A stretch of 64,000 nt of DNA from Colwellia ponticola (lineage in GTDB: Bacteria; Pseudomonadota; Gammaproteobacteria; Enterobacterales; Alteromonadaceae): assembly GCF_005885605.1 (NCBI RefSeq), contig NZ_SZVP01000006.1:1-64000 (forward strand). Reading direction: 5' to 3'. The position numbers and the translations under genes are program-made. The notes under the pieces were generated by a model that searched no databases, was not told the origin of the DNA, and worked only from the letters and a program-made list of their open reading frames with translations. Positions 1 through 64,000 of the stretch are shown here, one piece after another (positions within the stretch are counted from its first letter, which is position 1; every line of letters begins with the position of its first letter).

Positions 1-3
1 AAA

Positions 4-83
4 GTGATCATTTACACGTGATACTAGTGATCAAAGCTTAATGAGAATAAGCGATCAAAGTTAATGCCACTGGGTGATCAAAG
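4..83. repeat. Four evenly spaced GTGATCA(AAG) direct repeats
   Basis: GTGATCA occurs at 4-10, GTGATCAAAG at 27-36, GCGATCAAAG at 51-60 and GTGATCAAAG at 74-83, so the period is 23-24 bp. Regularly spaced repeats like these are typical of transposase-binding sites at the end of an insertion sequence. IS21-family ends carry multiple repeats of this kind. No transposase gene lies in the window and the element would extend off the left edge, so the assignment to a family is an inference. A set of regulator-binding sites is the alternative. Confidence 0.45.
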
Positions 84-163
84 GTGGAGAGAATATGCAC
101 CCAGCAATACTATTTTAACTCGTCGTTATTGTTCATTGCTTTTAGCTGATACAGCTCAACAAC

Positions 164-523
164 TTAAGCGGGAAGTTTTAGTAAATAGTGTTGTCTATGG
201 CAGCTCAAAATAACTCTATTTAAAGGGTGTTGAGCAGAACTTAACTGGCGGATAATGGAATTATACTCTCGAGCAAACCGAGTTAGAGATACCACTTTAC
301 AGCTCATGTTTATTAGCTTAATTCGGCATTTAGATGCTTTCTTAAACAAAATAACATCACCAATCTCAGCATAATCACCATATACATCTTTTGGCATTAG
401 CAAAATAGACTCACCCGTTTCTACATCTGCCTCTAAACGTGTGCGATGCGGTAGTTTGCCCATATTGGCATCACAAACGCTAAATTGGCTGTTCAAATTA
501 TCCAAAAACTCAGCTGATTTCAT
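164..523 (-). CDS. Hypothetical protein, second gene of a two-gene unit
   Basis: No family is recognised. The frame is open to 547, but the ATG at 523 (protein beginning MKSAEFLDNL) fits better because it lies 11 bp after the stop of the upstream gene (534-1049); starting at 547 would overlap that gene. This gives about 119 residues. The protein is basic in its C-terminal half and has no signal peptide or membrane segment. It is probably co-transcribed with the preceding gene from the promoter region at 1050-1155, which holds two palindromic operators shared with the XRE regulator on the other strand. Its location in island cargo suggests an accessory function. That it is a real gene is likely but unproven. 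Confidence 0.55.
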   Translation of the reverse strand: MKSAEFLDNLNSQFSVCDANMGKLPHRTRLEADVETGESILLMPKDVYGDYAEIGDVILFKKASKCRIKLINMSCKVVSLTRFAREYNSIIRQLSSAQHPLNRVILSCHRQHYLLKLPA

Positions 524-533
524 TACACTAAAC

Positions 534-1049
534 CTATGCACATTCATCGTGCTTCATTAAGCCTTCAATCGCTCTTATTTTCCCTAATATTTTTGTGTTG
601 TTATCTCTAGCAACGTTGTACTGAGACTGTATTTCATTAACTAATTCTGGGAATTCAGTATAAATTTCTTTATATGCTTCTGTTTCACCAATGTTTAATA
701 ATAATTCGGCTTTATAGTGATTTAACTTCGTTGCCAACGTATGCGGTTTAGTGCTACCAGAAAATGGCTTAACTTCAACTTCAGTCTTCGTATTTTTAGT
801 TAATTCGTTAGCGTCAAATAATGCTGTTTTACTAAAACGGGTGAGTCCTTTAATATTTGAAGACTTCTTATTCAGCCAACTTTTTTTCACCAGTTTTAAA
901 AGTTCTGCATAAAGTTTTTTTCTGAGCTTAACAGGATCTAAAGAATCATCATTTTTTAACGTAATATATGATGATCTGACTTCGCTCGTGGTGAAGTTAT
1001 CAAAGTTGGGCGCAACAATTATTTGAACCACTAAAACATCAATTTTCAA
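534..1049 (-). CDS. Hypothetical protein divergent from the XRE regulator
   Basis: This 171-residue protein matches no family I recognise. It begins with a hydrophobic beta-like stretch (MKIDVLVVQIIVAP), has a lysine-rich middle (about residues 45-75), and ends in a helical region (about 105-168) that looks able to form an amphipathic or coiled structure. There is no signal peptide. It is the first gene of a minus-strand pair with 164-523. It is transcribed away from the XRE gene at 1156, and the two operators between them suggest that regulator controls it. A self-regulated toxin-antitoxin-like or phage-control role is possible but nothing in the sequence proves it. Confidence 0.6.
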   Translation of the reverse strand: MKIDVLVVQIIVAPNFDNFTTSEVRSSYITLKNDDSLDPVKLRKKLYAELLKLVKKSWLNKKSSNIKGLTRFSKTALFDANELTKNTKTEVEVKPFSGSTKPHTLATKLNHYKAELLLNIGETEAYKEIYTEFPELVNEIQSQYNVARDNNTKILGKIRAIEGLMKHDECA

Positions 1050-1082
1050 AAAAACACTCCAACTTGAGGAAATAAAACGCAG

Positions 1083-1100
1083 TGCTCCGATAGCGGAGCA
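1083..1100. promoter_or_regulatory. Palindromic operator O1 in the XRE divergent promoter
   Basis: TGCTCCG-ATAG-CGGAGCA is a perfect 7-bp inverted repeat around a 4-bp spacer. A related palindrome lies 46 bp away (centre to centre) next to the XRE start codon. Paired sites of this kind are typical for small XRE/Cro-type repressors. That this protein binds them is inferred from position. Confidence 0.65.
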
Positions 1101-1129
1101 ATTTTAGGCTTTTTATTTGTGACAATCAA

Positions 1130-1145
1130 GCTCCGATATCAGAGC
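1130..1145. promoter_or_regulatory. Palindromic operator O2 in the XRE divergent promoter
   Basis: GCTCCGATATCAGAGC is a near-perfect palindrome (one mismatched base pair) sharing the GCTCCGAT half-site with O1. It ends 10 bp before the ATG of the XRE gene, so a bound dimer would block transcription or translation initiation of that gene. This suggests autoregulation. Confidence 0.6.
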
Positions 1146-1155
1146 AAGAAAAGTT

Positions 1156-1362
1156 ATGAATATTGTTGGAAAGAACGTAAGAACAATTCGTGAGACTAAA
1201 GGTTGGACTCAAGAGCAGTTTGTGGCTAAGTGTAATCTTGCCGGTTGGCAAATTAGCAGAAGTACTCTAGCTAAAATTGAGGCTAATGTCAGGAGAGTAA
1301 CAGATATTGAAGTACAGAAATTGTCTGTAGCACTGAATGTGCTGGTTAATGAGTTGTTTTAA
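1156..1362 (+). CDS. XRE-family helix-turn-helix regulator
   Basis: This 68-residue protein consists almost entirely of one Cro/C1-type helix-turn-helix domain. The pattern runs from VGKNVRTIRETKGWTQEQF through the recognition helix region around ISRSTLAKIEANVRRVTD to LSVALNVLVNELF at the C-terminus. The size is usual for controller proteins of phage, toxin-antitoxin or restriction modules, where the whole protein is the DNA-binding dimer. Two palindromic operators at 1083-1100 and 1130-1145 lie directly upstream, between it and the divergent gene at 534-1049. The likely role is autoregulation plus control of that divergent pair. Whether it also controls the helicase operon that starts about 290 bp downstream cannot be told from the sequence. 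Confidence 0.85.
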   Translation: MNIVGKNVRTIRETKGWTQEQFVAKCNLAGWQISRSTLAKIEANVRRVTDIEVQKLSVALNVLVNELF

Positions 1363-1653
1363 CGTTTTGATTTGTAATCGAATACTGTTGAGGATATCTT
1401 CACTTTAGTTGAAAAAACAATTACTGTCATAAAAGTAAAGTTGGAAAGGCCTTGTTATATTGGGCTTTGACACATCGTCGTATATAAATCATGAATAGAG
1501 CAAACTTACTCAAGTGATTAGTTAACTGGCTTTACAGCTCAAAATTGTATTAGCTCACTAAGTTCGAAGTTTACTTCCAATTTGGTCGAATATTTATAAA
1601 AATTTGAAAGACTTGGAATCTAATAATTGGTGCAAAGGAAAATAAGGATAGTT

Positions 1654-4600
1654 ATGGATAATCACTTTGATGATATGTCATCTGAAAATGAAAGACACCA
1701 AGAGGAGAACTCGTCGAATTTATTTGATAATAATATAGCTCCTGAAACGAATAAAAAGATGGAAGGGGTTTTGTATTGGAGTAACGAATCTAACCGGAGT
1801 GAAAAGCGCTTAAAAGATTCATTAAAACGCTTATTTTTTAAATACCCCACGCTAAAAGAAAAGTATCAAAAACACAGTGATGTTCCAGAAGATCAACTAG
1901 ATAAATTTTTGAATGATTTTTTTATAGAGAATATTCCGCTACCCTATTTTGTAGCTAATTTATCAATAAGAGATGATGCAACTGAACGAATTAATCTCGC
2001 TATACGCATACCTAACCATGGTGAGTTTATTGAATATTTACCAATCACCAGTACTATCTGCATTAGAGGCTATTGGGGAGTGAATCAGAGAAATCCTGTG
2101 TTTATCCCCGAAGATATTTTTACTAGTTTTAATGATGAAAATGCTACTGCTTATGAGGTGGAAACGCTCACATCTGCTAGTTCAATACGCCCTGAGCCTC
2201 GCTGTACGAATAATATATTAACAAGGGAGCTGGCAGAATCACTACCAGCGATTTCAGTAAAGGCTGCTGAGAGGTTGGAAGCTTGGCAAGAGTTTTTGAC
2301 TTTTAAAAGGCAATTAGTCGATCGTAAAACGATTGGCCTGAGGTATTTGGAATGTTCGGTCACTCCGGATAATAACTTAGCGTTTCTTGTTGTAAGTGAA
2401 GATGAACAGTCAATTAATCGGGCGAGTAATTTATTTAAAAGAAAAAGTCTTGAGGCGTTCGAGTTGGGGATCTCCCAAAACAAGTGGCATTTCGAACTTG
2501 ATGCTAAGAAAAAGTCTAACCGTATCCCCCGCGGTGAAGAGCTTGGGCAGCTTAAAGGTAAGATTAATAAATTAGACGCCACTGCAATTAAGGAGAATAC
2601 TGCTCATATTAATTATTTGAATGAGAGCGGCATTAATGACCCTACTTTAGCTTATTTAGTCGTTGAACCATCTGAGGATTGGAAGAATAAAATTGATAAT
2701 GCACAGAGGCATGTTGAATTAATTAAAGCAGACTATAAAGCTGAAGAAGCACAGCTGCCTTCTATTACAGAGTCAGAGTTTGACCAAGTCGTCAAAGCAT
2801 TACTTAATGCTATTCCTGAGCAAGGTTTTATTTCGTTTCCCTCCGTAGGTGATCTTGCTCTAATCAAACGACATGAACAAACAGTGAGAAACCTTCGCCA
2901 GAATGAGAGTTGTTATTCCCCATACTTGTCGAGCTATTTGTTTGATATTACTCAAGCAAATACATCAAAAAATGATGCCAACATTGAATCTTGGTTTAAC
3001 GATCAATTAAACGACTCTCAGAAGCTCGCAGTCAATAAGATGATGTCTGCACCAGACTTATGTTTGGTGCAAGGCCCTCCAGGAACTGGTAAAACTACCG
3101 TTATCGCAGAAGCCATTCTTCAGCTGGCGCGTAAAGGTGAAACGATTTTACTTGCCAGCCAATCTCACGATGCCATCGATAATGCTTTAAGCTGTATTCA
3201 TAACCGTCCTGAATTAAGGGCGATCCGCCTTGCGCGTGGTAAAGGGAAGATCACCGATGAAGGTAAAGGTTTTGCAGAAGATAAAGCATTGGAACGCTAT
3301 TATTCAAGCCTAAGAACACATGTAGCAGAGCAGTGGATTGAGCCAAAAAAGAAGCGCGATAAAGAGTTCACGCAACTGAAATTATGGATTAATGAAGCTG
3401 AATATGTTGATTCTGATGTGAATTCTGCTCAAGAGAAGCACAAAGCCCTGCGTCAGGAAAGAAAATTAATTAAAGAGCGCCTAAGCAATGAGCAGCAAGC
3501 CTATAGAGGGGCTATCGCAAATTATGAAGCGTTGATTAAACGACAGGAGTCAACAAAAAACTCTTTAATGAACATTGAAGACCAAAAGTGGGAGTTTGTA
3601 CATGACTCATTTCTTCCAAATGTGAGTGAAAAATTGCTTCGAAAATTGCAAACGATGGCTGAACTTAACATTGAAGTTGATACTGCTTTTTTGAATTTTA
3701 ATCAACTTGATAATCAAAATTCATGTTTACTAGTGCTCAATGCGTTACTCGCTACTTGGTCTAAGGTTACGAGTCAGCTTCCAGCTATTCAAACTGACTT
3801 GTTACGACTTCGAGATGCTGGACGAGGTGCATTACAAAATAATTTGGTTAAGGAAAAGTTAGCATCACTGAAAAATCGTGAAATTGAGTTAGCTGAGCTG
3901 ATGGATGAAGATGATACTGAGGAGTTAGCTGGACAATGGCGCAAAGTCAGAAAACAGATTAAAACGCTAAAAAGCCAAGCTACAGGGTTAGATATTGCTA
4001 CTTACAATTGCTTTGATGATGGTAGAGATATCTGCAATGTCACCGATGCCTCTTACACTCACACATTATTAGCATCCCGTATTGATAATTTAGAGCTTCT
4101 TAAACAAGACATTAAAAAAGCCTTACACGATGTAATGGTTCAGTTAAAACAATGGTTAATTGAAAATAAAGATATTAAAGAGCCGTCTGATAAAGAATTA
4201 AAAGAAATAAATGCTTCGCTTGAGCAAATAGATCAAAAATTAGAGTCACAAAGCAACCGCCTTGAAACACTCCACTCAAGTGCTTCTAAATTAGTGTCTG
4301 ATCGCAGTGACGGGTTGAGCTGTAGCTTGAGAGGATGCTTAATAAAAGCCAAAAAAGAATATGAAGAACAAATGCACGTGGCTATGGAGGAAGATAAAAA
4401 ACAAGCACCACTGCAAAACTTCTTAACTGATTGGGCTGAAAATCTAGCAGGAGAAAATTCAGCGCAATATGACTGGGAGCATGTCAGTGAAACGTTTATT
4501 GAAAATTGTAATTTAGTGGCCATTTCGTGTAATGAAAGTGAGAGAACTCTTAGAGATGCAGGCATGGAAAGCTTTGATACCGTAATAATTGATGAAGTCT

Positions 4601-5640
4601 CTAAAGCAACACCTGTAGAGTTATTGTTACCTTTGATGCGAGCTCGCCGAGCAGTCTTGGTTGGCGACCATCGTCAATTGCCACCTGTTTTTCAAGAAAG
4701 CCAAGATGCGCAAGCCTTTACTGATAAAGTAGAGGAGTCTGAAGACGATGCAACAGAAACACTACTGACTAAAGACAATTTACAACGTTTCGAAAAGATG
4801 GTGACAGCATCACTTTTTAAAGAGCATTTTGAGAATGCAGATGAATCGATTAAAGAAAGACTAACGGAACAATACCGTATGCATCCGCAAATTATGAGTT
4901 TTGTAAATAATTTTTATGATGGGCAACTTATATGCGGAAATAAAGAAAAAGATCGATCGCACAATATTCTATTACAAAGCCATAATAATACACTTCTATC
5001 AGCGGATGACCATGTACTGTGGATTGACACTTCTCTCGATTTAAAGAGAAAACCTTTTAAAGAGAGTGAAGATAGAACCAATCGCTTAGAAGCGGCGCTC
5101 ATTGCTCAAACGCTCGTTGAGATAAACCAGCAATGTCTAAAGCAAGGTTTTGGTAATAGGCAAAAGAAAAAGCAAGACGTTGGGGTTGTCTCTTTCTATG
5201 CGGCACAATGTCGGGTTATTCGTGATGAAATTAAAAAAGCAAATAATGGCAAGGTTCAATTTAATGCAATCCATGTTGAGATTAACACCGTTATAAGGTA
5301 CCAAGGCAAAGAAAAGCCAATCATTCTTATGAGTTTAGTGCGTAACGATGGGGGACCAAAAGAGAAGCGTAGATCAGCTAAGGCTAACATTGCGCGATAT
5401 GAGTTTATTAATGTTGCTATGTCGCGAGCACAAAATTTACTGATCGTTTTTGGCGCGCGGAATATGCTGGAAACAAGAGACGTATGGCTCCCTAACATGG
5501 ATAAGCCAGGGAAACAGAAGAAGCAGGTTTATCGTCAAATTTTTGCTCAGTTAGATCGCGATGCTCGTATTTTTCATGCACAGGAAATGGCGGAACAATT
5601 TGCTCGGGACAAATCAGTAGGTAAAGGAGTACAAAGATGA
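1654..5640 (+). CDS. UPF1/DNA2-like superfamily 1 helicase with a long central coiled coil
   Basis: First gene of a five-gene operon. The frame is open from a TTG at 1627, but the ATG at 1654 has an AAGGA ribosome site 5 bp upstream and is chosen, giving 1328 residues. Superfamily 1 motifs are clear: Walker A GPPGTGKTT at about residue 475, Walker B VIIDEVSKAT at about 977, motif III VGDHRQLPP, motif IV TEQYRMHPQI, motif V near TVIRYQGKEKPIILMSL, and motif VI NVAMSRAQNLLIVFG. About 500 residues rich in Glu, Lys and Gln sit between motifs I and II and look coiled-coil. This layout resembles UPF1/DNA2-type helicases found in bacterial conflict systems. The N-terminal 450 residues are unassigned. 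The stop overlaps the next start (ATGA). It probably translocates on RNA or DNA; the substrate is unknown. Confidence 0.85.
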   Translation: MDNHFDDMSSENERHQEENSSNLFDNNIAPETNKKMEGVLYWSNESNRSEKRLKDSLKRLFFKYPTLKEKYQKHSDVPEDQLDKFLNDFFIENIPLPYFVANLSIRDDATERINLAIRIPNHGEFIEYLPITSTICIRGYWGVNQRNPVFIPEDIFTSFNDENATAYEVETLTSASSIRPEPRCTNNILTRELAESLPAISVKAAERLEAWQEFLTFKRQLVDRKTIGLRYLECSVTPDNNLAFLVVSEDEQSINRASNLFKRKSLEAFELGISQNKWHFELDAKKKSNRIPRGEELGQLKGKINKLDATAIKENTAHINYLNESGINDPTLAYLVVEPSEDWKNKIDNAQRHVELIKADYKAEEAQLPSITESEFDQVVKALLNAIPEQGFISFPSVGDLALIKRHEQTVRNLRQNESCYSPYLSSYLFDITQANTSKNDANIESWFNDQLNDSQKLAVNKMMSAPDLCLVQGPPGTGKTTVIAEAILQLARKGETILLASQSHDAIDNALSCIHNRPELRAIRLARGKGKITDEGKGFAEDKALERYYSSLRTHVAEQWIEPKKKRDKEFTQLKLWINEAEYVDSDVNSAQEKHKALRQERKLIKERLSNEQQAYRGAIANYEALIKRQESTKNSLMNIEDQKWEFVHDSFLPNVSEKLLRKLQTMAELNIEVDTAFLNFNQLDNQNSCLLVLNALLATWSKVTSQLPAIQTDLLRLRDAGRGALQNNLVKEKLASLKNREIELAELMDEDDTEELAGQWRKVRKQIKTLKSQATGLDIATYNCFDDGRDICNVTDASYTHTLLASRIDNLELLKQDIKKALHDVMVQLKQWLIENKDIKEPSDKELKEINASLEQIDQKLESQSNRLETLHSSASKLVSDRSDGLSCSLRGCLIKAKKEYEEQMHVAMEEDKKQAPLQNFLTDWAENLAGENSAQYDWEHVSETFIENCNLVAISCNESERTLRDAGMESFDTVIIDEVSKATPVELLLPLMRARRAVLVGDHRQLPPVFQESQDAQAFTDKVEESEDDATETLLTKDNLQRFEKMVTASLFKEHFENADESIKERLTEQYRMHPQIMSFVNNFYDGQLICGNKEKDRSHNILLQSHNNTLLSADDHVLWIDTSLDLKRKPFKESEDRTNRLEAALIAQTLVEINQQCLKQGFGNRQKKKQDVGVVSFYAAQCRVIRDEIKKANNGKVQFNAIHVEINTVIRYQGKEKPIILMSLVRNDGGPKEKRRSAKANIARYEFINVAMSRAQNLLIVFGARNMLETRDVWLPNMDKPGKQKKQVYRQIFAQLDRDARIFHAQEMAEQFARDKSVGKGVQR

Positions 5641-7757
5641 TTTACGAACATAATGTTAAAATAGATATTCCTGTTTTTAAAATAGATTCTAAGGTGGCCT
5701 ACCAAACTGTACGTCGTCCTACCGTATTTGAGAAAAGCATATTACAGTTATTTGCTAAGCACTCAGAACAACTAGGTGCTTATAGCCTTGAAAATATAGC
5801 GAAGCAGTTGAAAGTTAATTCTGTCTTTTTTGTAGAAGCTCTTAGGTATTTAAGTGACTTCAAGGCTGTCGAATTTTTAGATACCCACACAATATCAGAC
5901 GGCGCAGCATTGAAGTGTAATGACATTTTAATCACCACAGACGGGCGTAACTTTCTCGCTGAAAATGCGTTGCCGAGTAAAAGTAAAAATACGACGGAAA
6001 CGACGTATTACCACCCCCTCTCAGGAGCGTTAATTGGTAAAAATCAAATAAAGATAGATTCATATCCGGATGTAAAGTGTCTTCCTAGCGAGGGGATGCG
6101 AGTCACGCTTTCTGTTGTAGAGCCGCTTGTCGATGACAAAATATATCTAGACTGGCAAAAAAAACCGAATGAGAGAGTTAAAAGTATAGAGTCTGTATTT
6201 AGCGGGGAGCTGCGTGATCGAAAAACCTTTAAAATAGATATCAATCACAATGGGAATATGACAATCCTTTCTAATGACAATGATTTCTCAGGGTGGCTAG
6301 AAGCAGCTGAAGCGGAGTATCTTTGGCAGTTTTTGGTCTCACCTATCTTTTCTACAAATTATAATAATCAGCCTTTTAAAATTGATTGGGCACAGGTACA
6401 TGCTGTAGCAGCCGTAGATAAAGTAAACGATCTGATTGTTAAACAAAAACCCCACTACCTATTTTCTTTGGTAGATAGGATTAAGACGGACGTAGCGACT
6501 GTTATTTTAGCGCCATCACAAGAAATATCACTGGTTGATAAAATATTAACGATCAACGAGTGTCCACTCGAGTTTGATGGGGGCGTAGAAGCGTTAATTA
6601 TAAGTGAGTCTAAAGAAGGGAGCGAATTAAAAACGGGACTCTCGGAAGTTTCATATCGTGGACAACCTCGGGAAATAGATCTTGCTCTACTTGTTCAGTC
6701 AGATAAAAAAGTAAATGAATTTGAGCAGTTTTTACTTACAAATGACGATATTAATATTGTCATTTTCTCTGCTGTCATCGACCCCGAACAGGCCGTTGAG
6801 CGCTTGCCTAGCTCATATATGCCTAAAGTGGTCGAATATTATGAAAAAATGAAGAAGCTTGTCCATAATTTACCCCCTCATAGCTTCAAAAGTAAAGTTA
6901 AGCTTTTAAGGAGTAAAGAGGAGGTGACTAATTATGCTCAGTTGTTTAATGATCAAGAAATACCGTTAGATAACTTAACGCCTGAGTGTGCAATTTCGCT
7001 GATTGACCGTGCTATTATAAAATCTGATCCCGTTTCTAGTTTGTCTATTTCTAAGACGTTAGCAGAATTAGCCGATATTTATGTGTCACTTAAAAATAAA
7101 ACAGGCCAGGACTTATTAAGCTTAAACAACTATGATCTGTTAAAGCTTAATGTTGCACATTATAAATTCTTACATAACCTTTGCGATCACGTTAATGTGC
7201 TTCATGGGATACTTTGCTCCTCTATCTTCAATAACTCTAATTTAGCAATACTTAAAGATAAGGTTGCAAAAGCGCTGGCACACTTTGCTGCGCACTATAA
7301 AGACCCACAAAAAATCAATAAACGTATTATCGTCATTGACACCAATTGCCTCATGCATAACCTACCTCTCTTAGATAAAATAAAGCCTTCAGATCAGCTT
7401 ATAATGCCTGTAACTGTGCTACGCGAGCTTGAAGGATTAAAAGAAGATAAGAATGAAGGTGGGTGGACTGATAAGGCTAAGCGTGCCAGAGCAGCAATTA
7501 ATCGACTAAATGAGTGGAAAAATTATGAGCCATCTCATATCGAGCTTGTAGAAAAAATGGATAGAGCTTCATTAGACTCGCCAGATATGCATATTCTCTC
7601 TGTGGCTGTTTATTATAGATTGTGTAGTTCGTTACTACTTACCGATGATAAAAATTTAAGAAATATGGCCAATGCTGAAGGAATAGTAAATAAGTCGACA
7701 CAGGAATACCTTGCTAGCTCGTCAAATAAAAAGTCGAAGAAAAGGAACTGGAAATGA
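5637..7757 (+). CDS. PIN-domain nuclease with an N-terminal winged-helix-like region
   Basis: The 706-residue protein ends in a PIN domain (about residues 563-690). Four acidic residues of the nuclease centre can be seen: D568 in VIDTNCL, E597 in VLRELEGLK, D650 in SPDMHILS, and the Asp pair in LLTDDKNLR. PIN domains are metal-dependent ribonucleases of toxins and RNA-decay proteins. The N-terminal region (about 25-110) reads like a winged helix-turn-helix (FEKSILQLFAKHSEQ, YSLENIAKQL, ITTDGRNFL). The middle 400 residues are unassigned. The start overlaps the helicase stop by four bases (ATGA), so translation is coupled and the two proteins are likely made in fixed ratio. The pairing with a UPF1-like helicase suggests RNA cleavage plus unwinding, which is an inference. 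Confidence 0.8.
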   Translation: MIYEHNVKIDIPVFKIDSKVAYQTVRRPTVFEKSILQLFAKHSEQLGAYSLENIAKQLKVNSVFFVEALRYLSDFKAVEFLDTHTISDGAALKCNDILITTDGRNFLAENALPSKSKNTTETTYYHPLSGALIGKNQIKIDSYPDVKCLPSEGMRVTLSVVEPLVDDKIYLDWQKKPNERVKSIESVFSGELRDRKTFKIDINHNGNMTILSNDNDFSGWLEAAEAEYLWQFLVSPIFSTNYNNQPFKIDWAQVHAVAAVDKVNDLIVKQKPHYLFSLVDRIKTDVATVILAPSQEISLVDKILTINECPLEFDGGVEALIISESKEGSELKTGLSEVSYRGQPREIDLALLVQSDKKVNEFEQFLLTNDDINIVIFSAVIDPEQAVERLPSSYMPKVVEYYEKMKKLVHNLPPHSFKSKVKLLRSKEEVTNYAQLFNDQEIPLDNLTPECAISLIDRAIIKSDPVSSLSISKTLAELADIYVSLKNKTGQDLLSLNNYDLLKLNVAHYKFLHNLCDHVNVLHGILCSSIFNNSNLAILKDKVAKALAHFAAHYKDPQKINKRIIVIDTNCLMHNLPLLDKIKPSDQLIMPVTVLRELEGLKEDKNEGGWTDKAKRARAAINRLNEWKNYEPSHIELVEKMDRASLDSPDMHILSVAVYYRLCSSLLLTDDKNLRNMANAEGIVNKSTQEYLASSSNKKSKKRNWK

Positions 7758-8890
7758 GTCAGATACATGATGCGCGCTACAGATTAGAGCGTGAACAACG
7801 CCAGAGAGTTGCCGAGGAGCGGGTGCGCAATACAACAAATTCATTTATTGAACGTTACCACAATGAATTAGCTAGTATACAACAGCAAGGTTTAGCTGAG
7901 TATGTACAAGAACGTTATGACAGCTGTTTATCTCAGCTTGGGCAAATAGAAGCTGGTCTTGCTAGCGATCCGTTTAGGGCTAGAGAGCGATCTAAATCAC
8001 TAGGCAATGAAATTTATGCTCTACGCAATGTTGCGCGGCGTATTAAAGTGCAAGTTGAAGAAGCACAATACCAACAACATAGAGATGAGCTTGAAGTTAG
8101 AGCTAATGCAAAGAAAGAAAGAAAAGTACAAATTAGTAGTGCTTGGAATGAAGAGCTACGTAATTGGTCTGATAAATTATCACTGAACTTAATGCTTAAA
8201 GAAATTAAAGAACTTGAGCAACAGGTATTTTCAGAGCAGTCTTTTGGAAAAACTCAAGATTTGTTAGTCCAGTTTCAGAAGCTTAAAAAGAAAGGTCTAG
8301 AAAAAGCAGTGAATCATAGGGCGCTAATAGAAAAGGAAACACAACACATAACTAATCGTGACGTTGCCCAAGCGATTGTTGAAATTGTTTCACCAAGCCT
8401 TCCTGGTGAAGAATCTAAAAAATTTACCGCGCAAGCGGATAAAATTCTTTCAGTTAATCCTCAAGATGCAAATGAGCAGCTTAAAGAAATAGATCAACTA
8501 TCAGATCGAGCTGATGAAATATTCGAAAATGAAGCTATAAGAAAAGAAACCGTAAAAGCCATTTACAACACGTTGAAAATCACTGGTTTCACGGTGCAAA
8601 AACCTAAGATGGTCGAAACTAAAGAAGGAGTTCGAGAGGTTATTATTGCCGCTAGTAGGCCCGCAGGAAATAGAGCAAAATTTAAAATACGCCTAGATGG
8701 TAGTTGCACCTATGAATTTGATAATTATAAAGGGCAAACCTGTAAGAAGGATATTGAACAAGTGCTTCCTAAGCTCAATGAAGTATATGGGGTTGATTTG
8801 TCTGACTCACGTGTCGTGTGGAGCAACCCTGACGATGAGGATGCTCAAATGAAGCCCATTCCATCACAAACAATGAATTCAAAAGGATAG
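7754..8890 (+). CDS. Coiled-coil protein of the helicase-PIN-AAA operon
   Basis: The 378-residue protein is dominated by charged helices (about residues 1-250, rich in Glu, Gln, Arg and Lys) predicted to form long coiled coils. A smaller alpha/beta-looking C-terminal domain (about 255-365) has the stretch KFKIRLDGSCTYEFDNYKGQTCKKDIEQVLPKL. No known family is recognised. It is translationally coupled to the PIN gene (ATGA overlap) and lies 4 bp before the AAA+ gene. A structural or adaptor role linking the nuclease and helicase to the AAA+ ATPase is the simplest reading. No catalytic motif is seen. Confidence 0.65.
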   Translation: MSQIHDARYRLEREQRQRVAEERVRNTTNSFIERYHNELASIQQQGLAEYVQERYDSCLSQLGQIEAGLASDPFRARERSKSLGNEIYALRNVARRIKVQVEEAQYQQHRDELEVRANAKKERKVQISSAWNEELRNWSDKLSLNLMLKEIKELEQQVFSEQSFGKTQDLLVQFQKLKKKGLEKAVNHRALIEKETQHITNRDVAQAIVEIVSPSLPGEESKKFTAQADKILSVNPQDANEQLKEIDQLSDRADEIFENEAIRKETVKAIYNTLKITGFTVQKPKMVETKEGVREVIIAASRPAGNRAKFKIRLDGSCTYEFDNYKGQTCKKDIEQVLPKLNEVYGVDLSDSRVVWSNPDDEDAQMKPIPSQTMNSKG

Positions 8891-8894
8891 GGAT

Positions 8895-10745
8895 ATGAAT
8901 ATGAATAAACCCCATATGTCAGAGTGGCTCGGAGATCTTTCTCGTCAGGCTAAGTTACGCCGAGGTATTGTTATCAGCGGTAATGTTAATAATAGTGTAT
9001 TCAACCAAGAGGGGACGCAGAAACCTTTCAAGCATGTGTTAAACAATACATTTGAAAAGCTTGGTTTTAAGCATGTTATTCATTATTCAAGGGTGGGAGG
9101 AATTTCAGGGATATCACAAGAAAATTGGAGTGAGTTACAGTTATCATCAGCCCCACCATCTGAATTAATAGAGGGAGATGATTATGATTTTGATGATGAG
9201 ACTCCGGATGAAAAACAACAAGCAGATGCTGGGCAAACAGAACTAACGCCGCAGGACTTTTTTGCTGTAGCACAGCGTGTGATGCTAAATGCTAACTTGC
9301 CAAAAGTAGCGTTTATTATAGATTGGTCTAATTTACTATTTGGGCAAGTAAATGCACTGTCAGAGCAAGAGCGTGGCTGGTTATCCCAACTATTACAAAA
9401 CCTTCGTGACTCAGCAGATGAGATGTCCCACACAGAAATAGATAAAGTGCAGAGTTTAATGGTCTTTGTCTGTGAAGGCGCGAACAAATTGCCCCCGCAA
9501 CTTACAGTAGGCAATCCTCAGTTTGGTGAAGTGGTTGTTCCTTTGCCAAACCGCGCTGAACGCCAACAAGCAATACTGGGTCTTTCAACTACTTTCAACC
9601 TTGAAGAACGCCCTATCATTGGTTCTCGATTATTGGAAGATTTTGTTGATTTGACAGACTCTTTAACGCTTCGTGAGATTAACCAACTCGCTCGTCTCTC
9701 CCGCCAACAGCAAGAAGCCTTATCGTTAGATGCATTAGTATCATTATATCGTTACGGGAAAAAAGAATCGCCTTGGGAGCAATTGAACTACGATAAATTG
9801 AAAGATGTTGAGAGTACGCTACAACAGCGAGTTAAAGGGCAAGACGAAGCGATTAAATTAGTGAGGAAAGTGTTAGTAAGAGCATTTACTGGTTTATCCG
9901 GATTACAGCATTCGGCAAAATCTAGAATGCCCAAAGGAGCGCTGTTTTTTGTTGGACCCACAGGTGTCGGCAAAACTGAATTGGCAAAATCCCTTGCGAG
10001 CTTTTTATTTGGCGATGAAGATGCCTGTATGCGATTTGATATGTCTGAATTTAATCATGAGCATGCCGATCAGCGACTAGTAGGCGCGCCCCCTGGGTAT
10101 GTCGGTTATGAGGAAGGTGGCCAACTGACGAATGCTGTGAAAAAAAGACCGTTCTCACTGCTATTGTTTGATGAAATTGAAAAAGCACACCCACGAATTT
10201 TAGATAAGTTTCTGCAAATTCTGGAAGATGGCCGGCTTACTGATGGTAAGGGAGAGACCGTTAATTTTTCTGACACATTTATCGTGTTCACTTCAAATAT
10301 CGGTGCCAGTGAAATCAAACCTGGCGAGCAAGCGCTCGAACAGTTCAAAATCCACGTCACAAAGCATTTTGTTCAAGAGTTAAAACGCCCTGAACTATTA
10401 GGTCGAATTGGTGAAGCAAATATAGTGCCTTTTAATTTTATGACGGATTCAGACTTTCTGGTTGCAATCGCGAAGGCAAAATTAGAACCACTAAAAATAC
10501 GCTTAAAAGAAAAATGGGGGATATCTGATCTCATTTTTGATAATGAAGATAAAGCCCTGACTACGATTGTCTCGCAAGTTGATAAAACTGCTGGGGGGCG
10601 AGGGGTTTTAAATGCTATGGTTTTTGCTCTTTTTGACCCATTAGCAGAGTTTTTATTTGAAAGTCTATCGGACTCTACTAGTTTTAATGGTCGCCCAATC
10701 AGAGTTGTTCAAGCAGGTAAAAATTTTGATTTTGAGGTGGATTAA
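8895..10745 (+). CDS. ClpB/ClpA-like AAA+ ATPase with a degenerate first ring
   Basis: The 616-residue protein carries one active Clp-type AAA+ module: Walker A GPTGVGKT (about 354-361), the pore loop GYVGYEEGG (about 401-409), Walker B LLLFDEIEKAH (about 423-432), sensor-1 region FIVFTSNIG, and an arginine-finger region KRPELLGRIGEANIVPF. The first 290 residues look like a second AAA fold without Walker A: VAFIIDWSNLL sits where Walker B would be and SLMVFVCEG where sensor 1 would be. ClpB and ClpA normally have two active rings. The M-domain and the ClpP-binding IGF loop were not seen, so a disaggregase or remodelling role rather than a protease partner is inferred. The stop overlaps the next start (TAATG). 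Confidence 0.82.
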   Translation: MNMNKPHMSEWLGDLSRQAKLRRGIVISGNVNNSVFNQEGTQKPFKHVLNNTFEKLGFKHVIHYSRVGGISGISQENWSELQLSSAPPSELIEGDDYDFDDETPDEKQQADAGQTELTPQDFFAVAQRVMLNANLPKVAFIIDWSNLLFGQVNALSEQERGWLSQLLQNLRDSADEMSHTEIDKVQSLMVFVCEGANKLPPQLTVGNPQFGEVVVPLPNRAERQQAILGLSTTFNLEERPIIGSRLLEDFVDLTDSLTLREINQLARLSRQQQEALSLDALVSLYRYGKKESPWEQLNYDKLKDVESTLQQRVKGQDEAIKLVRKVLVRAFTGLSGLQHSAKSRMPKGALFFVGPTGVGKTELAKSLASFLFGDEDACMRFDMSEFNHEHADQRLVGAPPGYVGYEEGGQLTNAVKKRPFSLLLFDEIEKAHPRILDKFLQILEDGRLTDGKGETVNFSDTFIVFTSNIGASEIKPGEQALEQFKIHVTKHFVQELKRPELLGRIGEANIVPFNFMTDSDFLVAIAKAKLEPLKIRLKEKWGISDLIFDNEDKALTTIVSQVDKTAGGRGVLNAMVFALFDPLAEFLFESLSDSTSFNGRPIRVVQAGKNFDFEVD

Positions 10746-11326
10746 TGGCGTGGTTAAACTTAGCTGCTGTAGTAAACTCTACAGAGGTAGAAGGACCTGG
10801 CACTCGTACTGCTATTTGGGTGCAAGGCTGCTTGAAGCGATGTCCATCTTGTTGTAATCCTGATTTTTTAAAAGTTGAACCAGCGAATGTGGTCGATATT
10901 AATCAACTGAAAAAGCAAATTGAGTTAAACAAAAGTCATTTTGGTATCGAAGGAATAACCTTGTTAGGAGGGGAGCCGGTACTGCAAGCTCCAGGTCTAT
11001 CGGAATTAGCTCAGTTTGCACACAGTATTGGCTTATCTGTCATGTTATTCACAGGGTATAAGCTTGAGGAATTAAAAGAGAATAAATTTAATGGTATAGA
11101 TAAGCTCTTAAGGCATGTCGATATTGTGGTCGATGGGGAGTTTGAGTCTGATATTATTGAGCAAAACCGTAATTGGGTAGGCTCTAAAAATCAAAATTTT
11201 CATTATTTGAGCGAAAGATATGATGAGGCTATTGAGCCTATTAAAGAAGGCGTTATCACTGAGTGGCGCATAGACCCTGAAGGAGTTGTTTCTGCTAATG
11301 GTATACCATTTATTGTAAAAGTTTAA
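10745..11326 (+). CDS. NrdG-like 4Fe-4S radical SAM protein ending the operon
   Basis: This 193-residue protein begins like a radical SAM activating enzyme. GPGTRTAIWVQGC precedes the cluster motif C29-x3-C33-x2-C36 (CLKRCPSC), and the GGEPVLQ stretch matches the SAM-binding GGE motif. It resembles NrdG and other small activases that put a radical on a glycyl-radical enzyme, but no such enzyme is encoded nearby. The start overlaps the AAA+ stop by one base (TAATG), which makes it part of the same translationally coupled operon. Modification of one of the operon proteins, or of a nucleotide or protein target, is possible. The substrate is unknown. Confidence 0.8.
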   Translation: MAWLNLAAVVNSTEVEGPGTRTAIWVQGCLKRCPSCCNPDFLKVEPANVVDINQLKKQIELNKSHFGIEGITLLGGEPVLQAPGLSELAQFAHSIGLSVMLFTGYKLEELKENKFNGIDKLLRHVDIVVDGEFESDIIEQNRNWVGSKNQNFHYLSERYDEAIEPIKEGVITEWRIDPEGVVSANGIPFIVKV

Positions 11327-11350
11327 AATAATCAAGCGGACTTAGCAGCT

Positions 11351-11370
11351 GATACTATTGCGATAGTATC
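11351..11370. terminator. Perfect 8-bp hairpin between convergent operons
   Basis: GATACTAT-TGCG-ATAGTATC forms an 8-bp stem with a 4-nt loop. It lies in the 148-bp gap between the end of the radical SAM gene (plus strand) and the end of the LRR gene (minus strand). It lacks a strong T-run, so it may be a weak bidirectional or Rho-assisted terminator. Confidence 0.45.
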
Positions 11371-11474
11371 GTATAAAATAGCGAGCTTTTGTCGACACTC
11401 TTTCATGATTGTAAGCAATCAATGGGCTAAGTTTTAGAGATAAATATATTTTGATTAAACAGCGTAACTTTAGG

Positions 11475-12554
11475 TTAATCTTCACGGATATAAAAAGTAG
11501 TGTTCTCACTAGCTGCAATGATTATAGAACTTTTCGTATACCTTGCTCTAAGCTGCAAAGTACGCAAGTGTGGTGACGTAACTAAAGTCATATTCAGAAT
11601 TGGGTTAGCACCTAAGTTTACTTCCTGAAGCTTATCACAGTGACCTAACTCTAAAGTCTTATTACTAATTTGGTTTCTATACAAAGATATACGCTCAATA
11701 GATTTTGGAAACCTAATATTAGATATATCAGTGATATGGTTTTTGTAGGCTAATAATGATTTTAAGTTAGGTAGCGAATTAATTGAACTGGGAAGTTCTG
11801 ACAAAGAGCATGCTGATATATTAAGACTTGAAAGTGATTTTGCTGTATGTAATTCATATAAATCTAGGTGTGGGTTTCCCCGTAAATCAAGTTTCTCTAA
11901 CTGAGTGAAATATGAAAAATCTGGCAAAAATGACAGTGCGTTAAAACATGCATTTATTTTTTTTAAATACCGTAGCTGAGAAACAATACGCCACAGTTCT
12001 AACATCTGTTTATTAGATAAATTGTTAGTAAGCCCTCTAGGATATAGTTGATTATCAGTCAGATCAATTGTCACAATTTTATCATTTTTGACTCTCACAT
12101 AAACAGGAAAATTAAGCAAGTTACATACATGGAGATAAGCTTCCCTCTCACCACTACATAGAAAGTTAATATCATTTATCAGGGATATATCTTTTTTTTC
12201 ATCAGGTATATTTTGTGGTAAATGAAAAGCATGCCATTTCATGTTTTGATATAAGTTAGGACCTATGTCTGCACCGTTTACCCAGCCCACATTTATCTGC
12301 TTCACTTCAGAGTTAGTTAGTATCAGTTTGATGGCTTCATATGAGGCGGGGCTTTCATCTGTAGGTGGGGGAAGCGCCATGAAGTCGCCAACAATTAATA
12401 AGTGTAGAGGTCTTTTTTCACTTTGCAGGTGCTCCTCGAGCCCATCAGGCAAGCGTTCATCAGAACATATTGAAAAAATTATTAAATCTTGTAAGTGACC
12501 TTCAAACTGTAACGCCACTTTTTGGCATGTGCCGCCACCAAAGATGTTATGCAA
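11475..12554 (-). CDS. Leucine-rich-repeat protein, last gene of the RiPP-like cluster
   Basis: The 359-residue protein starts at a TTG preceded by a good GGAGGT site 6 bp upstream, and the start overlaps the end of the nucleotidyltransferase gene. The C-terminal half (about residues 165-345) holds leucine-rich repeats, for example LEKLDLRGNPHL, LSSLNISACSLSELP, LKSLLAYKNHITDI, IERISLYRNQISN and LQEVNLGANP. The N-terminal 160 residues are a separate alpha/beta-looking domain with no assigned family (LHLLIVGDFMALPPPTDES). There is no signal peptide, so it is probably cytoplasmic. LRR domains bind proteins. Here it may hold the precursor peptide, recognise a target or act in self-protection; all three are guesses from context. 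Confidence 0.75.
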   Translation of the reverse strand: MHNIFGGGTCQKVALQFEGHLQDLIIFSICSDERLPDGLEEHLQSEKRPLHLLIVGDFMALPPPTDESPASYEAIKLILTNSEVKQINVGWVNGADIGPNLYQNMKWHAFHLPQNIPDEKKDISLINDINFLCSGEREAYLHVCNLLNFPVYVRVKNDKIVTIDLTDNQLYPRGLTNNLSNKQMLELWRIVSQLRYLKKINACFNALSFLPDFSYFTQLEKLDLRGNPHLDLYELHTAKSLSSLNISACSLSELPSSINSLPNLKSLLAYKNHITDISNIRFPKSIERISLYRNQISNKTLELGHCDKLQEVNLGANPILNMTLVTSPHLRTLQLRARYTKSSIIIAASENTTFYIRED

Positions 12555-13254
12555 GTTCTACCTCCTGTTTAATTTCATTAAGTACGATAGAGTAAGATAT
12601 TAATAACTCATCAGTTAATAAAGGGAGCGTAAAACTGTGAAGAATAAGCGCTACATGCCTTATTATCTTAGGGTACCTTTTATTTAAAACGTCGGCGCAA
12701 CCCTGAGGAGAGCGCGTATAAGAACCCTCTTTTAATCTTAATAGGCCCGCAATGCGTAATATTGCCTTTGATAGGTGGGGGACACGTTTATTTTGAATTT
12801 TTTTATTTGAGGTTTGGATGACTGAATTCAACTTTGACTCAGCTTCAAGTAGGGTAAAAAGTATAATATCGCGCTGCTTATCGATAAGCAGCGCGGTGGA
12901 GACCGATAAGTCTTTTCCATATAACAACTTACCTGTTTTTGTAACTAATAAGGTATTAAATAATAATTCAGAGCTTTCAACACTACAGTTGATAACTTTA
13001 ATATCAAGGTGTGGAGTTAAAGGAGAGGCTTCATTTGCATAGCTTGATATCTCAGCTGATATTGATTTTATCTTATTTATTTCGCCATGAGCGAACAATA
13101 AAAAATCAATATCAATAGGCTTACCTAAATTAGACTCCATGGGCAGTAATGAAGAGCCTCTAATATACAGAGAAACATTCCTTGAGCTAGAGCGCCAAAG
13201 CTTATTAATAAATGGGGTTAACTCTGTTTTCGATAAATCAAAAAAACTAATCAT
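12547..13254 (-). CDS. Nucleotidyltransferase-fold protein of the RiPP-like cluster
   Basis: The 235-residue protein shows the DNA polymerase-beta-like nucleotidyltransferase pattern: G33-S34 in IRGSSLL, then D48 and D50 in PIDIDFLL, and a third acidic residue, D84, in PHLDIKVI. This matches the GS...DxD...D signature of enzymes that transfer a nucleotide to RNA, protein or small molecules. The C-terminal part is helical. The start overlaps the end of the JmjC gene by 8 bp, and the end overlaps the LRR gene by 8 bp, so all are translated together. It could adenylylate the peptide, a target protein or a tRNA, or act as an antitoxin-like enzyme. The sequence does not decide. Confidence 0.7.
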   Translation of the reverse strand: MISFFDLSKTELTPFINKLWRSSSRNVSLYIRGSSLLPMESNLGKPIDIDFLLFAHGEINKIKSISAEISSYANEASPLTPHLDIKVINCSVESSELLFNTLLVTKTGKLLYGKDLSVSTALLIDKQRDIILFTLLEAESKLNSVIQTSNKKIQNKRVPHLSKAILRIAGLLRLKEGSYTRSPQGCADVLNKRYPKIIRHVALILHSFTLPLLTDELLISYSIVLNEIKQEVELA

Positions 13255-14086
13255 CGTTTACTGATGAAAGCAAAATATCGCAAATTATTTTAATATCATT
13301 TTTGCTTAATTCTTTGAAAGTTAAGCTATCCTCAGTAACAGAAAAAGGCTGGTCGGATCTAAGCTCTGGGTGGCGAATAGTTGCTCTATCAACTAAATCT
13401 GAAATAGAGTGAAAGCATCGCGGTGTATGTATCCCAATGGCTATATGAATAGATTGTTTCTCAGTCTTTACTGAGTGTGTTCGCCCAGGAGGTAGATATA
13501 ATATTTCGTTTTCACTAAGCGTTAACTTACGTGGCGATAACTCTTCTGAATCGTTGAGAATTGTGACAGCCTTATGTGGATATAGCTGAGACTGTTCCGC
13601 ACCAAGAGACCATTCTTTTTGCCCGTAAAGTTGAACAGCAAATATATGATGAGGATCGAAATGAATAGGTATCCCGTCGCTGGGTCCAAATGAGAAATAC
13701 CCGTTAAGAGTGATCCTAGATGAAAAAAGCGTCGAAAGTAAGTTATCCCAAAGTTTGAACTCTGGTAAAATTGAAGCTAGGTTTTCCACTTTGACAGTGT
13801 TTGGTTTACAAGCTAGGTAAGCTACTTTTTTTGGATCTATCGTTTCATCTAAACCGTGTTCACTCGATTTTGTATATAAAATAGGGCTTAATGCTCCCCC
13901 TCCACTCAATACTCTAATTTGAGGATATTTCAGTCTAGGTTGTTCTAATATTTTAGTTAATAAATTAGAAGGCGTTTTTATTTGCAAGGCTGAAGGGATA
14001 TTTGCTATATGCAAAAAATCTTTTCCCCAGTAATTTTGAAAGAAGTCAATAGTACTTTCTTGAAGGAGAAACTCTTTAAATTTCAT
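13247..14086 (-). CDS. JmjC/cupin-type Fe(II) 2-oxoglutarate oxygenase (peptide-hydroxylase-like)
   Basis: The 279-residue protein has the double-stranded beta-helix oxygenase core. H142 and D144 in PIHFDPHH, with H204 in PGRTHSV, form the Fe(II)-binding HxD...H triad, and the stretch IFAVQLYGQKEWSL is typical of cupin_4/JmjC proteins. Members of this superfamily hydroxylate amino-acid side chains of ribosomal and other proteins. Homologues sit in peptide-modification operons. The gene overlaps the radical SAM gene upstream by 11 bp and the nucleotidyltransferase gene downstream by 8 bp. The likely role is hydroxylation of the 56-residue precursor candidate, but hydroxylation of a host target cannot be excluded. 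Confidence 0.8.
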   Translation of the reverse strand: MKFKEFLLQESTIDFFQNYWGKDFLHIANIPSALQIKTPSNLLTKILEQPRLKYPQIRVLSGGGALSPILYTKSSEHGLDETIDPKKVAYLACKPNTVKVENLASILPEFKLWDNLLSTLFSSRITLNGYFSFGPSDGIPIHFDPHHIFAVQLYGQKEWSLGAEQSQLYPHKAVTILNDSEELSPRKLTLSENEILYLPPGRTHSVKTEKQSIHIAIGIHTPRCFHSISDLVDRATIRHPELRSDQPFSVTEDSLTFKELSKNDIKIICDILLSSVNDD

Positions 14087-15107
14087 AGTGTATAATACTT
14101 TTTAATGCATTTGAGCACCTAGGATCTCCCAAGTTAGGGAACCTGGCTCTACTGGAAGCGCCAGGACAACCACCATGACATAACTCCCAAGCTGGGCATG
14201 TGTGGCAAGTCGCTTCTAATTTAGGTTTTATTGGCAAGGTACTTAATCCATTTAGGATCTCATCCGTAGTGTTTATTTTAAAGTCGCCAGTAATATTTTC
14301 TTCCATACAAGCACACGGGTATACAGTACCATTAGGGTTTATGTACAGTTTAGATCTACCTGTGCCACAATTTTGTGCCAGCAAGCTTGAGTTTTTAGAT
14401 TCTTTAGATGTGTTGGCTGAGTTGTAGATAGCAGTTTCGGAAAACATAGGTGCAATTCTTAAGCGCCGAGAATTTGTTGATTCGTATTTTATTTTCGAAA
14501 CAAATTTGTTCCATTCTGGAGTTATAACATCATCACCATCATCAGCCCTACCAGATCCAACAACACGTTTTACGTTCCAGTATAAAAAGTTTATTTGTGA
14601 TAAAGCATGGTCAAGTTTATTGAAAGAATGAAGGTTATGTCGTGTTACTGTAGAGGCTATCGTAACATTAATACCTAAATCAAACAGTTTATTAATATTA
14701 ATAAGAGTTTTCTTAAAAGTACCTTCTCCTCTAATACCATTGTGAGTTTTTTCATCACCATCTAAAGAGATTTGAATAGAGACATTTTCAAAGTCAGCAA
14801 CTCTTTTGAGTTGACTAAACCTTAAACCGTTCGTATTAACGACTACTTTTCTAAAGCTTTTAGCACTTTTTTCTACAATTTCATAGAATGAAGGGTGGAG
14901 TGTCGGCTCTCCCCCGCTAATTAGTATGACAGCTTCTTTTCTAATTAAAGATAGTTGAGAAATAATTTGAAAGGCTAGATCTATATCTATCATCTCAGTA
15001 AAAGAAGGGTTTGAAGAGCGGATACAGTGACTGCAAGAAAGGTTACATTTCCGAGTTAATAGAAGATATGTTTGCTCAAGCTGAAACCTTCCTTGATGGT
15101 TATTCAA
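14076..15107 (-). CDS. Radical SAM/SPASM peptide maturase
   Basis: The 343-residue protein carries the radical SAM cluster motif CNLSCSHC (CX3CX2C) near residue 20, the GGEP motif at ILISGGEPTL, and a C-terminal SPASM-type region with clustered cysteines (NCGTG, YPCACMEE, TCHTCPAWELCHGGCPG and a final DPRC). SPASM proteins bind extra iron-sulfur clusters, and many of them crosslink or epimerise ribosomal peptides. The start is a TTG at 15107 with an AAGGA site 6 bp upstream. The nearest ATG runs into a stop after four codons. It lies 107 bp downstream of the 56-codon precursor candidate, and a perfect palindrome lies between them. Which bond it makes is not known. Confidence 0.85.
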   Translation of the reverse strand: MNNHQGRFQLEQTYLLLTRKCNLSCSHCIRSSNPSFTEMIDIDLAFQIISQLSLIRKEAVILISGGEPTLHPSFYEIVEKSAKSFRKVVVNTNGLRFSQLKRVADFENVSIQISLDGDEKTHNGIRGEGTFKKTLININKLFDLGINVTIASTVTRHNLHSFNKLDHALSQINFLYWNVKRVVGSGRADDGDDVITPEWNKFVSKIKYESTNSRRLRIAPMFSETAIYNSANTSKESKNSSLLAQNCGTGRSKLYINPNGTVYPCACMEENITGDFKINTTDEILNGLSTLPIKPKLEATCHTCPAWELCHGGCPGASSRARFPNLGDPRCSNALKSIIHYEI

Positions 15108-15163
15108 TATACATCCTTATTTACTTCATACATTATGCTTTTCTAATTTTAGTTAAAACTGCC

Positions 15164-15191
15164 GCGATAGCTTAAGATCTTAAGCTATCGC
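15164..15191. promoter_or_regulatory. 28-bp perfect palindrome between precursor and maturase genes
   Basis: The sequence from 15164 (GCGATAGCTTAAG) to 15191 is a perfect palindrome centred on GATC at 15176-15179. In RNA it can fold into a stem of about 12 bp. It lies in the gap between the precursor candidate and the radical SAM gene. Hairpins in this place in peptide operons often lower read-through, so that precursor outnumbers enzyme. Lack of a following T-run on the minus strand suggests an attenuator or RNA-stability element rather than a full terminator. Confidence 0.55.
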
Positions 15192-15214
15192 TTTAAAGCC
15201 GGTTTATTTTTAAA

Positions 15215-15385
15215 TTAATCCCACTCACGCCAACTACCAAAACTGTCGGCTATATCTGTATCAATAGATGTGCTTGGAACAGGGTATTTATTATTAACTT
15301 CTCTTTCTAACGCGGAACTAAAATCAGGCTTAAATTCATAGTTTGAATGTTGTGTTGAAACTTTTTGTTTAGAGGAGTTTTCCAT
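15215..15385 (-). CDS. 56-residue RiPP precursor candidate ending in SFGSWREWD
   Basis: This small gene encodes MENSSKQKVSTQHSNYEF at the N-terminus, a leader-like acidic and polar middle (KPDFSSALEREV, then PVPSTSIDTDIAD), and an aromatic C-terminal end, SFGSWREWD. An AAGGT-type ribosome site precedes the ATG. It is the first gene of the minus-strand cluster, directly upstream of a radical SAM/SPASM maturase and a JmjC-type oxygenase, where RiPP precursors are usually found. The end holds two tryptophans (W52 and W55) three residues apart, plus F49. Radical SAM crosslinks in darobactin-like and three-residue-cyclophane peptides involve Trp, so these are likely target residues. No leader cleavage motif (such as GG) is seen. 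The assignment rests on position and composition. Confidence 0.75.
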   Translation of the reverse strand: MENSSKQKVSTQHSNYEFKPDFSSALEREVNNKYPVPSTSIDTDIADSFGSWREWD

Positions 15386-15650
15386 ATTACTACCTTTATG
15401 TTTTTACTATAAAAATAAAAAGGTATAGTAGACAAGTCATAATATCAAGCTTAACAATTGTAAAATTAAAACCTTTAGTTTAAAGCACAAGCTCACGGCA
15501 GGAACACGATGTAAAATAATTTAAGTTATTGAATAAATTGTATTCACACTTTTATAACAAAATAATAAGCTTCAATAATTTTACTGTAATGCAGTATCAA
15601 TATTGTATCTTTCCTCAATAAGTAATATAAACTAGAAAATTCCGTTAAAA
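15386..15650. other. AT-rich promoter region of the RiPP-like cluster
   Basis: No gene is seen in this stretch. It is very AT-rich and lies upstream of the precursor candidate on the minus strand, between it and the innermost TnsB-type site. It presumably holds the promoter of the peptide cluster, but no confident -35/-10 pair could be picked. Confidence 0.4.
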
Positions 15651-15798
15651 AGTTTCGATCTTTATTGTCTTTTTTTGGGGGGGTAATGAGTCTGACATTA
15701 TTTTAGTTTCAAACTTTATTATTACTTTTATCTTTTTACAAAGCGTAAGAATAAGCACTACCAAGAAGAAAAGTCCTAAACTTTATTGTCTTCCGACA
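15651..15798 (-). mobile_element. Tn7-like left-type (L) end facing left, with three spaced TnsB-type sites
   Basis: Read on the minus strand, the end is TGTCGGAAGACAATAAAG (15798 to 15781). It fits the Tn7 terminal pattern TGTGGGCGGACAATAAAG at 15 of 18 positions. Three TnsB-type sites on the plus strand share the form AGT-N6-CTTTATT: 15651-15669, 15705-15725 (slightly degenerate) and 15772-15790. Their spacing of about 55-65 bp is that of a Tn7 L end. The L end lies at the cargo side, so the element extends to the left. The next Tn7-type end starts only 4 bp further right. Confidence 0.8.
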
Positions 15799-15802
15799 TT
15801 TT

Positions 15803-15849
15803 TGTAGGAGAACAATAAAGTTCTTTACTATACAATATAGTTTTTTACT
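15803..15849 (+). mobile_element. Tn7-like right-type (R) end facing right, with close-packed TnsB-type sites
   Basis: The plus strand reads TGTAGGAGAACAATAAAG from 15803, a match to the Tn7 terminus. TnsB-type sites follow at 15811-15829 (AACAATAAAGTTCTTTACT) and 15831-15849 (TACAATATAGTTTTTTACT), exactly 20 bp apart. Tightly packed sites just before tnsA are the layout of a Tn7 R end. A decayed tnsA starts at 15902. Only TTTT separates this end from the left-facing end at 15798. Confidence 0.8.
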
Positions 15850-15901
15850 TAAACCATCTAAACTATGCTTGATTAATGAGCAATGTTTTGGTGGTTTTTT
15901 T

Positions 15902-16096
15902 ATGCCAGCAAAACAATACTTCAATACGACGTTAAAAATGCCAAATGGATTAAAGAAGGACGAGGTGCCGGTCATGGTGAGAACTACCTTCCTTGGTTGA
16001 CGGTTCGTGATCTGGCATCACGTGGACGTTCACAAATACTGATATTCGTGAACAGTTCCCGCTGCGCTTTGAAGATACTCTAGCTCTAGCAAATTA
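15902..16096 (+). pseudogene. tnsA: tnsA remnant with a frameshift and an internal deletion
   Basis: Three pieces of a TnsA endonuclease can be read. MPAKQYFNTTLK starts at the ATG at 15902. After a frameshift near 15937, NAKWIKEGRGAGHGENYLPW and LTVRDLASRGRS run to about 16032; this resembles the Tn7 TnsA N-terminal IKEGRGQGHGKDYIPWLTV. The frame then changes again to NTDIREQFPLRFEDTLALAN, followed by a stop at 16096. The part expected between GRS and TDIREQFPL, including the stretch after SHR, is missing, so there is an internal deletion. No tnsB follows. The gene cannot make an active nuclease, and the right-hand element is a relic. Confidence 0.85.
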
Positions 16097-16484
16097 GGGG
16101 AAGTCCACACCTCCTTTAGCCAAGCAGTCGCTGTTTGTGCCAAATAAGCTCCAGCGCTACTAGCCAGCATGATTGTCAAAGCCCAGCCTAGATTACGTTG
16201 TACTAGTTCGACGATAAGCCACTGGCTCTCAACCCACCAAACATAATATACAATTCGTAACCGTGCTTTTTCTTCGCTGTGATTACTAAGCACAAAGCTT
16301 TATTAATTAAATTATTATATAATATTCCTAAATTTACTATCTGTCCTACAATAAAGTCAGTCCATTAATAAATTGGTCTGCTTTTTAACCCGTTTAAATA
16401 TTCAGAAAGTTAATGATATTGCTATGAATATGATTTAACACGTATCCATATTTTACAACAATGCACAAAAAATTAAGGGTCACT
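16097..16484. other. Junction region between the island relic and the chromosome
   Basis: No convincing gene is seen. An 87-residue minus-strand frame (16030-16293) starts at a GTG without a ribosome site and runs antisense into the tnsA relic. Its part from about 16100 to 16293 (ending TATAWLKEVW before the relic) could be a fragment of an older gene cut by the deletion. The promoter of the chemotaxis gene at 16485 probably lies in 16300-16470. Confidence 0.35.
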
Positions 16485-18176
16485 ATGAACACATTAAGTA
16501 TTAAACAAAGGATATTGATGCTTGCAATAGCGCCATTAATAGTGGCTTTGTTGGTTGTTATGTTACTGGTAAATATGCAGTTTAAAGAGCTGGGTGAAGA
16601 GCAAATTAAGCACACTCAAGAGACTATGATGAAGGATAAGCGCGCGGCACTCAAAAATTATGTTGATATATCTTTATCGGCAGTGAGTGGCTTGATTGAG
16701 CAAGCCAGCGGCATGAATGACGAACAGAAAAAAACTGAAGTCGCTAGTTATTTACGTAGTATTGTTTTTGAAGAATCAAAAGATGGTTATATTTTTGTTT
16801 ATAAATATGATGGTGAAACTATTGCTCATCAAGCAAGCCCTAAACTTGAAGGTCAAAACCTTTATAACATGAAAGATTCTAATGGTGTTATGGTCATTAA
16901 AGGATTAATAGATCAAGCCAAAGCAGGTGGCGGTTATATTGAATACATGTGGCAAAAGCCCTCTAAAAATATGGAAGTGATTAAATTAGGTTATGCTAAA
17001 TCTATTGATAAGTTCCAATGGATGGTAGGGACAGGTTTTTATATCGATGATATCGAAGATGAAATTGCTAACATTCGTACGGAAATTGATGCGGGTGTTA
17101 AGAAGGCAATGTACCTCATTGGTACGGTAGGAATATTTTTGATTGTACTTGTCATTTTCATCAGTCTTTACACCTCAGCCAGAATCACCAGACCTTTGCG
17201 TGATACCGCGCTTGCTTTAAATGATATTAGTCAAGGTGAGGGGGATTTAACTCGCCGCTTAACAATCTATTCTGAAGATGAAGTGGGTCAAGTATCAAAA
17301 GGGTTCAATTTGTTTGTAGAAAAAATACAGCAATTAGTCTTAGAGATAAAAACAGGAATAATTGATCTTAGTAGTTCATCAAAACAAATGGATACAGTCG
17401 TTACAAGTACTAACAGTAATGTTGAAAATCAAAGACAAGAAACGACTCTAGCTGCGACAGCCGTTCATGAAATGGCCGCGGCTACACAAGAAATTGCCAC
17501 CAATGCTGAAAATGCTGCAACTTCGGCACAAGAAGCCGATACAGAAGCGATGACTGGTCAGCGAATTGTTGAAGAAACTATTACCGCTATTTCCAGTTTA
17601 TTTGACAGTATTAATGGCGCTGCTGAAGTTGTGAATCAATTGAGTACTGATACCGTTGAGATAGGTAATGTGCTTAATGTTATTAAAGCTATTGCTGACC
17701 AAACTAACTTATTGGCTCTAAATGCCGCTATTGAGGCTGCGCGTGCCGGCGAGCAAGGTCGTGGTTTTGCTGTTGTTGCAGATGAAGTTCGTGCATTAGC
17801 AAGTCGTACTCAGCAAAGTACGGAAGAAATTCAGAAAATGATAGAGCGATTACAGCAAGGAGCAAATCAAGCGGTCAATGTGATGGAGAGTAGCCGCAAG
17901 CAAGGAGAAGATACTGTCCGAATGGCGGCGAGTGCGAGTGAATCATTAATCACAATCACAACCTCAGTGAGTACTATTACCGATATGAATACTCAAATAG
18001 CCACTGCGGCGGAAGAGCAAACGACGGTTGCCGATGAAATTAGTAAAAACGTTCAGCAAATAGCAGATATTGCTGAAGACTCCTCACAAAGGGCTGTTGA
18101 GCTTGCTAACACTACAGAGGAACTTATACAGCTAGAAAAGCGCTTATCTCAAATTGTTGATCAATTTAAGGTATAA
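16485..18176 (+). CDS. Methyl-accepting chemotaxis protein with a periplasmic sCache_2 sensor
   Basis: The ATG at 16485 has AAGGGT just upstream and is preferred over the ATG at 16461. The protein has an N-terminal membrane helix (about residues 8-32), a periplasmic single-Cache domain ending in the typical [13 protein letters not shown], a second membrane helix (about 205-230), a HAMP linker ([25 protein letters not shown]), and the signalling hairpin with its conserved tip ([28 protein letters not shown] in part). It senses a small ligand, often an organic acid for sCache_2 proteins, and signals to CheA/CheW. No C-terminal pentapeptide for CheR binding is seen. It is transcribed alone and followed by a strong terminator. 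Confidence 0.9.
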
Positions 18177-18267
18177 CTTTAATACTTACAGTAAGTGTTA
18201 ATACCTAGAGTGCTATCGTTGGCGTACATTTGATTAGCATCTAAACTAAATTAAATGATACTAAAAT

Positions 18268-18304
18268 AAAAAAGCGACTTACTCATCGAGTAGTCGCTTT
18301 TTTA
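18268..18304. terminator. Strong Rho-independent terminator, likely bidirectional
   Basis: AAAAAAGCGACT pairs with AGTCGCTTTTTT around a 12-nt loop. An A-run on one side and a T-run on the other let it act on both strands. It lies between the convergent chemotaxis gene (ends 18176) and the DUF6436-like gene (ends 18341). Confidence 0.85.
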
Positions 18305-18340
18305 TTGAGGTAAGTATGTTAATTGCTTACTAACTAAAGC

Positions 18341-18931
18341 TTATACTGCGCAATAACACCCCTTAGCTTCTTTAATCACTATATTGGCGCTATAACCTTG
18401 GACATAATTATTAAGCATGGTTTGTGCGTAACCTGACGTTTGAGAGCAAGCGATGCCTTGACCATAAGGACCAAAGTAAATGACATCACCTGAATTATCA
18501 ATAATAGCCACTGAAGGCGTTGCAGGAATGAGATTATCTTTAGTCATAACCACGCGTTTAATCGCAAAATTATGATTAAGGGCTAATTGATTGATATCTT
18601 TAATATGCGCTTCACTGTATTGCTGACAATCACAATTGGGTTGTGAAAAATGTATAATGGTATTACTGATACTATGATCAACCACGTCATTTTCACCGTC
18701 AGCGATATTAGGTATAGCGGCCTCAATGAACGATATTAAATGTGGAGCAAGCTCCTGATGTTCAATATCTCGCAATTTATGATCGGCATCAAAATTAACT
18801 AGCCTACCTTGTATAAAATAACTAAAAGCAAGCACAGTAAAGCTTAGCCATACCACCAATAGCACCAGTTGAAATTTAGTGATAAGGCCATTGCCTTTAT
18901 TTAAACCGAGCAATGTTGTGTCCCATGTCAC
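18341..18931 (-). CDS. DUF6436-like membrane-anchored thioredoxin-fold-like protein
   Basis: The protein of about 196 residues has one N-terminal membrane helix ([21 protein letters not shown]) and a periplasmic domain with the cysteine pair NCDC and further cysteines at ACSQ and CYCAV. This resembles the DUF6436 family, whose members look like divergent thioredoxin-like proteins; the assignment is from general resemblance. The start is probably the GTG at 18931, since no ATG lies near the membrane segment. It overlaps the end of the upstream chemotaxis gene by 35 bp, so coupled translation is likely. The role is unknown. Confidence 0.65.
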
Positions 18932-20363
18932 TAGCTACATGACTGACACGGTTGGCTTCTTGTCCTAAAGCATTAACTTTATCTCTATCTATTTGCACCG
19001 TATTTTTCAAGTTCTCCGCACTTCTAGCAATACCTTCCGTGGTTATTGCTTGTTGTTCTACCGCCGCGGCTACATTCATCGACACAGCACTTGCTTGAGC
19101 AACGATGTTAGACGCTTGTGTTATTTGCTCTTGCGCTTTATCAGCGCTTTCAATAACTAACTGTACTATTTTTATGCTGTCCGCCATTGAGTCTGTGGTC
19201 GATTTAGAATAGCTCTGTAAAAGCGAGAGGGTTTCGCCAATTTTGTCGGTACTCTCTTTGGTTCTCGTTGCTAGTGCTCGCACTTCGTCAGCAACAACGG
19301 CAAAGCCACGGCCTTGCTCTCCTGCTCGTGCTGCTTCAATTGCCGCATTAAGTGCTAACAGATTGGTTTGCTCGGCAATACCACTAATTTCAGATAATAC
19401 TCGAGATATCGCTTCTGAAGAACTAGCTAATTCAGCGACTTGCATGCTGGTTTTCTCCAGTGCAGTGGTTAACTCTTTATTTTTGTTATTGATATTATAA
19501 ATATCTTCAGTGGTCGACTTAGTGTAGGTGTTAGCCTCTTGCATTTGATCGCTTAACTGATTGGTTTCTTGGGCAATAGAAGCGACGGTTATTGACATTT
19601 CTTCTGCCGACGTGGCGATAATTTCAGTTTCTTGTTGGCGCTCCATGGTTGAGTTTTCTAGTTCGGTTTTGGTTGTCATAAGGTTGTCTGAATTAGACTG
19701 CAACTCTACCACTTGCTCTTTAACACCTTGAATAACCGTCGATAGTAGTACCAATAATTCGTTAAATGAAATTAAGGTGTTATTGTTGTGTGTTGTTGCT
19801 TTTATATTCAAATCAATTGAATTTACATCAGCAGTTAATGCGGTTGCGACTAAAGCAAGTTCTTTACCAGCCTGACTTTCTTTTTTCATTGATTTTGCTA
19901 TATAACCACCAATCGTTGCTTCAACGATGGCATAAACCGCGTGAATAATTACTGTAGTAAACACTAAGCGACTTTCATCAAAAATATAGACGCCGGTATT
20001 GTTCACTTGCAAAAAATAGAAAGAAATATGGTGTATAGCGATAACTAAGGTGGCTGTTATAAATATTCGCCAGTCTTGGTAAATAATTAAAAACGCCATC
20101 AGTATAAATATTTCAAAATGTACTTCAATTAAGCCCATTGCTTGATGAATATGCAGTGCAGCAAATATCATTGCGGCCAGTGCTGACACGTGTCGAGTAA
20201 TAGCAGCATCAGGCGCTGATTTGTAAAAATAAATAGGGATGAGTAGGGCAGGTAAGCCGATAACTATGCCAGATAAATATGAATTAAAAATATAGCCTAA
20301 TAGTAAGCTTTCAATAAATAAGGCAGTGAGTAAATAGGTAAATAGTTGATTGTTTTTATTCAT
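18897..20363 (-). CDS. Methyl-accepting chemotaxis protein with a multi-helix membrane sensor
   Basis: The ATG at 20363 ([12 protein letters not shown]) has AGGA seven bases upstream and is preferred over the ATG at 20420. Unlike most receptors it has no periplasmic sensor domain: about six hydrophobic helices fill residues 8-170, ending in [15 protein letters not shown] cytoplasmic signalling domain follows with the conserved tip ([20 protein letters not shown] and [12 protein letters not shown]). A membrane-embedded sensor suggests response to membrane state or energy rather than a soluble ligand; this is an inference. The HAMP domain is not obvious. The gene is followed by the overlapping DUF6436-like gene. 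Confidence 0.88.
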
Positions 20364-20641
20364 ATAATATCCTAAAAAACTTCGCTTAAGTTGGCTATTG
20401 TTAAAAAGTATAGTTAACAATACGGAGTATACATAGAAAGGGATTAATAATCGAAAACTCAGAGTGGGTTTATTTGTACAACGCTTTAGCTAATGGTAAG
20501 TTATTGGGAGTTTTCGCCTGATACTAATGCTGATGCATTCGTATTTTTTACTTTCTTCATAGTTGCTGGCTTAGATAAGCCTAGATACTCTAGTCAGGCA
20601 GAAGTTCAGTTAGAAATATTAACTCCCATTAAAAGTATTGT

Positions 20642-21217
20642 ATGAACCAGACCAATAAAACATTATCGCTGTACCATAAACTTGAAAAGTATCCGCTTGG
20701 TAAGAAGCTCTTTTCGATGATGGTTAGCCGTGTTGCCCCTTATTTTGCAACCATTAACCCTAAAATATCAAGCTTAGTGCCAAATCAATGTACCTGCCTT
20801 ATCAAAAAAAGAAAAAAGGTTTTCAATCATATAAAGACAGTACACGTCATCGCTATTTGCAATGGCTTAGAAATGGCAATGGGGGTCATGGCTGAAGCAT
20901 CAGTTCCTAAACACTTGCGTTGGATACCTAAAGGCATGACGGTTGATTATACCGCCAAAGCCGCTAGCGATATTCGCTGCGTGGCAACAGTCAATGCAGA
21001 TTATTGGCGCCCTGGCGATATGCTGGTTAATATCACCGCGTATGATGATAATGACGTCATTGTTGTTAAAGGATATATTAAGCTTTGGATCTCTGAAAAA
21101 CCTAAAGTGCTTACTATCAAGGCTATTTATAATAGAAATGTTTATTTCTATGTTTCTTTTGAGGTTAACCTACTGAGCGATAAATCACTATGCACAATCA
21201 TTTTATTAGCCGTATAA
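20642..21217 (+). CDS. DUF4442 hotdog-fold thioesterase-like protein
   Basis: The first 155 residues match the DUF4442 family (hotdog fold, related to acyl-CoA thioesterases): residues 60-100 run through KTVHVIAICNGLEMAMGVMAE and the end of the domain reads VVKGYIKLWISEKPK. Family members usually stop about here. This one continues for about 37 more residues, running into the start of the gamma-glutamyltransferase gene by 28 bp, which hints that an upstream stop was lost. No weak ribosome site decides the start, and the ATG at 20642 gives the usual N-terminus. The substrate is unknown. A link with the following gene is not evident. Confidence 0.75.
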   Translation: MNQTNKTLSLYHKLEKYPLGKKLFSMMVSRVAPYFATINPKISSLVPNQCTCLIKKRKKVFNHIKTVHVIAICNGLEMAMGVMAEASVPKHLRWIPKGMTVDYTAKAASDIRCVATVNADYWRPGDMLVNITAYDDNDVIVVKGYIKLWISEKPKVLTIKAIYNRNVYFYVSFEVNLLSDKSLCTIILLAV

Positions 21218-23055
21218 ATCGTAAAGCTAATAGCGATATATATTTTCCTGTTATTTCCAAACCGAAAAAAAGTGATGCGGTAATACTATGTACCTGTTTT
21301 GTTTTAGCGTTAATTACGGCTAAAAGTTTTGCAACACCCCCTATTGAACAAACGATAAACCCTGAACCGCCGCGGCTAGCACAATTAATTGATTATTATG
21401 ATGTTTCTCACCCTGTTATTGGTAGAAAGGGCATGGTCGTCAGTCAAAAGCGTTTGGCGAGTGAAGTAGGTGCTAATATTCTTAGGCGAGGTGGTAATGC
21501 TGTTGATGCTGCGGTAGCGGTTGGCTTTGCATTAGCCGTGGTTTTACCTCGTGCAGGAAATCTAGCGGGCGGTGGTTTTATGTTGGTGTACTTAGCTGAT
21601 AAAAAGAAAACCGTCGCCATTGATTATCGAGAAACGGCTCCAGCCTTAGCATACAAAGATGTTTTTCTTGATAAAGATGGTGAACCCATAGTCAATAAAT
21701 CACTGAAAACACTCGCCGCTTCAGGGGTGCCTGGTACGGTAGCGGGCTTGCACTATGCGCTAAAAAACTATGGTTCAATGTCGTGGTCTGAAGTGATTAA
21801 GCCTGCAGAGAAACTTGCCAGAGAGGGCATTATAGTTGACCATGATATGGCACGATTTTTTACTAAAGAACAGCTATTTTTAGCTGATAATTCAGAAACC
21901 TGTCGAGTATTTTTAAAAGCAAACTGTCAGCCTTATCAAGCCGGAGAGCTTTGGCTTCAAGAAGACCTTGCCAATAGCTTTACCTATTTACGAGAGCAGG
22001 GTCGGGCTGGTTTTTATCAAGGTGATATTGCCAAAAAAATGGTAGCAGCAATGGAACAAGGTGGCGGTCTTATTACTGCACAAGATTTAGCCGATTATAA
22101 AGTGAATGAAGTAAGCCCAATACGAGGCACGTTTCGCGGTTATGAGATTTTGACTATGCCACCACCAAGCTCAGGGGGGGTTCACCTTATTCAAATGTTA
22201 AACATGCTTGAAACACTAAATATAGACAATATTAAGCAAGGCTCTGCAGCCATGATACATTTACAGGCAGAAATATTTAAACGTGCGTTTGCTGACAGAA
22301 GCCGTTTTTTAGGTGATCCAGCTTTTGTTAATGTACCAAGCCAAGGCTTAACCAGTAAGCAATATGCTCAAGCATTGAGCAGCAATATTAAAGCAGCTAA
22401 AATAACGCCATCAAGTGCGATTAAACCGGGTGAGCCCGGTGAATACGAAAGCCCTGATACCACGCATTTTTCGGTAATGGATGCCGCCGGTAATGTGGTC
22501 AGTAGTACTTATACTTTAAACCATAATTACGGTAACGGTATTACTATTCCTGGTACGGGTATTTTGCTCAATAACACCATGGATGATTTTTCAGTAAAGC
22601 CTGGCAGCCCTAATAGTTACGGACTTATTGGTGGTAAAGCCAACGCTATTGCGGCAAATAAACGACCACTTAGTTCAATGACACCAACAATTGTGCTTAA
22701 AAATGGTCTGCCGTATATTGCTACGGGCACGCCAGGTGGCAGTAAAATTATTACTTCGGTATTTCAACAGTTAGTGAATGTTTTGCATTTTGACATGAAT
22801 ATTGCTGAGGCGACCAACGCACCGCGTGTTCATCATCAATGGCAACCAGACATCTTGTACGTTGAAAGAAATATTCCGGCAGATACCGTGGATAACTTAA
22901 TAGCGTTAGGCTACACGGTCAAGGTTTCTAGTTCGTTAGGGAGTCTACAAAGTATTATGAAGCATAACGGTGTTTTCTTAGGGGCTGCAGACCCACGTAG
23001 ACCAGGCTCAGCAGCTATTGCCGTTGATAATATTGAACACGCTGTTAAACCGTAA
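21190..23055 (+). CDS. ggt: Gamma-glutamyltransferase (glutathione hydrolase)
   Basis: The 621-residue precursor has an N-terminal hydrophobic stretch (VILCTCFVLALITAKSFA, about residues 34-52) that acts as a signal peptide. The Ntn-hydrolase core shows GGNAVDAAVAVGFAL, AGNLAGGGFMLVY and the cleavage and catalytic site at T425 in DTTHFSVMD. That Thr becomes the N-terminal nucleophile of the small subunit after self-cleavage. The motif PPPSSGGVHL and the late GTPGGSKIITSVFQQ are also typical. It hydrolyses glutathione and gamma-glutamyl peptides in the periplasm. The start overlaps the DUF4442 gene. It is longer at the N-terminus than most, because the signal anchor follows about 33 basic residues. 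Confidence 0.92.
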   Translation: MHNHFISRINRKANSDIYFPVISKPKKSDAVILCTCFVLALITAKSFATPPIEQTINPEPPRLAQLIDYYDVSHPVIGRKGMVVSQKRLASEVGANILRRGGNAVDAAVAVGFALAVVLPRAGNLAGGGFMLVYLADKKKTVAIDYRETAPALAYKDVFLDKDGEPIVNKSLKTLAASGVPGTVAGLHYALKNYGSMSWSEVIKPAEKLAREGIIVDHDMARFFTKEQLFLADNSETCRVFLKANCQPYQAGELWLQEDLANSFTYLREQGRAGFYQGDIAKKMVAAMEQGGGLITAQDLADYKVNEVSPIRGTFRGYEILTMPPPSSGGVHLIQMLNMLETLNIDNIKQGSAAMIHLQAEIFKRAFADRSRFLGDPAFVNVPSQGLTSKQYAQALSSNIKAAKITPSSAIKPGEPGEYESPDTTHFSVMDAAGNVVSSTYTLNHNYGNGITIPGTGILLNNTMDDFSVKPGSPNSYGLIGGKANAIAANKRPLSSMTPTIVLKNGLPYIATGTPGGSKIITSVFQQLVNVLHFDMNIAEATNAPRVHHQWQPDILYVERNIPADTVDNLIALGYTVKVSSSLGSLQSIMKHNGVFLGAADPRRPGSAAIAVDNIEHAVKP

Positions 23056-23056
23056 A

Positions 23057-23087
23057 ATAACAAACAGTTATCTAAGCTGTTTGTTAT
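23057..23087. terminator. Hairpin between ggt and the EAL gene
   Basis: ATAACAAACAG and CTGTTTGTTAT form an 11-bp stem with a 9-nt loop, directly after the ggt stop. The region downstream is short of T-runs on the plus strand. It lies between convergent genes and may serve both. Confidence 0.5.
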
Positions 23088-23116
23088 GATAAGGAGGTAT
23101 TAATGTGAGTTGCGGG

Positions 23117-25711
23117 CTAGTGCTTATCTTGCCAAAGCGCTAGCCATTGACTTGAAGAAAGTGGTTTAGAAAAGTAATAACCTTGGATAACATCGCAATC
23201 ATGCGCAGCTAAGTAATTGAGCTGTGCTTCAGATTCAACTCCTTCAGCAACAACTCTTAATTTTAATGATTTGGCCATTTGCAATATAGTATTAATAATA
23301 GGTACTTCATCAAACTCATTTTTTATATCATCAACAAAGCATTTATCCACCTTTAACTCTGTTATGGGGAGATGATGGATATAACTTAAGCTTGAATATC
23401 CAGTTCCAAAATCATCAATTGAGAAGAGAATACCTTTTATTTTTAATAACTCCATTTTCCCGACAACCAATTGTAAGTCAGAGACAAGTGCACTTTCTGT
23501 TAGTTCAAGTAACAGTTCAGAATAAGGTATTTGGTATTTATCAAGGGTCAGCAATAGGTTATCTATAAAATTTGGCTGGGCAATTTGTTTAGCACTGATA
23601 TTGACAGACACAGGCGATGATTTTTTTGATAATAAACGCTTTTGTGCTATCAAAGCACAAGCCTCATTAAGCATCCAATTACCTAATGCTATGATAGTGC
23701 CACTCTTTTCGGCTAAAGAAATAAATTCAGCAGGAGATACAAAACCTAATGAAGGTGACTGCCATCGCACTAATGCTTCAGAGCCAACAATATCGCCCTG
23801 TGTTGAATATTGAGGCTGTAATACAATACTGAGCTCACTGGTGAACTGACAACACTTCATCGCGAGAGATAGTTCTGATTGCCTTTTTAATAAGTTAATA
23901 TCTTTATAATTTGCAAACACATAACTATTACCCCCTTTCCTTTTAGCATTCACTACGGCTAACTCTAACAGCGGTTTAATGTCTATATAGTTAATCTCTT
24001 TAGCAGGAATATTTACGATGCCTATACTTGCTTCAACAGTAATTTTATTGTGATTGACAATAATGGGCTGGTTAATTTCTTGAAGAATTTGATATGCTAG
24101 CTCTTCACAGATAATTAGAGATGTTTCATCTACACGATTAATATCATGTAAAATAATATTAAAACTATCAGCACTGTTTCTATAGATAGTAGCCCAAGAA
24201 GGTAAACGCTCATTAAGTCTTTGGGCGGTTGCTTTAAGGATTGCATCACCAGTGTCATCACCATAAATTAAGTTAACTTGAGAAAACTTATCTAGATTGA
24301 TTAACATTGCGGTGATACTTTCATTTAACCGTAATGATTTTTCAAAACACTTTTTAAAATCACGCTCGAACGAGTAACGATTCATTACGCCTGTAGTATC
24401 GTCAAAGTAAGCAAGTTGATGAATATCTTGTTGTGCTTTTTGTCTTTCGGTTATATCTCGAACGATACCAATAAACACTTTATCACTACCGTGCAGTACC
24501 TCTGAGATAGAGAGCTCCATAGGGAAGGTGGTGCCATCTTTTTTCATAGCTGGCAGCTCTCTTCCGATACCAATAATTTTAGCCTGGCCAGTCTTAAGGT
24601 AACTGCTCATATATTGTTGGTGTTTAGAAGCAAAAGGCTCAGGCATTAATATCGACACATTTTGACCTATGAGCTCGTTTTCTGAATAACCAAAGGTTTT
24701 TTTGACAACCCTATTAGCAGACAGAATAATACCGTCACTTGAGATAGTCACAATGCTGTCGTTTAAATTATCAACGATAGTTTTTAAATTTTCACTGGTT
24801 GATTTTTCAGAGTCGAGTAGCTTTTTTTGTGCAGTGATATCTTCAAAGGCACCATAAATATGAGTGGCAATACCTTGATCATCTGTTCTAATTTGACCAG
24901 TAGTTCTGACCCATTTTTTTATGCCGCGTACATCAGAAAAAGGTAACTCTACTTGATAGGGCTCTAATTTGTGTATGGCTAAGTCAAATAGTTTTTTTAT
25001 CGTGCACTGAGCTTCAGGGCTATAAAAGCTAATAGCCCTATCAGCGCTTGCTTCTTCGCTAGGTGATAAACCATAAATACGATAGGTTTCATCGGTCCAA
25101 TAGGTTTTTCCAGTAGCTATTTCATAGTCCCAGCCACCTACCTTGGCTAATGTTTCTATTTCAGCCATTAACTGATGTTGGTGTTTAAGTTTAGTTTCAG
25201 CAGCGCTGTGTTCAATGGCTAATAGTGCTCCGGTAAAAAGTTGCGCTAACGTCCTACTTGCAATAAGTATATCAGGTGACCAATCAATGCTGGTTTTGCT
25301 GTCGCCTAAAAAGATAAAACCTCTACTTTTACCATTAATGTGTAAAGGAATAAGTAAAATAGAACAGACTTGAAATACTGATAATATCTTATCTATATTA
25401 GTGGCCGTCAATTGCTGAGGCACATGATTATTAATGATAATTTCAGTGGTACTTTGTAAACATTGAAAAAGCGCGTTATCTGCTTTTTTAGCTAAACGGT
25501 TCGACGGATCAGAGTTTAGCATACCTTTATAAGTATCTGCTTTACAAAGATAAGCTTCTTCATTGTTATCTAATAACCACAAGGCTGCACGGTCGACAGA
25601 AAATAAAGAAGGCGTTAGGTAAAGTCCTTCTTCGATTAACTGTTGCATATTGTCAGAGTCTAGAGGAGAGCTTCGGGTCAATGACATTAATAAGTTAGTA
25701 TAGCTAGTCAT
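23117..25711 (-). CDS. GAF-PAS-PAS-GGDEF-EAL protein, probable cyclic-di-GMP phosphodiesterase
   Basis: The 864-residue soluble protein has a GAF domain (about 15-175), two PAS domains (about 185-300 and 305-425), a GGDEF domain (about 430-595) and an EAL domain (about 605-855). In the GGDEF domain the signature is replaced by RNSADSF, so diguanylate cyclase activity is unlikely. The EAL domain keeps EALVRW, NISAKQ, LELTESAL, DDFGTGYSS and VAEGVE, so it probably hydrolyses cyclic-di-GMP. PAS and GAF sensing of redox, ligands or light would control it. The start at 25711 is only 5 bp after the stop of the upstream Aer-like gene, so the two form an operon in which energy sensing and cyclic-di-GMP turnover are linked. 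Confidence 0.9.
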   Translation of the reverse strand: MTSYTNLLMSLTRSSPLDSDNMQQLIEEGLYLTPSLFSVDRAALWLLDNNEEAYLCKADTYKGMLNSDPSNRLAKKADNALFQCLQSTTEIIINNHVPQQLTATNIDKILSVFQVCSILLIPLHINGKSRGFIFLGDSKTSIDWSPDILIASRTLAQLFTGALLAIEHSAAETKLKHQHQLMAEIETLAKVGGWDYEIATGKTYWTDETYRIYGLSPSEEASADRAISFYSPEAQCTIKKLFDLAIHKLEPYQVELPFSDVRGIKKWVRTTGQIRTDDQGIATHIYGAFEDITAQKKLLDSEKSTSENLKTIVDNLNDSIVTISSDGIILSANRVVKKTFGYSENELIGQNVSILMPEPFASKHQQYMSSYLKTGQAKIIGIGRELPAMKKDGTTFPMELSISEVLHGSDKVFIGIVRDITERQKAQQDIHQLAYFDDTTGVMNRYSFERDFKKCFEKSLRLNESITAMLINLDKFSQVNLIYGDDTGDAILKATAQRLNERLPSWATIYRNSADSFNIILHDINRVDETSLIICEELAYQILQEINQPIIVNHNKITVEASIGIVNIPAKEINYIDIKPLLELAVVNAKRKGGNSYVFANYKDINLLKRQSELSLAMKCCQFTSELSIVLQPQYSTQGDIVGSEALVRWQSPSLGFVSPAEFISLAEKSGTIIALGNWMLNEACALIAQKRLLSKKSSPVSVNISAKQIAQPNFIDNLLLTLDKYQIPYSELLLELTESALVSDLQLVVGKMELLKIKGILFSIDDFGTGYSSLSYIHHLPITELKVDKCFVDDIKNEFDEVPIINTILQMAKSLKLRVVAEGVESEAQLNYLAAHDCDVIQGYYFSKPLSSSQWLALWQDKH

Positions 25712-25716
25712 AACAC

Positions 25717-27252
25717 TTATCCATTAAAGGCTTGCCCTAAGGCGCCAAGAGCGTTAGCTCTGTTTTTAATGTTGGTTGTTTCACTTTCTACCGTATGCGC
25801 TTGTTGAAGGTTGTTTTGAGAGGCGTCACTGATGTTAATAATATTACGGCTGATTTCTTGAGACACCATGCTTTGTTCTTCAGAGGCGGTTGATATTTGA
25901 ATCGCTAAATCTGAGATATCGGTAATGGACACATAGACTTTATCAACCACATTATGCGCTTCAGTGGCTCTTTCAACACAATTATCAGCAGACTCTTTAC
26001 CTTTGATCATGGTTTGTACCCAAGAGGTGAGCGTATTTTGCATTTCTGATATTGAGCTTTGTATTTGTTCGGTGGCAGCATGAGTTCTGCTTGATAAAGC
26101 ACGAACCTCATCCGCTACTACGGCAAAGCCTCTACCATGCTCTCCTGCTCTTGCTGCTTCTATTGCTGCGTTTAAGGCTAATAAATTGGTTTGATCGGCA
26201 ATACCTTGAATTTCATGCATAATAGCGCCCACTTTTTCTACTTCGCTGGAGAGCTCTGTTGCTGAAGACGCTGATTCTGCTACTTCTTGCGCTAATAGGT
26301 TTACTGTCTCCATCGTAAGGTGCATAGCTTTTGTCGCCACTTGGCAATCGGTATGTGCTTGATTGACTTTTTGTGAGGTGAAGGTTGTGCTTTGTGCTAC
26401 TTCATCGATGGTGGCAACCATTTCTTCAACAGCCGTAGAGACTTGATGTAATTCAGCGGTTTCTTTCTCTGCGCCTTCTTTTGCCAGTTGTGCCGCTACT
26501 GCTAAGTTTTGCGCCCCTGAACTAAGCGCATTACTGCTGTCAGTAATACGCCCTAAAATAGTATTTATTTTACCTTCCGCTATTTTTAAATGAAAATCGG
26601 CAATACCTTGTGCTTTAGTGCCACTGTAAATGAGTCGTGAAATACTGTCGTATTCAGCAGCAAGTTTCTTGAAATACTTAGGGGTATCAATAATTTCATT
26701 TTTATAGGTAATAAAAGGTAATACAGGCAGTAAAAACATCATGTATGGATAGTATAGAGCGCTTACTAGTATGCTTATACTAACAAACCAGTACGCTAGA
26801 TTTTTGACTATAGCTCTTTCGTACCATTTAGTTAACGATTGACCTTTTTGTAATGTTTGATAAGCGGTAATGGCATTTTGTTTGGTTTTATCATCTAAGC
26901 GTGTTCGAACCGATTGATATCCTACAAGCTCACCCGCTTCAAAAATAGGTGTTACAAAGGCGTCTACCCAATAATAACGACCGTCTTTACAGCGGTTTTT
27001 AACTACACCACGCCAAGGTAAACCAGATTTTATTTTTTGCCATAAATCTTTAAAAGCAGCGGCAGGCATATCGGGGTGTCTGACAATATTATGGTTCTGT
27101 CCAACGAGTTCTTCGAGGGTGAAGCCAGCAATGCGACAAAATGCTGCATTAGCGTAGGTAATAACGCCAGCTTTATTCGTAGTAGAAATTAACTCCTCAC
27201 CACGTTCAAAGTTAACCTCCTCATTAATAAGCGAGTGGTTTTTATTTAACAT
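25717..27252 (-). CDS. Aer-like PAS chemotaxis receptor
   Basis: The ATG at 27252 has AAGGGA eight bases upstream and is preferred over the ATG at 27285. The protein opens with a PAS domain of the Aer type (about residues 20-125, with [21 protein letters not shown] and [17 protein letters not shown]), which in Aer binds FAD and senses redox state. Two hydrophobic stretches follow (about 160-195), then a HAMP-like region and the chemoreceptor signalling domain with [20 protein letters not shown] in part. There is no periplasmic domain, as in Aer. It likely guides energy taxis. It precedes the EAL gene by 5 bp on the same strand. Confidence 0.9.
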
Positions 27253-27401
27253 TATTAGGTCCCTTTTATATGCATGAATATACATGAATAAGATTTACAT
27301 TTTCTTTACAAGAATGTTTTTAGTCATTTACAAAAAACGACAAAAACGACAAATTCCGCTAAATATAGCGATTTATTCATATAAATTCAATAAAAAATAA
27401 G

Positions 27402-27440
27402 TTAAGTTGATCTACATTAAGTTGATCTACGTTAAGTAGT
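27402..27440. repeat. Short tandem direct repeat upstream of the HTH-receiver gene
   Basis: TTAAGTTGATCTAC occurs twice in tandem, followed by a partial third copy (GTTAAGTAG). It lies in the 262-bp gap between divergent genes, where promoters of both must be. A run of GCTTA/TTTAG repeats follows (about 27470-27495). It may be a regulator-binding site or simple-sequence slippage. Confidence 0.4.
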
Positions 27441-27514
27441 CTTTGTGATTAAACGCTATATTATTGATAGCTTAGCTTAGCTTAGTTTAGACTAGTTTTA
27501 AGAAGGACGTGTAA

Positions 27515-28105
27515 TTGAAAATCAGTGAAAAATCACTTTTAACACCGGCAGAGGCAGCAAAGCTGTTACATGTGGCGCCAACGACTATTCGTCATTGGGC
27601 GCAAATAGGTCGGCTACCTTTTGTAACTACGCCTGGTGGTCATAGGCGTTTTGACAAAAACGATATTTTATCATTAATGTCGCTGCCTGAAGCAGATATA
27701 AAAGAAAGCTTCGCTATATTAATTATTGAAGATGATAAAGAGTTTGCTGATATGCTTGCGCAGTTTTTAGCCGCGCTGTTTCCTCGTGCACGTATGAAAA
27801 TAGCGTACAACCCTTTTGATGCTGGTGATTTACTGAACACCTTTAAACCTGACTTGGTTATGTTAGATTTAATGATGGTAGGTATCAATGGCTTTTCTAT
27901 TTGTCACCGTATTAAAAGTACGCCAACCACAGCACATATTACTGTGATTGCTATGACGGGCGCGTTAACCGGTGATAATGCCAGTAGAATAGTTGAGTTA
28001 GGTGCAGAAACTTGTTTTGCTAAACCGTTAAATTTTGAGTTGTTAGCAGAGACTATTACTCAGTTTATAACGCAAAAAAATACGCCAGTTGGCGTTACTT
28101 TATAG
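27515..28105 (+). CDS. MerR-type HTH fused to a response-regulator receiver domain
   Basis: The 196-residue protein starts at a TTG with AAGGA eight bases upstream. Residues 1-55 are an excisionase/MerR-like DNA-binding domain (LLTPAEAAKLLHVAPTTIRH, HRRFDKNDI). Residues about 68-190 are a receiver domain with the acidic pocket IIEDDKE, the phospho-acceptor in DLVMLDLMM, the conserved threonine at AMTGA and lysine at FAKPL. HTH at the N-terminus before the receiver is the reverse of the usual order. It lies 11 bp before a PAS histidine kinase, so the kinase probably phosphorylates it. DNA targets are unknown. Confidence 0.88.
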   Translation: MKISEKSLLTPAEAAKLLHVAPTTIRHWAQIGRLPFVTTPGGHRRFDKNDILSLMSLPEADIKESFAILIIEDDKEFADMLAQFLAALFPRARMKIAYNPFDAGDLLNTFKPDLVMLDLMMVGINGFSICHRIKSTPTTAHITVIAMTGALTGDNASRIVELGAETCFAKPLNFELLAETITQFITQKNTPVGVTL

Positions 28106-28116
28106 AGCAAGTTTTA

Positions 28117-29943
28117 ATGATGCCAATTGATACCCCAAAGCATATTTATGAAAAGTTATTCAGCCAATCTCTTGATATGATGTGCGTCGCTAATACCGCA
28201 GGATATTTTCAATTAGTAAACCCATCATTTAGCGAAAAATTAGGTTATAGCGAAGTCGAGTTATTATCGACTGCGATGATCGATTTTATTCATCCCAATG
28301 ATATTGATAAAACACTACAAGTATTCGCGCTATTGAGTAACGGACAGCATTCGTTATGCTTTGAAAATAGCTACCGACACAAAAATAATGGTTATTTAAC
28401 GCTTGCATGGACTGGGCATGTTGACGCTGATTCTGGGCTTATTTATTTAATTGCGCGTGATATTACCCAGCAAGTAAAAGTAAGTAATAAACTCCAGCAT
28501 TTACAGCAGGCTTTAGAGCAAGAAACCATTTATGCTGAAACCGATGTGAACGGTGTTATCACTAAGGTAAATGATAAGTTTTGTCAAATATCGGGTTACT
28601 CGGCAGCCGAGCTACTCGGTCATACGCATCAATTGGTTAATTCAGGTTATCATTCTAGTCTTTTTTTTCGTGAGTTATGGCAAACAATATCATCAGGAAA
28701 AATATGGTCAGGCGCCATCAAAAATAGAAAAAAAAATGGTGATTATTACTTTGTGCAAAGTATTTTAATTCCTATTTTTGATAATAATGAGATTTCTAGT
28801 TATGTTGCTATACGTCAAGACATCACTGATAAAGTAAACAGTGATTATAATTGCTTAAAGGCGCTTAAGATCCTCAATGAAACAAGTGCAGCAGCAAAAA
28901 TTGGCGGCTGGGAGTTAGAGATTAGTACAGGGGTGCTATCATGGACAGACGAAACCCTTAGAATATTAGAAGTTGATGAACTCTATGGCGCAACACCTTT
29001 ATTAACTCAAGGGTTAGAGTTATTTATTGATAAAGACATCCCTATTATTGAAAATGCTGTGCACCGCGCCATAACCTACGGAGAACCGTACGCTTTAGAA
29101 TTACAAGCAAGCACACCCAAAGGTAATATAAAGTGGATATATACTAATGGTAAAGCTAATTACATAGACGGCAAGATCGTCACTTTATCGGGCACTATTC
29201 AAGATATACATGAACGTAAAATCACTGAAATTAATTATAACAAAGAAAAACAAAAGAACATTGTTAATGCCAAGTTTGCCGCATTAGGTGAATTATCAGC
29301 GAGTATTGCTCATGAAATTAATAACCCGTTAGGCGTTATCTCTGGTTATGCTGAACTGTTACAGTTAACCAGTACCAGTGCTTCAGCAGCTGATATTTGC
29401 AATAAATCTGATATTATTTTGAAGTCTTGTGATCGTATTAGTCATATTGTTAAAAGTCTTAAAAAGTATTCTCGTACTGATGAGGAAAGACAATATAGGG
29501 TATGTTCGCTGCAAGATTTAATTCAAGAGGCGGTTGTACTGACTAAGCCAAAATTAAAACAACGAATGATAAGGTTGCAATGTCACCTTATTGAAGATGT
29601 TCAGATCCTGTGTAATGAGATAGAAATAGAGCAGGTCATGGTTAACTTAATTAATAATGCGATAGATGCGGTATTATTACTGCCTGATAAGTGGGTTGAT
29701 ATTTCCATGATAGAAACACCAACTGATTATAATGTTGTAGTCACTGATGCAGGTTTAGGTATTCCTTTAGATAAACAGCATGTTATTTTTGAACCTTTTT
29801 TTACTAGCAAAAAAGCATCTGAAGGTACAGGTCTTGGTTTATCTATTGTAAAAGGGATCTTAGATAGCCATGACGCCACCATCTCGATAGATAATAATAG
29901 TATCAATACTCGATTTACCATTAGTTTTCCAAAAAGTGTGTAG
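28117..29943 (+). CDS. PAS-PAS-PAS sensor histidine kinase
   Basis: The 608-residue protein has no clear membrane helix. Three PAS-type domains are read at about residues 8-125, 130-250 and 260-375; the second shows GYSAAELLGHTHQLVNSGYH and WSGAIKNRKKNGDYYFV. The HisKA dimerisation helix carries the phospho-acceptor histidine in SIAHEINNPLGV, and the ATPase domain has NLINNAIDAVLL, DAGLGIP and EGTGLGLSIVKG. It probably autophosphorylates and passes phosphate to the HTH-receiver (27515) or the short receiver (30026), which flank it. The cytoplasmic PAS input suggests sensing of redox or metabolites. Confidence 0.9.
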   Translation: MMPIDTPKHIYEKLFSQSLDMMCVANTAGYFQLVNPSFSEKLGYSEVELLSTAMIDFIHPNDIDKTLQVFALLSNGQHSLCFENSYRHKNNGYLTLAWTGHVDADSGLIYLIARDITQQVKVSNKLQHLQQALEQETIYAETDVNGVITKVNDKFCQISGYSAAELLGHTHQLVNSGYHSSLFFRELWQTISSGKIWSGAIKNRKKNGDYYFVQSILIPIFDNNEISSYVAIRQDITDKVNSDYNCLKALKILNETSAAAKIGGWELEISTGVLSWTDETLRILEVDELYGATPLLTQGLELFIDKDIPIIENAVHRAITYGEPYALELQASTPKGNIKWIYTNGKANYIDGKIVTLSGTIQDIHERKITEINYNKEKQKNIVNAKFAALGELSASIAHEINNPLGVISGYAELLQLTSTSASAADICNKSDIILKSCDRISHIVKSLKKYSRTDEERQYRVCSLQDLIQEAVVLTKPKLKQRMIRLQCHLIEDVQILCNEIEIEQVMVNLINNAIDAVLLLPDKWVDISMIETPTDYNVVVTDAGLGIPLDKQHVIFEPFFTSKKASEGTGLGLSIVKGILDSHDATISIDNNSINTRFTISFPKSV

Positions 29944-30025
29944 TGAGTAGTAGGGGATTAGTTTGGTTAATTAATTCTTTAATTAAGAGGCTAATCAATA
30001 ATGTTACGATGAGATAATAAGTAAA

Positions 30026-30391
30026 GTGGATGATAATAAAGTGCCAATCAAGGTTGTTTATATTGATGATGAAGAGCTGCTATGTCAGATATTCAAAGAG
30101 TATTTACACTCTACTGATATTAATATTACCACTTTTACTGACGAACTATCGGCTATAACGTATTGTAATGAGACTAACCCAGACATCATATTTATTGATT
30201 ACCGATTAACACAACTCAATGGTGTTGATGTTGCTAAAGCTATAGTCAATGATGCCATTAAAGTGTTAATTACTGGTGAGCTTGATGTCGCTATGGATCA
30301 CTGTTTTAGTGATAAAATTCAAAAGCCTTACCGATTAGCCGCTATTAAAAGCCTTATTATAGACGCTGCCTCTTATCGTAAAGCACTATAG
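30026..30391 (+). CDS. Stand-alone response regulator receiver domain
   Basis: This 121-residue protein is one receiver domain with no output domain. It shows the acidic pair in YIDDEELL, the phospho-acceptor Asp in IIFIDYRL, a Thr in VLITGEL and the conserved Lys in KIQKPYR. Stand-alone receivers move phosphate or act by protein contact, as CheY does. It follows the PAS kinase by 82 bp and starts at a GTG, the only start near the receiver N-terminus. It likely belongs to the same phosphorelay. Confidence 0.85.
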   Translation: MDDNKVPIKVVYIDDEELLCQIFKEYLHSTDINITTFTDELSAITYCNETNPDIIFIDYRLTQLNGVDVAKAIVNDAIKVLITGELDVAMDHCFSDKIQKPYRLAAIKSLIIDAASYRKAL

Positions 30392-30541
30392 AGCCTACAA
30401 ACACTTGTCAAATTTTACATAATCTATCGTCTTTGTTACCGCTGTTTTTATTAGTAACTCATCGTGACAAAGTGCTACTATACTTTATATTCCACTCTCT
30501 TAAATTATCAATAACATGTTAGTTTTATCTGCTAAGACAGG

Positions 30542-31225
30542 TTGTCGTTGAGCTTAGCCCAAAGTAAAAATTCTGGCGTTGATAGCGCTTTATTTGAGTC
30601 AATAGCCAAAGATGTTATCGATAAGGGCTACAGTATTCGCCCTTATGCGTTACCTATAAAACTGACTCATTTGTTATCACAACATATTATCGACCTATCT
30701 AGTGACAAATTTAAACGTGCTGGCATAGGTAGAGTACAAGACCATATGATTAACGACTTTATTCGTACAGATGAAATAAGCTGGATAATCAATGATAACG
30801 AGGCTAGTTGCGCTTGGATAAACTGGACAGAAGCATTAAAGGTTTATTTAAATAGGCGTTTGTTTTTAGGGTTATTTTCGTTTGAAAGTCACTTTGCCCA
30901 TTACGCGAAAGGAGACTTTTATAAAAAACATAAAGATGCCTTTAGGGGGGAGGGAAATCGTGTGTTATCCGTTGTGGTCTATCTTAATCAACAATGGGTT
31001 GCATCAGACGGTGGTGAATTAGTTATTTATGATAAAAAATTAGTGGACAGTGTCGTCTCAAACTATAATAAAATTACTGTAATTCCTAACTTTGGTACCA
31101 TAGTGGTATTTTTAAGTGAAGAGTTTCCTCATGAAGTGTTACCAGCTAAGCGCGATCGATATTCTATTGCCGGTTGGTTTCGTCTAAATAATTGTATTGC
31201 CAATAACCTTGATCCGCCTAGTTAA
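30542..31225 (+). CDS. 2OG-Fe(II) oxygenase (prolyl-4-hydroxylase / SM-20 type)
   Basis: The 227-residue protein has the HxD...H iron triad of prolyl-hydroxylase-like oxygenases. The stretch SHFAHYAKGDFYKKHKDAF gives H and D, with a later H in SEEFPHEVL and an Arg in DRYSIAGWFR that would bind 2-oxoglutarate. Similar small proteins in bacteria are called SM-20-related or PKHD-type, and some hydroxylate elongation factor Tu or ribosomal proteins; the target here is unknown. The start at 30542 is a TTG with a poor ribosome site, and no ATG lies near. It may be read with the three small genes that follow. Confidence 0.8.
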   Translation: MSLSLAQSKNSGVDSALFESIAKDVIDKGYSIRPYALPIKLTHLLSQHIIDLSSDKFKRAGIGRVQDHMINDFIRTDEISWIINDNEASCAWINWTEALKVYLNRRLFLGLFSFESHFAHYAKGDFYKKHKDAFRGEGNRVLSVVVYLNQQWVASDGGELVIYDKKLVDSVVSNYNKITVIPNFGTIVVFLSEEFPHEVLPAKRDRYSIAGWFRLNNCIANNLDPPS

Positions 31226-31265
31226 CGGTGTCTTCATGTAACGAAAATCTATCAAAGGTGTACGA

Positions 31266-31739
31266 TTGTCTAAATTACCCCCTCAGCTACACTCTATTAA
31301 AGAGTTAGCGCATATTAATGAAAAAATAGCACCGTTAAAATTACTTGCCGATAGAGAGCGTGCTGCTATTTATGGTTTAACAGGTACGGTTTATACGCCA
31401 CATATTGATGAATATATGCAGGCCAGTATACAAAAAGCCGAAATACTCGCTTGTTTAAAAAAACAAGGGCTTCTAGCTATAACGGAAGTTGAAGTCATTA
31501 GTTCAGCGTTAGACTTTTTACATAAACGTGCCAAAAATAATGCCATAGTTGACTATAACGGACATTGTTATAAACGCTGTTTTGCTCCGTTAAAATTAAG
31601 TAAGTCAGGTAAAGTGGTCAGAATATGGGCCAAATATTGGCTGTTACAATTATCAAATGGCAGGGTTGACCCTAAATGGGAGTCGCAAGTACGAGAAATT
31701 TGGCCGAGTTATTTTTTAATTAGAACAATAGATATTTAG
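31266..31739 (+). CDS. Conserved-looking hypothetical protein between the oxygenase and MOSC genes
   Basis: The 157-residue protein starts at a TTG with AAAGG about six bases upstream. No family is recognised. It has no signal peptide or membrane helix. The middle is helical (EIL, ITEVEVISSALDFLHKRAKNN) and the end is aromatic-rich (VRIWAKYWLLQLSNGRVDPKW). It lies 40 bp after the oxygenase gene and 44 bp before the MOSC gene on the same strand, so it may be part of a small operon. Nothing shows its function. Confidence 0.6.
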   Translation: MSKLPPQLHSIKELAHINEKIAPLKLLADRERAAIYGLTGTVYTPHIDEYMQASIQKAEILACLKKQGLLAITEVEVISSALDFLHKRAKNNAIVDYNGHCYKRCFAPLKLSKSGKVVRIWAKYWLLQLSNGRVDPKWESQVREIWPSYFLIRTIDI

Positions 31740-31783
31740 AGAGTTAAACAGGTAATCAGTTTGGTATAACACAGGCTCAGTAG

Positions 31784-32473
31784 ATGCAAAAAAACTATGT
31801 TCTTGACAATATTTACTGCTCAAAAGTAACCGAGCGTTACGGTATGGCAACAGCAATAGATAAGCATTGTATTAGTACTCGCCTTTATTTGTCAGATGAA
31901 GGCTTAGCAGGAGATGAGTGCGCAGATAAGTATCATCATGGTGGCTTAGACCGCGCTTTACATCAATACCCAAAAGAGCACTATACTTACTGGCAAGAAA
32001 AATACGCCAATACCGTTGCTCAATGGCAAGCGCCTGGCATGGGTGAAAACCTTAGCTCTGTAGGTATGACAGAGCAAAATATTTTTTTAGGTGACTGTTA
32101 TCAGTGGGGAGAGGCTATTATTGAAGTAAGTCAGCCTCGTTCGCCTTGCTATAAACTGAATAAGCGCTGGGGTATAGAGGCCTTTTCAGTAGTGATGCAA
32201 AACATGAGTCGCTGCGGTTGGTTATATCGTGTTATTAAGCCTGGCATGGTTAGTGTTAATGAGCCCTTGGTGTTACTTAGCCGTGTTGATAATGCCATGA
32301 GCATTAGTGCGGTATGCCAAACCTTTTTTGGTGATCCACTTAATTACACAAAGTTGTTAGTGTTGAAGCAACAAAAAGCATTATCAGTAAGCTGGCAGGA
32401 TAAAATTGAACAACGGCTAGTGAGTAATCAGGTTGAAAATTGGAATGTTAGATTATTAGACACGAGTAGTTAA
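31784..32473 (+). CDS. MOSC-domain protein (YiiM-like)
   Basis: The 229-residue protein fits the MOSC family with YiiM-type features: the early GLAGDECADKYHHGGLDRALHQYPKE motif and the central QPRSPCYKLNKRWG, where the conserved Cys would bind sulfur or molybdenum cofactor. MOSC domains are linked to molybdenum cofactor use, and YiiM works with N-hydroxylated compounds. It could support the molybdenum enzyme XdhB encoded 20 kb away, but that is a guess. The start at 31784 is an ATG 44 bp after the preceding gene. Confidence 0.82.
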   Translation: MQKNYVLDNIYCSKVTERYGMATAIDKHCISTRLYLSDEGLAGDECADKYHHGGLDRALHQYPKEHYTYWQEKYANTVAQWQAPGMGENLSSVGMTEQNIFLGDCYQWGEAIIEVSQPRSPCYKLNKRWGIEAFSVVMQNMSRCGWLYRVIKPGMVSVNEPLVLLSRVDNAMSISAVCQTFFGDPLNYTKLLVLKQQKALSVSWQDKIEQRLVSNQVENWNVRLLDTSS

Positions 32474-32505
32474 CAGCGTATATAGCAATAATGTTGGTAT
32501 AGCAT

Positions 32506-32937
32506 ATGAAAATAGAAGAAATCATGAGTGACGATATTACCTGTATTAATTTAGATGAAAGGTTATCGGCGGTTAGAGAGCTATTTATTGAGCATAAATT
32601 TCACTATTTAATGGTAACCGATAAAAATAATAAGTTGGTTGCAGTTATCTCTGAGCGAGATTACTTTAAGGCAACAAACTCTAATTTAGAATTACCCACC
32701 GCTAATAGTAAAGATTTAGCGATGTTGAATAAACGTGTACACCAAATTGTTTCAAAAAAGCTTGTAGCCATTAAGCAATTTAGCTCCTTTAATGAAGCGA
32801 TTAAACTCTTTCATGATGCTGAGGTATCTTGTCTACCTGTGGTAAATGGTGATAATGAGCCCGTGGGAATATTGTCGTGGCGAGATGTTATTAATTGGCT
32901 TTATAGTAGGGTGCATTCACCAAAACCTAGAAATTAG
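32506..32937 (+). CDS. CBS-domain pair protein
   Basis: This 143-residue protein is made of two CBS domains (about 5-70 and 80-138), seen from the pattern EIMSDDITCINLDERLSAVRELF, LVAVISERDYFK and a second copy ending PVGILSWRDVINWL. CBS pairs bind adenine nucleotides such as AMP, ATP or SAM and act as sensors. No other domain is attached, so it may regulate a partner by contact. It follows the MOSC gene by 32 bp and ends the small run of genes that starts at 30542. Confidence 0.85.
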   Translation: MKIEEIMSDDITCINLDERLSAVRELFIEHKFHYLMVTDKNNKLVAVISERDYFKATNSNLELPTANSKDLAMLNKRVHQIVSKKLVAIKQFSSFNEAIKLFHDAEVSCLPVVNGDNEPVGILSWRDVINWLYSRVHSPKPRN

Positions 32938-33053
32938 GTAAACAACAATGCTAAAGCATTATTGCCTTAACATTTTTACAGATAACTAAATAGCTTAACG
33001 TTTTTATTTTTATGACGCGTGGTGAGTCTCTTTATTGTCAATATAGTTCTCCC

Positions 33054-33860
33054 TTAATTATTTTTTTTCAAGGGTGCATCAGTTTTAACGTAACCAAGTT
33101 CAATGGAAATAGATTTTCCTGCCTTAACAAGATCTTTAACCCATTCATCTCTGCGTCGTTCAATAGGCGCTGATACTGATAAGCCAGCCACTACTTCACC
33201 GTAACGGTCATATAAAAGTACGCCTATGCAACCTACGCCAATCTCAGCTTCTTCGTTATCATAAGCAAAACCTTGCTCAACACAGAGCATACATTCATGT
33301 TCTAAACTTTCTATGTTGGAGAATGTTTTTCGGGTATATGTGGGCAAGTTAGTTCGCTGTGCATAGCCTACAATACCTTGGTGTCCTTCCATCCCTAACA
33401 TCATTTTACCTACGCCAGTAACATGTAAAGGCGCGCGACTGCCAATAATTTGCTGTACATGCATCATTCTATTAGGAATAGCTTTTTCTACGTAAATAAC
33501 CACATCACCTTCTCGAGCGGTAAGGTTAATAGTTTCACCAAATTTATCACGCAGCTTTTCCATATAAGGTATCGCTACTTTGCGAAAATCAACGTTTTGA
33601 TATTGATAATTACTTAACCTGATAAGACGACCACTTAATTGATACTTACCGGTACTGTCTCGATCAACAAAGTGATTATCAATCAGTGAGTGTAATATGC
33701 GAAAAGCGGTAGACGGAGCTAAATTAGTATCGGCACTAAGCGCTTTTAAGGTAACAGGCATACTATAACGTGAGATGGCATCGAGCAATGTCGCCGCTCT
33801 ATCGATTACTTGAATACGAGATTCTGGTTTAACTTTAATCTCTGCTTTTACTTTAGTCAT
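33054..33860 (-). CDS. bhcR: IclR-family regulator, BhcR-like, of the beta-hydroxyaspartate cycle
   Basis: The 268-residue protein has an N-terminal winged HTH (DRAATLLDAISRYSMPVTLK and TNLAPSTAFRILHSL) and a C-terminal IclR effector domain (GETINLTAREGDVVIYVEK, GVGKMMLG and the late EIGVGCIGVLLYDR). It diverges from bhcB. In Paracoccus the IclR regulator BhcR sits beside the bhcABCD genes and responds to glyoxylate, so the same job is inferred. The intergenic region has four IclR-type palindromes at 33976-34135 and one TTGAC...GTCAA site at 33900. The effector is inferred from the family, not read from sequence. Confidence 0.85.
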   Translation of the reverse strand: MTKVKAEIKVKPESRIQVIDRAATLLDAISRYSMPVTLKALSADTNLAPSTAFRILHSLIDNHFVDRDSTGKYQLSGRLIRLSNYQYQNVDFRKVAIPYMEKLRDKFGETINLTAREGDVVIYVEKAIPNRMMHVQQIIGSRAPLHVTGVGKMMLGMEGHQGIVGYAQRTNLPTYTRKTFSNIESLEHECMLCVEQGFAYDNEEAEIGVGCIGVLLYDRYGEVVAGLSVSAPIERRRDEWVKDLVKAGKSISIELGYVKTDAPLKKNN

Positions 33861-34304
33861 AGTGTTGCTGCTCAGTTTAATTATCTAACATCTCTTTTCT
33901 TGACTACAGTGTCAACTTTCAGTTTTAATATAGAACTAAAAGCGACAAAAACCATCATTAATTCGAGTTTGAGTATTTCATATTGTGGAACTAATAAGTT
34001 TATTTTTACTTATCAGGCTTATAATTTGTTATTTATCAGCTGTGTGGAGTATTTCATACTGTGACAGGAAGTCAATATTTCATATGATGGAATCTGTCTT
34101 GTTTGCCTGTTCGACTAATATTCCATAAAGTGAAAATGAAGTGGTTCAAACCAAATATTCTGCAATATGCAACGAGCATACAGAAATAGCATTTGGTTAG
34201 CGAACGTAGCTAATAAAATGGGTAAACACATGTACAGCTGGTAAATATACGACAAGCTGGCGGTAATTACGACTAATACTACGAAAAGATTAAAAGAGGA
34301 ACAT
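33861..34304. promoter_or_regulatory. Divergent bhcR-bhcB control region with two kinds of palindrome
   Basis: The region has no gene. One TTGACTACAGTGTCAA site (33900-33915) resembles the RutR-type palindromes near tsx and xdhA. Four 15-bp sites of the form TTYCATA-nnR-TGRAA follow at 33976-33990, 34052-34066 (weaker), 34078-34092 and 34121-34135. The latter set suits the IclR regulator. Two regulators may therefore act here: one for purines and one for glyoxylate. Binding is inferred from symmetry and recurrence. Confidence 0.6.
33900..33915. promoter_or_regulatory. RutR-like operator upstream of bhcR
   Basis: TTGACTACAGTGTCAA is a partial palindrome. It shares TTGAC...GTGTCAA with the sites at 43678 and 56920. 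In E. coli RutR binds TTGACCAnnTGGTCAA, so a site of this form suits the RutR-like protein at 45549. It lies 40 bp upstream of the bhcR start. Confidence 0.5.
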
Positions 34305-35282
34305 ATGAGTAATTCAACTAAATCGACCATGTACATTCCAACTTACGAAGACGTAATTGTTGCCCATGAGCGAATTAAACCTTATATCCATAAAACACCA
34401 GTGCTTACCTCAACTCGTTTAAACGAAATGACCGGTGCTGAATTATTTTTTAAATGTGAAAACTTGCAAAAAGCAGCGGCTTTTAAAGTTCGTGGTGCTT
34501 GTAATGCTGTTTTTGGTTTAAGCGAAGAAAAAGCAAAAATTGGTGTAGCTACCCATTCGTCTGGTAACCACGCATTATCATTATCTTATGCTGCAGGGCA
34601 ACGTGGTATTCCTGTTACGGTCGTTATGCCGCGTACAGCACCACAAGCAAAGAAAGATGCTGTTATTGGCTATGGCGGTAAAATTGTTGAGTGTGAACCT
34701 TCAACAACTTCTCGCGAAGCAGTCTTTGCTGAAGTTGTTGGTGAGTCGGGTGCTGACTTTGTTCATCCATACAATGACCCACGTGTTATTGCTGGTCAAG
34801 CAACTTGTTCTAAAGAACTTGCAGAGCAAGTTGAAAACCTTGATGCAGTTATCGCCCCTATTGGTGGCGGTGGTATGATTTCAGGTACGTGTTTAACTAT
34901 TTCTAATATTGCCCCTGACGTTAAAATTTATGCAGCTGAGCCACTTAATGCTGACGATGCAGCTCGATCTTTTAAAGCGGGTCACATTATTGCTGATGAT
35001 GCACCAGATACAGTAGCAGATGGCCTTAAAGTGCCTTTGAAAGACCTTACTTGGCATTTTGTGAGCAACCATGTAACAGATATTTTCACTTGTACTGAAG
35101 AAGAGATCGTTGATGCAATGAAGCTTGTTTGGAAAACAATGAAAATTGTTATCGAACCAAGTTCAGCGGTAACAGTAGCTTGTATTTTGAATAACCCAGA
35201 GGTGTTCAAAGGCAAGCGTGTAGGTGTAATTATTACCGGTGGTAATGTTGATTTAGACAAACTACCGTGGATGAAAAATTAA
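34305..35282 (+). CDS. bhcB: beta-Hydroxyaspartate dehydratase
   Basis: The 325-residue protein is a fold-type II PLP enzyme of the serine racemase / threonine dehydratase group. K61 in AAAFKVRGA is the PLP lysine, SSGNHA (85-90) and the GGGG loop (187-190) hold the cofactor phosphate and substrate. In the beta-hydroxyaspartate cycle it removes water from (2R,3S)-beta-hydroxyaspartate to give iminosuccinate. The start has AGAGGA just upstream. The family alone also includes threonine dehydratase, but the neighbouring bhcC, bhcD and IclR genes make the cycle enzyme much more likely. It is the first gene of the bhcBCD run. Confidence 0.88.
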   Translation: MSNSTKSTMYIPTYEDVIVAHERIKPYIHKTPVLTSTRLNEMTGAELFFKCENLQKAAAFKVRGACNAVFGLSEEKAKIGVATHSSGNHALSLSYAAGQRGIPVTVVMPRTAPQAKKDAVIGYGGKIVECEPSTTSREAVFAEVVGESGADFVHPYNDPRVIAGQATCSKELAEQVENLDAVIAPIGGGGMISGTCLTISNIAPDVKIYAAEPLNADDAARSFKAGHIIADDAPDTVADGLKVPLKDLTWHFVSNHVTDIFTCTEEEIVDAMKLVWKTMKIVIEPSSAVTVACILNNPEVFKGKRVGVIITGGNVDLDKLPWMKN

Positions 35283-35389
35283 TAGCGAGTTAATTAATAT
35301 ACTTTGTTATTAAACGAATTAAACGAATTAAAAATTGAAATTAAGATAATTAATATTAATTTAAAATAATATAGATTTTGGAGAATAAA

Positions 35390-36538
35390 ATGACAGCAAT
35401 AAATGATTTAGAAGTAGGTTTTGACGTTCCAGCAGTACCAGGTATGGACGAAGCAGATATTCAAACTCCTTGTTTAGTCGTCGATTTAGATGCTTTAGAG
35501 CGCAACATTATTAAAATGGGCAAAATTGCTAAAGATATGGGTGTTCGTCACCGCGTACATGGCAAAATGCATAAATCAGTAGATATCGCTCTTCTTCAAG
35601 AAAAACTTGGTGATAGCTGTGGTGTGTGTTGTCAAAAGGTTTCTGAAGCTGAAGTTTTTGCACGTGGTGGCATTAAAGACGTTTTAGTTTCTAACCAAGT
35701 ACGTGACCCTAAGAAAATTGAACGTTTAGCTAAAATGCCTAAACTTGGCGCTCGTGTAATTGTTTGTGTTGATGACATTGACAACGTTGCTGATCTTTCT
35801 GCTGCTGCAGTTAAAGAAGGTACGCAACTTGAGTGTTTAGTAGAGATTGATTGTGGTGCGGGTCGTTGTGGTGTTCAAGCTGGCCAACCAGTTGTAGACA
35901 TTGCTAAAGCAATAGAAGCTGCTGAAAACTTAAAATACGCTGGTATTCAAGCTTACCAAGGTGCTATGCAGCACATGGAACACTTCGCAGACCGTAAAGA
36001 GAAAACAGCTATTGCTATTGAAATGGTTGCTAGCACTATTGAAATGCTTAAAGCTGAAGGTATCGAATCTGATATCGTTGGTGGTGGTGGTACGGGTTCT
36101 TACTACTTTGAAGGTGCTTCTAACGTATTTAACGAATTACAATGTGGTTCTTACGCGTTCATGGATGCTGATTACCAAACAATTCGTGACGAGTCTGGTG
36201 AGAAAATCACTGACTTTGAAAACTCATTATTCATTTTAACGTCAGTAATGAGCCACACGAAAGCCGATAAAGCAATTGTTGATGCGGGTCTTAAAGCACA
36301 ATCTGTAGATAGTGGTTTACCTTACGTATTTGGTCGTGACGATGTTGAATACATCAAGTGTTCAGATGAGCACGGTATCGTTGCTGATGCAAACGGCGTA
36401 TTAAAAATTAACGAGAAGTTAAAACTTGTACCAGGTCACTGTGATCCAACGTGTAACGTGCATGACTACTATGTTGGTGTTCGTAACGGTAAAGTTGAAA
36501 CGTTATGGCCTGTATCTGCACGTGGTAAAGCATACTAA
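35390..36538 (+). CDS. bhcC: beta-Hydroxyaspartate aldolase
   Basis: The ATG at 35390 has TTGGAG seven bases upstream and is preferred over the TTG at 35378. The 382-residue protein belongs to the alanine-racemase-fold group of D-threonine aldolase and D-serine dehydratase: TPCLVVDLDALERNI at the start, the PLP lysine K59 in RVHGKMHKS, and the metal site at GHCDPTCNVHDYYV near the end. In the cycle it joins glycine and glyoxylate to make (2R,3S)-beta-hydroxyaspartate. It lies 107 bp after bhcB and 126 bp before bhcD. The family does not by itself fix the substrate; the gene set does. Confidence 0.87.
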   Translation: MTAINDLEVGFDVPAVPGMDEADIQTPCLVVDLDALERNIIKMGKIAKDMGVRHRVHGKMHKSVDIALLQEKLGDSCGVCCQKVSEAEVFARGGIKDVLVSNQVRDPKKIERLAKMPKLGARVIVCVDDIDNVADLSAAAVKEGTQLECLVEIDCGAGRCGVQAGQPVVDIAKAIEAAENLKYAGIQAYQGAMQHMEHFADRKEKTAIAIEMVASTIEMLKAEGIESDIVGGGGTGSYYFEGASNVFNELQCGSYAFMDADYQTIRDESGEKITDFENSLFILTSVMSHTKADKAIVDAGLKAQSVDSGLPYVFGRDDVEYIKCSDEHGIVADANGVLKINEKLKLVPGHCDPTCNVHDYYVGVRNGKVETLWPVSARGKAY

Positions 36539-36561
36539 GCACTGCTTTTTCATCGTAAGCA

Positions 36562-36614
36562 ATACCCAAACTATCTGAAGGTGCAAGACTCGCAGCTTAA
36601 CGTAGTTTGGGTAT
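36562..36614. repeat. Large imperfect hairpin between bhcC and bhcD
   Basis: ATACCCAAACTA (36562-36573) pairs with TAGTTTGGGTAT (36603-36614), a 12-bp stem around a 29-nt loop. It resembles small REP/MITE-type palindromic repeats found between genes in this bacterial group. A GC-rich stem (CCCTCGAC...GTCGGGGG, about 36619-36638) follows. Together they may reduce read-through from bhcC to bhcD or protect the bhcBC part of the mRNA. Confidence 0.5.
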
Positions 36615-36664
36615 AAAACCCTCGACGCTCGTCGGGGGCTCTATCATTTTCTAGGAGATAAGTT

Positions 36665-37657
36665 ATGAGTGATTCAAAACAAGATAAAGGCGTCTCCGTT
36701 GTTTCAGAAACGGTTTGTCAAGAAGTTATGGGTAGAAGCGATGCTTTTACTGCGGTAGAAAACGTATTTTCTGCTATGGCAAAAGACACCGCCTACAATT
36801 TTCCTGTGATCCGTGAAGCCATTGGTCATGCGGATGCGTTATACGGCTTTAAATCAGGTTTCGACCGTGACGGTATGGTACTTGGTCTAAAATCAGGCGG
36901 TTACTGGCCTGGTAATATTGAAAAAGGTTTAACAAACCATCAATCAACCGTTATTTTATTTGATCCAGATACGGGTAAATTAAAATCATTAGTTGGTGGC
37001 AACTATTTAACAGCAGTACGCACTGCTGCTTCTTCTGCTGTTTCTATTGCGCATTTAGCCCGTAAAGATGCAAAAGTATTGGGTATGGTAGGTGCAGGTC
37101 ATCAATCTACTTTCCAATTACGTGCTGCGGTTGAGCAACGTGATTTTGAAAAAGTCGTTTGTTGGAACTTCCACCCAGAGCATATCCCTAACCTTGAAGC
37201 GGTTGCTAAAGAGTTAGGTTTACCATTTGAATCGGTAACCCGTGAAGAGCTTTGTGCACAAGCTGATGTAATTATTACGATTACTTCTGCCTTTGAAGCT
37301 TTAATCGAGAAAGACTGGGTTAAGCCAGGTACTCATATTGCTTGTATGGGAACTGACACTAAAGGTAAGCAAGAAGTTGATGCTAAGTTATTAACTGTTG
37401 CCAAAGTTTTCACTGATGAATTAGCGCAATCTATTACTATTGGTGAAACACAGCACGCTGTAGCGCAAGGTTTAATTAAAGAAAGCGATATCACGCCTAT
37501 CGGTGAAGTCATTAACGGTACTAAACCAGGTCGTACTTCTGCTGAAGAAATTACTGTGTTTGACGGTACCGGTGTTGGCCTACAAGATTTAGCCGTTGCT
37601 TCAGTAGCTGCTGATTTAGCCGAAGCTAAAGGTTTAGCCACTTACTTTAACTTATAA
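36665..37657 (+). CDS. bhcD: Iminosuccinate reductase (ornithine cyclodeaminase fold)
   Basis: The 330-residue protein is a member of the ornithine cyclodeaminase / mu-crystallin family. It has the NAD(P)-binding stretch AKVLGMVGAGHQSTFQLRAA and the TAVRTAASSAVS motif that precedes it. In the cycle it reduces iminosuccinate to L-aspartate, closing the loop for BhcA. The start has TAGGAGATAAGTT just upstream. Other members are alanine or ornithine-cyclising enzymes, but here the position after bhcB and bhcC supports the reductase. A strong terminator follows. Confidence 0.88.
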   Translation: MSDSKQDKGVSVVSETVCQEVMGRSDAFTAVENVFSAMAKDTAYNFPVIREAIGHADALYGFKSGFDRDGMVLGLKSGGYWPGNIEKGLTNHQSTVILFDPDTGKLKSLVGGNYLTAVRTAASSAVSIAHLARKDAKVLGMVGAGHQSTFQLRAAVEQRDFEKVVCWNFHPEHIPNLEAVAKELGLPFESVTREELCAQADVIITITSAFEALIEKDWVKPGTHIACMGTDTKGKQEVDAKLLTVAKVFTDELAQSITIGETQHAVAQGLIKESDITPIGEVINGTKPGRTSAEEITVFDGTGVGLQDLAVASVAADLAEAKGLATYFNL

Positions 37658-37715
37658 AACTAATTGATAAGTTAAACGTATAAAGTACGCTTAATAAAAG
37701 TTAATCGGTAACATG

Positions 37716-37753
37716 AAAATGGCTGTTTACTTAGGTAAACAGCCATTTTTTTT
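37716..37753 (+). terminator. Rho-independent terminator after bhcD
   Basis: AAAATGGCTGTTTAC pairs with GTAAACAGCCATTTT around a short loop and is followed by a T-run. It ends the bhcBCD transcript and, with the A-run on the other side, may also serve the convergent diguanylate cyclase gene. Confidence 0.85.
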
Positions 37754-37775
37754 AGCGCTATGTGTTCAATAGCCT

Positions 37776-39059
37776 TTAACGCTTATAAACAGAGACTCTA
37801 TTTCTACCACTATTTTTTGCTTGATATAGTGCGGTATCAGCTAATTTGAGTAAACCCGTGAAGCTGTTATTGCTTGTATCTAAAAACGCTAAACCAATAC
37901 TAACGGTTAAATTAATATGATGAGATGACGTTATGTTAATAGGGGTTTGTGAAACTTTTGTTCTAAACAGTTCCATTTTATTGAGAATTTCTTTCTCGTC
38001 ACCGCCGGTGATAATAACCGCAAACTCTTCACCGCCAAAACGGCCAAGTAAGTCAGATTTTCTAAAGCAAGAGCACATTATTTCTGATAATTGGCATAGC
38101 GCTTGATCGCCTACGTCATGTCCATAATTGTCATTAATACTTTTAAAATGATCGGCATCAATCATGGCAACGGTTAAGGTACTCTTTTGACTAACGGCAG
38201 CGCTAATCGCCATATCAGCAGCCTCGGTAAAAGCTCTTCTATTGAATAAACCGGTAAGTTCATCAATAGATGCTTGCTCGGATAAGTTATTCTCTTTTTC
38301 CTGTTGATTGGTTATATCTCGCTCTATTGCCGCAAAATATAATAATTCACCACTGGGGTTATGTAACGGCACTATATTCATATCTAACCAGTAACCTGTA
38401 CCCGTTTTAGAGTAGTTATAAATACGCTCGCGTACTGGTTGATGTTGATCTAAAGCCGTCTTTATTCGCTTTCTTGTCGTAACAGAGGTTAATTCTCCTT
38501 GCAGCATTTTAGGTGTTTTTCCGATAGCTTCGTCGCTGCTGTAGCCAGTAAGCTTAGTAAACGCTTCATTGACATAAATAATTTTGTAACCAATATCTTT
38601 GGTATTTTCTGCTTCGGTAACAACAATGATATCACTAGCTAAATCAACGATTTTTTTAAAAGGTACGTATTGATGCTTATGGGTAATATCGACCAACGTC
38701 ACGACAATTTGTGATAACAGTCCTTGTTCATCAAACTCAGGTGAGGCGCTGCATAATATCCAAGACGCAACTTTACCTTCGCGGACTACGCCTAGCTCTA
38801 TATTCTCTACTGGCTTGCCTGACGACATTACTGCAGCAACAGGGTAATATTTACTTGCTAAACGCTTCTTATACTTATCAACAAAGTACCAGTCATAACT
38901 TGCCACTGTCTGACCTGTCATTGTCGACCATGACATAGTCATTAATTTCAGAGCGGTATTATTAGCATAAATTATCTCACTTTCTTTACCATGAATAATA
39001 ATGCCAGTATTAAGGTTATTAAGTATATCTTTATGATTGAGAGCGTGATGGCTATTCAT
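37776..39059 (-). CDS. PAS-PAS-GGDEF diguanylate cyclase
   Basis: The 427-residue protein has two PAS domains (about residues 10-120 and 135-255) and a C-terminal GGDEF domain with an intact FGGEEFAV signature, so it should make cyclic-di-GMP. No membrane helix is seen. The second PAS domain shows YVNEAFTKLTGYSSDEAIGK. It lies among the bhc genes but on the opposite strand, between two terminators, and nothing ties it to the cycle directly. Redox or ligand sensing through PAS is likely. Confidence 0.88.
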   Translation of the reverse strand: MNSHHALNHKDILNNLNTGIIIHGKESEIIYANNTALKLMTMSWSTMTGQTVASYDWYFVDKYKKRLASKYYPVAAVMSSGKPVENIELGVVREGKVASWILCSASPEFDEQGLLSQIVVTLVDITHKHQYVPFKKIVDLASDIIVVTEAENTKDIGYKIIYVNEAFTKLTGYSSDEAIGKTPKMLQGELTSVTTRKRIKTALDQHQPVRERIYNYSKTGTGYWLDMNIVPLHNPSGELLYFAAIERDITNQQEKENNLSEQASIDELTGLFNRRAFTEAADMAISAAVSQKSTLTVAMIDADHFKSINDNYGHDVGDQALCQLSEIMCSCFRKSDLLGRFGGEEFAVIITGGDEKEILNKMELFRTKVSQTPINITSSHHINLTVSIGLAFLDTSNNSFTGLLKLADTALYQAKNSGRNRVSVYKR

Positions 39060-39508
39060 GGTTATTATTCATACCTATGGTTTTATGTACTTAAATTATC
39101 GATAAAAAATTTGCTCTATAAAATAAAGCAGTCCGTTTAGTATAAAGCATTTTATCGTCAATATGACAATAGACAAAGGCGCATGTTTTTATCCTGTGTG
39201 TAGTTGTGATACCAAGGACTATGGGCAATTTAAAAAGGACTACTGTAGATGATTTGTTAACGGCGGTAAGAGCCTATTTAAGCTATCATTGAGCGTCTTT
39301 CTTGTTAGATGCGGTGCATAATAAATTAAATAGCGAGAGATACTTTGGGTAGTAAGTTGAATAATGATGTCTTAATATTGTTAATATTAAGACATCATTA
39401 GCAGAGCATTAAGTCACCGTGAGCGACTTAAAAATAATACCAAGTAGCAGAGTTATCAGTAAACTCTTCTACTGGGTGTTGATAATTTATTGTCGCGGCG
39501 TTTATGTA
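39060..39508. other. Gap between the diguanylate cyclase and PepSY genes, with a long hairpin
   Basis: No gene is seen. A near-perfect inverted repeat at 39362-39400 has 18-bp arms (TAATGATGTCTTAATATT and its complement) around a GTT loop. It lies downstream of the PepSY gene (minus strand) and may end its transcript, although the T-run is weak. The promoter of the cyclase should be within about 39060-39150. Confidence 0.5.
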
Positions 39509-40654
39509 CTAATTATGTCGTGCTTTTTGGCTTTTCTTCCATCGTCGCCAAGAGAGCATGACGCCAGTATAAACCAGTAAACAGGCTAATAATGACGCCA
39601 AACCAGCGATGGCTTGTCCAATCGGGCCAAAAAGCTCCCCCGTATGCAGGAACCTGATATAGCTGCGTAATTTATTATAAGTCGATAGCTGTGCAAAGTT
39701 TTGCTCCTGCAGTAATTCACCTGTTAAGGTATTTAACACAACCTTAAGTTTTTTTTGCGGTTCGCCACCGTTGCCATTATCGACATTATATATTTTACTG
39801 CTAACAGGACTTTGATTTAATGAAGCAGCTGGTAAAGTGTCCAATGAAAATTGAATACTTTGCCATTGTGGGTATAAGGTTTTTACCTGGCTTAATTGTT
39901 GTTCAATAGGCTGTTGTAATTGTGCTTGCTCTGCTGAAATTTCTACAGGCTTCACAAGCGCTATCGATTGGTTTGATACTAAGTCTTTAAGGGTGTTACC
40001 TGGCCATTTAAAAGAGAAGAATATCGCGGTCACCACTAAGACAAACAGCACGGGTGCCATATAAATACCGAATACGTTATGCCACTGATAATTTCTAGCC
40101 GCTTTGTTAGGATAATTTCCTGATAATGTTAGTTGTTGCTTAAATGCTCTTGATTTAAGGCGTTTAGGTAGCCATAAATAAAGCCCTGACAATATTAATA
40201 CTAGAAAAAAAATATTGGCTACACCATTAATCCAGCGACCTGTGTCACTAAACTTACCATCCAATGTTAACCAGCGATGAAAAGCACGTAGTTTAGCAAA
40301 AAAGTTGACTGTACTTTGGCCCGGCACGGTCATTTCAGTGCCGGTATAAGGGTTGAGGTAAGCGATTTTTTTTCTTCCCTCTTTTACGATAATTGGCGCA
40401 TTCGCATAGTTTTCTATAACAATATCGACGCTTTGTTTTGTCGAGTAACCTCTGGCAATAGCTAAAATATCAGACAGAGGTAAAGTTTGAGTATTACTTG
40501 TTACTGGGGCAGCATAGTCAGCACGTTCAGCGGCTTTAATTAATTGTCGTTCATAGGTTAGTGCCACACCAGTGATCGACATTAAAAAAATAAAAATAGC
40601 GGCACTACAGCCGAGCAGTAAATGTAGCCAAAAAAAAGTTTTTCGTAGATTCAT
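39509..40654 (-). CDS. PepSY-type membrane protein (PepSY-associated TM helix family)
   Basis: The 381-residue protein has the PepSY_TM layout: a first helix with WLHLLLGCSAAIFIFLMSITGVALTYERQL (residues about 10-40), a large periplasmic domain, two middle helices (ANIFFLVLILSGLYLWLP and MAPVLFVLVVTAIFFSF), and a last helix (AIAGLASLLACLLVYTGVMLSWRRW). Similar proteins are often linked to ferric-siderophore use as reductases. No TonB receptor or siderophore gene is nearby. It is transcribed alone on the minus strand; its place between bhc genes seems incidental. Confidence 0.8.
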   Translation of the reverse strand: MNLRKTFFWLHLLLGCSAAIFIFLMSITGVALTYERQLIKAAERADYAAPVTSNTQTLPLSDILAIARGYSTKQSVDIVIENYANAPIIVKEGRKKIAYLNPYTGTEMTVPGQSTVNFFAKLRAFHRWLTLDGKFSDTGRWINGVANIFFLVLILSGLYLWLPKRLKSRAFKQQLTLSGNYPNKAARNYQWHNVFGIYMAPVLFVLVVTAIFFSFKWPGNTLKDLVSNQSIALVKPVEISAEQAQLQQPIEQQLSQVKTLYPQWQSIQFSLDTLPAASLNQSPVSSKIYNVDNGNGGEPQKKLKVVLNTLTGELLQEQNFAQLSTYNKLRSYIRFLHTGELFGPIGQAIAGLASLLACLLVYTGVMLSWRRWKKSQKARHN

Positions 40655-41014
40655 TATTTATCGAGCCTGTACTGAAAAAGAGTAGGAGTGTTATAAGGAA
40701 ATTAATCCGCTTGATATAGCTGTATAAATTACAAGTAAACTAAGTATTAAGCAGTGAATGAAAATATTGCTTAGTAGAGGCTTACTCATACTGGATTTGT
40801 ACAATATATTTTGAAGGATTATAAAGTAATTTTATCGAATTAAATAGAGTAGATACGAATGATTCGTTATTGCATGTGGTTTTTTAGCAGGGGAGCGATA
40901 TAAATAAACTAACTATCGAAGTCATTATCAAACGCAGTGATAAAAAAGAGTCATTAAAAAGCCGCTATAAATAGCGGCTTTTTAAATATAACGCAATGGT
41001 TAGTCAAGTATTAG
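40655..41014. other. Gap between malic enzyme and the PepSY gene, with a terminator
   Basis: A clear Rho-independent terminator (40956-40983) stands after malic enzyme. Apart from it the stretch is AT-rich and holds the likely promoter of the PepSY gene near 40655-40750. No small gene was seen. Confidence 0.5.
40956..40983. terminator. Rho-independent terminator after malic enzyme
   Basis: AAAAAGCCGCTAT and ATAGCGGCTTTTT form a GC-rich stem with an AA loop and T-runs on both strands. On the minus strand it lies about 30 bp after the malic enzyme stop. Confidence 0.9.
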
Positions 41015-42262
41015 CTAAGCATCTTGCATATAGTTATCAGGTAAAGGTAAAACAGCAACGCCTGAATCAACAGCAGCTTTAGCAACTGCTAGAGCAACGT
41101 TTTTACATAATCTTGGGTCCATAGGACGTGGAATGATGTAGCCTTTACCAAATGATAATTGTGTTTCGCTGCCAGCTTCTAAAACACTTGCAGGCACTTC
41201 TTCTTTAGCAAGCTCTCTGATTGCGTGTACAGCAGCTATTTTCATTTCGCTGTTAATTTTACGCGCTCTTACATCTAAAGCACCACGGAAAATAAACGGG
41301 AAACATAATACGTTATTTACTTGGTTAGGATAATCAGAACGACCAGTCGCCATGATTAAGTCATCTCTAACACTATGTGCTAAATCAGGGTGTATTTCTG
41401 GATCTGGGTTAGAACAAGCAAATACGACAGGATTTGGCGCCATTTTCTTTAACTGTTCAGCAGATAATAGGTTCGGACCAGATAAGCCTAAGAATACATC
41501 GGCACCGGCAATAACGTCATCTAAAGTACGCTTATCTGTGTTATTAGCAAATAATTGCTTATATTCAGTTAAGTCATCACGACGAGTGTGGATAACCCCT
41601 TTTCTATCTAGCATGTAAACATGTTCACGGCTAGCACCACACTCTATAAGTAGTGTCATACATGCGATAGCGGCTGCACCTGCACCTAAACAAACGATGT
41701 TTGCATCAGCAATATCTTTACCTTGGACTTCAAGAGCGTTGATCATTGCTGCAGCAGTTACAATGGCTGTACCGTGTTGATCATCATGGAAAATTGGAAT
41801 ACTACAACGTTCATTAAGCGCTTTTTCAATAATGAAACACTCTGGTGCCTTAATATCTTCTAAGTTAATACCACCAAAGCTGTCTGCAATACAAGCAACA
41901 GTGTTGATAAACTCTTCAGTTGTTTTATGCGTTACTTCAATATCGAATGAGTTAATTTCAGCAAAACGTTTAAATAATAAAGCTTTACCTTCCATTACTG
42001 GTTTTGATGCCATAGGGCCTAAGTTACCTAAACCTAGTACAGCAGTACCGTTTGAAATAACAGCAACGGTATTGCCTTTAGCAGTATATTTATATACATC
42101 ATCAGGGTTTTTAGCAATTTCGCGGCAAGGCTCAGCAACACCAGGACTGTATGCTAGTGATAAATCAGCGCTTGTTTCGGCTGGTTTGGTTAGGGCAATG
42201 GAAATTTTACCTGGAGTTGGTAAAGCGTGATAATCCAGAGCAGCTTGTTTAAAATCAGACAT
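41015..42262 (-). CDS. NAD(P)-dependent malic enzyme (short form)
   Basis: The 415-residue protein matches bacterial malic enzymes: the early LSLAYSPGVAEPCREIA, the metal-binding HDDQHGTAIVTAAAMINAL, the NAD-binding IVCLGAGAAAIACMTLL, and FACSNPDPEIHPDLA. It lacks the C-terminal phosphotransacetylase domain of long MaeB proteins. It decarboxylates malate to pyruvate with reduction of NAD or NADP; which one is used cannot be read. It lies among the bhc genes and could turn cycle-made oxaloacetate, via malate, into pyruvate for growth. It has its own terminator, and no IclR-type site was seen close upstream. Confidence 0.88.
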   Translation of the reverse strand: MSDFKQAALDYHALPTPGKISIALTKPAETSADLSLAYSPGVAEPCREIAKNPDDVYKYTAKGNTVAVISNGTAVLGLGNLGPMASKPVMEGKALLFKRFAEINSFDIEVTHKTTEEFINTVACIADSFGGINLEDIKAPECFIIEKALNERCSIPIFHDDQHGTAIVTAAAMINALEVQGKDIADANIVCLGAGAAAIACMTLLIECGASREHVYMLDRKGVIHTRRDDLTEYKQLFANNTDKRTLDDVIAGADVFLGLSGPNLLSAEQLKKMAPNPVVFACSNPDPEIHPDLAHSVRDDLIMATGRSDYPNQVNNVLCFPFIFRGALDVRARKINSEMKIAAVHAIRELAKEEVPASVLEAGSETQLSFGKGYIIPRPMDPRLCKNVALAVAKAAVDSGVAVLPLPDNYMQDA

Positions 42263-42725
42263 TAGTTGACCTACTTTATATAGTTATAAGATTAAAATAC
42301 GGTTATATGTTAAGGGGGGTACTCAATACACTCGTGGGGAGTAATGCTTGAAGACCAAAATTTTTCTTAATAAAATTACATTGTTTTTACTTCAAAATAC
42401 TTATGATAACTCGGTAAAATGCAGTGACTACTCATAGAACTGCATTGTAGGCTTGCTCGTTGTGGTGAATGCTAGGTTGAAGAGTGCAAATTCTACCAAT
42501 AATAGCGAAGCGCATTGATTATATGGCTAAGTTGTCTTGTATACAACGAACCAAGTACTATGTGTTAGCCTAATTCGATCTATACAGCGTAACGTATCGT
42601 TTAGATCAGTCATTGCTGCTATTTTATAACAGCTGTTGCTCTGTGCAGCTAAGCCGACAAGTATCCCACCTGAACGCTTTAAGACTTAACTGCTTACTTG
42701 TTTCACATAGTTATGTAATAAGTTA
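42263..42725. other. Gap between malic enzyme and tsx
   Basis: The stretch has no open gene. The malic enzyme promoter presumably lies in 42263-42450 on the minus strand. TTGTATACAA (42535-42544) is a short palindrome of no known meaning. Nothing else is seen. Confidence 0.4.
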
Positions 42726-43556
42726 TTAGAAGCGCCATACCGCTAAGAATTGCACGGTATTGTCATCAACATCTTTAGCACCTAGTTTATTCTTAAAATA
42801 TTGATACTCAATACCAGCAAATAAACGGTTAGATTCAGTACCAATTAGTTCACCTACATCTAGGCGAACTTGTGGTTGGAATAATATCCAAGATTCTAAT
42901 TCCGTAGTACCAAAGTTGCTAACTTGCGTACGACCATCGATGTATTCTAAGTGACCTTCAATACTCCAACTTGTTGACCCCAGCTTAAAGGGATAAGCCC
43001 AAGCAAAGTCGACCATAAAACTAGAGTCTTCATCTACAATAGCAAATGGTCCTTTGAAAGTATTAGCTACCGATGAATCAGCACCATTTGCATGGATAAA
43101 TGCAGACACATTCAATGTCGCAAAAGCAAAGCCGGGTAAATCTAAAGCGAAAGTTACCCCAGGTAGTACCCAGGTACTATCAACTTCAGGTGCGTAGTTT
43201 ACGCCCATTACTAGCCCAATGTCTTTTACAGGACCAAAAGATAAATCGTTACCGGTAATAGCACCTAAACTAAAGTTTGAATACCACTCAGCATACATTT
43301 CAGCACTGTCGGCTCTGCCATCTTTACCAGAGTATTGCGCACTATCTACGAAAAAAAAGTTATCACCGTACTCCCAACCACCCGCATATTGAAAAGTAGT
43401 TATAGTACCGGTTGATTGGCCGCCATTAGCAGCTGTTTCAAACTCACCGCCTGCTTGTAATTGTACTTCTGTATTTCCCCATGTCTCTGCAGAAGCTACT
43501 TGAGCAGTTAATGCTGCAGTTAATGCCAGAGCGGTAAGTGTTGTTGAAAATTTCAT
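42726..43556 (-). CDS. tsx: Tsx-like nucleoside-specific outer-membrane channel
   Basis: The 276-residue precursor has a clean signal peptide (about 1-23, ending ALTAQVASA) and then a beta-barrel with alternating hydrophobic strands and a C-terminal phenylalanine (QFLAVWRF), as outer-membrane proteins have. The sequence, with YADSAEMYAEWYSNFSLG-type strands and its size, fits the Tsx family, which lets nucleosides through the outer membrane. It diverges from bhcA, and a RutR-like operator (43678) lies between them. Uptake of nucleosides or nucleobases for the purine pathway is the likely role. The ATG has AGGA upstream. Confidence 0.8.
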   Translation of the reverse strand: MKFSTTLTALALTAALTAQVASAETWGNTEVQLQAGGEFETAANGGQSTGTITTFQYAGGWEYGDNFFFVDSAQYSGKDGRADSAEMYAEWYSNFSLGAITGNDLSFGPVKDIGLVMGVNYAPEVDSTWVLPGVTFALDLPGFAFATLNVSAFIHANGADSSVANTFKGPFAIVDEDSSFMVDFAWAYPFKLGSTSWSIEGHLEYIDGRTQVSNFGTTELESWILFQPQVRLDVGELIGTESNRLFAGIEYQYFKNKLGAKDVDDNTVQFLAVWRF

Positions 43557-43772
43557 ATTGTTCCTAACTCATGTTGTTACTAGTAATGTAAATTAATTTA
43601 CTCGATTTTAAAAATTTTATTTTTTTAATTTTTTTTAATTTTAAAATTTTTTATTTTTTTTTACAAATTTACCCAACTTGACACCTGTGTCAGCTTGAGA
43701 TTAACTAAGATACATCAGGTTGTTTTGTAAACACAACTAATTATTAACACTTAAATATAAGGCGAAGTAATC
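43557..43772. promoter_or_regulatory. Divergent tsx-bhcA control region
   Basis: An A/T-only tract (43605-43665) lies on the tsx side; such tracts often bend DNA or act as UP elements. The palindrome TTGACACCTGTGTCAG lies at 43678-43693 and covers a possible -35 region of either gene. A regulator bound there could control both. No other site is clear. Confidence 0.55.
43678..43693. promoter_or_regulatory. RutR-like operator between tsx and bhcA
   Basis: TTGACAC-CT-GTGTCAG is a 7-bp inverted repeat with one mismatch at the last base. It matches the sites at 33900 and 56920. It is about 80 bp upstream of bhcA and 120 bp upstream of tsx. Confidence 0.6.
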
Positions 43773-44894
43773 ATGACGTTTAAATCATTTAATCCACCAG
43801 AAAGAATCTTAATGGGCCCTGGCCCATCACAAGTTAGCGCACGTGTTCTTTCTGCTCTAGCTAGACCAACGATTGGTCATCTTGATCCTGAGTTTGTACG
43901 TATGATGGATGAAGTAAAAAGCTTATTACAATATGCATTTAAAACTAAAAATGAATTTACAATTGCGTTGTCAGCTCCTGGTTCTGCAGGTATGGAAGCA
44001 TGTTTTGTAAACTTAGTAGAGCGTGGCGATAAAGTGATTGTTTGTCGTAATGGTGTGTTTGGTGGCCGTATGGTAGAAAACGTCACTAGATTAGGCGCAG
44101 AAGCTATCATCGTTGACTCTCCTTGGGGTCGTGCGGTTGAAATTGATAAAGTACAAGCGGCTTTAGATGCTAACCCAGATGCTAAGTTTTTAGCCTTTGT
44201 ACACGCTGAAACATCTACGGGTGCTGTCTCAGACGCTAAAACATTATGTAAAATGGCTCAAGACAACGACTGTTTAACAATCGTTGATGCGGTAACATCT
44301 TTAGGTGGTGTAGAGCTTAGAGTAGATGACTGGGGCATTGATGCTATTTATTCTGGTACGCAAAAATGTATGTCTTGTGTACCTGGTATATCACCAGTAT
44401 CGTTCAGCGATAAAGCGGTAGCGGTAGCTAAAAATCGTAAAACACCTATTCAAAGCTGGTTCTTAGACCAAACATTAGTAATGGCTTACTGGGGCGGCGC
44501 TGGTAAGCGTAGCTACCATCATACCGCACCGGTAAACTCTTTATATGCGCTTCATGAATCGCTATTAATGGTTCAAGAAGAGGGGATCGAGAACGCTTGG
44601 GCACGCCATAGAGCACAGCATGAAAGTTTAGCTAAGGGATTGAAAAAATTAGGTATTGAGTTCATCGTACCTGAAGATGAGCGTTTACCTCAGCTAAACA
44701 CTATCCACATCCCTGAAGGCGCAGACGATGCTAAAGTAAGAAGCTACTTATTAGAGCATTACAACCTTGAGATTGGTGCTGGTTTAGGTGACCTTGCTGG
44801 TAAAGCATGGCGCATTGGCCTTATGGGTCACACGGCTCAAAGTGAAAATGTTGCCTTATGTTTAGCGGCACTAGAAGATGCATTAAACCAATAA
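43773..44894 (+). CDS. bhcA: Aspartate-glyoxylate aminotransferase
   Basis: The 373-residue protein is a fold-type I PLP enzyme of the alanine-glyoxylate / serine-pyruvate group: GPGPSQVSARVL at the start, GSAGMEACF, and the PLP lysine K198 in SGTQKCMSC. In the beta-hydroxyaspartate cycle BhcA makes glycine from glyoxylate with L-aspartate as amino donor, releasing oxaloacetate. Family members use several donors, so the choice rests on bhcB, bhcC and bhcD nearby. It is split from bhcBCD by about 6 kb holding a cyclase, PepSY, malic enzyme and tsx genes, unlike the compact Paracoccus cluster. A strong terminator follows. Confidence 0.88.
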   Translation: MTFKSFNPPERILMGPGPSQVSARVLSALARPTIGHLDPEFVRMMDEVKSLLQYAFKTKNEFTIALSAPGSAGMEACFVNLVERGDKVIVCRNGVFGGRMVENVTRLGAEAIIVDSPWGRAVEIDKVQAALDANPDAKFLAFVHAETSTGAVSDAKTLCKMAQDNDCLTIVDAVTSLGGVELRVDDWGIDAIYSGTQKCMSCVPGISPVSFSDKAVAVAKNRKTPIQSWFLDQTLVMAYWGGAGKRSYHHTAPVNSLYALHESLLMVQEEGIENAWARHRAQHESLAKGLKKLGIEFIVPEDERLPQLNTIHIPEGADDAKVRSYLLEHYNLEIGAGLGDLAGKAWRIGLMGHTAQSENVALCLAALEDALNQ

Positions 44895-44920
44895 AACGTA
44901 TCTAAAAAGCTTTATTAATG

Positions 44921-44952
44921 AAAAAAGATCACTTTTTAGTGGTCTTTTTTTT
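44921..44952 (+). terminator. Rho-independent terminator after bhcA
   Basis: AAAAAAGATCAC pairs with GTGGTCTTTTTT around a 6-nt loop and ends in a T-run. It lies 27 bp after the bhcA stop. Confidence 0.88.
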
Positions 44953-45502
44953 CGCATAGTGAAATATAAAAGGCTTTTTTTGTGGAATCCTAATGATTGT
45001 ATTTCCATATAGTGAAATAAAAAACCTTTTTTAGTCTCGGTTTTTTTAGCTTATTTTACATCATGAAATATAAGCGGGCTGTTTTTTTCTATATGATGAA
45101 ATATTTTTTACTTTGATGTTCTGCCAAATATAGTACTTAATAACTTTACACATACTCGCTAGCATCAAGTTAAGTGTTCGTGATAACTCTGCCATCATGC
45201 TAGTTTGCAGTGTAGATTTAAGCGACCTTTGATTAAGTCATTTTTACCTCTAGCTGACGGCTAAGTAACCTTATACGGATTGATCGTAAGAGTGTCGTTA
45301 TAGAGCCTTTCGCTAGGAGCATATTATTACAGGGTGAAGGTGGTATTAAAGCTAATATAGCAGGTGATTGCCCATTGATGAGACAGGGCTATTGACAGTC
45401 ATTGATACGTAATACCGTGACCTGAGCTCGCTATAGACCAAGTGATAGTGATTTACCACTTACGGTCAATGTGAGCTTGTTGCGTATACTATGGTAGGTA
45501 GG

Positions 45503-45535
45503 ATAACAGCTCAACGCTTAGCGCTTAGCTGTTAT
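45503..45535 (-). terminator. Hairpin after the RutR-like regulator gene
   Basis: ATAACAGCT and AGCTGTTAT form a 9-bp stem, with a second GC-rich inner stem (AAGCGC/GCGCTT type) in the loop. It lies just beyond the end of the TetR gene on the minus strand. There is no T-run, so it is a weak candidate. Confidence 0.45.
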
Positions 45536-45548
45536 AGTAGGGGCTGAG

Positions 45549-46178
45549 TTACTTACTTAAGCCACAACCTTTTAAAATGATAGTGGTGAGTGACTTTATT
45601 ACCTCATCAAAGTCATCATCACTCATCGCTTCTTTACCAAAGCCGGCTAAAATTTGTAAATTGAAATCAGCATAGTGCTGTGTTGAGCTCCAAATCAGGA
45701 ATAATAAATGATGCGGGTCAATGGCATCTATTTGGCCTCGTTTTATCCACGTTTCAATGACGGTTACTTTTTTATCTAACCATTGCTTAAAACCGGTGTG
45801 TAAATAATCTTTCAGGATGGGTGCACCGTGGATAACTTCACTAGCAAAAATTTTAGAGCCATCTGGATCATGCTTAGCGTGCATAATTTTTTCATGAATA
45901 TAAGCGGTAAGAATTGTTTTAGGATCATCATCAATACTTAAGGTATCAAAACTAGTATTCCAGCTGACTATAATTTCGTTGAGCAATTGTTGGTAAAGGT
46001 CTGTTTTATCAGCGAAGTAGTAATGGATATTTGCTCTAGGGATCCCAGCTCTTTCAGCTATACGTTTAATTGAAGCACCTTTGAAGCCATGAGTTACAAA
46101 CTCTGTTTTAGCGGCATTCAAAATCAGTGCAACATTCTTTTTACGAATTTGTCCGGTTGATTCTTTTTTCACCTGCAC
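45549..46178 (-). CDS. RutR-like TetR-family regulator of purine catabolism
   Basis: The 209-residue protein has a TetR-type HTH (residues about 15-60, with ASIKRIAERAGIPRANIHYYFADKTDLY) and a C-terminal domain of the RutR type, seen in FASEVIHGAPILKDYL. RutR in E. coli binds uracil or thymine and controls pyrimidine and purine pathway genes at TTGACCAnnTGGTCAA. Related palindromes (TTGACACnnGTGTCAA) sit upstream of xdhA, between tsx and bhcA, and near bhcR. The gene lies at the end of the purine gene run, minus strand. The effector here could be a purine or pathway product. It is inferred to be the regulator of those sites. Confidence 0.8.
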   Translation of the reverse strand: MQVKKESTGQIRKKNVALILNAAKTEFVTHGFKGASIKRIAERAGIPRANIHYYFADKTDLYQQLLNEIIVSWNTSFDTLSIDDDPKTILTAYIHEKIMHAKHDPDGSKIFASEVIHGAPILKDYLHTGFKQWLDKKVTVIETWIKRGQIDAIDPHHLLFLIWSSTQHYADFNLQILAGFGKEAMSDDDFDEVIKSLTTIILKGCGLSK

Positions 46179-46568
46179 AGGTACCTTATAAGTTATCTTA
46201 ACAACAAGTTCAGCGTACAGCTATAGCACTATTTTACCTACGAAGACTGCATAACTAGTGTATAGATTGGCTTAGTTAAAGTCATCTATTCAGCGCTAGT
46301 GGTATGTATCATGTTATTTTAAAAGGGGATATGAGGCAGAACAGTTATTAAGATGTGTTTACAGCTATGTCGGCTCAGTTCTCATCGTTAGCTATTGTTT
46401 AAGCGTTCGCTATTTTCATTATAAATAACATGCTTGTCGTATGAAAAATTATATAAGCGTTCCTAGCTAGTATGAGAATGTAGTGTTTTCTATGGGGTCA
46501 TTACTTATTATTTAAGAGGTGAGGGCCCGCAATACGGGCACCTCAGCCTCTACATTTTTATCTGTTTA
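46179..46568. other. Gap between puuD and the regulator gene, with a hairpin after puuD
   Basis: No gene is seen. A GC-rich hairpin at 46515-46544 (GAGGTG...CACCTC outer arms, GCCCG/CGGGC inner arms) lies about 25 bp after puuD on the minus strand and is its likely terminator. The regulator promoter should be within about 46180-46300; no TTGACAC palindrome was found there, so autoregulation is not evident. Confidence 0.5.
46515..46544 (-). terminator. Hairpin terminator candidate after puuD
   Basis: The minus strand folds GAGGTGCCCG with CGGGCCCTCACCTC into a GC-rich stem just after the puuD stop. A weak T-rich stretch (TTAAAT) follows. Confidence 0.55.
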
Positions 46569-47759
46569 CTATTTTTGCTGGTTTATCCAAAGTGACAGAG
46601 TTAAACGTTCTTCATCTGTTATCTTTGTTTTATTCATAAACGGCATATCTTTAGAGTTGACTGCACGCGCTTCAATTCTTGGAGCCCACTGCTTAATAGA
46701 AGCAATGTCTGTGAAGATAACGCCACCTTGTGGAGACTTGAACACATCATCAGTAGGTACTTCTGCATGACAAGCGCTACAACGCGTTTCAATAATTGAT
46801 AATACTTGTGCATCAGTAATAACTTGTTGCTTTTGCTCTGCAGTAATTTCAACCGTTTTTGGAGCAATTGCATAAGCAAGAGCGATAGTAGCAATAACAG
46901 CACCGATTAATACCATAGGTTTTTGCTTACCAAAGTGACGTAAAACAAAGTACTGACGAACAGTTGCAGTAATTAAGATGATTGCCATTAACACTAACCA
47001 GTTAGCACTGTGGTTATAAGTAATTGGGTAGTGATTAGAAATCATAATAAACAATACAGGTAACGTGATGTAAGTGTTATGCGTTGAACGTACTTTAGCG
47101 TTAAGGCCATATTTAGCATCAGGCTTAGTACCTTCTTCTACCGCTTTAACTAGGGCGCGTTGTGATGGCATGATACCAAAAAACACGTTACCAGCCATGA
47201 TAGTACCTAAAATGGCACCCATATGCATGTAAGCACCACGAGCACTAAATACTTGCGTTAAGCCGTAAGATAAAGCTGTGATAATGGCGAATAAGATAAA
47301 CGCTAATACTAAACCGTGGTCTCTAAGCTTAGTTCTTACTAAGATTTCATAACTACCTACACCAGTAATAATAGCACCTAGCCCAAGGCCAATTGCTTGC
47401 CACTGTGTTAAATCTTTAACGCGAGGGTCAATTAAGTAAGACTCAGCGCCAACATAAAACATAAGTGATAATAATAAGAAACCAGTGATCCATGTGGTGT
47501 AAGCTTCCCACTTAAACCAATGTAATAATGGTGGCATTTTTGGTGGTGCTAATTTGTATTTTGCTACTTCGTAGAAGCCACCACCATGGATAGCCCAAAG
47601 GTCACCAGAAACACCTTTTTCTTCTTTCCATTCAGGCGGTTTTTCAAGATGGTTATCTAACCAAACAAAATAAAATGAAGCACCGATCCAAGCGATACCT
47701 ACGATTAAATGTGCGAAACGAATGATTAAGTTTAACCACTCAGTAATATACGGGTCCAT
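46569..47759 (-). CDS. puuD: Membrane urate oxidase PuuD with C-terminal cytochrome c
   Basis: The 396-residue protein has about eight membrane helices (residues 8-310, beginning LIIRFAHLIVGIAWIGASFYFVWLD) followed by a cytochrome c domain with heme motif C327-S-A-C330-H331. This is the PuuD layout, in which urate is oxidised to 5-hydroxyisourate and electrons go to the respiratory chain rather than to oxygen directly, so no hydrogen peroxide is made. The ATG has AAGGAAG just upstream. It lies 548 bp after guaD on the same strand, and that gap holds a repeated hairpin element. Confidence 0.9.
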   Translation of the reverse strand: MDPYITEWLNLIIRFAHLIVGIAWIGASFYFVWLDNHLEKPPEWKEEKGVSGDLWAIHGGGFYEVAKYKLAPPKMPPLLHWFKWEAYTTWITGFLLLSLMFYVGAESYLIDPRVKDLTQWQAIGLGLGAIITGVGSYEILVRTKLRDHGLVLAFILFAIITALSYGLTQVFSARGAYMHMGAILGTIMAGNVFFGIMPSQRALVKAVEEGTKPDAKYGLNAKVRSTHNTYITLPVLFIMISNHYPITYNHSANWLVLMAIILITATVRQYFVLRHFGKQKPMVLIGAVIATIALAYAIAPKTVEITAEQKQQVITDAQVLSIIETRCSACHAEVPTDDVFKSPQGGVIFTDIASIKQWAPRIEARAVNSKDMPFMNKTKITDEERLTLSLWINQQK

Positions 47760-47830
47760 AGTTCTTCCTTTTGTACGCCTACTCGTAGCAAGCGTTTTAT
47801 AATTTTATAATTAACTAAATAGGGGTTGAA

Positions 47831-47897
47831 TATTCATTTTTCTTAGTGATGTTGCCTTAACGTATGAGGGCAACTTTCTGTTAGACGTTACAGATAC
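47831..47897 (-). repeat. Copy 1 of a 67-bp direct repeat upstream of puuD
   Basis: Read on the minus strand, the repeat holds AACAGAAAGTTGCC, a loop, GGCAAC and ATCACT, and ends near AAATGAATA. It agrees with copy 2 over most of its length, with changes mainly in the loop (GTATGAG against CTCAGCG on the plus strand) while stem bases are kept. Confidence 0.65.
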
Positions 47898-48149
47898 CCG
47901 TTATAGCAAGTAGCCTAACTTATTGATCGCTTAGTCAGTAATAAAAACGTAGAGGAAGATATTGATTGCAGAGAATGGTTCATCCCTTGTCAAAATCAAT
48001 AACATTGCTTATAAGTTTTTTACAACTCACTCTTCGGAGTTCAGTCACAAGTTTGTAGTATCAAAAGTGTATCAACTATGTGCTTGTTCTAAACTCTCAG
48101 GTAGAGTGCTAAGCGGGTCAATAAATTAATCCGCTTGGTATTATACAAG

Positions 48150-48216
48150 TATTCATTTCTTAAGTGATATTGCCTTAACTCAGCGAAGGCAACTTTCTGT
48201 TGAACGTAACTGGTAC
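48150..48216 (-). repeat. Copy 2 of a 67-bp direct repeat upstream of puuD
   Basis: It matches copy 1 in TATTCATTT, AGTGAT-TTGCCTTAAC and GGCAACTTTCTGTT (plus strand). The TTGCC...GGCAA stem is kept, with a differing loop. It lies 320 bp from copy 1, close to the guaD stop. Confidence 0.65.
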
Positions 48217-48307
48217 ACTTTATAATGTGTTCACCAATGATATGTGCGCTTAAATTTGGCTCAGATATATATAATCACCTAAGATGATCAAAATTAATAG
48301 CTTTTTA

Positions 48308-49627
48308 TTAAATTTTTTCACCCATAATGTGGGTTGCTTTTACATGGCGGTCATCACCGAGCATGCTCAAGACAAATAATTTCTCTGTTAAATTCTTACA
48401 ACGAGCTATGCGTTTTGCCATTAATGGCGTCGCATTATAGTCAAGTACAATAAAATCAGCTTCAGCGCCTTTGACGAAATTACCAATAGTCCCTTCTAAA
48501 TCTAGCGCAATAGCACCGCCTAATGTGGCTAAGTAAAATGATTTAAATGGGCTTAATTTATTACCACGTAATTGTTGTGTTTTGTAGCCTTCATTCAATG
48601 TGGTTAACATGGAGAAACTTGTACCCGCGCCAATGTCTGTACCTAAACCAACATTGACATCAAACGCTTCAGCTTGTTGTAAGTTAAAACAACCACTGCC
48701 TAAAAATAAATTTGATGTTGGGCAAAATGCCACAGCTGAGTTGGTGTCACTTAAGCGCTGACACTCATGATCGTGTAAGTGTACGCCGTGAGCGAACACA
48801 CTACGTCGGCCTAATAAGCTACTCTTGTCATAAACATCAAGGTAGCCGTCACTGTCTGGAAATAATTCACTTACCCAAGCTATTTCATTTTTGTTTTCTG
48901 ATAAATGGGTATGCAAATAAACATCAGGGTATTCTTTTAATAATTCACCGGCTTTGTTTAACTGCTCGGTTGAGCATGTTGGCGCAAAACGTGGTGTTAC
49001 CGCATATTGTAATCTGTCGGTATTATGCCATTTTTCGATCAGTGCTTTACTGTCGGCGTAGCCAGATTCAGTGGTATCTTTAAGGTCATCAGGGCAATTT
49101 TGATTCATCAGTACTTTACCGCAAATCATGCGTAATTTTTTCTGTTGGGCAATGGTAAAGAAGGCGTCGACAGATTCTTTATGAACCGTACCGAAAACCA
49201 ATGCCGTTGTTGTACCTGCATCTAATAATTGTGTTAAGAAAAACTCGGCAACGCGTTTACCGTGTTCAATATCAGCAAATTGTTTTTCTTCTGGGAAAGT
49301 ATAGTTTTCAAGCCACTCTAGTAATTGCTCACCATAAGAGGCGATCATTTCAGTTTGCGGGTAGTGCACATGAGTATCAATAAACCCTGGCATAATTAAG
49401 CCATTTTCATAGCGGCTAACGTCAATAGTGTCGGGTAATGAAGCTAATAGATCGCTGGCATTGCCGACGGCGTCAACCAAACCATCTTTTATTACTAAAA
49501 GGCCATCCTCAAAATATTGATAGCTTGCTTCTTCAGCGACTTTAGCTGGATCGGCGACAAAATGCAGTATTTCACCGCGATATGCTTTTGTGACATTGTG
49601 AGTTGCTATAGACGTTATTGTAGACAT
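48308..49627 (-). CDS. guaD: Guanine deaminase
   Basis: The 439-residue amidohydrolase has the metal-binding HVHYP after GFIDTHVHYPQTEMI, the later HTHLSENKNEIAWV, and the zinc-site residues in GLGTDIGAGTSFSM. These are guanine-deaminase features, notably FIDTHVHYPQ with EEKQFAD. It turns guanine into xanthine, the substrate of XdhABC. It is on the minus strand between uraH and puuD, in the purine run. The length is usual. The ATG has AGGTAATAAC upstream. Confidence 0.9.
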   Translation of the reverse strand: MSTITSIATHNVTKAYRGEILHFVADPAKVAEEASYQYFEDGLLVIKDGLVDAVGNASDLLASLPDTIDVSRYENGLIMPGFIDTHVHYPQTEMIASYGEQLLEWLENYTFPEEKQFADIEHGKRVAEFFLTQLLDAGTTTALVFGTVHKESVDAFFTIAQQKKLRMICGKVLMNQNCPDDLKDTTESGYADSKALIEKWHNTDRLQYAVTPRFAPTCSTEQLNKAGELLKEYPDVYLHTHLSENKNEIAWVSELFPDSDGYLDVYDKSSLLGRRSVFAHGVHLHDHECQRLSDTNSAVAFCPTSNLFLGSGCFNLQQAEAFDVNVGLGTDIGAGTSFSMLTTLNEGYKTQQLRGNKLSPFKSFYLATLGGAIALDLEGTIGNFVKGAEADFIVLDYNATPLMAKRIARCKNLTEKLFVLSMLGDDRHVKATHIMGEKI

Positions 49628-49825
49628 AGTTATTACCTGTTGTTTATTTATTTTATAATTATATTGATAATCTTTTAGTGGAATGACTAATTTATTTTTA
49701 TGGTTTACTTTTGATAGGCAAATAAAAACCAGTAAAGTAACAGAAAATAGTAAGTAAACGCTTTATGCTGTTGCTATGTATTCAGTTTTTACTGGCTTGA
49801 CACTTTTTCTTAATGTATTTACTAC

Positions 49826-49862
49826 ACCGGTATTACGCTAGCGTTGCTTTAGTAATACCGGT
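49826..49862 (-). terminator. Hairpin after uraH
   Basis: ACCGGTATTAC and GTAATACCGGT form an 11-bp perfect stem around a 15-nt loop, starting 8 bp after the uraH stop on the minus strand. No T-run follows, so read-through to guaD is possible. Confidence 0.5.
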
Positions 49863-49869
49863 ATTGTTA

Positions 49870-50211
49870 TTAGCTACCGCGGTATGTTGAGTAACCGTAA
49901 GCAGTTAACAATAATGGAATATGGTAATGCGTACCACTTGCATCGATTTCAAAAACGATATCAACGTAAGGGTAAAAACCTTCTTCTTTATTTGCTTCAA
50001 AATAGGCCGCTGTTGCAAAATGCATGCGGTAAACGCCAGCAGGTAATTTTTCATCATCAGCTAATAAACCGGGTAAACGACCGTCGTCATTAGTAACGCC
50101 GCTATTGATTTTTGTCCAGCTGTCACCGTTTTGAGCAAACAAAGTAATAGGTACATTTGTTGCTGGTAAACCACGGGTAGTATCAAGTATGTGAGTAGTA
50201 ATTTGGCTCAT
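49870..50211 (-). CDS. uraH: 5-Hydroxyisourate hydrolase
   Basis: The 113-residue protein is a transthyretin-like hydrolase. It begins ITTHILDTTRGLPATNVPITLF, with the conserved His near the start, and ends with the family signature YGYSTYRGS. It hydrolyses 5-hydroxyisourate, made by PuuD, to OHCU. It acts in the cytoplasm as a tetramer in the family; there is no signal peptide here. It lies 37 bp after uraD. Confidence 0.93.
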   Translation of the reverse strand: MSQITTHILDTTRGLPATNVPITLFAQNGDSWTKINSGVTNDDGRLPGLLADDEKLPAGVYRMHFATAAYFEANKEEGFYPYVDIVFEIDASGTHYHIPLLLTAYGYSTYRGS

Positions 50212-50248
50212 GTTATTTCCTTAAGTTATAGATAAAGTGAGTTTGTTA

Positions 50249-50758
50249 TTAACCTTCAGCTAAGGCTTTATTAATGCGAAGTTGAAAGATTTTACGTTGT
50301 TCTTCAGCAGCATTTACAATTTCTTGCTCTCTGTTATTTGGTAAACGAGCTTGTAATAAATCTGACATTTCTTTGGCACTTTTTCCTGTCGCACAAATAA
50401 TGAAGATAAAACCGAACTTTTCTTCGTAGTCAGCGTTGCCTTGAGAAAGCACTTCAAGTACTTCGTCATTAGCTTCTTTAACTAGACCTTGTTCGTTACC
50501 TGCTAATTCTTTAGTGTTGGCATACTTAGCACGTAAGCTACTTACGTCACCAATTTTTGGGTGACCTTCAAATGCTTCAAAGTAATCTTGTTCTGTTAAA
50601 CCTTTCCAAGCCTCATCCGCTGCTTGTGTTAATGCTTCATGACTTGCAAATGGACGAGCTTCGACCATTCTGGTAACCCATGCGCTTGAAGTGCAACACT
50701 GCATAAACATATGGTGTGCATCTTTTTCTGGTAGTTGGTTTAAATCTTCTAGTATCAT
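50249..50758 (-). CDS. uraD: OHCU decarboxylase
   Basis: The ATG at 50758 has AAGGA eight bases upstream and is preferred over the one at 50797. The 169-residue protein matches OHCU decarboxylases: the early CCTSSAWVTRMVEARPF, and FEGHPKIGD, where the His is the catalytic residue. It turns OHCU into (S)-allantoin. It is not fused to an allantoinase or to uraH, as happens in some bacteria. Confidence 0.92.
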   Translation of the reverse strand: MILEDLNQLPEKDAHHMFMQCCTSSAWVTRMVEARPFASHEALTQAADEAWKGLTEQDYFEAFEGHPKIGDVSSLRAKYANTKELAGNEQGLVKEANDEVLEVLSQGNADYEEKFGFIFIICATGKSAKEMSDLLQARLPNNREQEIVNAAEEQRKIFQLRINKALAEG

Positions 50759-50870
50759 ATTTTGGTTCCTTTCATCAGTTCTACTAAACAGTAGCAACTG
50801 ACTTTAATGGCTTTAGTAACTATGCGGTTAACACAGTGCAGTTAGGTTAATCTTGCTAAAATGACGCGAA

Positions 50871-51923
50871 TTAACCTTGGCGATTACCTAGCACTCGCAT
50901 ACGAGAAATACCCCCATCAGGATAAATATTTAAACGTACATGAGTAAAAGGTTGATTTTTTTCAGTAATAATTTCTTTGGTAAACACATGTTCGCGATGA
51001 GCATGTAATTTAGTATTTTGAATAATGGTTGTCCAAGTTCTGTTTACGGTATCGTCAGTAAAATCATCGTTATCACTAATACAGCCTTCGAGCATAAAGC
51101 TGTCTGGAAAGTTTCCTTTAAAGTGACAAGTATCTATGATGACTTTATTGACACTGCCAGTAGCAGCAAGTTTTATAATTGACCAATCGGGATCTGGGTT
51201 GCGACTACGCTTAGTTTGCCAACCATCGCCCATGTTAACACCACGACCAGGCATAATGAGATTATTTTTATTGCTAAAAAACATATCACTGGCTAATAAG
51301 GCTTTAGCACCATTACTAATTGAGGCTAAATTAATCAGCTCACCGTCGACAAAATCGTCCCAGTTAACATAAGCTTCACCATATACGCGAAAACGGGCAA
51401 TTCCGCCATCAGGAAACATACGTAAACGTACATGAGTCCATACGGTATCATTGGCTATTTCAAACAGATTTTGGCTATGCGCTTCAATGTCAGTGGCTTC
51501 AAAAACGGTGTGCCAAACGGTATCTTTGTCTGGTTGCATTTCACTAACACAGGCTTCCACTGAGACTTTTTCTGGCGCATTACCACGAAAGTAATTAGTA
51601 TCAATATCAAAGGCGCGGATAACACCACGAATGCCTAAACGAATGATGCACCAGTCTGAATCTCGGCCATTATTACGACCATAACTTCTGCGTGATTCCC
51701 AACCGTCCATCCATTTACCGTGTTCAGTAAATTTTTCGGCAATAAAAACCCCACGACCTGGCTTTAATAAGTTTTCCATTTTAGCAAAAAAATCATCACT
51801 ACACGACAATGTTTCACCGCCAAGGCGCTCGCTAGCCAAATCGATATAGTGAGTCTTTAATTTTTGCTCTAATAGTGCATCAGTAGCAGATAACTTATTT
51901 TGTGCGAACCAATCTTCAATCAT
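50871..51923 (-). CDS. alc: Allantoicase
   Basis: The 350-residue protein has the two repeated domains of allantoicase. Each has a DWCIIRLG or DWSIIKLA stretch, a conserved GNAPEKVSVEACVS or GNFPDSFMLEGCIS stretch, and a final THVRLRMFPDGGIARFRVYG or THVRLNIYPDGGISRMRVLG stretch. It hydrolyses allantoate to ureidoglycolate and urea. The glyoxylate-forming step after it (ureidoglycolate lyase) and the allantoinase before it are not in the window. The start lies 155 bp after xdhC. Confidence 0.93.
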   Translation of the reverse strand: MIEDWFAQNKLSATDALLEQKLKTHYIDLASERLGGETLSCSDDFFAKMENLLKPGRGVFIAEKFTEHGKWMDGWESRRSYGRNNGRDSDWCIIRLGIRGVIRAFDIDTNYFRGNAPEKVSVEACVSEMQPDKDTVWHTVFEATDIEAHSQNLFEIANDTVWTHVRLRMFPDGGIARFRVYGEAYVNWDDFVDGELINLASISNGAKALLASDMFFSNKNNLIMPGRGVNMGDGWQTKRSRNPDPDWSIIKLAATGSVNKVIIDTCHFKGNFPDSFMLEGCISDNDDFTDDTVNRTWTTIIQNTKLHAHREHVFTKEIITEKNQPFTHVRLNIYPDGGISRMRVLGNRQG

Positions 51924-52078
51924 TACTTTATTTATCCTGTTAAGGCATTTTATTCCGTTATTTTAGTTGCTTACGAGCAAAGCCCAGAAGCCTTATTTTT
52001 ATATCTTATTGTACTTACCTAAAATATAAGCCTCAGTAGTAAACTAACAAAATTAACGATACTGCCAACGTTCACGCG

Positions 52079-52969
52079 TTAACAGGCTTTTGCTTGAGGC
52101 ACTAAGTCTTTTAGTTCTTGCCAAGCGATACCTTGTTTAGTGCTTTGTGACTTGGCATTTTTTTGTTTATTGGCGTTAGGATTAGCTAATACTTGCGCCG
52201 CTTGATAGCGCTGTATTATTTCACCGGCGACCGACACCGCAACTTCCATCGGCAATTTACCTTGTACTTGTGCTAAGCCAATAGGACAGTTCATTTTATC
52301 TATTAAGCTTTTAGCAATATCGCGGTGTTGAAATCTTTGCTGAAAACGTCGCCACTTAGCATCAGAGGCAATTAAACCTAAATAAGCAAAATCAGCACGT
52401 TTTAAAATATTATGACTAATGTCGTAATCAAGCTGATGGTTATGTGTCATGACTATGTAGTAGCTATTAACTGACATCAGTGATACTTCTTCCGCCGGGT
52501 TTTCACTCACTACTGCAGTGACATTGTGGTAATTGTCAACGTCGTTAGGAAACTGCTCTGCGCGACTATCTACCCAGGTGATGCTACAAGGTAAACCAGC
52601 CAAAATAGGTATCAGCGCTTTACCTACATGACCGGCACCAAATAACATAATGTTGGCCCCACTAGCACTAAAGCATTCAAATAACACGCTAGCATTGCCG
52701 CCACAACACTGACCTAATTGTGCCCCTAATTGAAAATGTTCTAGGTGCTGACAGGCATCACCCATCGTTAATAGTTGGTGAGCATGCTTAATCACTTTAT
52801 GTTCAAGATGCCCCCCCCCTATGGTGTCAAAAATATCATCACGACTGATCACCATTTTGGTGCCACTATTACGCGGTGTTGAACCTGTTACACCAACAAT
52901 TGTGGCAATAACATAGGCTTGTCCCTGTTTGTTTAATTGATGTGCAGCGCTAGCCCAATTCATTTTCAT
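52079..52969 (-). CDS. xdhC: Xanthine dehydrogenase accessory protein XdhC
   Basis: The ATG at 52969 has GAGGAG eight bases upstream. The 296-residue protein shows the XdhC pattern: a start ATIVGVTGSTPRNSGTKMVIS, the HxxQLGQCCGG motif in the middle, and a Rossmann-like stretch MLFGAGHVGKALIPIL. XdhC binds molybdenum cofactor, helps its sulfuration and inserts it in XdhB. It lies 24 bp after xdhB. Confidence 0.92.
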   Translation of the reverse strand: MKMNWASAAHQLNKQGQAYVIATIVGVTGSTPRNSGTKMVISRDDIFDTIGGGHLEHKVIKHAHQLLTMGDACQHLEHFQLGAQLGQCCGGNASVLFECFSASGANIMLFGAGHVGKALIPILAGLPCSITWVDSRAEQFPNDVDNYHNVTAVVSENPAEEVSLMSVNSYYIVMTHNHQLDYDISHNILKRADFAYLGLIASDAKWRRFQQRFQHRDIAKSLIDKMNCPIGLAQVQGKLPMEVAVSVAGEIIQRYQAAQVLANPNANKQKNAKSQSTKQGIAWQELKDLVPQAKAC

Positions 52970-52993
52970 GATGATACTCCTCACACTAGCGAA

Positions 52994-55366
52994 TTACTTC
53001 GCTGCTCTTTTTATTGCTTCAACAGCAAAGAGTACACGCTCAGGTGTTGCAGGCGTATCAAGTGTCGGGCTAGTCTTGTAATCATTAACACTAGCAATAG
53101 CATCTTTTAGTGCAGACCAAACTGACATACCTAGCATAAATGGTGGCTCACCTACCGCTTTAGAGTTGTAGATAGTGCGCTCACCATTAGGCGCATTAGG
53201 TACTAAGGCGACGCGAAAATCTTCAGGAGCATCATTAATCGCGGGGATTTTGTAGGTAGCAGGGTTGTTTGACAGTAAACGACCTTGCTCATTCCATACT
53301 AGCTCTTCAGTGGTTAACCAACCCATACCTTGCACAAAAGCACCTTCGATTTGACCAATGTCAATCGCGGGGTTAATGGACGAACCCACATCTTGTAAAA
53401 TATCGGTACGTACGGTTTTGTACTCACCAGTTAAGGTATCAATAATGACTTCAGATACGGCAGCACCTGTGGCGAAGTAGAAGAATGGACGCCCTTGACC
53501 CGTAGCACGGTCAAAATGAATCTTCGGCGTTTTATAAAAACCGGTAGAAGATAATGACACACGACCCATGTAAGCGATTTGTGAGAACTCGGCAAAACTA
53601 AAGCTTTGTTCACCGACAATCACATGATTGTTTTCAAACTTAACTTGCGCTGCCTCTACTTGATATTTTTCACAAGCAAAGTCGATTAAGCGCTGTTTAA
53701 TGGTTTTAGCGGCGGCTTCCGCTGCTTTACCATTTAAGTCGGTTCCTGATGAGGCGGCTGTTGGCGACGAATTAGGTACTTTATCAGTACGAGCAGCAGA
53801 GATAGCGACTGTGTCTACATCCACTTGAAATTCTTCGGCAACAATTTGCGCAACTTTAATATTTAAACCTTGACCCATTTCACTGCCACCATGGCTTAAG
53901 TGAATGGTGCCGTCAGTATAAATATGCACTAGTGCACCGGCTTGGTTTAAATGTTGAACCGTAAATGAAATACCAAATTTAACTGGTGTTAAGGCAATAC
54001 CTTTTTTCAATATACTGCTGTTAGTATTATATTCCGTAATTGCTTTGCGGCGAGCTTGGTAATCTGAACTTTGTTCTAATGATGAAATAATTTCAGACAA
54101 ATTGTTATGTTCAACGGTTTGGTGGTAGTGCGTTTCGTTACGTTCATCTTTACCATATAAGTTGATTTTACGAATGTCTAACGGGTCTTTACCTAGGTGG
54201 CGAGCAATGTCGTCCATGATCATTTCAATAGTCATCATACCTTGAGGACCACCAAAACCACGATAAGCAGTATGAGACACTGTGTTTAGTTTACAGCGAT
54301 TACCGGTAATGGTTGCTTGGTCTAAGAAGTAAGCATTATCGGAGTGGAACATGGCCCTATCAACAATCGCATCAGATAAATCAGGTGAGTAACCACAGTT
54401 ACCATTGACTTCAATGTTAATGCCCTTGATTTGACCTTGTTGGTCAAAACCAACGGTGTAGTTGTTTTCAAAGGGATGACGTTTACCTGTCATCACCATA
54501 TCGTCTAAACGCGCTAATTTAAATTTAACCGGGCGTTTAGTGACATTCGCTAATAAAGCGGCAATACAGGCCCAAGGCGCTGCTTGAGTTTCTTTACCAC
54601 CAAAACCACCGCCCATGCGGCGCATATCTACTAGCACCTTGTTTAGCGGAATATCTAACACTTCAGCAACTAGCTTTTGCACTTCACTTGGGTGCTGTGA
54701 AGAGGTGTAGATATTCATGCCGCCATCTTCAGTAGGCTCAGCCGTAGAGACTTGACCTTCAAGGTACATATGTTCTTGACCACCAACGACAATTTCACCT
54801 GATAATTGGTGAGCGGCAGTAGCAATAGCGGTATCTGAATCACCACGTTTCATGCTAAAAGGAGGGCGAACAAAGTTTTGTTTCGCTAAGGCATCTTTTA
54901 CGGTTAGTACCGCTTCAAGCTCTTCATACTCTACTTTAGCTAATCTTGCCGCTTTACGGGCAAGATCGTAACTTGTCGCTGCGACAGCAAATAGTGGTTG
55001 ACCAATAAATTCAACCTTACCAATGGCTAAGACGGGGTCACCTGGAAAAACAGGGCCGATATCAGTATGACCAGGCACATCTTCAACCGTAATAACAGCA
55101 ACAACACCCTCGGCGGCTTTTACCGCAGATAAGTCCATTGACAGGATATTAGCGTGTGCCATGGTAGATTGACCGACATAAGCGTGTAATTCACCACGTA
55201 ATGCTGGGCGATCATCAACATAAATCGCTTCACCGGCGACGTGTTTGTCGGCACTATCGTGTTTTTTAGAGCGACCAACACCACCTAAACCAATATTGTC
55301 TTGACCTTTAACAACACTTTTATCTGTATTTGAACTTGCTTTTTTTACATCAATTAGACTACGCAT
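52994..55366 (-). CDS. xdhB: Xanthine dehydrogenase molybdenum subunit XdhB
   Basis: The 790-residue protein is the molybdopterin-binding large subunit. It has the substrate-channel motif RRMGGGFGGKETQ, the RGFGGPQGM stretch, and the late SHGGSEMGQGLNIKVAQI. The catalytic glutamate of the family lies in VGEPPFMLG. It oxidises hypoxanthine and xanthine to urate. The start overlaps the end of xdhA by 8 bp, so both subunits are made together. Confidence 0.93.
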   Translation of the reverse strand: MRSLIDVKKASSNTDKSVVKGQDNIGLGGVGRSKKHDSADKHVAGEAIYVDDRPALRGELHAYVGQSTMAHANILSMDLSAVKAAEGVVAVITVEDVPGHTDIGPVFPGDPVLAIGKVEFIGQPLFAVAATSYDLARKAARLAKVEYEELEAVLTVKDALAKQNFVRPPFSMKRGDSDTAIATAAHQLSGEIVVGGQEHMYLEGQVSTAEPTEDGGMNIYTSSQHPSEVQKLVAEVLDIPLNKVLVDMRRMGGGFGGKETQAAPWACIAALLANVTKRPVKFKLARLDDMVMTGKRHPFENNYTVGFDQQGQIKGINIEVNGNCGYSPDLSDAIVDRAMFHSDNAYFLDQATITGNRCKLNTVSHTAYRGFGGPQGMMTIEMIMDDIARHLGKDPLDIRKINLYGKDERNETHYHQTVEHNNLSEIISSLEQSSDYQARRKAITEYNTNSSILKKGIALTPVKFGISFTVQHLNQAGALVHIYTDGTIHLSHGGSEMGQGLNIKVAQIVAEEFQVDVDTVAISAARTDKVPNSSPTAASSGTDLNGKAAEAAAKTIKQRLIDFACEKYQVEAAQVKFENNHVIVGEQSFSFAEFSQIAYMGRVSLSSTGFYKTPKIHFDRATGQGRPFFYFATGAAVSEVIIDTLTGEYKTVRTDILQDVGSSINPAIDIGQIEGAFVQGMGWLTTEELVWNEQGRLLSNNPATYKIPAINDAPEDFRVALVPNAPNGERTIYNSKAVGEPPFMLGMSVWSALKDAIASVNDYKTSPTLDTPATPERVLFAVEAIKRAAK

Positions 55367-56843
55367 GATTCACCACTCGAGTTTCAATAACTTTTCTTGT
55401 CTTAGTGCTTTGCAGCTCCAAGTAGCACTTTTCAATTAAGTTTTGCGCTACGGTCATACGATACTTATCTGAAGCACGTACATCGCTCATCGGTTGAAAG
55501 TCAGTTGCTAAGGCTTTTTTAGCTTGGGCAACGCTTTCTTTGGTAAAATCTTTACCTAATAATGCCGATTCTGCTGCTAAGCCTCGTTTGGGAATACCTG
55601 CCATACCACCAAAGGCTAATCGCACCTTGGTGATTTTTTGTCCGTCTTGTTCAGTTTCTTGTTCAATAAAGAAAGCGGCTAATACCGCAGAGATGTCATC
55701 ATCAATACGTTTAGATATTTTATAAAGTTTTAAGGTTTGTCCTGCTTTAGGTTTAGGAATTTGAATGGACTTAATAAACTCTGACGGTTGAATAACCGTC
55801 TTTTTGTAATCAATAAAGAAATCTTCTACTAAAATAGTACGTTCTTGACCATCAAGGTGTAAGGTCATGGTCGCGCCAAGCGCAATTAACGCTGGCGGCA
55901 TATCACCAATTGGCGATGCGTTACCGACATTACCACCTAAGGTACCGGTATTGCGTACTTGCTTAGAGCCAATGCGTTCAATCATTTCTCCTAAGTCTGG
56001 GTAATAATGATGTAAGGTATCAATGAACTCACTATAAGGCAGAGCTGCACCAATAATAATGTCAGAGTCTGTTTCTGTTAACGTGGTTAATTCGGCCACG
56101 TTACCTACATAAATTAACTTATCAATTACCGCTAAATTTTGTGTAACAGACAAGGCTAAGTCAGTACCACCAGCGACTAACTTTGATGTTGGCTCATTGG
56201 TTAACTCTGTCGCTAACTCATCAATATTGGTTGGCGCGATGAAGTTATTACCGTTACCTACTAATGAAGGCGTCGGTAGTTTTTGTAACTCATTAAGCGA
56301 GGCAACGGTTTGTTGGTAGTGTTTAGCAAAAGAATCTTCTGCAACACCTTCACTAGAGGTGATTGCCGCTTCAATAATTGAACGATAACCCGTGCAACGA
56401 CACAAGTTACCCGCCAATGCTTCGAGTACTTCAGCGCGATTAGGTTTGTTATTTTGCTTATGTAAGGCAAATGATGACATCACAAAACCAGGGGTACAAA
56501 AGCCACACTGAGAGGCATGGTTATCAACCATAGTCTGTTGGGCGTGATGTAACTTAGCACCCTCTTTCAAATCTTCAACAGTAATCAATTGTTTACCATG
56601 AATGCTACCGATAAAAGTGATGCATGAGTTGATTGATTTGTACGTTAATTGGGCTGGGTTTTCAGGATCTAGTTCAGCGAGTACCACAGTACAAGCACCA
56701 CAATCACCAGAAGCACAACCCTCTTTAGTACCTGTTTTAAATTGCTCTTCACGTAAGTATTGTAACACTGTTGTATTAGGGTCTAGGTTAGCTATTTCAA
56801 CTAACCTATTGTTTAACAGGAATTTTATTTTATTTTTTACCAT
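55359..56843 (-). CDS. xdhA: Xanthine dehydrogenase FeS/FAD subunit XdhA
   Basis: The ATG at 56843 (MVKNKIKFLLNN) is preferred over 56861, since bacterial XdhA proteins begin close to IKFLLNN, although neither has a strong ribosome site. The 494-residue protein has a plant-type 2Fe-2S domain (CASGDCGACTVVL), a second [2Fe-2S] domain (QCGFCTPGFVMS and NLCRCTGYR) and an FAD domain (KLVAGGTDLALSV, SIGLDMP-type GNVGNASPIGDMPP). It passes electrons from molybdenum to NAD. A RutR-like operator at 56920 overlaps the likely promoter: a -10-like TATAGT follows the operator. Confidence 0.93.
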   Translation of the reverse strand: MVKNKIKFLLNNRLVEIANLDPNTTVLQYLREEQFKTGTKEGCASGDCGACTVVLAELDPENPAQLTYKSINSCITFIGSIHGKQLITVEDLKEGAKLHHAQQTMVDNHASQCGFCTPGFVMSSFALHKQNNKPNRAEVLEALAGNLCRCTGYRSIIEAAITSSEGVAEDSFAKHYQQTVASLNELQKLPTPSLVGNGNNFIAPTNIDELATELTNEPTSKLVAGGTDLALSVTQNLAVIDKLIYVGNVAELTTLTETDSDIIIGAALPYSEFIDTLHHYYPDLGEMIERIGSKQVRNTGTLGGNVGNASPIGDMPPALIALGATMTLHLDGQERTILVEDFFIDYKKTVIQPSEFIKSIQIPKPKAGQTLKLYKISKRIDDDISAVLAAFFIEQETEQDGQKITKVRLAFGGMAGIPKRGLAAESALLGKDFTKESVAQAKKALATDFQPMSDVRASDKYRMTVAQNLIEKCYLELQSTKTRKVIETRVVNHA

Positions 56844-56919
56844 TATTATACCCGCTTTCATTTTAGTTTTTAGTATGGTTTTGAATATCCGTATCGAATA
56901 ACTATAGCAGAATGATTAG

Positions 56920-56935
56920 TTGACACAAGTGTCAA
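56920..56935. promoter_or_regulatory. RutR-like operator upstream of xdhA (perfect palindrome)
   Basis: TTGACAC-AA-GTGTCAA is a perfect 7-bp inverted repeat. It lies about 77 bp upstream of the xdhA start on the minus strand. It is the best of three related sites; the others are at 33900 and 43678. Confidence 0.65.
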
Positions 56936-57152
56936 CTTTGTATTTTGTTATAATTTTATTCTAATAACGAACTAAAACTGACCTTAATTTGGGGTGATAG
57001 TGGTCTAAAATAATTACTGTTTAACAATGAATCTTTTATAAAACAGAGAACCTTTAGAATGAATGTATATAGAGCCTATAACCAGTTTGGTAATAGCTAT
57101 TAAATTTTATTCTATAAGATAACTTGTATTAGTAAACTACTTTTCATGGTAA

Positions 57153-57167
57153 TCCCACTATGTGGAA
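57153..57167. promoter_or_regulatory. IclR-type operator upstream of the dipeptidase gene
   Basis: TCCCACTATGTGGAA reads TTCCACATAGTGGGA on the minus strand, the form seen upstream of bhcB (for example the site at 33976, TTCCACAATATGAAA). It is about 250 bp upstream of the dipeptidase ATG. Confidence 0.5.
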
Positions 57168-57413
57168 TTAAGTCAGGCAACTATGCATTTGTACAGATAT
57201 CAAGCACCTTTTTATCTAACTATCTTGCTTACCTTTTGCGTTGATTTATTGCTTAAAAATAGAAAAAGACGCTTCACTTTTAACTCGTTTATTAATGAAA
57301 AATTCCATTCACCTTATAAAAACTTACTTTTACCTTTATTTAAGGCTTATGCTTTGACTTTATTAGTGGGCATTGGCAAAGTAATTTTTTCAATAGCAAA
57401 AAAGATAAAAATA

Positions 57414-58715
57414 ATGCCTCAAAAAAATACTAACTTATGCTCGCTAACAGCCAATAAAACCACTCAAAAAGCTTCTGGTAAACGTACCTTCTTAATGACG
57501 ATAGTTGCTTTATCATTAGGCATGGCGTTAAGTGCTTGCCAAGCACCTACTACACACAGCGAGCATAACCCTACTGTTACAGCTAACCAAACATCGTTAG
57601 CTCAAGTTATTGCTAAAAAGTATATTATTACTGATGGCCACATTGATGTGCCTTATCGTTTAGAAAATGAATTTGAAAATGTTGCTGAGCATACGGCACA
57701 TGGCGATTTTGATTTTCCCAGAGCACTTTCTGGTGGCTTAGATGCACCTTTTATGTCGATATATATCCCCGCTTCACTTGAGCAAACTGGCGGTAGCAAA
57801 GCACTCGCTGATAAGTTAATTACCATGGTTGAAGATATCGTTAATGACTCACCTGATAAGTTTGCTTTAGCCTATTCAACGACAGACGTTGAAGAAAACT
57901 TTGCCAAGGGTATTATTTCACTACCAATGGGCATGGAAAACGGTAGCCCTATTGAGGGTGATTTAGCTAATCTCAAACACTTTTATGATCGCGGTATTCG
58001 TTATATTACCTTGACGCATTCCAAAGCTAACCATATTTCAGACTCTTCTTATGATGAAGCGCGCCCAGCAGGCGGCTTAACTGACTTTGGCAAAACACTA
58101 GTGACCGAAATGAATAATATTGGCGTAATGGTTGATGTTTCTCATATTTCAGACGATGCTTTTTATGACGTAATGGCATTAAGCAAAACCCCAGTTATTG
58201 CGTCGCATTCATCGGCTCGTCATTTTACTCCGGGGTTTGAGCGTAATATGAGTGATGACATGATTAAAGCACTGGCGAAAAATGGTGGCGTTATCCAAAT
58301 TAACTTTGGCTCTAGTTTTATTAACCAAGAAGCGATTGATTACGGTAAGACACGCAAGGCGGCTATTGAAGAATTTATAGAGCAAAATAATGTTGAACAA
58401 AACAGTGAGGCGGTTGCAGCCTTTAAAGCGGAATATAAAATTAAGCACCCTTATCCGTTTGCTAGTCTATCGGATGTGCTAGACCATTATGATCACGTCG
58501 TTAAGTTAGTCGGTATTGATTATGTCGGTATTGGATCTGATTATGATGGCGTTGGTGATAGCTTGCCGCACAATCTAAAAGATGTCGCTTCTTATCCTAA
58601 CTTGATTGCAGGTTTATTAAAGCGCGGTTATAGCGAGCAAGATATTGCTAAAATACTGTCGGGTAATGTAATGCGTGTTTGGCAGGCCGTTGAGAATTAT
58701 GCAGCAAAACATTAA
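57414..58715 (+). CDS. Membrane dipeptidase (renal dipeptidase family) lipoprotein
   Basis: The ATG at 57414 is chosen because it is followed by a lipoprotein signal with lipobox LSAC (TIVALSLGMALSAC). The frame is open upstream to 57162 but that part is not convincing. The peptidase family M19 domain shows DGHIDVPYRL, the metal-binding Glu in PMGMENGSPIE, then ITLTHSKANH, DVSHIS, VIASHSSARH and VGIGSDYDGV. M19 enzymes cut dipeptides and some act on D-amino-acid peptides. It diverges from xdhA, and its upstream region has both RutR-like and IclR-type sites, so it may belong to the same regulon. The substrate is unknown. Confidence 0.88.
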   Translation: MPQKNTNLCSLTANKTTQKASGKRTFLMTIVALSLGMALSACQAPTTHSEHNPTVTANQTSLAQVIAKKYIITDGHIDVPYRLENEFENVAEHTAHGDFDFPRALSGGLDAPFMSIYIPASLEQTGGSKALADKLITMVEDIVNDSPDKFALAYSTTDVEENFAKGIISLPMGMENGSPIEGDLANLKHFYDRGIRYITLTHSKANHISDSSYDEARPAGGLTDFGKTLVTEMNNIGVMVDVSHISDDAFYDVMALSKTPVIASHSSARHFTPGFERNMSDDMIKALAKNGGVIQINFGSSFINQEAIDYGKTRKAAIEEFIEQNNVEQNSEAVAAFKAEYKIKHPYPFASLSDVLDHYDHVVKLVGIDYVGIGSDYDGVGDSLPHNLKDVASYPNLIAGLLKRGYSEQDIAKILSGNVMRVWQAVENYAAKH

Positions 58716-59102
58716 GCAGTAAATCATTAGCAGCTCTCATTAATAGAGATTAATGAGAGTTGTTTTACCAATTAATACCAATTCTATTAAATTTATTCCT
58801 AACTCAGAGCTGTATTAACGAGCTTAGAACAAGCAAAATTTGTTAATTATAGTTATTCTATATTTCATCAATTTTGTGCTGTTATCAGTTTGTTAATAAG
58901 CTCCCAAGGGCGAGTACCTAATAAAAGGTAAAGGCTTACATGCGGCGTTATAGATTTTGACAAGGACGCTACATGGAAGTAGCTTATTAGAGAATGCAGG
59001 AGCACATTCTCCTGAATAACCATTCTCTTCAATCAAAGCCTTGCCTCTAAGCCTTTTAATTCTCGCTGAGTGGGAAATAACTTAATAGACTTGGTATCAC
59101 TA
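58716..59102. other. Gap between the dipeptidase and cus-adjacent genes, with a terminator
   Basis: A terminator (58731-58766) closes the dipeptidase gene. After it, TTAATACCAATTCTATTAAAT-like sequence (58771-58792) resembles a short repeat often met between genes of this bacterial group. A small hairpin, CAGGAG...CTCCTG (about 58997-59014), also occurs. No gene was found. Confidence 0.4.
58731..58766 (+). terminator. Rho-independent terminator after the dipeptidase gene
   Basis: CTCTCATTAAT pairs with ATTAATGAGAG around an AGAG loop and is followed by TTGTTTT. It lies 16 bp after the stop. Confidence 0.85.
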
Positions 59103-59924
59103 TCACTGCCAATCAGTTACGCCATATTTTAAAAGTATTTTTTTTAGTCGGCCAGTTTTTCTAAGTGTTATTAAGCCCTGATTAAAAATTTGCACCTGTG
59201 CTTCACTCAATAACGGTGAAAAACCGACAAATAAAGGGGTAAATCCTCCTTCTGTGCCAGCATAAACAATTGTCGAGCTACTGGGTGACTTTACTGGTGC
59301 CGATTCAGTTAACAACTTTGATAATTGATATTGCACGGTAAACCTTGAATCCAATACAATATCTAAGCGCCCCATCTTGAGCATTTCAAGTTGCTTCAGT
59401 AAGGGGGAATTACCACTGGCGCGGAATACATGGTTAACATTTTCTGATAGTAATTGTGATATTTTACTACCGTATTGATAACCATTAATGATACCTAAAA
59501 TAGCATTGCTCTTTAACTTAGCATCTAAATCATCAATCGTGGTAAAACGCCATTTCTCAGCAGAACGAACATAAAAGTCATTGTATAAACCACCGAAAGC
59601 CATCTGACTACTTTGTAGATTGAAATCAGTAATATGCTGGGCTGTTAAAGCGAGTAATAGGTCTACTTCACCCTTTTTAGCAAGGTCTAATGCTCTTGCT
59701 AAAGGGATTAAGTAAAACTTTACTTTAATGGCGTTATTCGCCGCTATTTCTGTCACTATTTCAACTAAGAAGCCCGGCAAGGTATCGTCCTTACAAACAT
59801 AAGGACACCATTCATCAGAAGCAATAACTAAGGTTTTTGCTTGTACAGTTTTAGTGATAATAGCTACCGATAGCGTAAAATAAATCAGGCTAAAATAAAG
59901 TAAGTGTTTAGCGACTTTTATCAT
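59103..59924 (-). CDS. Periplasmic solute-binding protein, family 3 (amino-acid-like)
   Basis: The ATG at 59924 (MIKVAKHLL) has AAGAGA upstream and is preferred over 59942. The 273-residue precursor has a signal peptide (about 1-28, YFTLSVAIITKTVQA) and a type-2 periplasmic binding fold: LVIASDEWCPYVCKDDTLPGFLVEIV, RALDLAKKGEVDLLLALT, and a C-terminal KTGRLKKILLKYG. It may bind an amino acid or small acid and feed a membrane sensor or ABC transporter, but no permease or ATPase gene is nearby. It starts just 20 bp after cusA, so it may be read from the cus transcript, which is odd for a binding protein. Confidence 0.75.
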   Translation of the reverse strand: MIKVAKHLLYFSLIYFTLSVAIITKTVQAKTLVIASDEWCPYVCKDDTLPGFLVEIVTEIAANNAIKVKFYLIPLARALDLAKKGEVDLLLALTAQHITDFNLQSSQMAFGGLYNDFYVRSAEKWRFTTIDDLDAKLKSNAILGIINGYQYGSKISQLLSENVNHVFRASGNSPLLKQLEMLKMGRLDIVLDSRFTVQYQLSKLLTESAPVKSPSSSTIVYAGTEGGFTPLFVGFSPLLSEAQVQIFNQGLITLRKTGRLKKILLKYGVTDWQ

Positions 59925-59944
59925 GCTTATTCTCTTGAGCATTA

Positions 59945-62900
59945 TTATTTTAATTTAGCAGAGCGCCACAAATAATATAGCGTAGGTAACACCAGTAATG
60001 TTAATAATATAGCACTTACCATACCCCCTACCATAGGAGCAGCTATCCTACTCATAATTTCTGAGCCAGTACCTGAAGCATACAATATCGGCAGTAAACC
60101 GACAATCACGGTACCGCCGGTCATCATGATGGGTCTTATTCTTAAACCAGCGCCTTCAAGTACCGCCTGTAAAACCTCCGCTTTAGTGGTCTTTTTATTT
60201 TGCGTAGCATTTTCAGTTAATAAGGCTTGATAGGCTTGGTTCAAGTAAACTAACATGATAACGCCAATTTCGACAGCAACACCGGCTAGGGCAATAAAAC
60301 CAACACCTACAGCCACTGAAAAATTAAAGTCTTGTAAGTAAATTAGCCAAACGCTACCCACCATAGCGAGTGGTAAGGTGCCTAAAATCATTACGACTTC
60401 AATAACATTACGAAAACTTAAATATAATAATACAATAATAATGGCTAAGGTTAAGGGTACAACATAGGTTAATTTAGCTTTGGCGCGTTGCATGTATTCA
60501 TACTGACCCGCCCAAGTAATTGAATACCCTGTTGGTAGTATTAATTCCTTATCGAGTATTGTTTGCGCATGGGCTACGTAGCTGTTTACATCAATGCCTT
60601 TAGCATCCGTTAAATCAATGTAAGCCCAGCCAGTTAAGCGGGCATTTTCTGATTTAATACCAGCAGGGCCATCCTCAATAAATATATTGGCAACATCTCC
60701 TAATGAAATCCGTTGGCCGCTAGGCGTAACGATAGGTAATTGTGTAAGCTGCTCGGGTGAGTCTCGGTAATCTTGCGGGTAACGTAAATTTACTGGGTAG
60801 CGCTCTAAGCCTTCTACTGTGTTGGTGATATTCATACCGCCAATAGCACTAGCAACGACTTGTTGAATATCACTTATATTTAATCCGTAACGGGCGGCTT
60901 TAGCTCGTTGAATATCAACCTTGATATAACGACCGCCAGCAACACGCTCTGAATAGACTGATGCGGTACCGGGAACATTAACTAAAATACTTTCAAGTTG
61001 TTGGCCAATGTCTTGGATAGTCTCTAGTTTTGGTCCTGATATTTTAATGCCAACGGGCGTCTTTATGCCGGTAGCGAGCATATCAATACGGGTTTTTATC
61101 GGCATAACCCAGGCATTAGTGATACCAGGGAATTTGACTAAGGCATCAAGATCTTTTTTCAAGCTAGCGATAGTGACACCTTCGCGCCACTCACTTTTAG
61201 GCTTAAATTGAATAAAGGTTTCTATCATAGTTAAGGGAGCCGGATCGGTCGCTGTTTCTGCACGACCCACTTTGCCAAAAACAGTTTTTACTTCGGGTAT
61301 GGTTTTAATTAACTTGTCTGTTTGCTGTAATAACTGTCTTGCTTGACCAATAGAAATACCAGGGTAGGTCGTTGGCATATACATTAGGTCACCCTCGTCA
61401 AGTGGCGGAATAAATTCACTACCTATTTTATCTAAGGGATATAAGCCAATGATAAGCACTACCACAGCGGTAGCTAAAGTCATTTTGGGAAAATGTAATA
61501 CGGTTTTGAGAGCGGGCATATATAAACGAGTTAACAGCTTGTTGACCGGATTTTTATGTTCTGCCAGTACTTTACCACGAATAAAATAACCCATTAATAC
61601 CGGCACTAAGGTAATGGCTAATGCTGCTGCGGCTGCCATAGCATAAGTTTTAGTATAAGCCAGTGGTGAAAACATCCGCCCCTCTTGTGCTTCAAGAGTA
61701 AACACAGGAACAAAGCTGACGGTAATAATAAGTAAACTAAAGAATAATGCCGGGCCGACTTCACAGGCAGAGTCTATCACTACTTGCCAACGTTTTGCGT
61801 TTGATAATGGTTCATTTTCGGGTAAGCGCTCCATGTGCTTGTGCATGTTTTCAATCATCACAATAGCGCCATCAACCATAGCGCCAATAGCGATAGCAAT
61901 ACCGCCAAGCGACATGATATTGGCATTTAAGCCTTGTGCATGCATCACAATAAATGCCGTTAAAATACCAACGGGGATACTAATAATGACCACCAAGGAA
62001 GAACGTAAATGAAACAGAAAAATAACGCAAACTAACGCCACAACGGCAAACTCTTCTAATAGCTTGACCGCCAAGTTACTTACCGCGCGTTCAATTAACG
62101 CAGAGCGGTCATACACGGTGACCAGTTCGACGCCATCAGGCAGGCCTTTTTTTAACTGTTCGAGTTTGGTTTTTACCCGGTTAATGACTTGCTGAGCATT
62201 TTCGCCAAAACGCATTACTACAATACCACCAACGGTTTCACCTTCACCGTTAAGCTCGGCAATACCTCGGCGCATTTGTGGACCAGTGCTTATGTGAGCA
62301 ACATCTTTAAGCAATAAAGGCGTGCCATTGTTATTAAGTCCTAAGGGAATATTTTCAAGATCGTCGAGCCCTTTTAAATAACCGGTAGCACGCACCATAT
62401 ACTCAGCTTCGGCCATTTCTACTACAGAAGCACCAATTTCTTGGTTGCCTTGTTTAATAGCGGTTTGAATAAGCGATAACGGAATACCAAAAGCGCGTAG
62501 TTTGTCAGGATTCACCTGTACTTGGTATTGTTTAACCATACCGCCAAGTGGAGCGACTTCTGAGACCCCTTTTACCGTTTGCAATTCATATTTTAAAAAC
62601 CAATCTTGTAAGCTACGTAATTGGCTTAAATCATGTTGTCCGCTTTTGTCGATTAACGCATAAAGGTAAACCCAACCAACACCGGTAGCATCAGGACCTA
62701 ATTGTGGCTTTGCCTCACTAGGTAAGTTGGCGGAAACCTGACTTAAATACTCTAATACACGAGAGCGAGCCCAATAAAGATCGGTATCTTCTTCAAAAAT
62801 AACATAAACATACGAATCACCAAAAAACGAAAAACCACGCACAGTGACAGCGCCTGGTACTGATAACATGGCGGTTGTAAGCGGATAAGTGACTTGGTCT

Positions 62901-63085
62901 TGAACCACTTGTGGCGCTTGTCCTGGGTAGCTCGTTTTGATAATAACTTGTACGTCAGATAAATCAGGCAGGGCATCAACAGGGGTATTTTTTATTGCAT
63001 ACAAGCCAGTCCCTACTAAGATCATGGTCGCTAATATCACCAAAAAACGGTTGCCGACCGACCAACGAATAATGGCAGCTATCAT
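59945..63085 (-). CDS. cusA: Cu(I)/Ag(I) RND efflux pump CusA
   Basis: The 1046-residue inner-membrane protein is a heavy-metal RND pump with twelve membrane helices. It shows VQVIIKTSYPGQAPQVVQDQV, GGIAIAIGAMVDGAIVMIEN and SFVPVFTLEAQEGRMFSPL. The three methionines that carry copper in E. coli CusA are all present in their context: MYMPTTYPG, PAPLTMIETF and TRIDMLATGI. This points to Cu(I) or Ag(I) rather than Zn, Co or Cd. The start overlaps cusB by one base (TAATG). The proton-relay helix and motif positions agree with the family. Confidence 0.92.
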   Translation of the reverse strand: MIAAIIRWSVGNRFLVILATMILVGTGLYAIKNTPVDALPDLSDVQVIIKTSYPGQAPQVVQDQVTYPLTTAMLSVPGAVTVRGFSFFGDSYVYVIFEEDTDLYWARSRVLEYLSQVSANLPSEAKPQLGPDATGVGWVYLYALIDKSGQHDLSQLRSLQDWFLKYELQTVKGVSEVAPLGGMVKQYQVQVNPDKLRAFGIPLSLIQTAIKQGNQEIGASVVEMAEAEYMVRATGYLKGLDDLENIPLGLNNNGTPLLLKDVAHISTGPQMRRGIAELNGEGETVGGIVVMRFGENAQQVINRVKTKLEQLKKGLPDGVELVTVYDRSALIERAVSNLAVKLLEEFAVVALVCVIFLFHLRSSLVVIISIPVGILTAFIVMHAQGLNANIMSLGGIAIAIGAMVDGAIVMIENMHKHMERLPENEPLSNAKRWQVVIDSACEVGPALFFSLLIITVSFVPVFTLEAQEGRMFSPLAYTKTYAMAAAAALAITLVPVLMGYFIRGKVLAEHKNPVNKLLTRLYMPALKTVLHFPKMTLATAVVVLIIGLYPLDKIGSEFIPPLDEGDLMYMPTTYPGISIGQARQLLQQTDKLIKTIPEVKTVFGKVGRAETATDPAPLTMIETFIQFKPKSEWREGVTIASLKKDLDALVKFPGITNAWVMPIKTRIDMLATGIKTPVGIKISGPKLETIQDIGQQLESILVNVPGTASVYSERVAGGRYIKVDIQRAKAARYGLNISDIQQVVASAIGGMNITNTVEGLERYPVNLRYPQDYRDSPEQLTQLPIVTPSGQRISLGDVANIFIEDGPAGIKSENARLTGWAYIDLTDAKGIDVNSYVAHAQTILDKELILPTGYSITWAGQYEYMQRAKAKLTYVVPLTLAIIIVLLYLSFRNVIEVVMILGTLPLAMVGSVWLIYLQDFNFSVAVGVGFIALAGVAVEIGVIMLVYLNQAYQALLTENATQNKKTTKAEVLQAVLEGAGLRIRPIMMTGGTVIVGLLPILYASGTGSEIMSRIAAPMVGGMVSAILLTLLVLPTLYYLWRSAKLK

Positions 63086-64000
63086 TATTTCTCTCCCTGA
63101 TGCATGTTATGGCTCATGTCATCGTTCATATTTGTACTCATGTCAGTATTGGCGTTATGTGAAGTACCGTGAGAGTCATCATGTAAAGAGTCATGTGACA
63201 TACCTTGCTCCATCACCATGGCGTTAACAATAATAAATTCGCCGTTATGAATCTCGAAAGTAAACATCAGATAAGCATCAACAGTAAAAAGTGTTATATC
63301 GACAGCTTCACTGACAATAAAGTCAACACTGGCAGCGGCGCGATCCCACTTGGCAATAGCCTCACGGTCGATAGTGACCATGCGATGATCAGTCATCACC
63401 GCAGTAACCGTACCATGGACAGTGGCTGAGTCAACTTCATTTTTTTGGGGGCTAGCATGGGCATTTTCTTTCGGGGTTTGCTCAACCGCCATACGCTTAA
63501 AATCTGAGTTTTTACTTGATTCTGAATCAAGTAAAAACTGGGCAGAGCTTACCACTTTTTCACCCGCAGAAAGACCTGACAGTATTTCAATATTATGATC
63601 ATCAAAACGACCAATTTGCACCGCAACAGATTTAAAATAACCATCGCCGAGCGCTAACACGACTCGGTTTTGGTGACCCGTGCGAATAACTGCTTCTTTA
63701 GGTATTTGTAAAACAGGTTCTTGGTTACTATCCGTGGCAATGGTAATTTGCGCAAACATGTTTGGTCGTAGCTTATGGTCTGTATTATCAAAATGTAATC
63801 GAACAATACCGGTTCTGGTTATTGGGTCTAGCATCGGGTGTATATGCTCAACGCTACCGCGCCATTGTCTGGCAGGAGAATAATCTAATTGCATGTTGGC
63901 GCTATCGCCCATCGCTACTTTAAAAATATCGTGCTCAAAAACTTCAGCTTTTACCCATACTTGTGACAAATCGACTATTGATAATATATTGCTTTCAGGT
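63085..64000 (-). CDS. cusB: Partial CusB-like membrane fusion protein with CusF-like domain
   Basis: The gene runs off the right edge; the N-terminal part is not seen. The visible part (at least 304 residues) has the membrane fusion (HlyD-like) barrel and beta-domain stretches VWVKAEVFEHDIFKVAMGDS, MLDPITRTGIVRLHFDN and VLQIPKEAVIRTG. Then comes a CusF-like domain (TVHGTVTAVMTDHRMVTIDR to FTFEIHNGEFIIVN), with the Trp of the Cu(I) site in AKWDRA. It ends in a His/Met-rich tail (DSLHDDSHGTSHNANTDM...). E. coli has CusF as a separate protein, so the fusion is notable. It works with CusA to move copper out across the periplasm. Confidence 0.88.
   Translation of the reverse strand, partial: PESNILSIVDLSQVWVKAEVFEHDIFKVAMGDSANMQLDYSPARQWRGSVEHIHPMLDPITRTGIVRLHFDNTDHKLRPNMFAQITIATDSNQEPVLQIPKEAVIRTGHQNRVVLALGDGYFKSVAVQIGRFDDHNIEILSGLSAGEKVVSSAQFLLDSESSKNSDFKRMAVEQTPKENAHASPQKNEVDSATVHGTVTAVMTDHRMVTIDREAIAKWDRAAASVDFIVSEAVDITLFTVDAYLMFTFEIHNGEFIIVNAMVMEQGMSHDSLHDDSHGTSHNANTDMSTNMNDDMSHNMHQGEK

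Follow-up and report, generated by a model that had tools for sequence, protein, structure and literature searches.

CoCoNuT systems of types II and III encode CnuH-CnuE together with McrB/McrC and TerY-P components (PMC11090510). CnuH/CnuE combine a UPF1-like helicase carrying a large helical insert after Walker A with a downstream fusion of a winged helix-turn-helix (wHTH) to a nuclease, a plan predicted to target RNA, and extended type III-A operons also contain a CDC48-like AAA+ protein in which the second ATPase domain alone is intact (PMC11090510). Here we analysed a 64,000-nucleotide stretch of the Colwellia ponticola genome (the window) and found a five-gene operon that looks like an undescribed immune system, although the pairing of its first two genes appears, by domain content, to be an already published plan. 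Among other described systems, Mokosh joins MkoA, a helicase with an accessory kinase/NERD region, to an MkoB or PLD nuclease partner, and Dodola places DolA beside DolB.

All five genes lie on the forward strand. Gene 1 (1654-5640; ORF and Pfam) encodes an SF1 helicase of the UPF1/DNA2 group, and gene 2 (5637-7757; ORF, PIN_4 match and AF2 model) a protein with an N-terminal wHTH region, a middle domain and a C-terminal PIN domain. Gene 3 (7754-8890; alignment of 24 sequences and AF2 model) encodes a long helical, coiled-coil protein ending in an alpha/beta domain, gene 4 (8895-10745) an AAA+ protein with an Hsp100/ClpB-type D2, and gene 5 (10745-11326) an NrdG/PFL-activase-like radical SAM protein, the last two recognised by ORF, profile matches and motifs. 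As an earlier sequence-only reading had described, the genes overlap or nearly touch, the successive junctions in the ORF list being ATGA, ATGA, a 4-bp gap and TAATG. The start of gene 1 is the ATG at 1654, with an in-frame TTG at 1627 likewise open. Promoter-like sites showed no excess in the operon region (20 found, 28.5 expected).

The proposal that the five genes form one unit was borne out by their recurrence: profiles of all five co-matched in 26 loci (the window plus 25) from about 23 genera, including unrelated ones, with 5 of the 26 on plasmids. An automatic test found the gene order kept in 24 loci, the two failures being due to an overlong ORF (L028) and to fused or truncated genes (L027), and pairwise distances of the five genes correlated at 0.963-0.993 across 23 loci. 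The same reading knew of no named system with this set. A literature search found no description of it, passages from PMC12839542, PMC10853773, PMC4284462, PMC13092281, PMC8649781 and PMC7159879 held no match, and the matches of PADLOC and NCBIfam profiles to single genes were partial or fell short of the cut-off; the claim holds less well for genes 1 and 2, which appear to fit the CnuH/CnuE plan rather than forming an unknown pairing.

This fit concerns architecture. Gene 1 contains AAA_12 and AAA_11 (Pfam E values of 1e-37 and 4e-36), the motifs GPPGTGKT, VIIDEVS, GDHRQLPP and VAMSRA, and an insert of about 300 residues that separates Walker A from motif II (Walker A region 451-509; best AAA_11 stretch 827-1013), matching CnuH in family and in having a large insert at this place; its Pfam matches were to helicase/P-loop families only. 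Gene 2 corresponds to CnuE as a wHTH-nuclease downstream of a helicase, a likeness of published plan and not of sequence, and its nuclease is a PIN domain, whereas that of CnuE is HEPN. Coiled coils are common to both operons. In contrast, no protein like McrB, the GTPase fused to a coiled coil in CnuB, occurs among the five genes, the CnuC/DUF2357 partner was not found by Pfam in these genes and six neighbouring ORFs, and none of the window genes scanned resembles TerY-P. The main text of PMC11090510 contains no occurrence of 'radical', 'ClpB' or the word 'PIN'.

The helicase region of gene 1 also matched MkoA profiles (2e-99), but without the kinase or NERD domain seen in L036, a two-gene plasmid relative whose helicase carries a kinase/NERD region. 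Gene 2 has no PLD domain by Pfam, matched MkoB at its N-terminus only (E 0.0058) and scored an hhalign probability of 1.4% against the partner protein of L036. Mokosh membership was rejected on these grounds. Similarly, the C-terminal part of gene 1 alone matched NF040671, the PLuB helicase-like family (4e-52), at 176.8 bits, far below the cut-off of 999, and this assignment was rejected; among the papers listed by a literature search, none was seen to use the name PLuB.

Does the helicase-nuclease pair act on RNA or on DNA? The nearest solved structure to gene 1 is DNA2 (6.6e-26), followed by SMUBP-2 and UPF1, gene 1 being slightly nearer to the first two than to the UPF1 of nonsense-mediated decay (NMD); DNA is therefore a possible substrate. 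The PIN domain of gene 2 (residues 565-685, ~7329-7691; PIN_4 1.2e-19) instead has SMG6 as its top solved relative by profile and by fold, with Nmd4 also among the nearest, and both are PIN proteins that act in UPF1-dependent RNA decay. The PIN_4 family is broad, however, and the top rank of SMG6 may reflect the small number of its solved structures. Like the NMD pair of UPF1 and SMG6/Nmd4, the operon sets an SF1 helicase beside a PIN protein, but it is bacterial and has no demonstrated UPF2/UPF3 or ribosome link. Together with the wHTH region at residues ~1-126 of the AF2 model (pLDDT 88, pTM 0.59), these features lead us to predict that gene 2 is an endoribonuclease with a CnuE-like plan. 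A DNA-targeting pair, in which gene 1 would unwind or track invading DNA like DNA2 while the PIN domain cuts a flap or single-stranded DNA, appears unlikely: RNA-decay proteins make up most of the PIN domain's nearest solved relatives, and the CoCoNuT helicase and wHTH-nuclease plan is predicted to be RNA-directed (PMC11090510). It does draw support, beyond the DNA2 match, from type I restriction-modification (RM) and BREX parts among the neighbours and from a rhizobial relative in which an AAA+/radical-SAM pair accompanies an MTES_1575 REase domain.

The nuclease may differ between loci. In L011, gene 2 lacks the PIN domain, its N-terminus resembling that of the window protein (hhalign 2e-7, probability 94%) and its C-terminus carrying an R-x4-H motif. 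No HEPN domain was matched in this protein by searches of Pfam or the PDB, and the motif raises the possibility of one.

Gene 3 had no Pfam match at E 0.1, and a fold search of the PDB with its AF2 model (pLDDT 81, pTM 0.43) gave weak matches only, to RnlA and spermine synthase (best E 0.02). Its C-terminal alpha/beta domain (residues ~260-360) nevertheless contains Y-x-G-x-x-C and W-x-N-P-D motifs that are invariant in the alignment of 24 sequences. No glycyl-radical motif was recognised with confidence in this protein. Gene 4 matched AAA_2 (2e-50, 171 bits) and AAA_5 (40 bits), and its C-terminal half (~9786-10742) is an Hsp100/ClpB-type D2 with Walker A/B motifs and a GYVG pore loop. The N-terminal half lacks Walker A and gave no meaningful hhalign alignment with the protein's own D2; this half may be an AAA domain that has degenerated (hhalign E 0.004, probability 9%). 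We rejected a full ClpB disaggregase, since the D2 part alone matches (266 bits against 1232 for the equivalog), and likewise DolB, to which the match was partial.

Gene 5 belongs to Fer4_12 (1e-31) and Radical_SAM (5e-7), with no SPASM domain by Pfam. It carries CX3CX2C followed by CN (~10829-10855), kept in 30 of 30 loci including L034, and a GGEP motif. Its score against the NrdG equivalog was 100.8 bits (cut-off 126.1), and profile searches detected no Gly_radical or NrdD match in the host genome, which makes an ordinary, stray NrdG an unlikely identity for gene 5; NrdD above the family cut-off was also missing from 10 of 12 genomes tested. A viperin assignment was rejected as well (viperin equivalog 27 bits against a cut-off of 180). 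The comparisons previously drawn with Dodola and with viperins thus did not extend beyond partial similarity: gene 4 shares an AAA_2-type ATPase with DolB (5.8e-19), while none of the five genes matched DolA, and gene 5 shares the radical SAM fold of prokaryotic viperins (pVip, 2.9e-7). When viral sequences were searched with the radical SAM protein of L011, the one hit was L011's own contig.

The operon is accessory and mobile, because gene 4 (E<=1e-150) was found in 1 of 41 related genomes and gene 3 in 1 of 398 genomes of a phylum sample. Synteny with three congeners stops at ~20.5 kb. A single-protein search had returned a second match, L002, judged spurious (E 6e-4 over 49 residues), and such a search is too insensitive for judging distribution. 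Could the operon nevertheless serve housekeeping RNA or protein quality control, with gene 5 as a stray NrdG? UPF1-like helicases, SMG6-like PIN proteins and Hsp100 motors all have quality-control relatives. This reading is nonetheless highly improbable given that gene 4 is absent from all 24 other genomes of the genus and gene 3 from 397 of the 398, that the loci occur on plasmids, and that the genome has no detected NrdD or glycyl-radical enzyme. The core-genome position that would have spoken for housekeeping was thus not what the sampled congeners showed.

Consistent with the suspected role in conflict, the loci often lie near defence genes. The Acinetobacter copy has brxL and DarT within 7 kb, and within 4 kb of the Moellerella copy are genes for ArdA and for an S subunit of type I. 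Defence models for BrxL, type I RM, DrmD, JukA and PDC had matches among 109 flanking proteins, whereas 35 core genes yielded one family, in a small comparison between different genomes in which nearly every defence model shown was matched by one protein. The pVip matches among the flanks include a side-module radical SAM protein (L012:4388, the member shown) that is not a proven viperin. PIN RNases are common toxins, and the operon resides on plasmids and islands, with genes broken in the two Helicobacter loci, as costly toxins can be. A plasmid- or island-maintenance or toxin-antitoxin-like unit, in which genes 3-5 would restrain the PIN RNase without a specific antiviral role, is quite improbable all the same, because a conserved order of five genes over ~9.7 kb with two motor ATPases is unusual for toxin-antitoxin units, the conserved set holds no small antitoxin-like gene, and related modules occur in CoCoNuT-like and BREX settings.

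What, then, might the five proteins do together? We favour, with a probability of roughly 0.6, a mobile defence system that cleaves RNA under the control of an AAA+/radical-SAM regulator; we infer its role in defence, its action on RNA, the assembly of a complex, the hexamer and its threading, the radical-SAM substrate and the order of events. In the effector arm, the gene 1 helicase would load on RNA that is foreign or aberrant and use the gene 2 wHTH to position the SMG6-like PIN nuclease for cutting. The targets could be invader transcripts, or RNA broadly once the system is triggered, so that infection aborts. In the regulator arm, gene 4 would form a hexameric Hsp100-type motor, its first half inactive and its second active with a substrate-threading pore loop, and gene 3 would be an elongated adaptor, probably linking this motor to the insert of the gene 1 helicase. 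Gene 5 would direct [4Fe-4S]/SAM radical chemistry at a partner protein, with the conserved C-terminal domain of gene 3 as the likeliest substrate, thereby licensing or arming the complex, which the gene 4 motor would then remodel to release or load the nuclease.

Alternatively, gene 5 might modify no protein and instead use its [4Fe-4S]/SAM site as a sensor of oxygen, redox state or SAM level that switches the AAA+ motor. This variant, which is compatible with the RNA-cleaving defence reading, accords with the missing glycyl-radical substrate enzyme in the genome, the 10 genomes below the NrdD cut-off and the lack of SPASM. We consider it rather doubtful, since CX3CX2C and GGEP are kept in alignments and the invariant Gly/Cys motif of gene 3 could be a target.

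If the favoured reading is true, the set suggests that radical chemistry helps to control bacterial immunity, an AAA+ motor with a radical SAM enzyme being a new regulatory principle there. Bacteria would also gain a helicase-nuclease pair of UPF1-type/SMG6-type, open to mechanistic tests in a laboratory strain, and the presence of an NrdG-like protein in a host where no glycyl-radical enzyme could be detected would be explained. More tentatively, the Hsp100-type AAA+ and NrdG-like radical SAM pair may be a general, hitherto unrecognised control device of bacterial conflict systems, gene 5 making a radical or radical-derived mark on the Y-x-G-x-x-C domain of gene 3 that licenses immunity, and the effector arm being a bacterial UPF1-SMG6 analogue. 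Effectors under such control would include PIN, possibly HEPN, kinase-helicase-REase giants and CoCoNuT-like operons, and a variant with another AAA would perhaps serve contractile injection systems. A full-length AAA+ gene adjoining an NrdG-like radical SAM gene could then be a marker pair for finding further systems.

Related assemblies occur elsewhere. In a planctomycete MAG, genes 3-5 adjoin an operon of CoCoNuT-like type; their downstream neighbours in L034/L072 are vWA, PP2C, kinase, helicase, DUF2357-type and Card1-type genes. The DUF2357 match in L072 scored 22.9 (cut-off 23.3), and the protein that partners the L034 helicase has a weak wHTH (Pfam 0.012, hhalign probability 21%) and no nuclease that could be recognised. 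Five rhizobial or Caballeronia plasmids carry an AAA+/radical-SAM pair ahead of a helicase-containing protein of 1,824-2,138 aa; a Pfam scan of one of these giants showed STK, DUF4011, SF1 helicase and MTES_1575 REase domains. The MTES_1575 REase family has DNA specificity. Plasmid DUF2997 units of Paenibacillus (with DUF1257) and Paenarthrobacter, like the window operon, combine an AAA+ protein, an NrdG-like radical SAM protein and a small Gly/Cys-motif protein, but their AAA is classical whereas gene 4 is ClpB-type, and the stretches covered contain no helicase or PIN gene. Homology between the gene 3 C-terminus and DUF2997 is weakly supported, the likeness being at motif level (hhalign probability 5%).

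The XRE module formerly described next to the operon is real as a 68-aa XRE/HTH_3 protein (1156-1362, forward strand; HTH_3 E=2.5e-9), but it is local: phmmer found no same-strand relative upstream of the helicase in the 26 other loci searched, over up to 2.5 kb, less at short loci, a search that unrelated HTH proteins would escape. It was thus not supported as a conserved sixth part and is possibly a local regulator. Two palindromes with the shared core GCTCCGATA, picked up by a terminator-type scan and the sequence itself (1083-1100 and 1130-1145, no strand assigned), sit just upstream of this gene and are possible operators, a role that we infer since terminator-like sites in this region show no clear excess (10 found, 7.8 expected). 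The suggested Tn7-like island was not confirmed: no Tn7-type gene was noted among the listed window ORFs, of which those at 16-64 kb lay outside the Pfam scan, and TnsA-like domains occurred in 2 of the 109 proteins that flank other loci. Close to the end of the contig, at 27-83, are three GTGATCAAAG-type repeats; the whole window has 8, a count reached by 6 of 100 shuffles.

Downstream, on the reverse strand, lies a side module encoding an LRR protein (11475-12554), a 235-aa protein (12547-13254), a JmjC_2/cupin protein (13247-14086) and a radical SAM-SPASM protein (14076-15107), whose membership of the system is uncertain. Second radical SAM proteins were counted in 6 of 30 loci by regex, fewer than by BLAST grouping, and parts of the side module (11475-15107) recur beside the operon in some loci.

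The sequence-only reading had proposed that five genes at 1654–11326 (+ strand) are made as one unit. All five ORFs are present on one strand, joined by ATGA, ATGA, a 4-bp gap and TAATG. Pfam recognises SF1 helicase domains in gene 1 (1654–5640), PIN_4 in gene 2 (5637–7757), AAA_2 in gene 4 (8895–10745) and Fer4_12/Radical_SAM in gene 5 (10745–11326), and gene 3 (7754–8890) has no Pfam family match. The set is conserved, mobile and apparently undescribed: no description of it was found in the literature searched (a search that reached neither preprints nor supplementary tables, and few subscription journals), and the PIN systems that DefensePredictor reports are different ones (PMC13092281). 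The system would most likely be an RNA-cleaving defence with an AAA+/radical-SAM regulator, a function that we infer.

Is the cassette conserved as a unit? Protein searches over 72,556 plasmid records found it on plasmids of Photobacterium, Acinetobacter, Polaromonas, Moellerella (six records, one analysed as a locus) and Leisingera. A survey of one genome each for 84,980 species, queried with a five-sequence gene 3 alignment, gave 23 loci, in a pattern scan that overlooks divergent copies. Altogether 26 loci match the profiles of all five genes: the window, the five plasmid loci analysed and 20 of these 23. Five-gene neighbourhoods shared by unrelated genera were what the sequence-only reading had named as support for its view. 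The 26 loci span Gamma-, Beta-, Alpha- and Epsilonproteobacteria and Bacillota; one is a MAG contig labelled Lentisphaerae, and misbinning is possible for MAG contigs. The record of another comparison locus (L023) is itself flagged as contamination. Gene order is conserved in 24/26 loci by an automatic test, whose two failures trace to an overlong ORF in L028 and to genes that are fused or truncated in L027. Pairwise gene distances correlate at 0.963–0.993 over 23 loci, L013, L026 and L027 being left out because their genes are split.

Partial and decayed copies were also seen. Of the three survey loci left over from the 23, two are short contigs carrying genes 2–5 (L012, L020) and one, L034, carries genes 3–5 plus a helicase. 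On a viral contig (L011) the five genes are laid out alike, but the profile of gene 2 finds no match there. The gene 2 of this copy has an R-x4-H motif at its end; its want of a PIN domain counts against the RNA-cleaving defence reading. This copy is preceded (L011 24–2654) by serine-recombinase-like ORFs and a 179-aa protein of HTH-like appearance. In Helicobacter suis and H. cynogastricus (L026, L027) the helicase is fragmented, gene 4 has been split or largely lost and the PIN domain appears degenerate; PMC11090510 likewise reports fragmented CoCoNuT genes from Helicobacter. In a Pseudoalteromonas copy (L013 2640–7884), the helicase gene is in two pieces ~1.2 kb apart.

The effector plan, genes 1 and 2, is of a known kind. 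Gene 1 has the motifs GPPGTGKT, DEVS, GDHRQLPP and VAMSRA, with an insert of ~300 residues after Walker A, and its closest solved structures are, in order, DNA2, SMUBP-2 and UPF1. In the predicted structure of gene 2 (pLDDT 88, pTM 0.59), a middle domain separates an N-terminal wHTH region from the PIN domain at the C-terminus. Among solved structures, human SMG6 is nearest to this PIN domain by profile (5.6e-9), and the top eight Foldseek rows are SMG6 and yeast Nmd4 (best 3.7e-6). By description, not sequence, the two genes match the helicase plus wHTH-nuclease plan of PMC11090510, and PMC7159879 notes SF1 helicase modules alongside PIN domains as effectors.

The novelty is the proposed AAA+/radical-SAM regulator. 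Gene 3 is predicted to be mainly helical, with a C-terminal domain of four strands and a helix (moderate confidence), and 24 aligned sequences show no variation at Y325, G327, C330, W356, N358, P359 or D360. The second half of gene 4 is ClpB/ClpC-like; its Walker A and GYVG pore loop do not vary across six sequences, and Walker A is absent from the degraded L027 copy. The first half lacks Walker A, and hhalign (0.004, probability 9%) places it weakly on the final part of a classical AAA domain. The motif GC-x3-C-x2-CCN is present in gene 5 of 30/30 loci (L003–L007, L011–L034 and the window), and three more distant proteins (L008–L010) lack the extra cysteine. Because neither Gly_radical nor NrdD was found in the window's genome, gene 5 probably acts on a substrate other than NrdD or another glycyl-radical enzyme. 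At E ≤ 1e-3, no NrdD was found in 8/11 other host genomes tested, and two of the 11 exceed the family cut-off. By contrast, the Vibrio campbellii hit (L059) immediately follows a 706-aa ORF, a putative NrdD, the place expected of a true NrdG.

The alternative of a housekeeping role in the core genome does not fit the distribution. At E ≤ 1e-150, gene 4 occurs in 1/41 relatives, namely the window's own genome, and in 0/24 other same-genus genomes; the gene 3 profile matches 1/398 genomes of a phylum sample. A GGT gene (21190) and the gene preceding it are conserved in three congeners, but for a further 14 proteins tested from window 1–20.5 kb there is no match at 1e-10 within the 16–17 kb beyond in these congeners. 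The window starts at the contig end, so only the right-hand boundary was assessed. Three GTGATCAAAG-type repeats (27–83; two exact, one with a mismatch) lie at this end and are possibly a transposon end.

Flank content supports a defence or mobile setting, as raw counts and not enrichment statistics. The Acinetobacter copy has brxL and DarT nearby, the Photobacterium copy an HsdR N-terminal protein, the Moellerella copy ArdA plus a type I S subunit, and the Leisingera copy genes for plasmid replication. When 109 flanking proteins were compared with PADLOC at 1e-15, 63 models had at least one match; among the 25 listed, 23 were matched by one protein each, and several models belong to the same protein family. 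Those listed include BrxL, type I R and S subunits, DrmD, JukA, PDC candidates and pVip, and the same proteins yield Pfam integrases, transposases, TraI_2 and TnsA-like domains. The control set, made up of 35 of the window's core genes, matched one PADLOC family, a 2OG protein. Weighing against the RNA-cleaving defence reading are a PLuB match and the listed pVip example, which is a side-module radical SAM protein. On a Nostoc plasmid (L037 8140–14888), a gene 1 relative sits between pglX and pglZ of a BREX cluster, as do DarT-like and ADP-ribosylglycohydrolase genes.

The window's side module (11475–15107, − strand) encodes an LRR protein, an unassigned 235-aa protein, JmjC and a SPASM radical SAM protein. 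The radical SAM family lies beside the operon in seven loci (the window, L012, L013, L016, L018, L022 and L031; partial in L016) and the JmjC family in five, with JmjC_2 and LRR in several; at 1e-50 the former is found in 1/369 class genomes, the window's own. Side modules look as if exchanged. Five other loci (L017, L019, L020, L023, L029) have a different protein near the operon, with CX3CX2C near its N-terminus, accompanied in three of the five by PHP-domain and further shared relatives.

The AAA+/radical-SAM pair also occurs in other settings. An AAA+ spanning 80% or more of gene 4 occurs in 16 plasmid records, ten of which are records of the five-gene cassette. A further five (Rhizobium C104, R. 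leguminosarum, 11515TR, CB3171 and Caballeronia) have the radical SAM gene directly downstream of AAA+ (short in C104), then a 1,824–2,138-aa protein with a weak helicase-profile match; in the one scanned against Pfam (L055) there are STK, DUF4011, SF1 helicase and MTES_1575 REase domains. In the Geminocystis record the radical SAM gene is ~9 kb from AAA+. At lower coverage, in Aristaeella, the two lie amid a DUF4011 protein, kinases, an FHA protein and a phosphatase. The L034/L072 locus, from its gene content, is a CoCoNuT-like operon carrying genes 3–5 upstream. These are followed by a vWA protein and a second one known by its DSSGS motif alone, then genes for PP2C, kinases and a UPF1-like helicase, a protein whose weak wHTH match speaks against the RNA-cleaving reading, an 810-aa protein (Walker A, no Pfam family), a DUF2357 protein just below cut-off and a Card1-like CARF nuclease. 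On Paenibacillus and Paenarthrobacter plasmids, DUF2997 and the radical SAM gene accompany a classical AAA; DUF1257 was recognised in Paenibacillus only. On a Treponema plasmid (L058 8938–11093), an NrdG-like radical SAM gene adjoins a classical AAA in a cluster with VgrG/baseplate genes of contractile-injection type.
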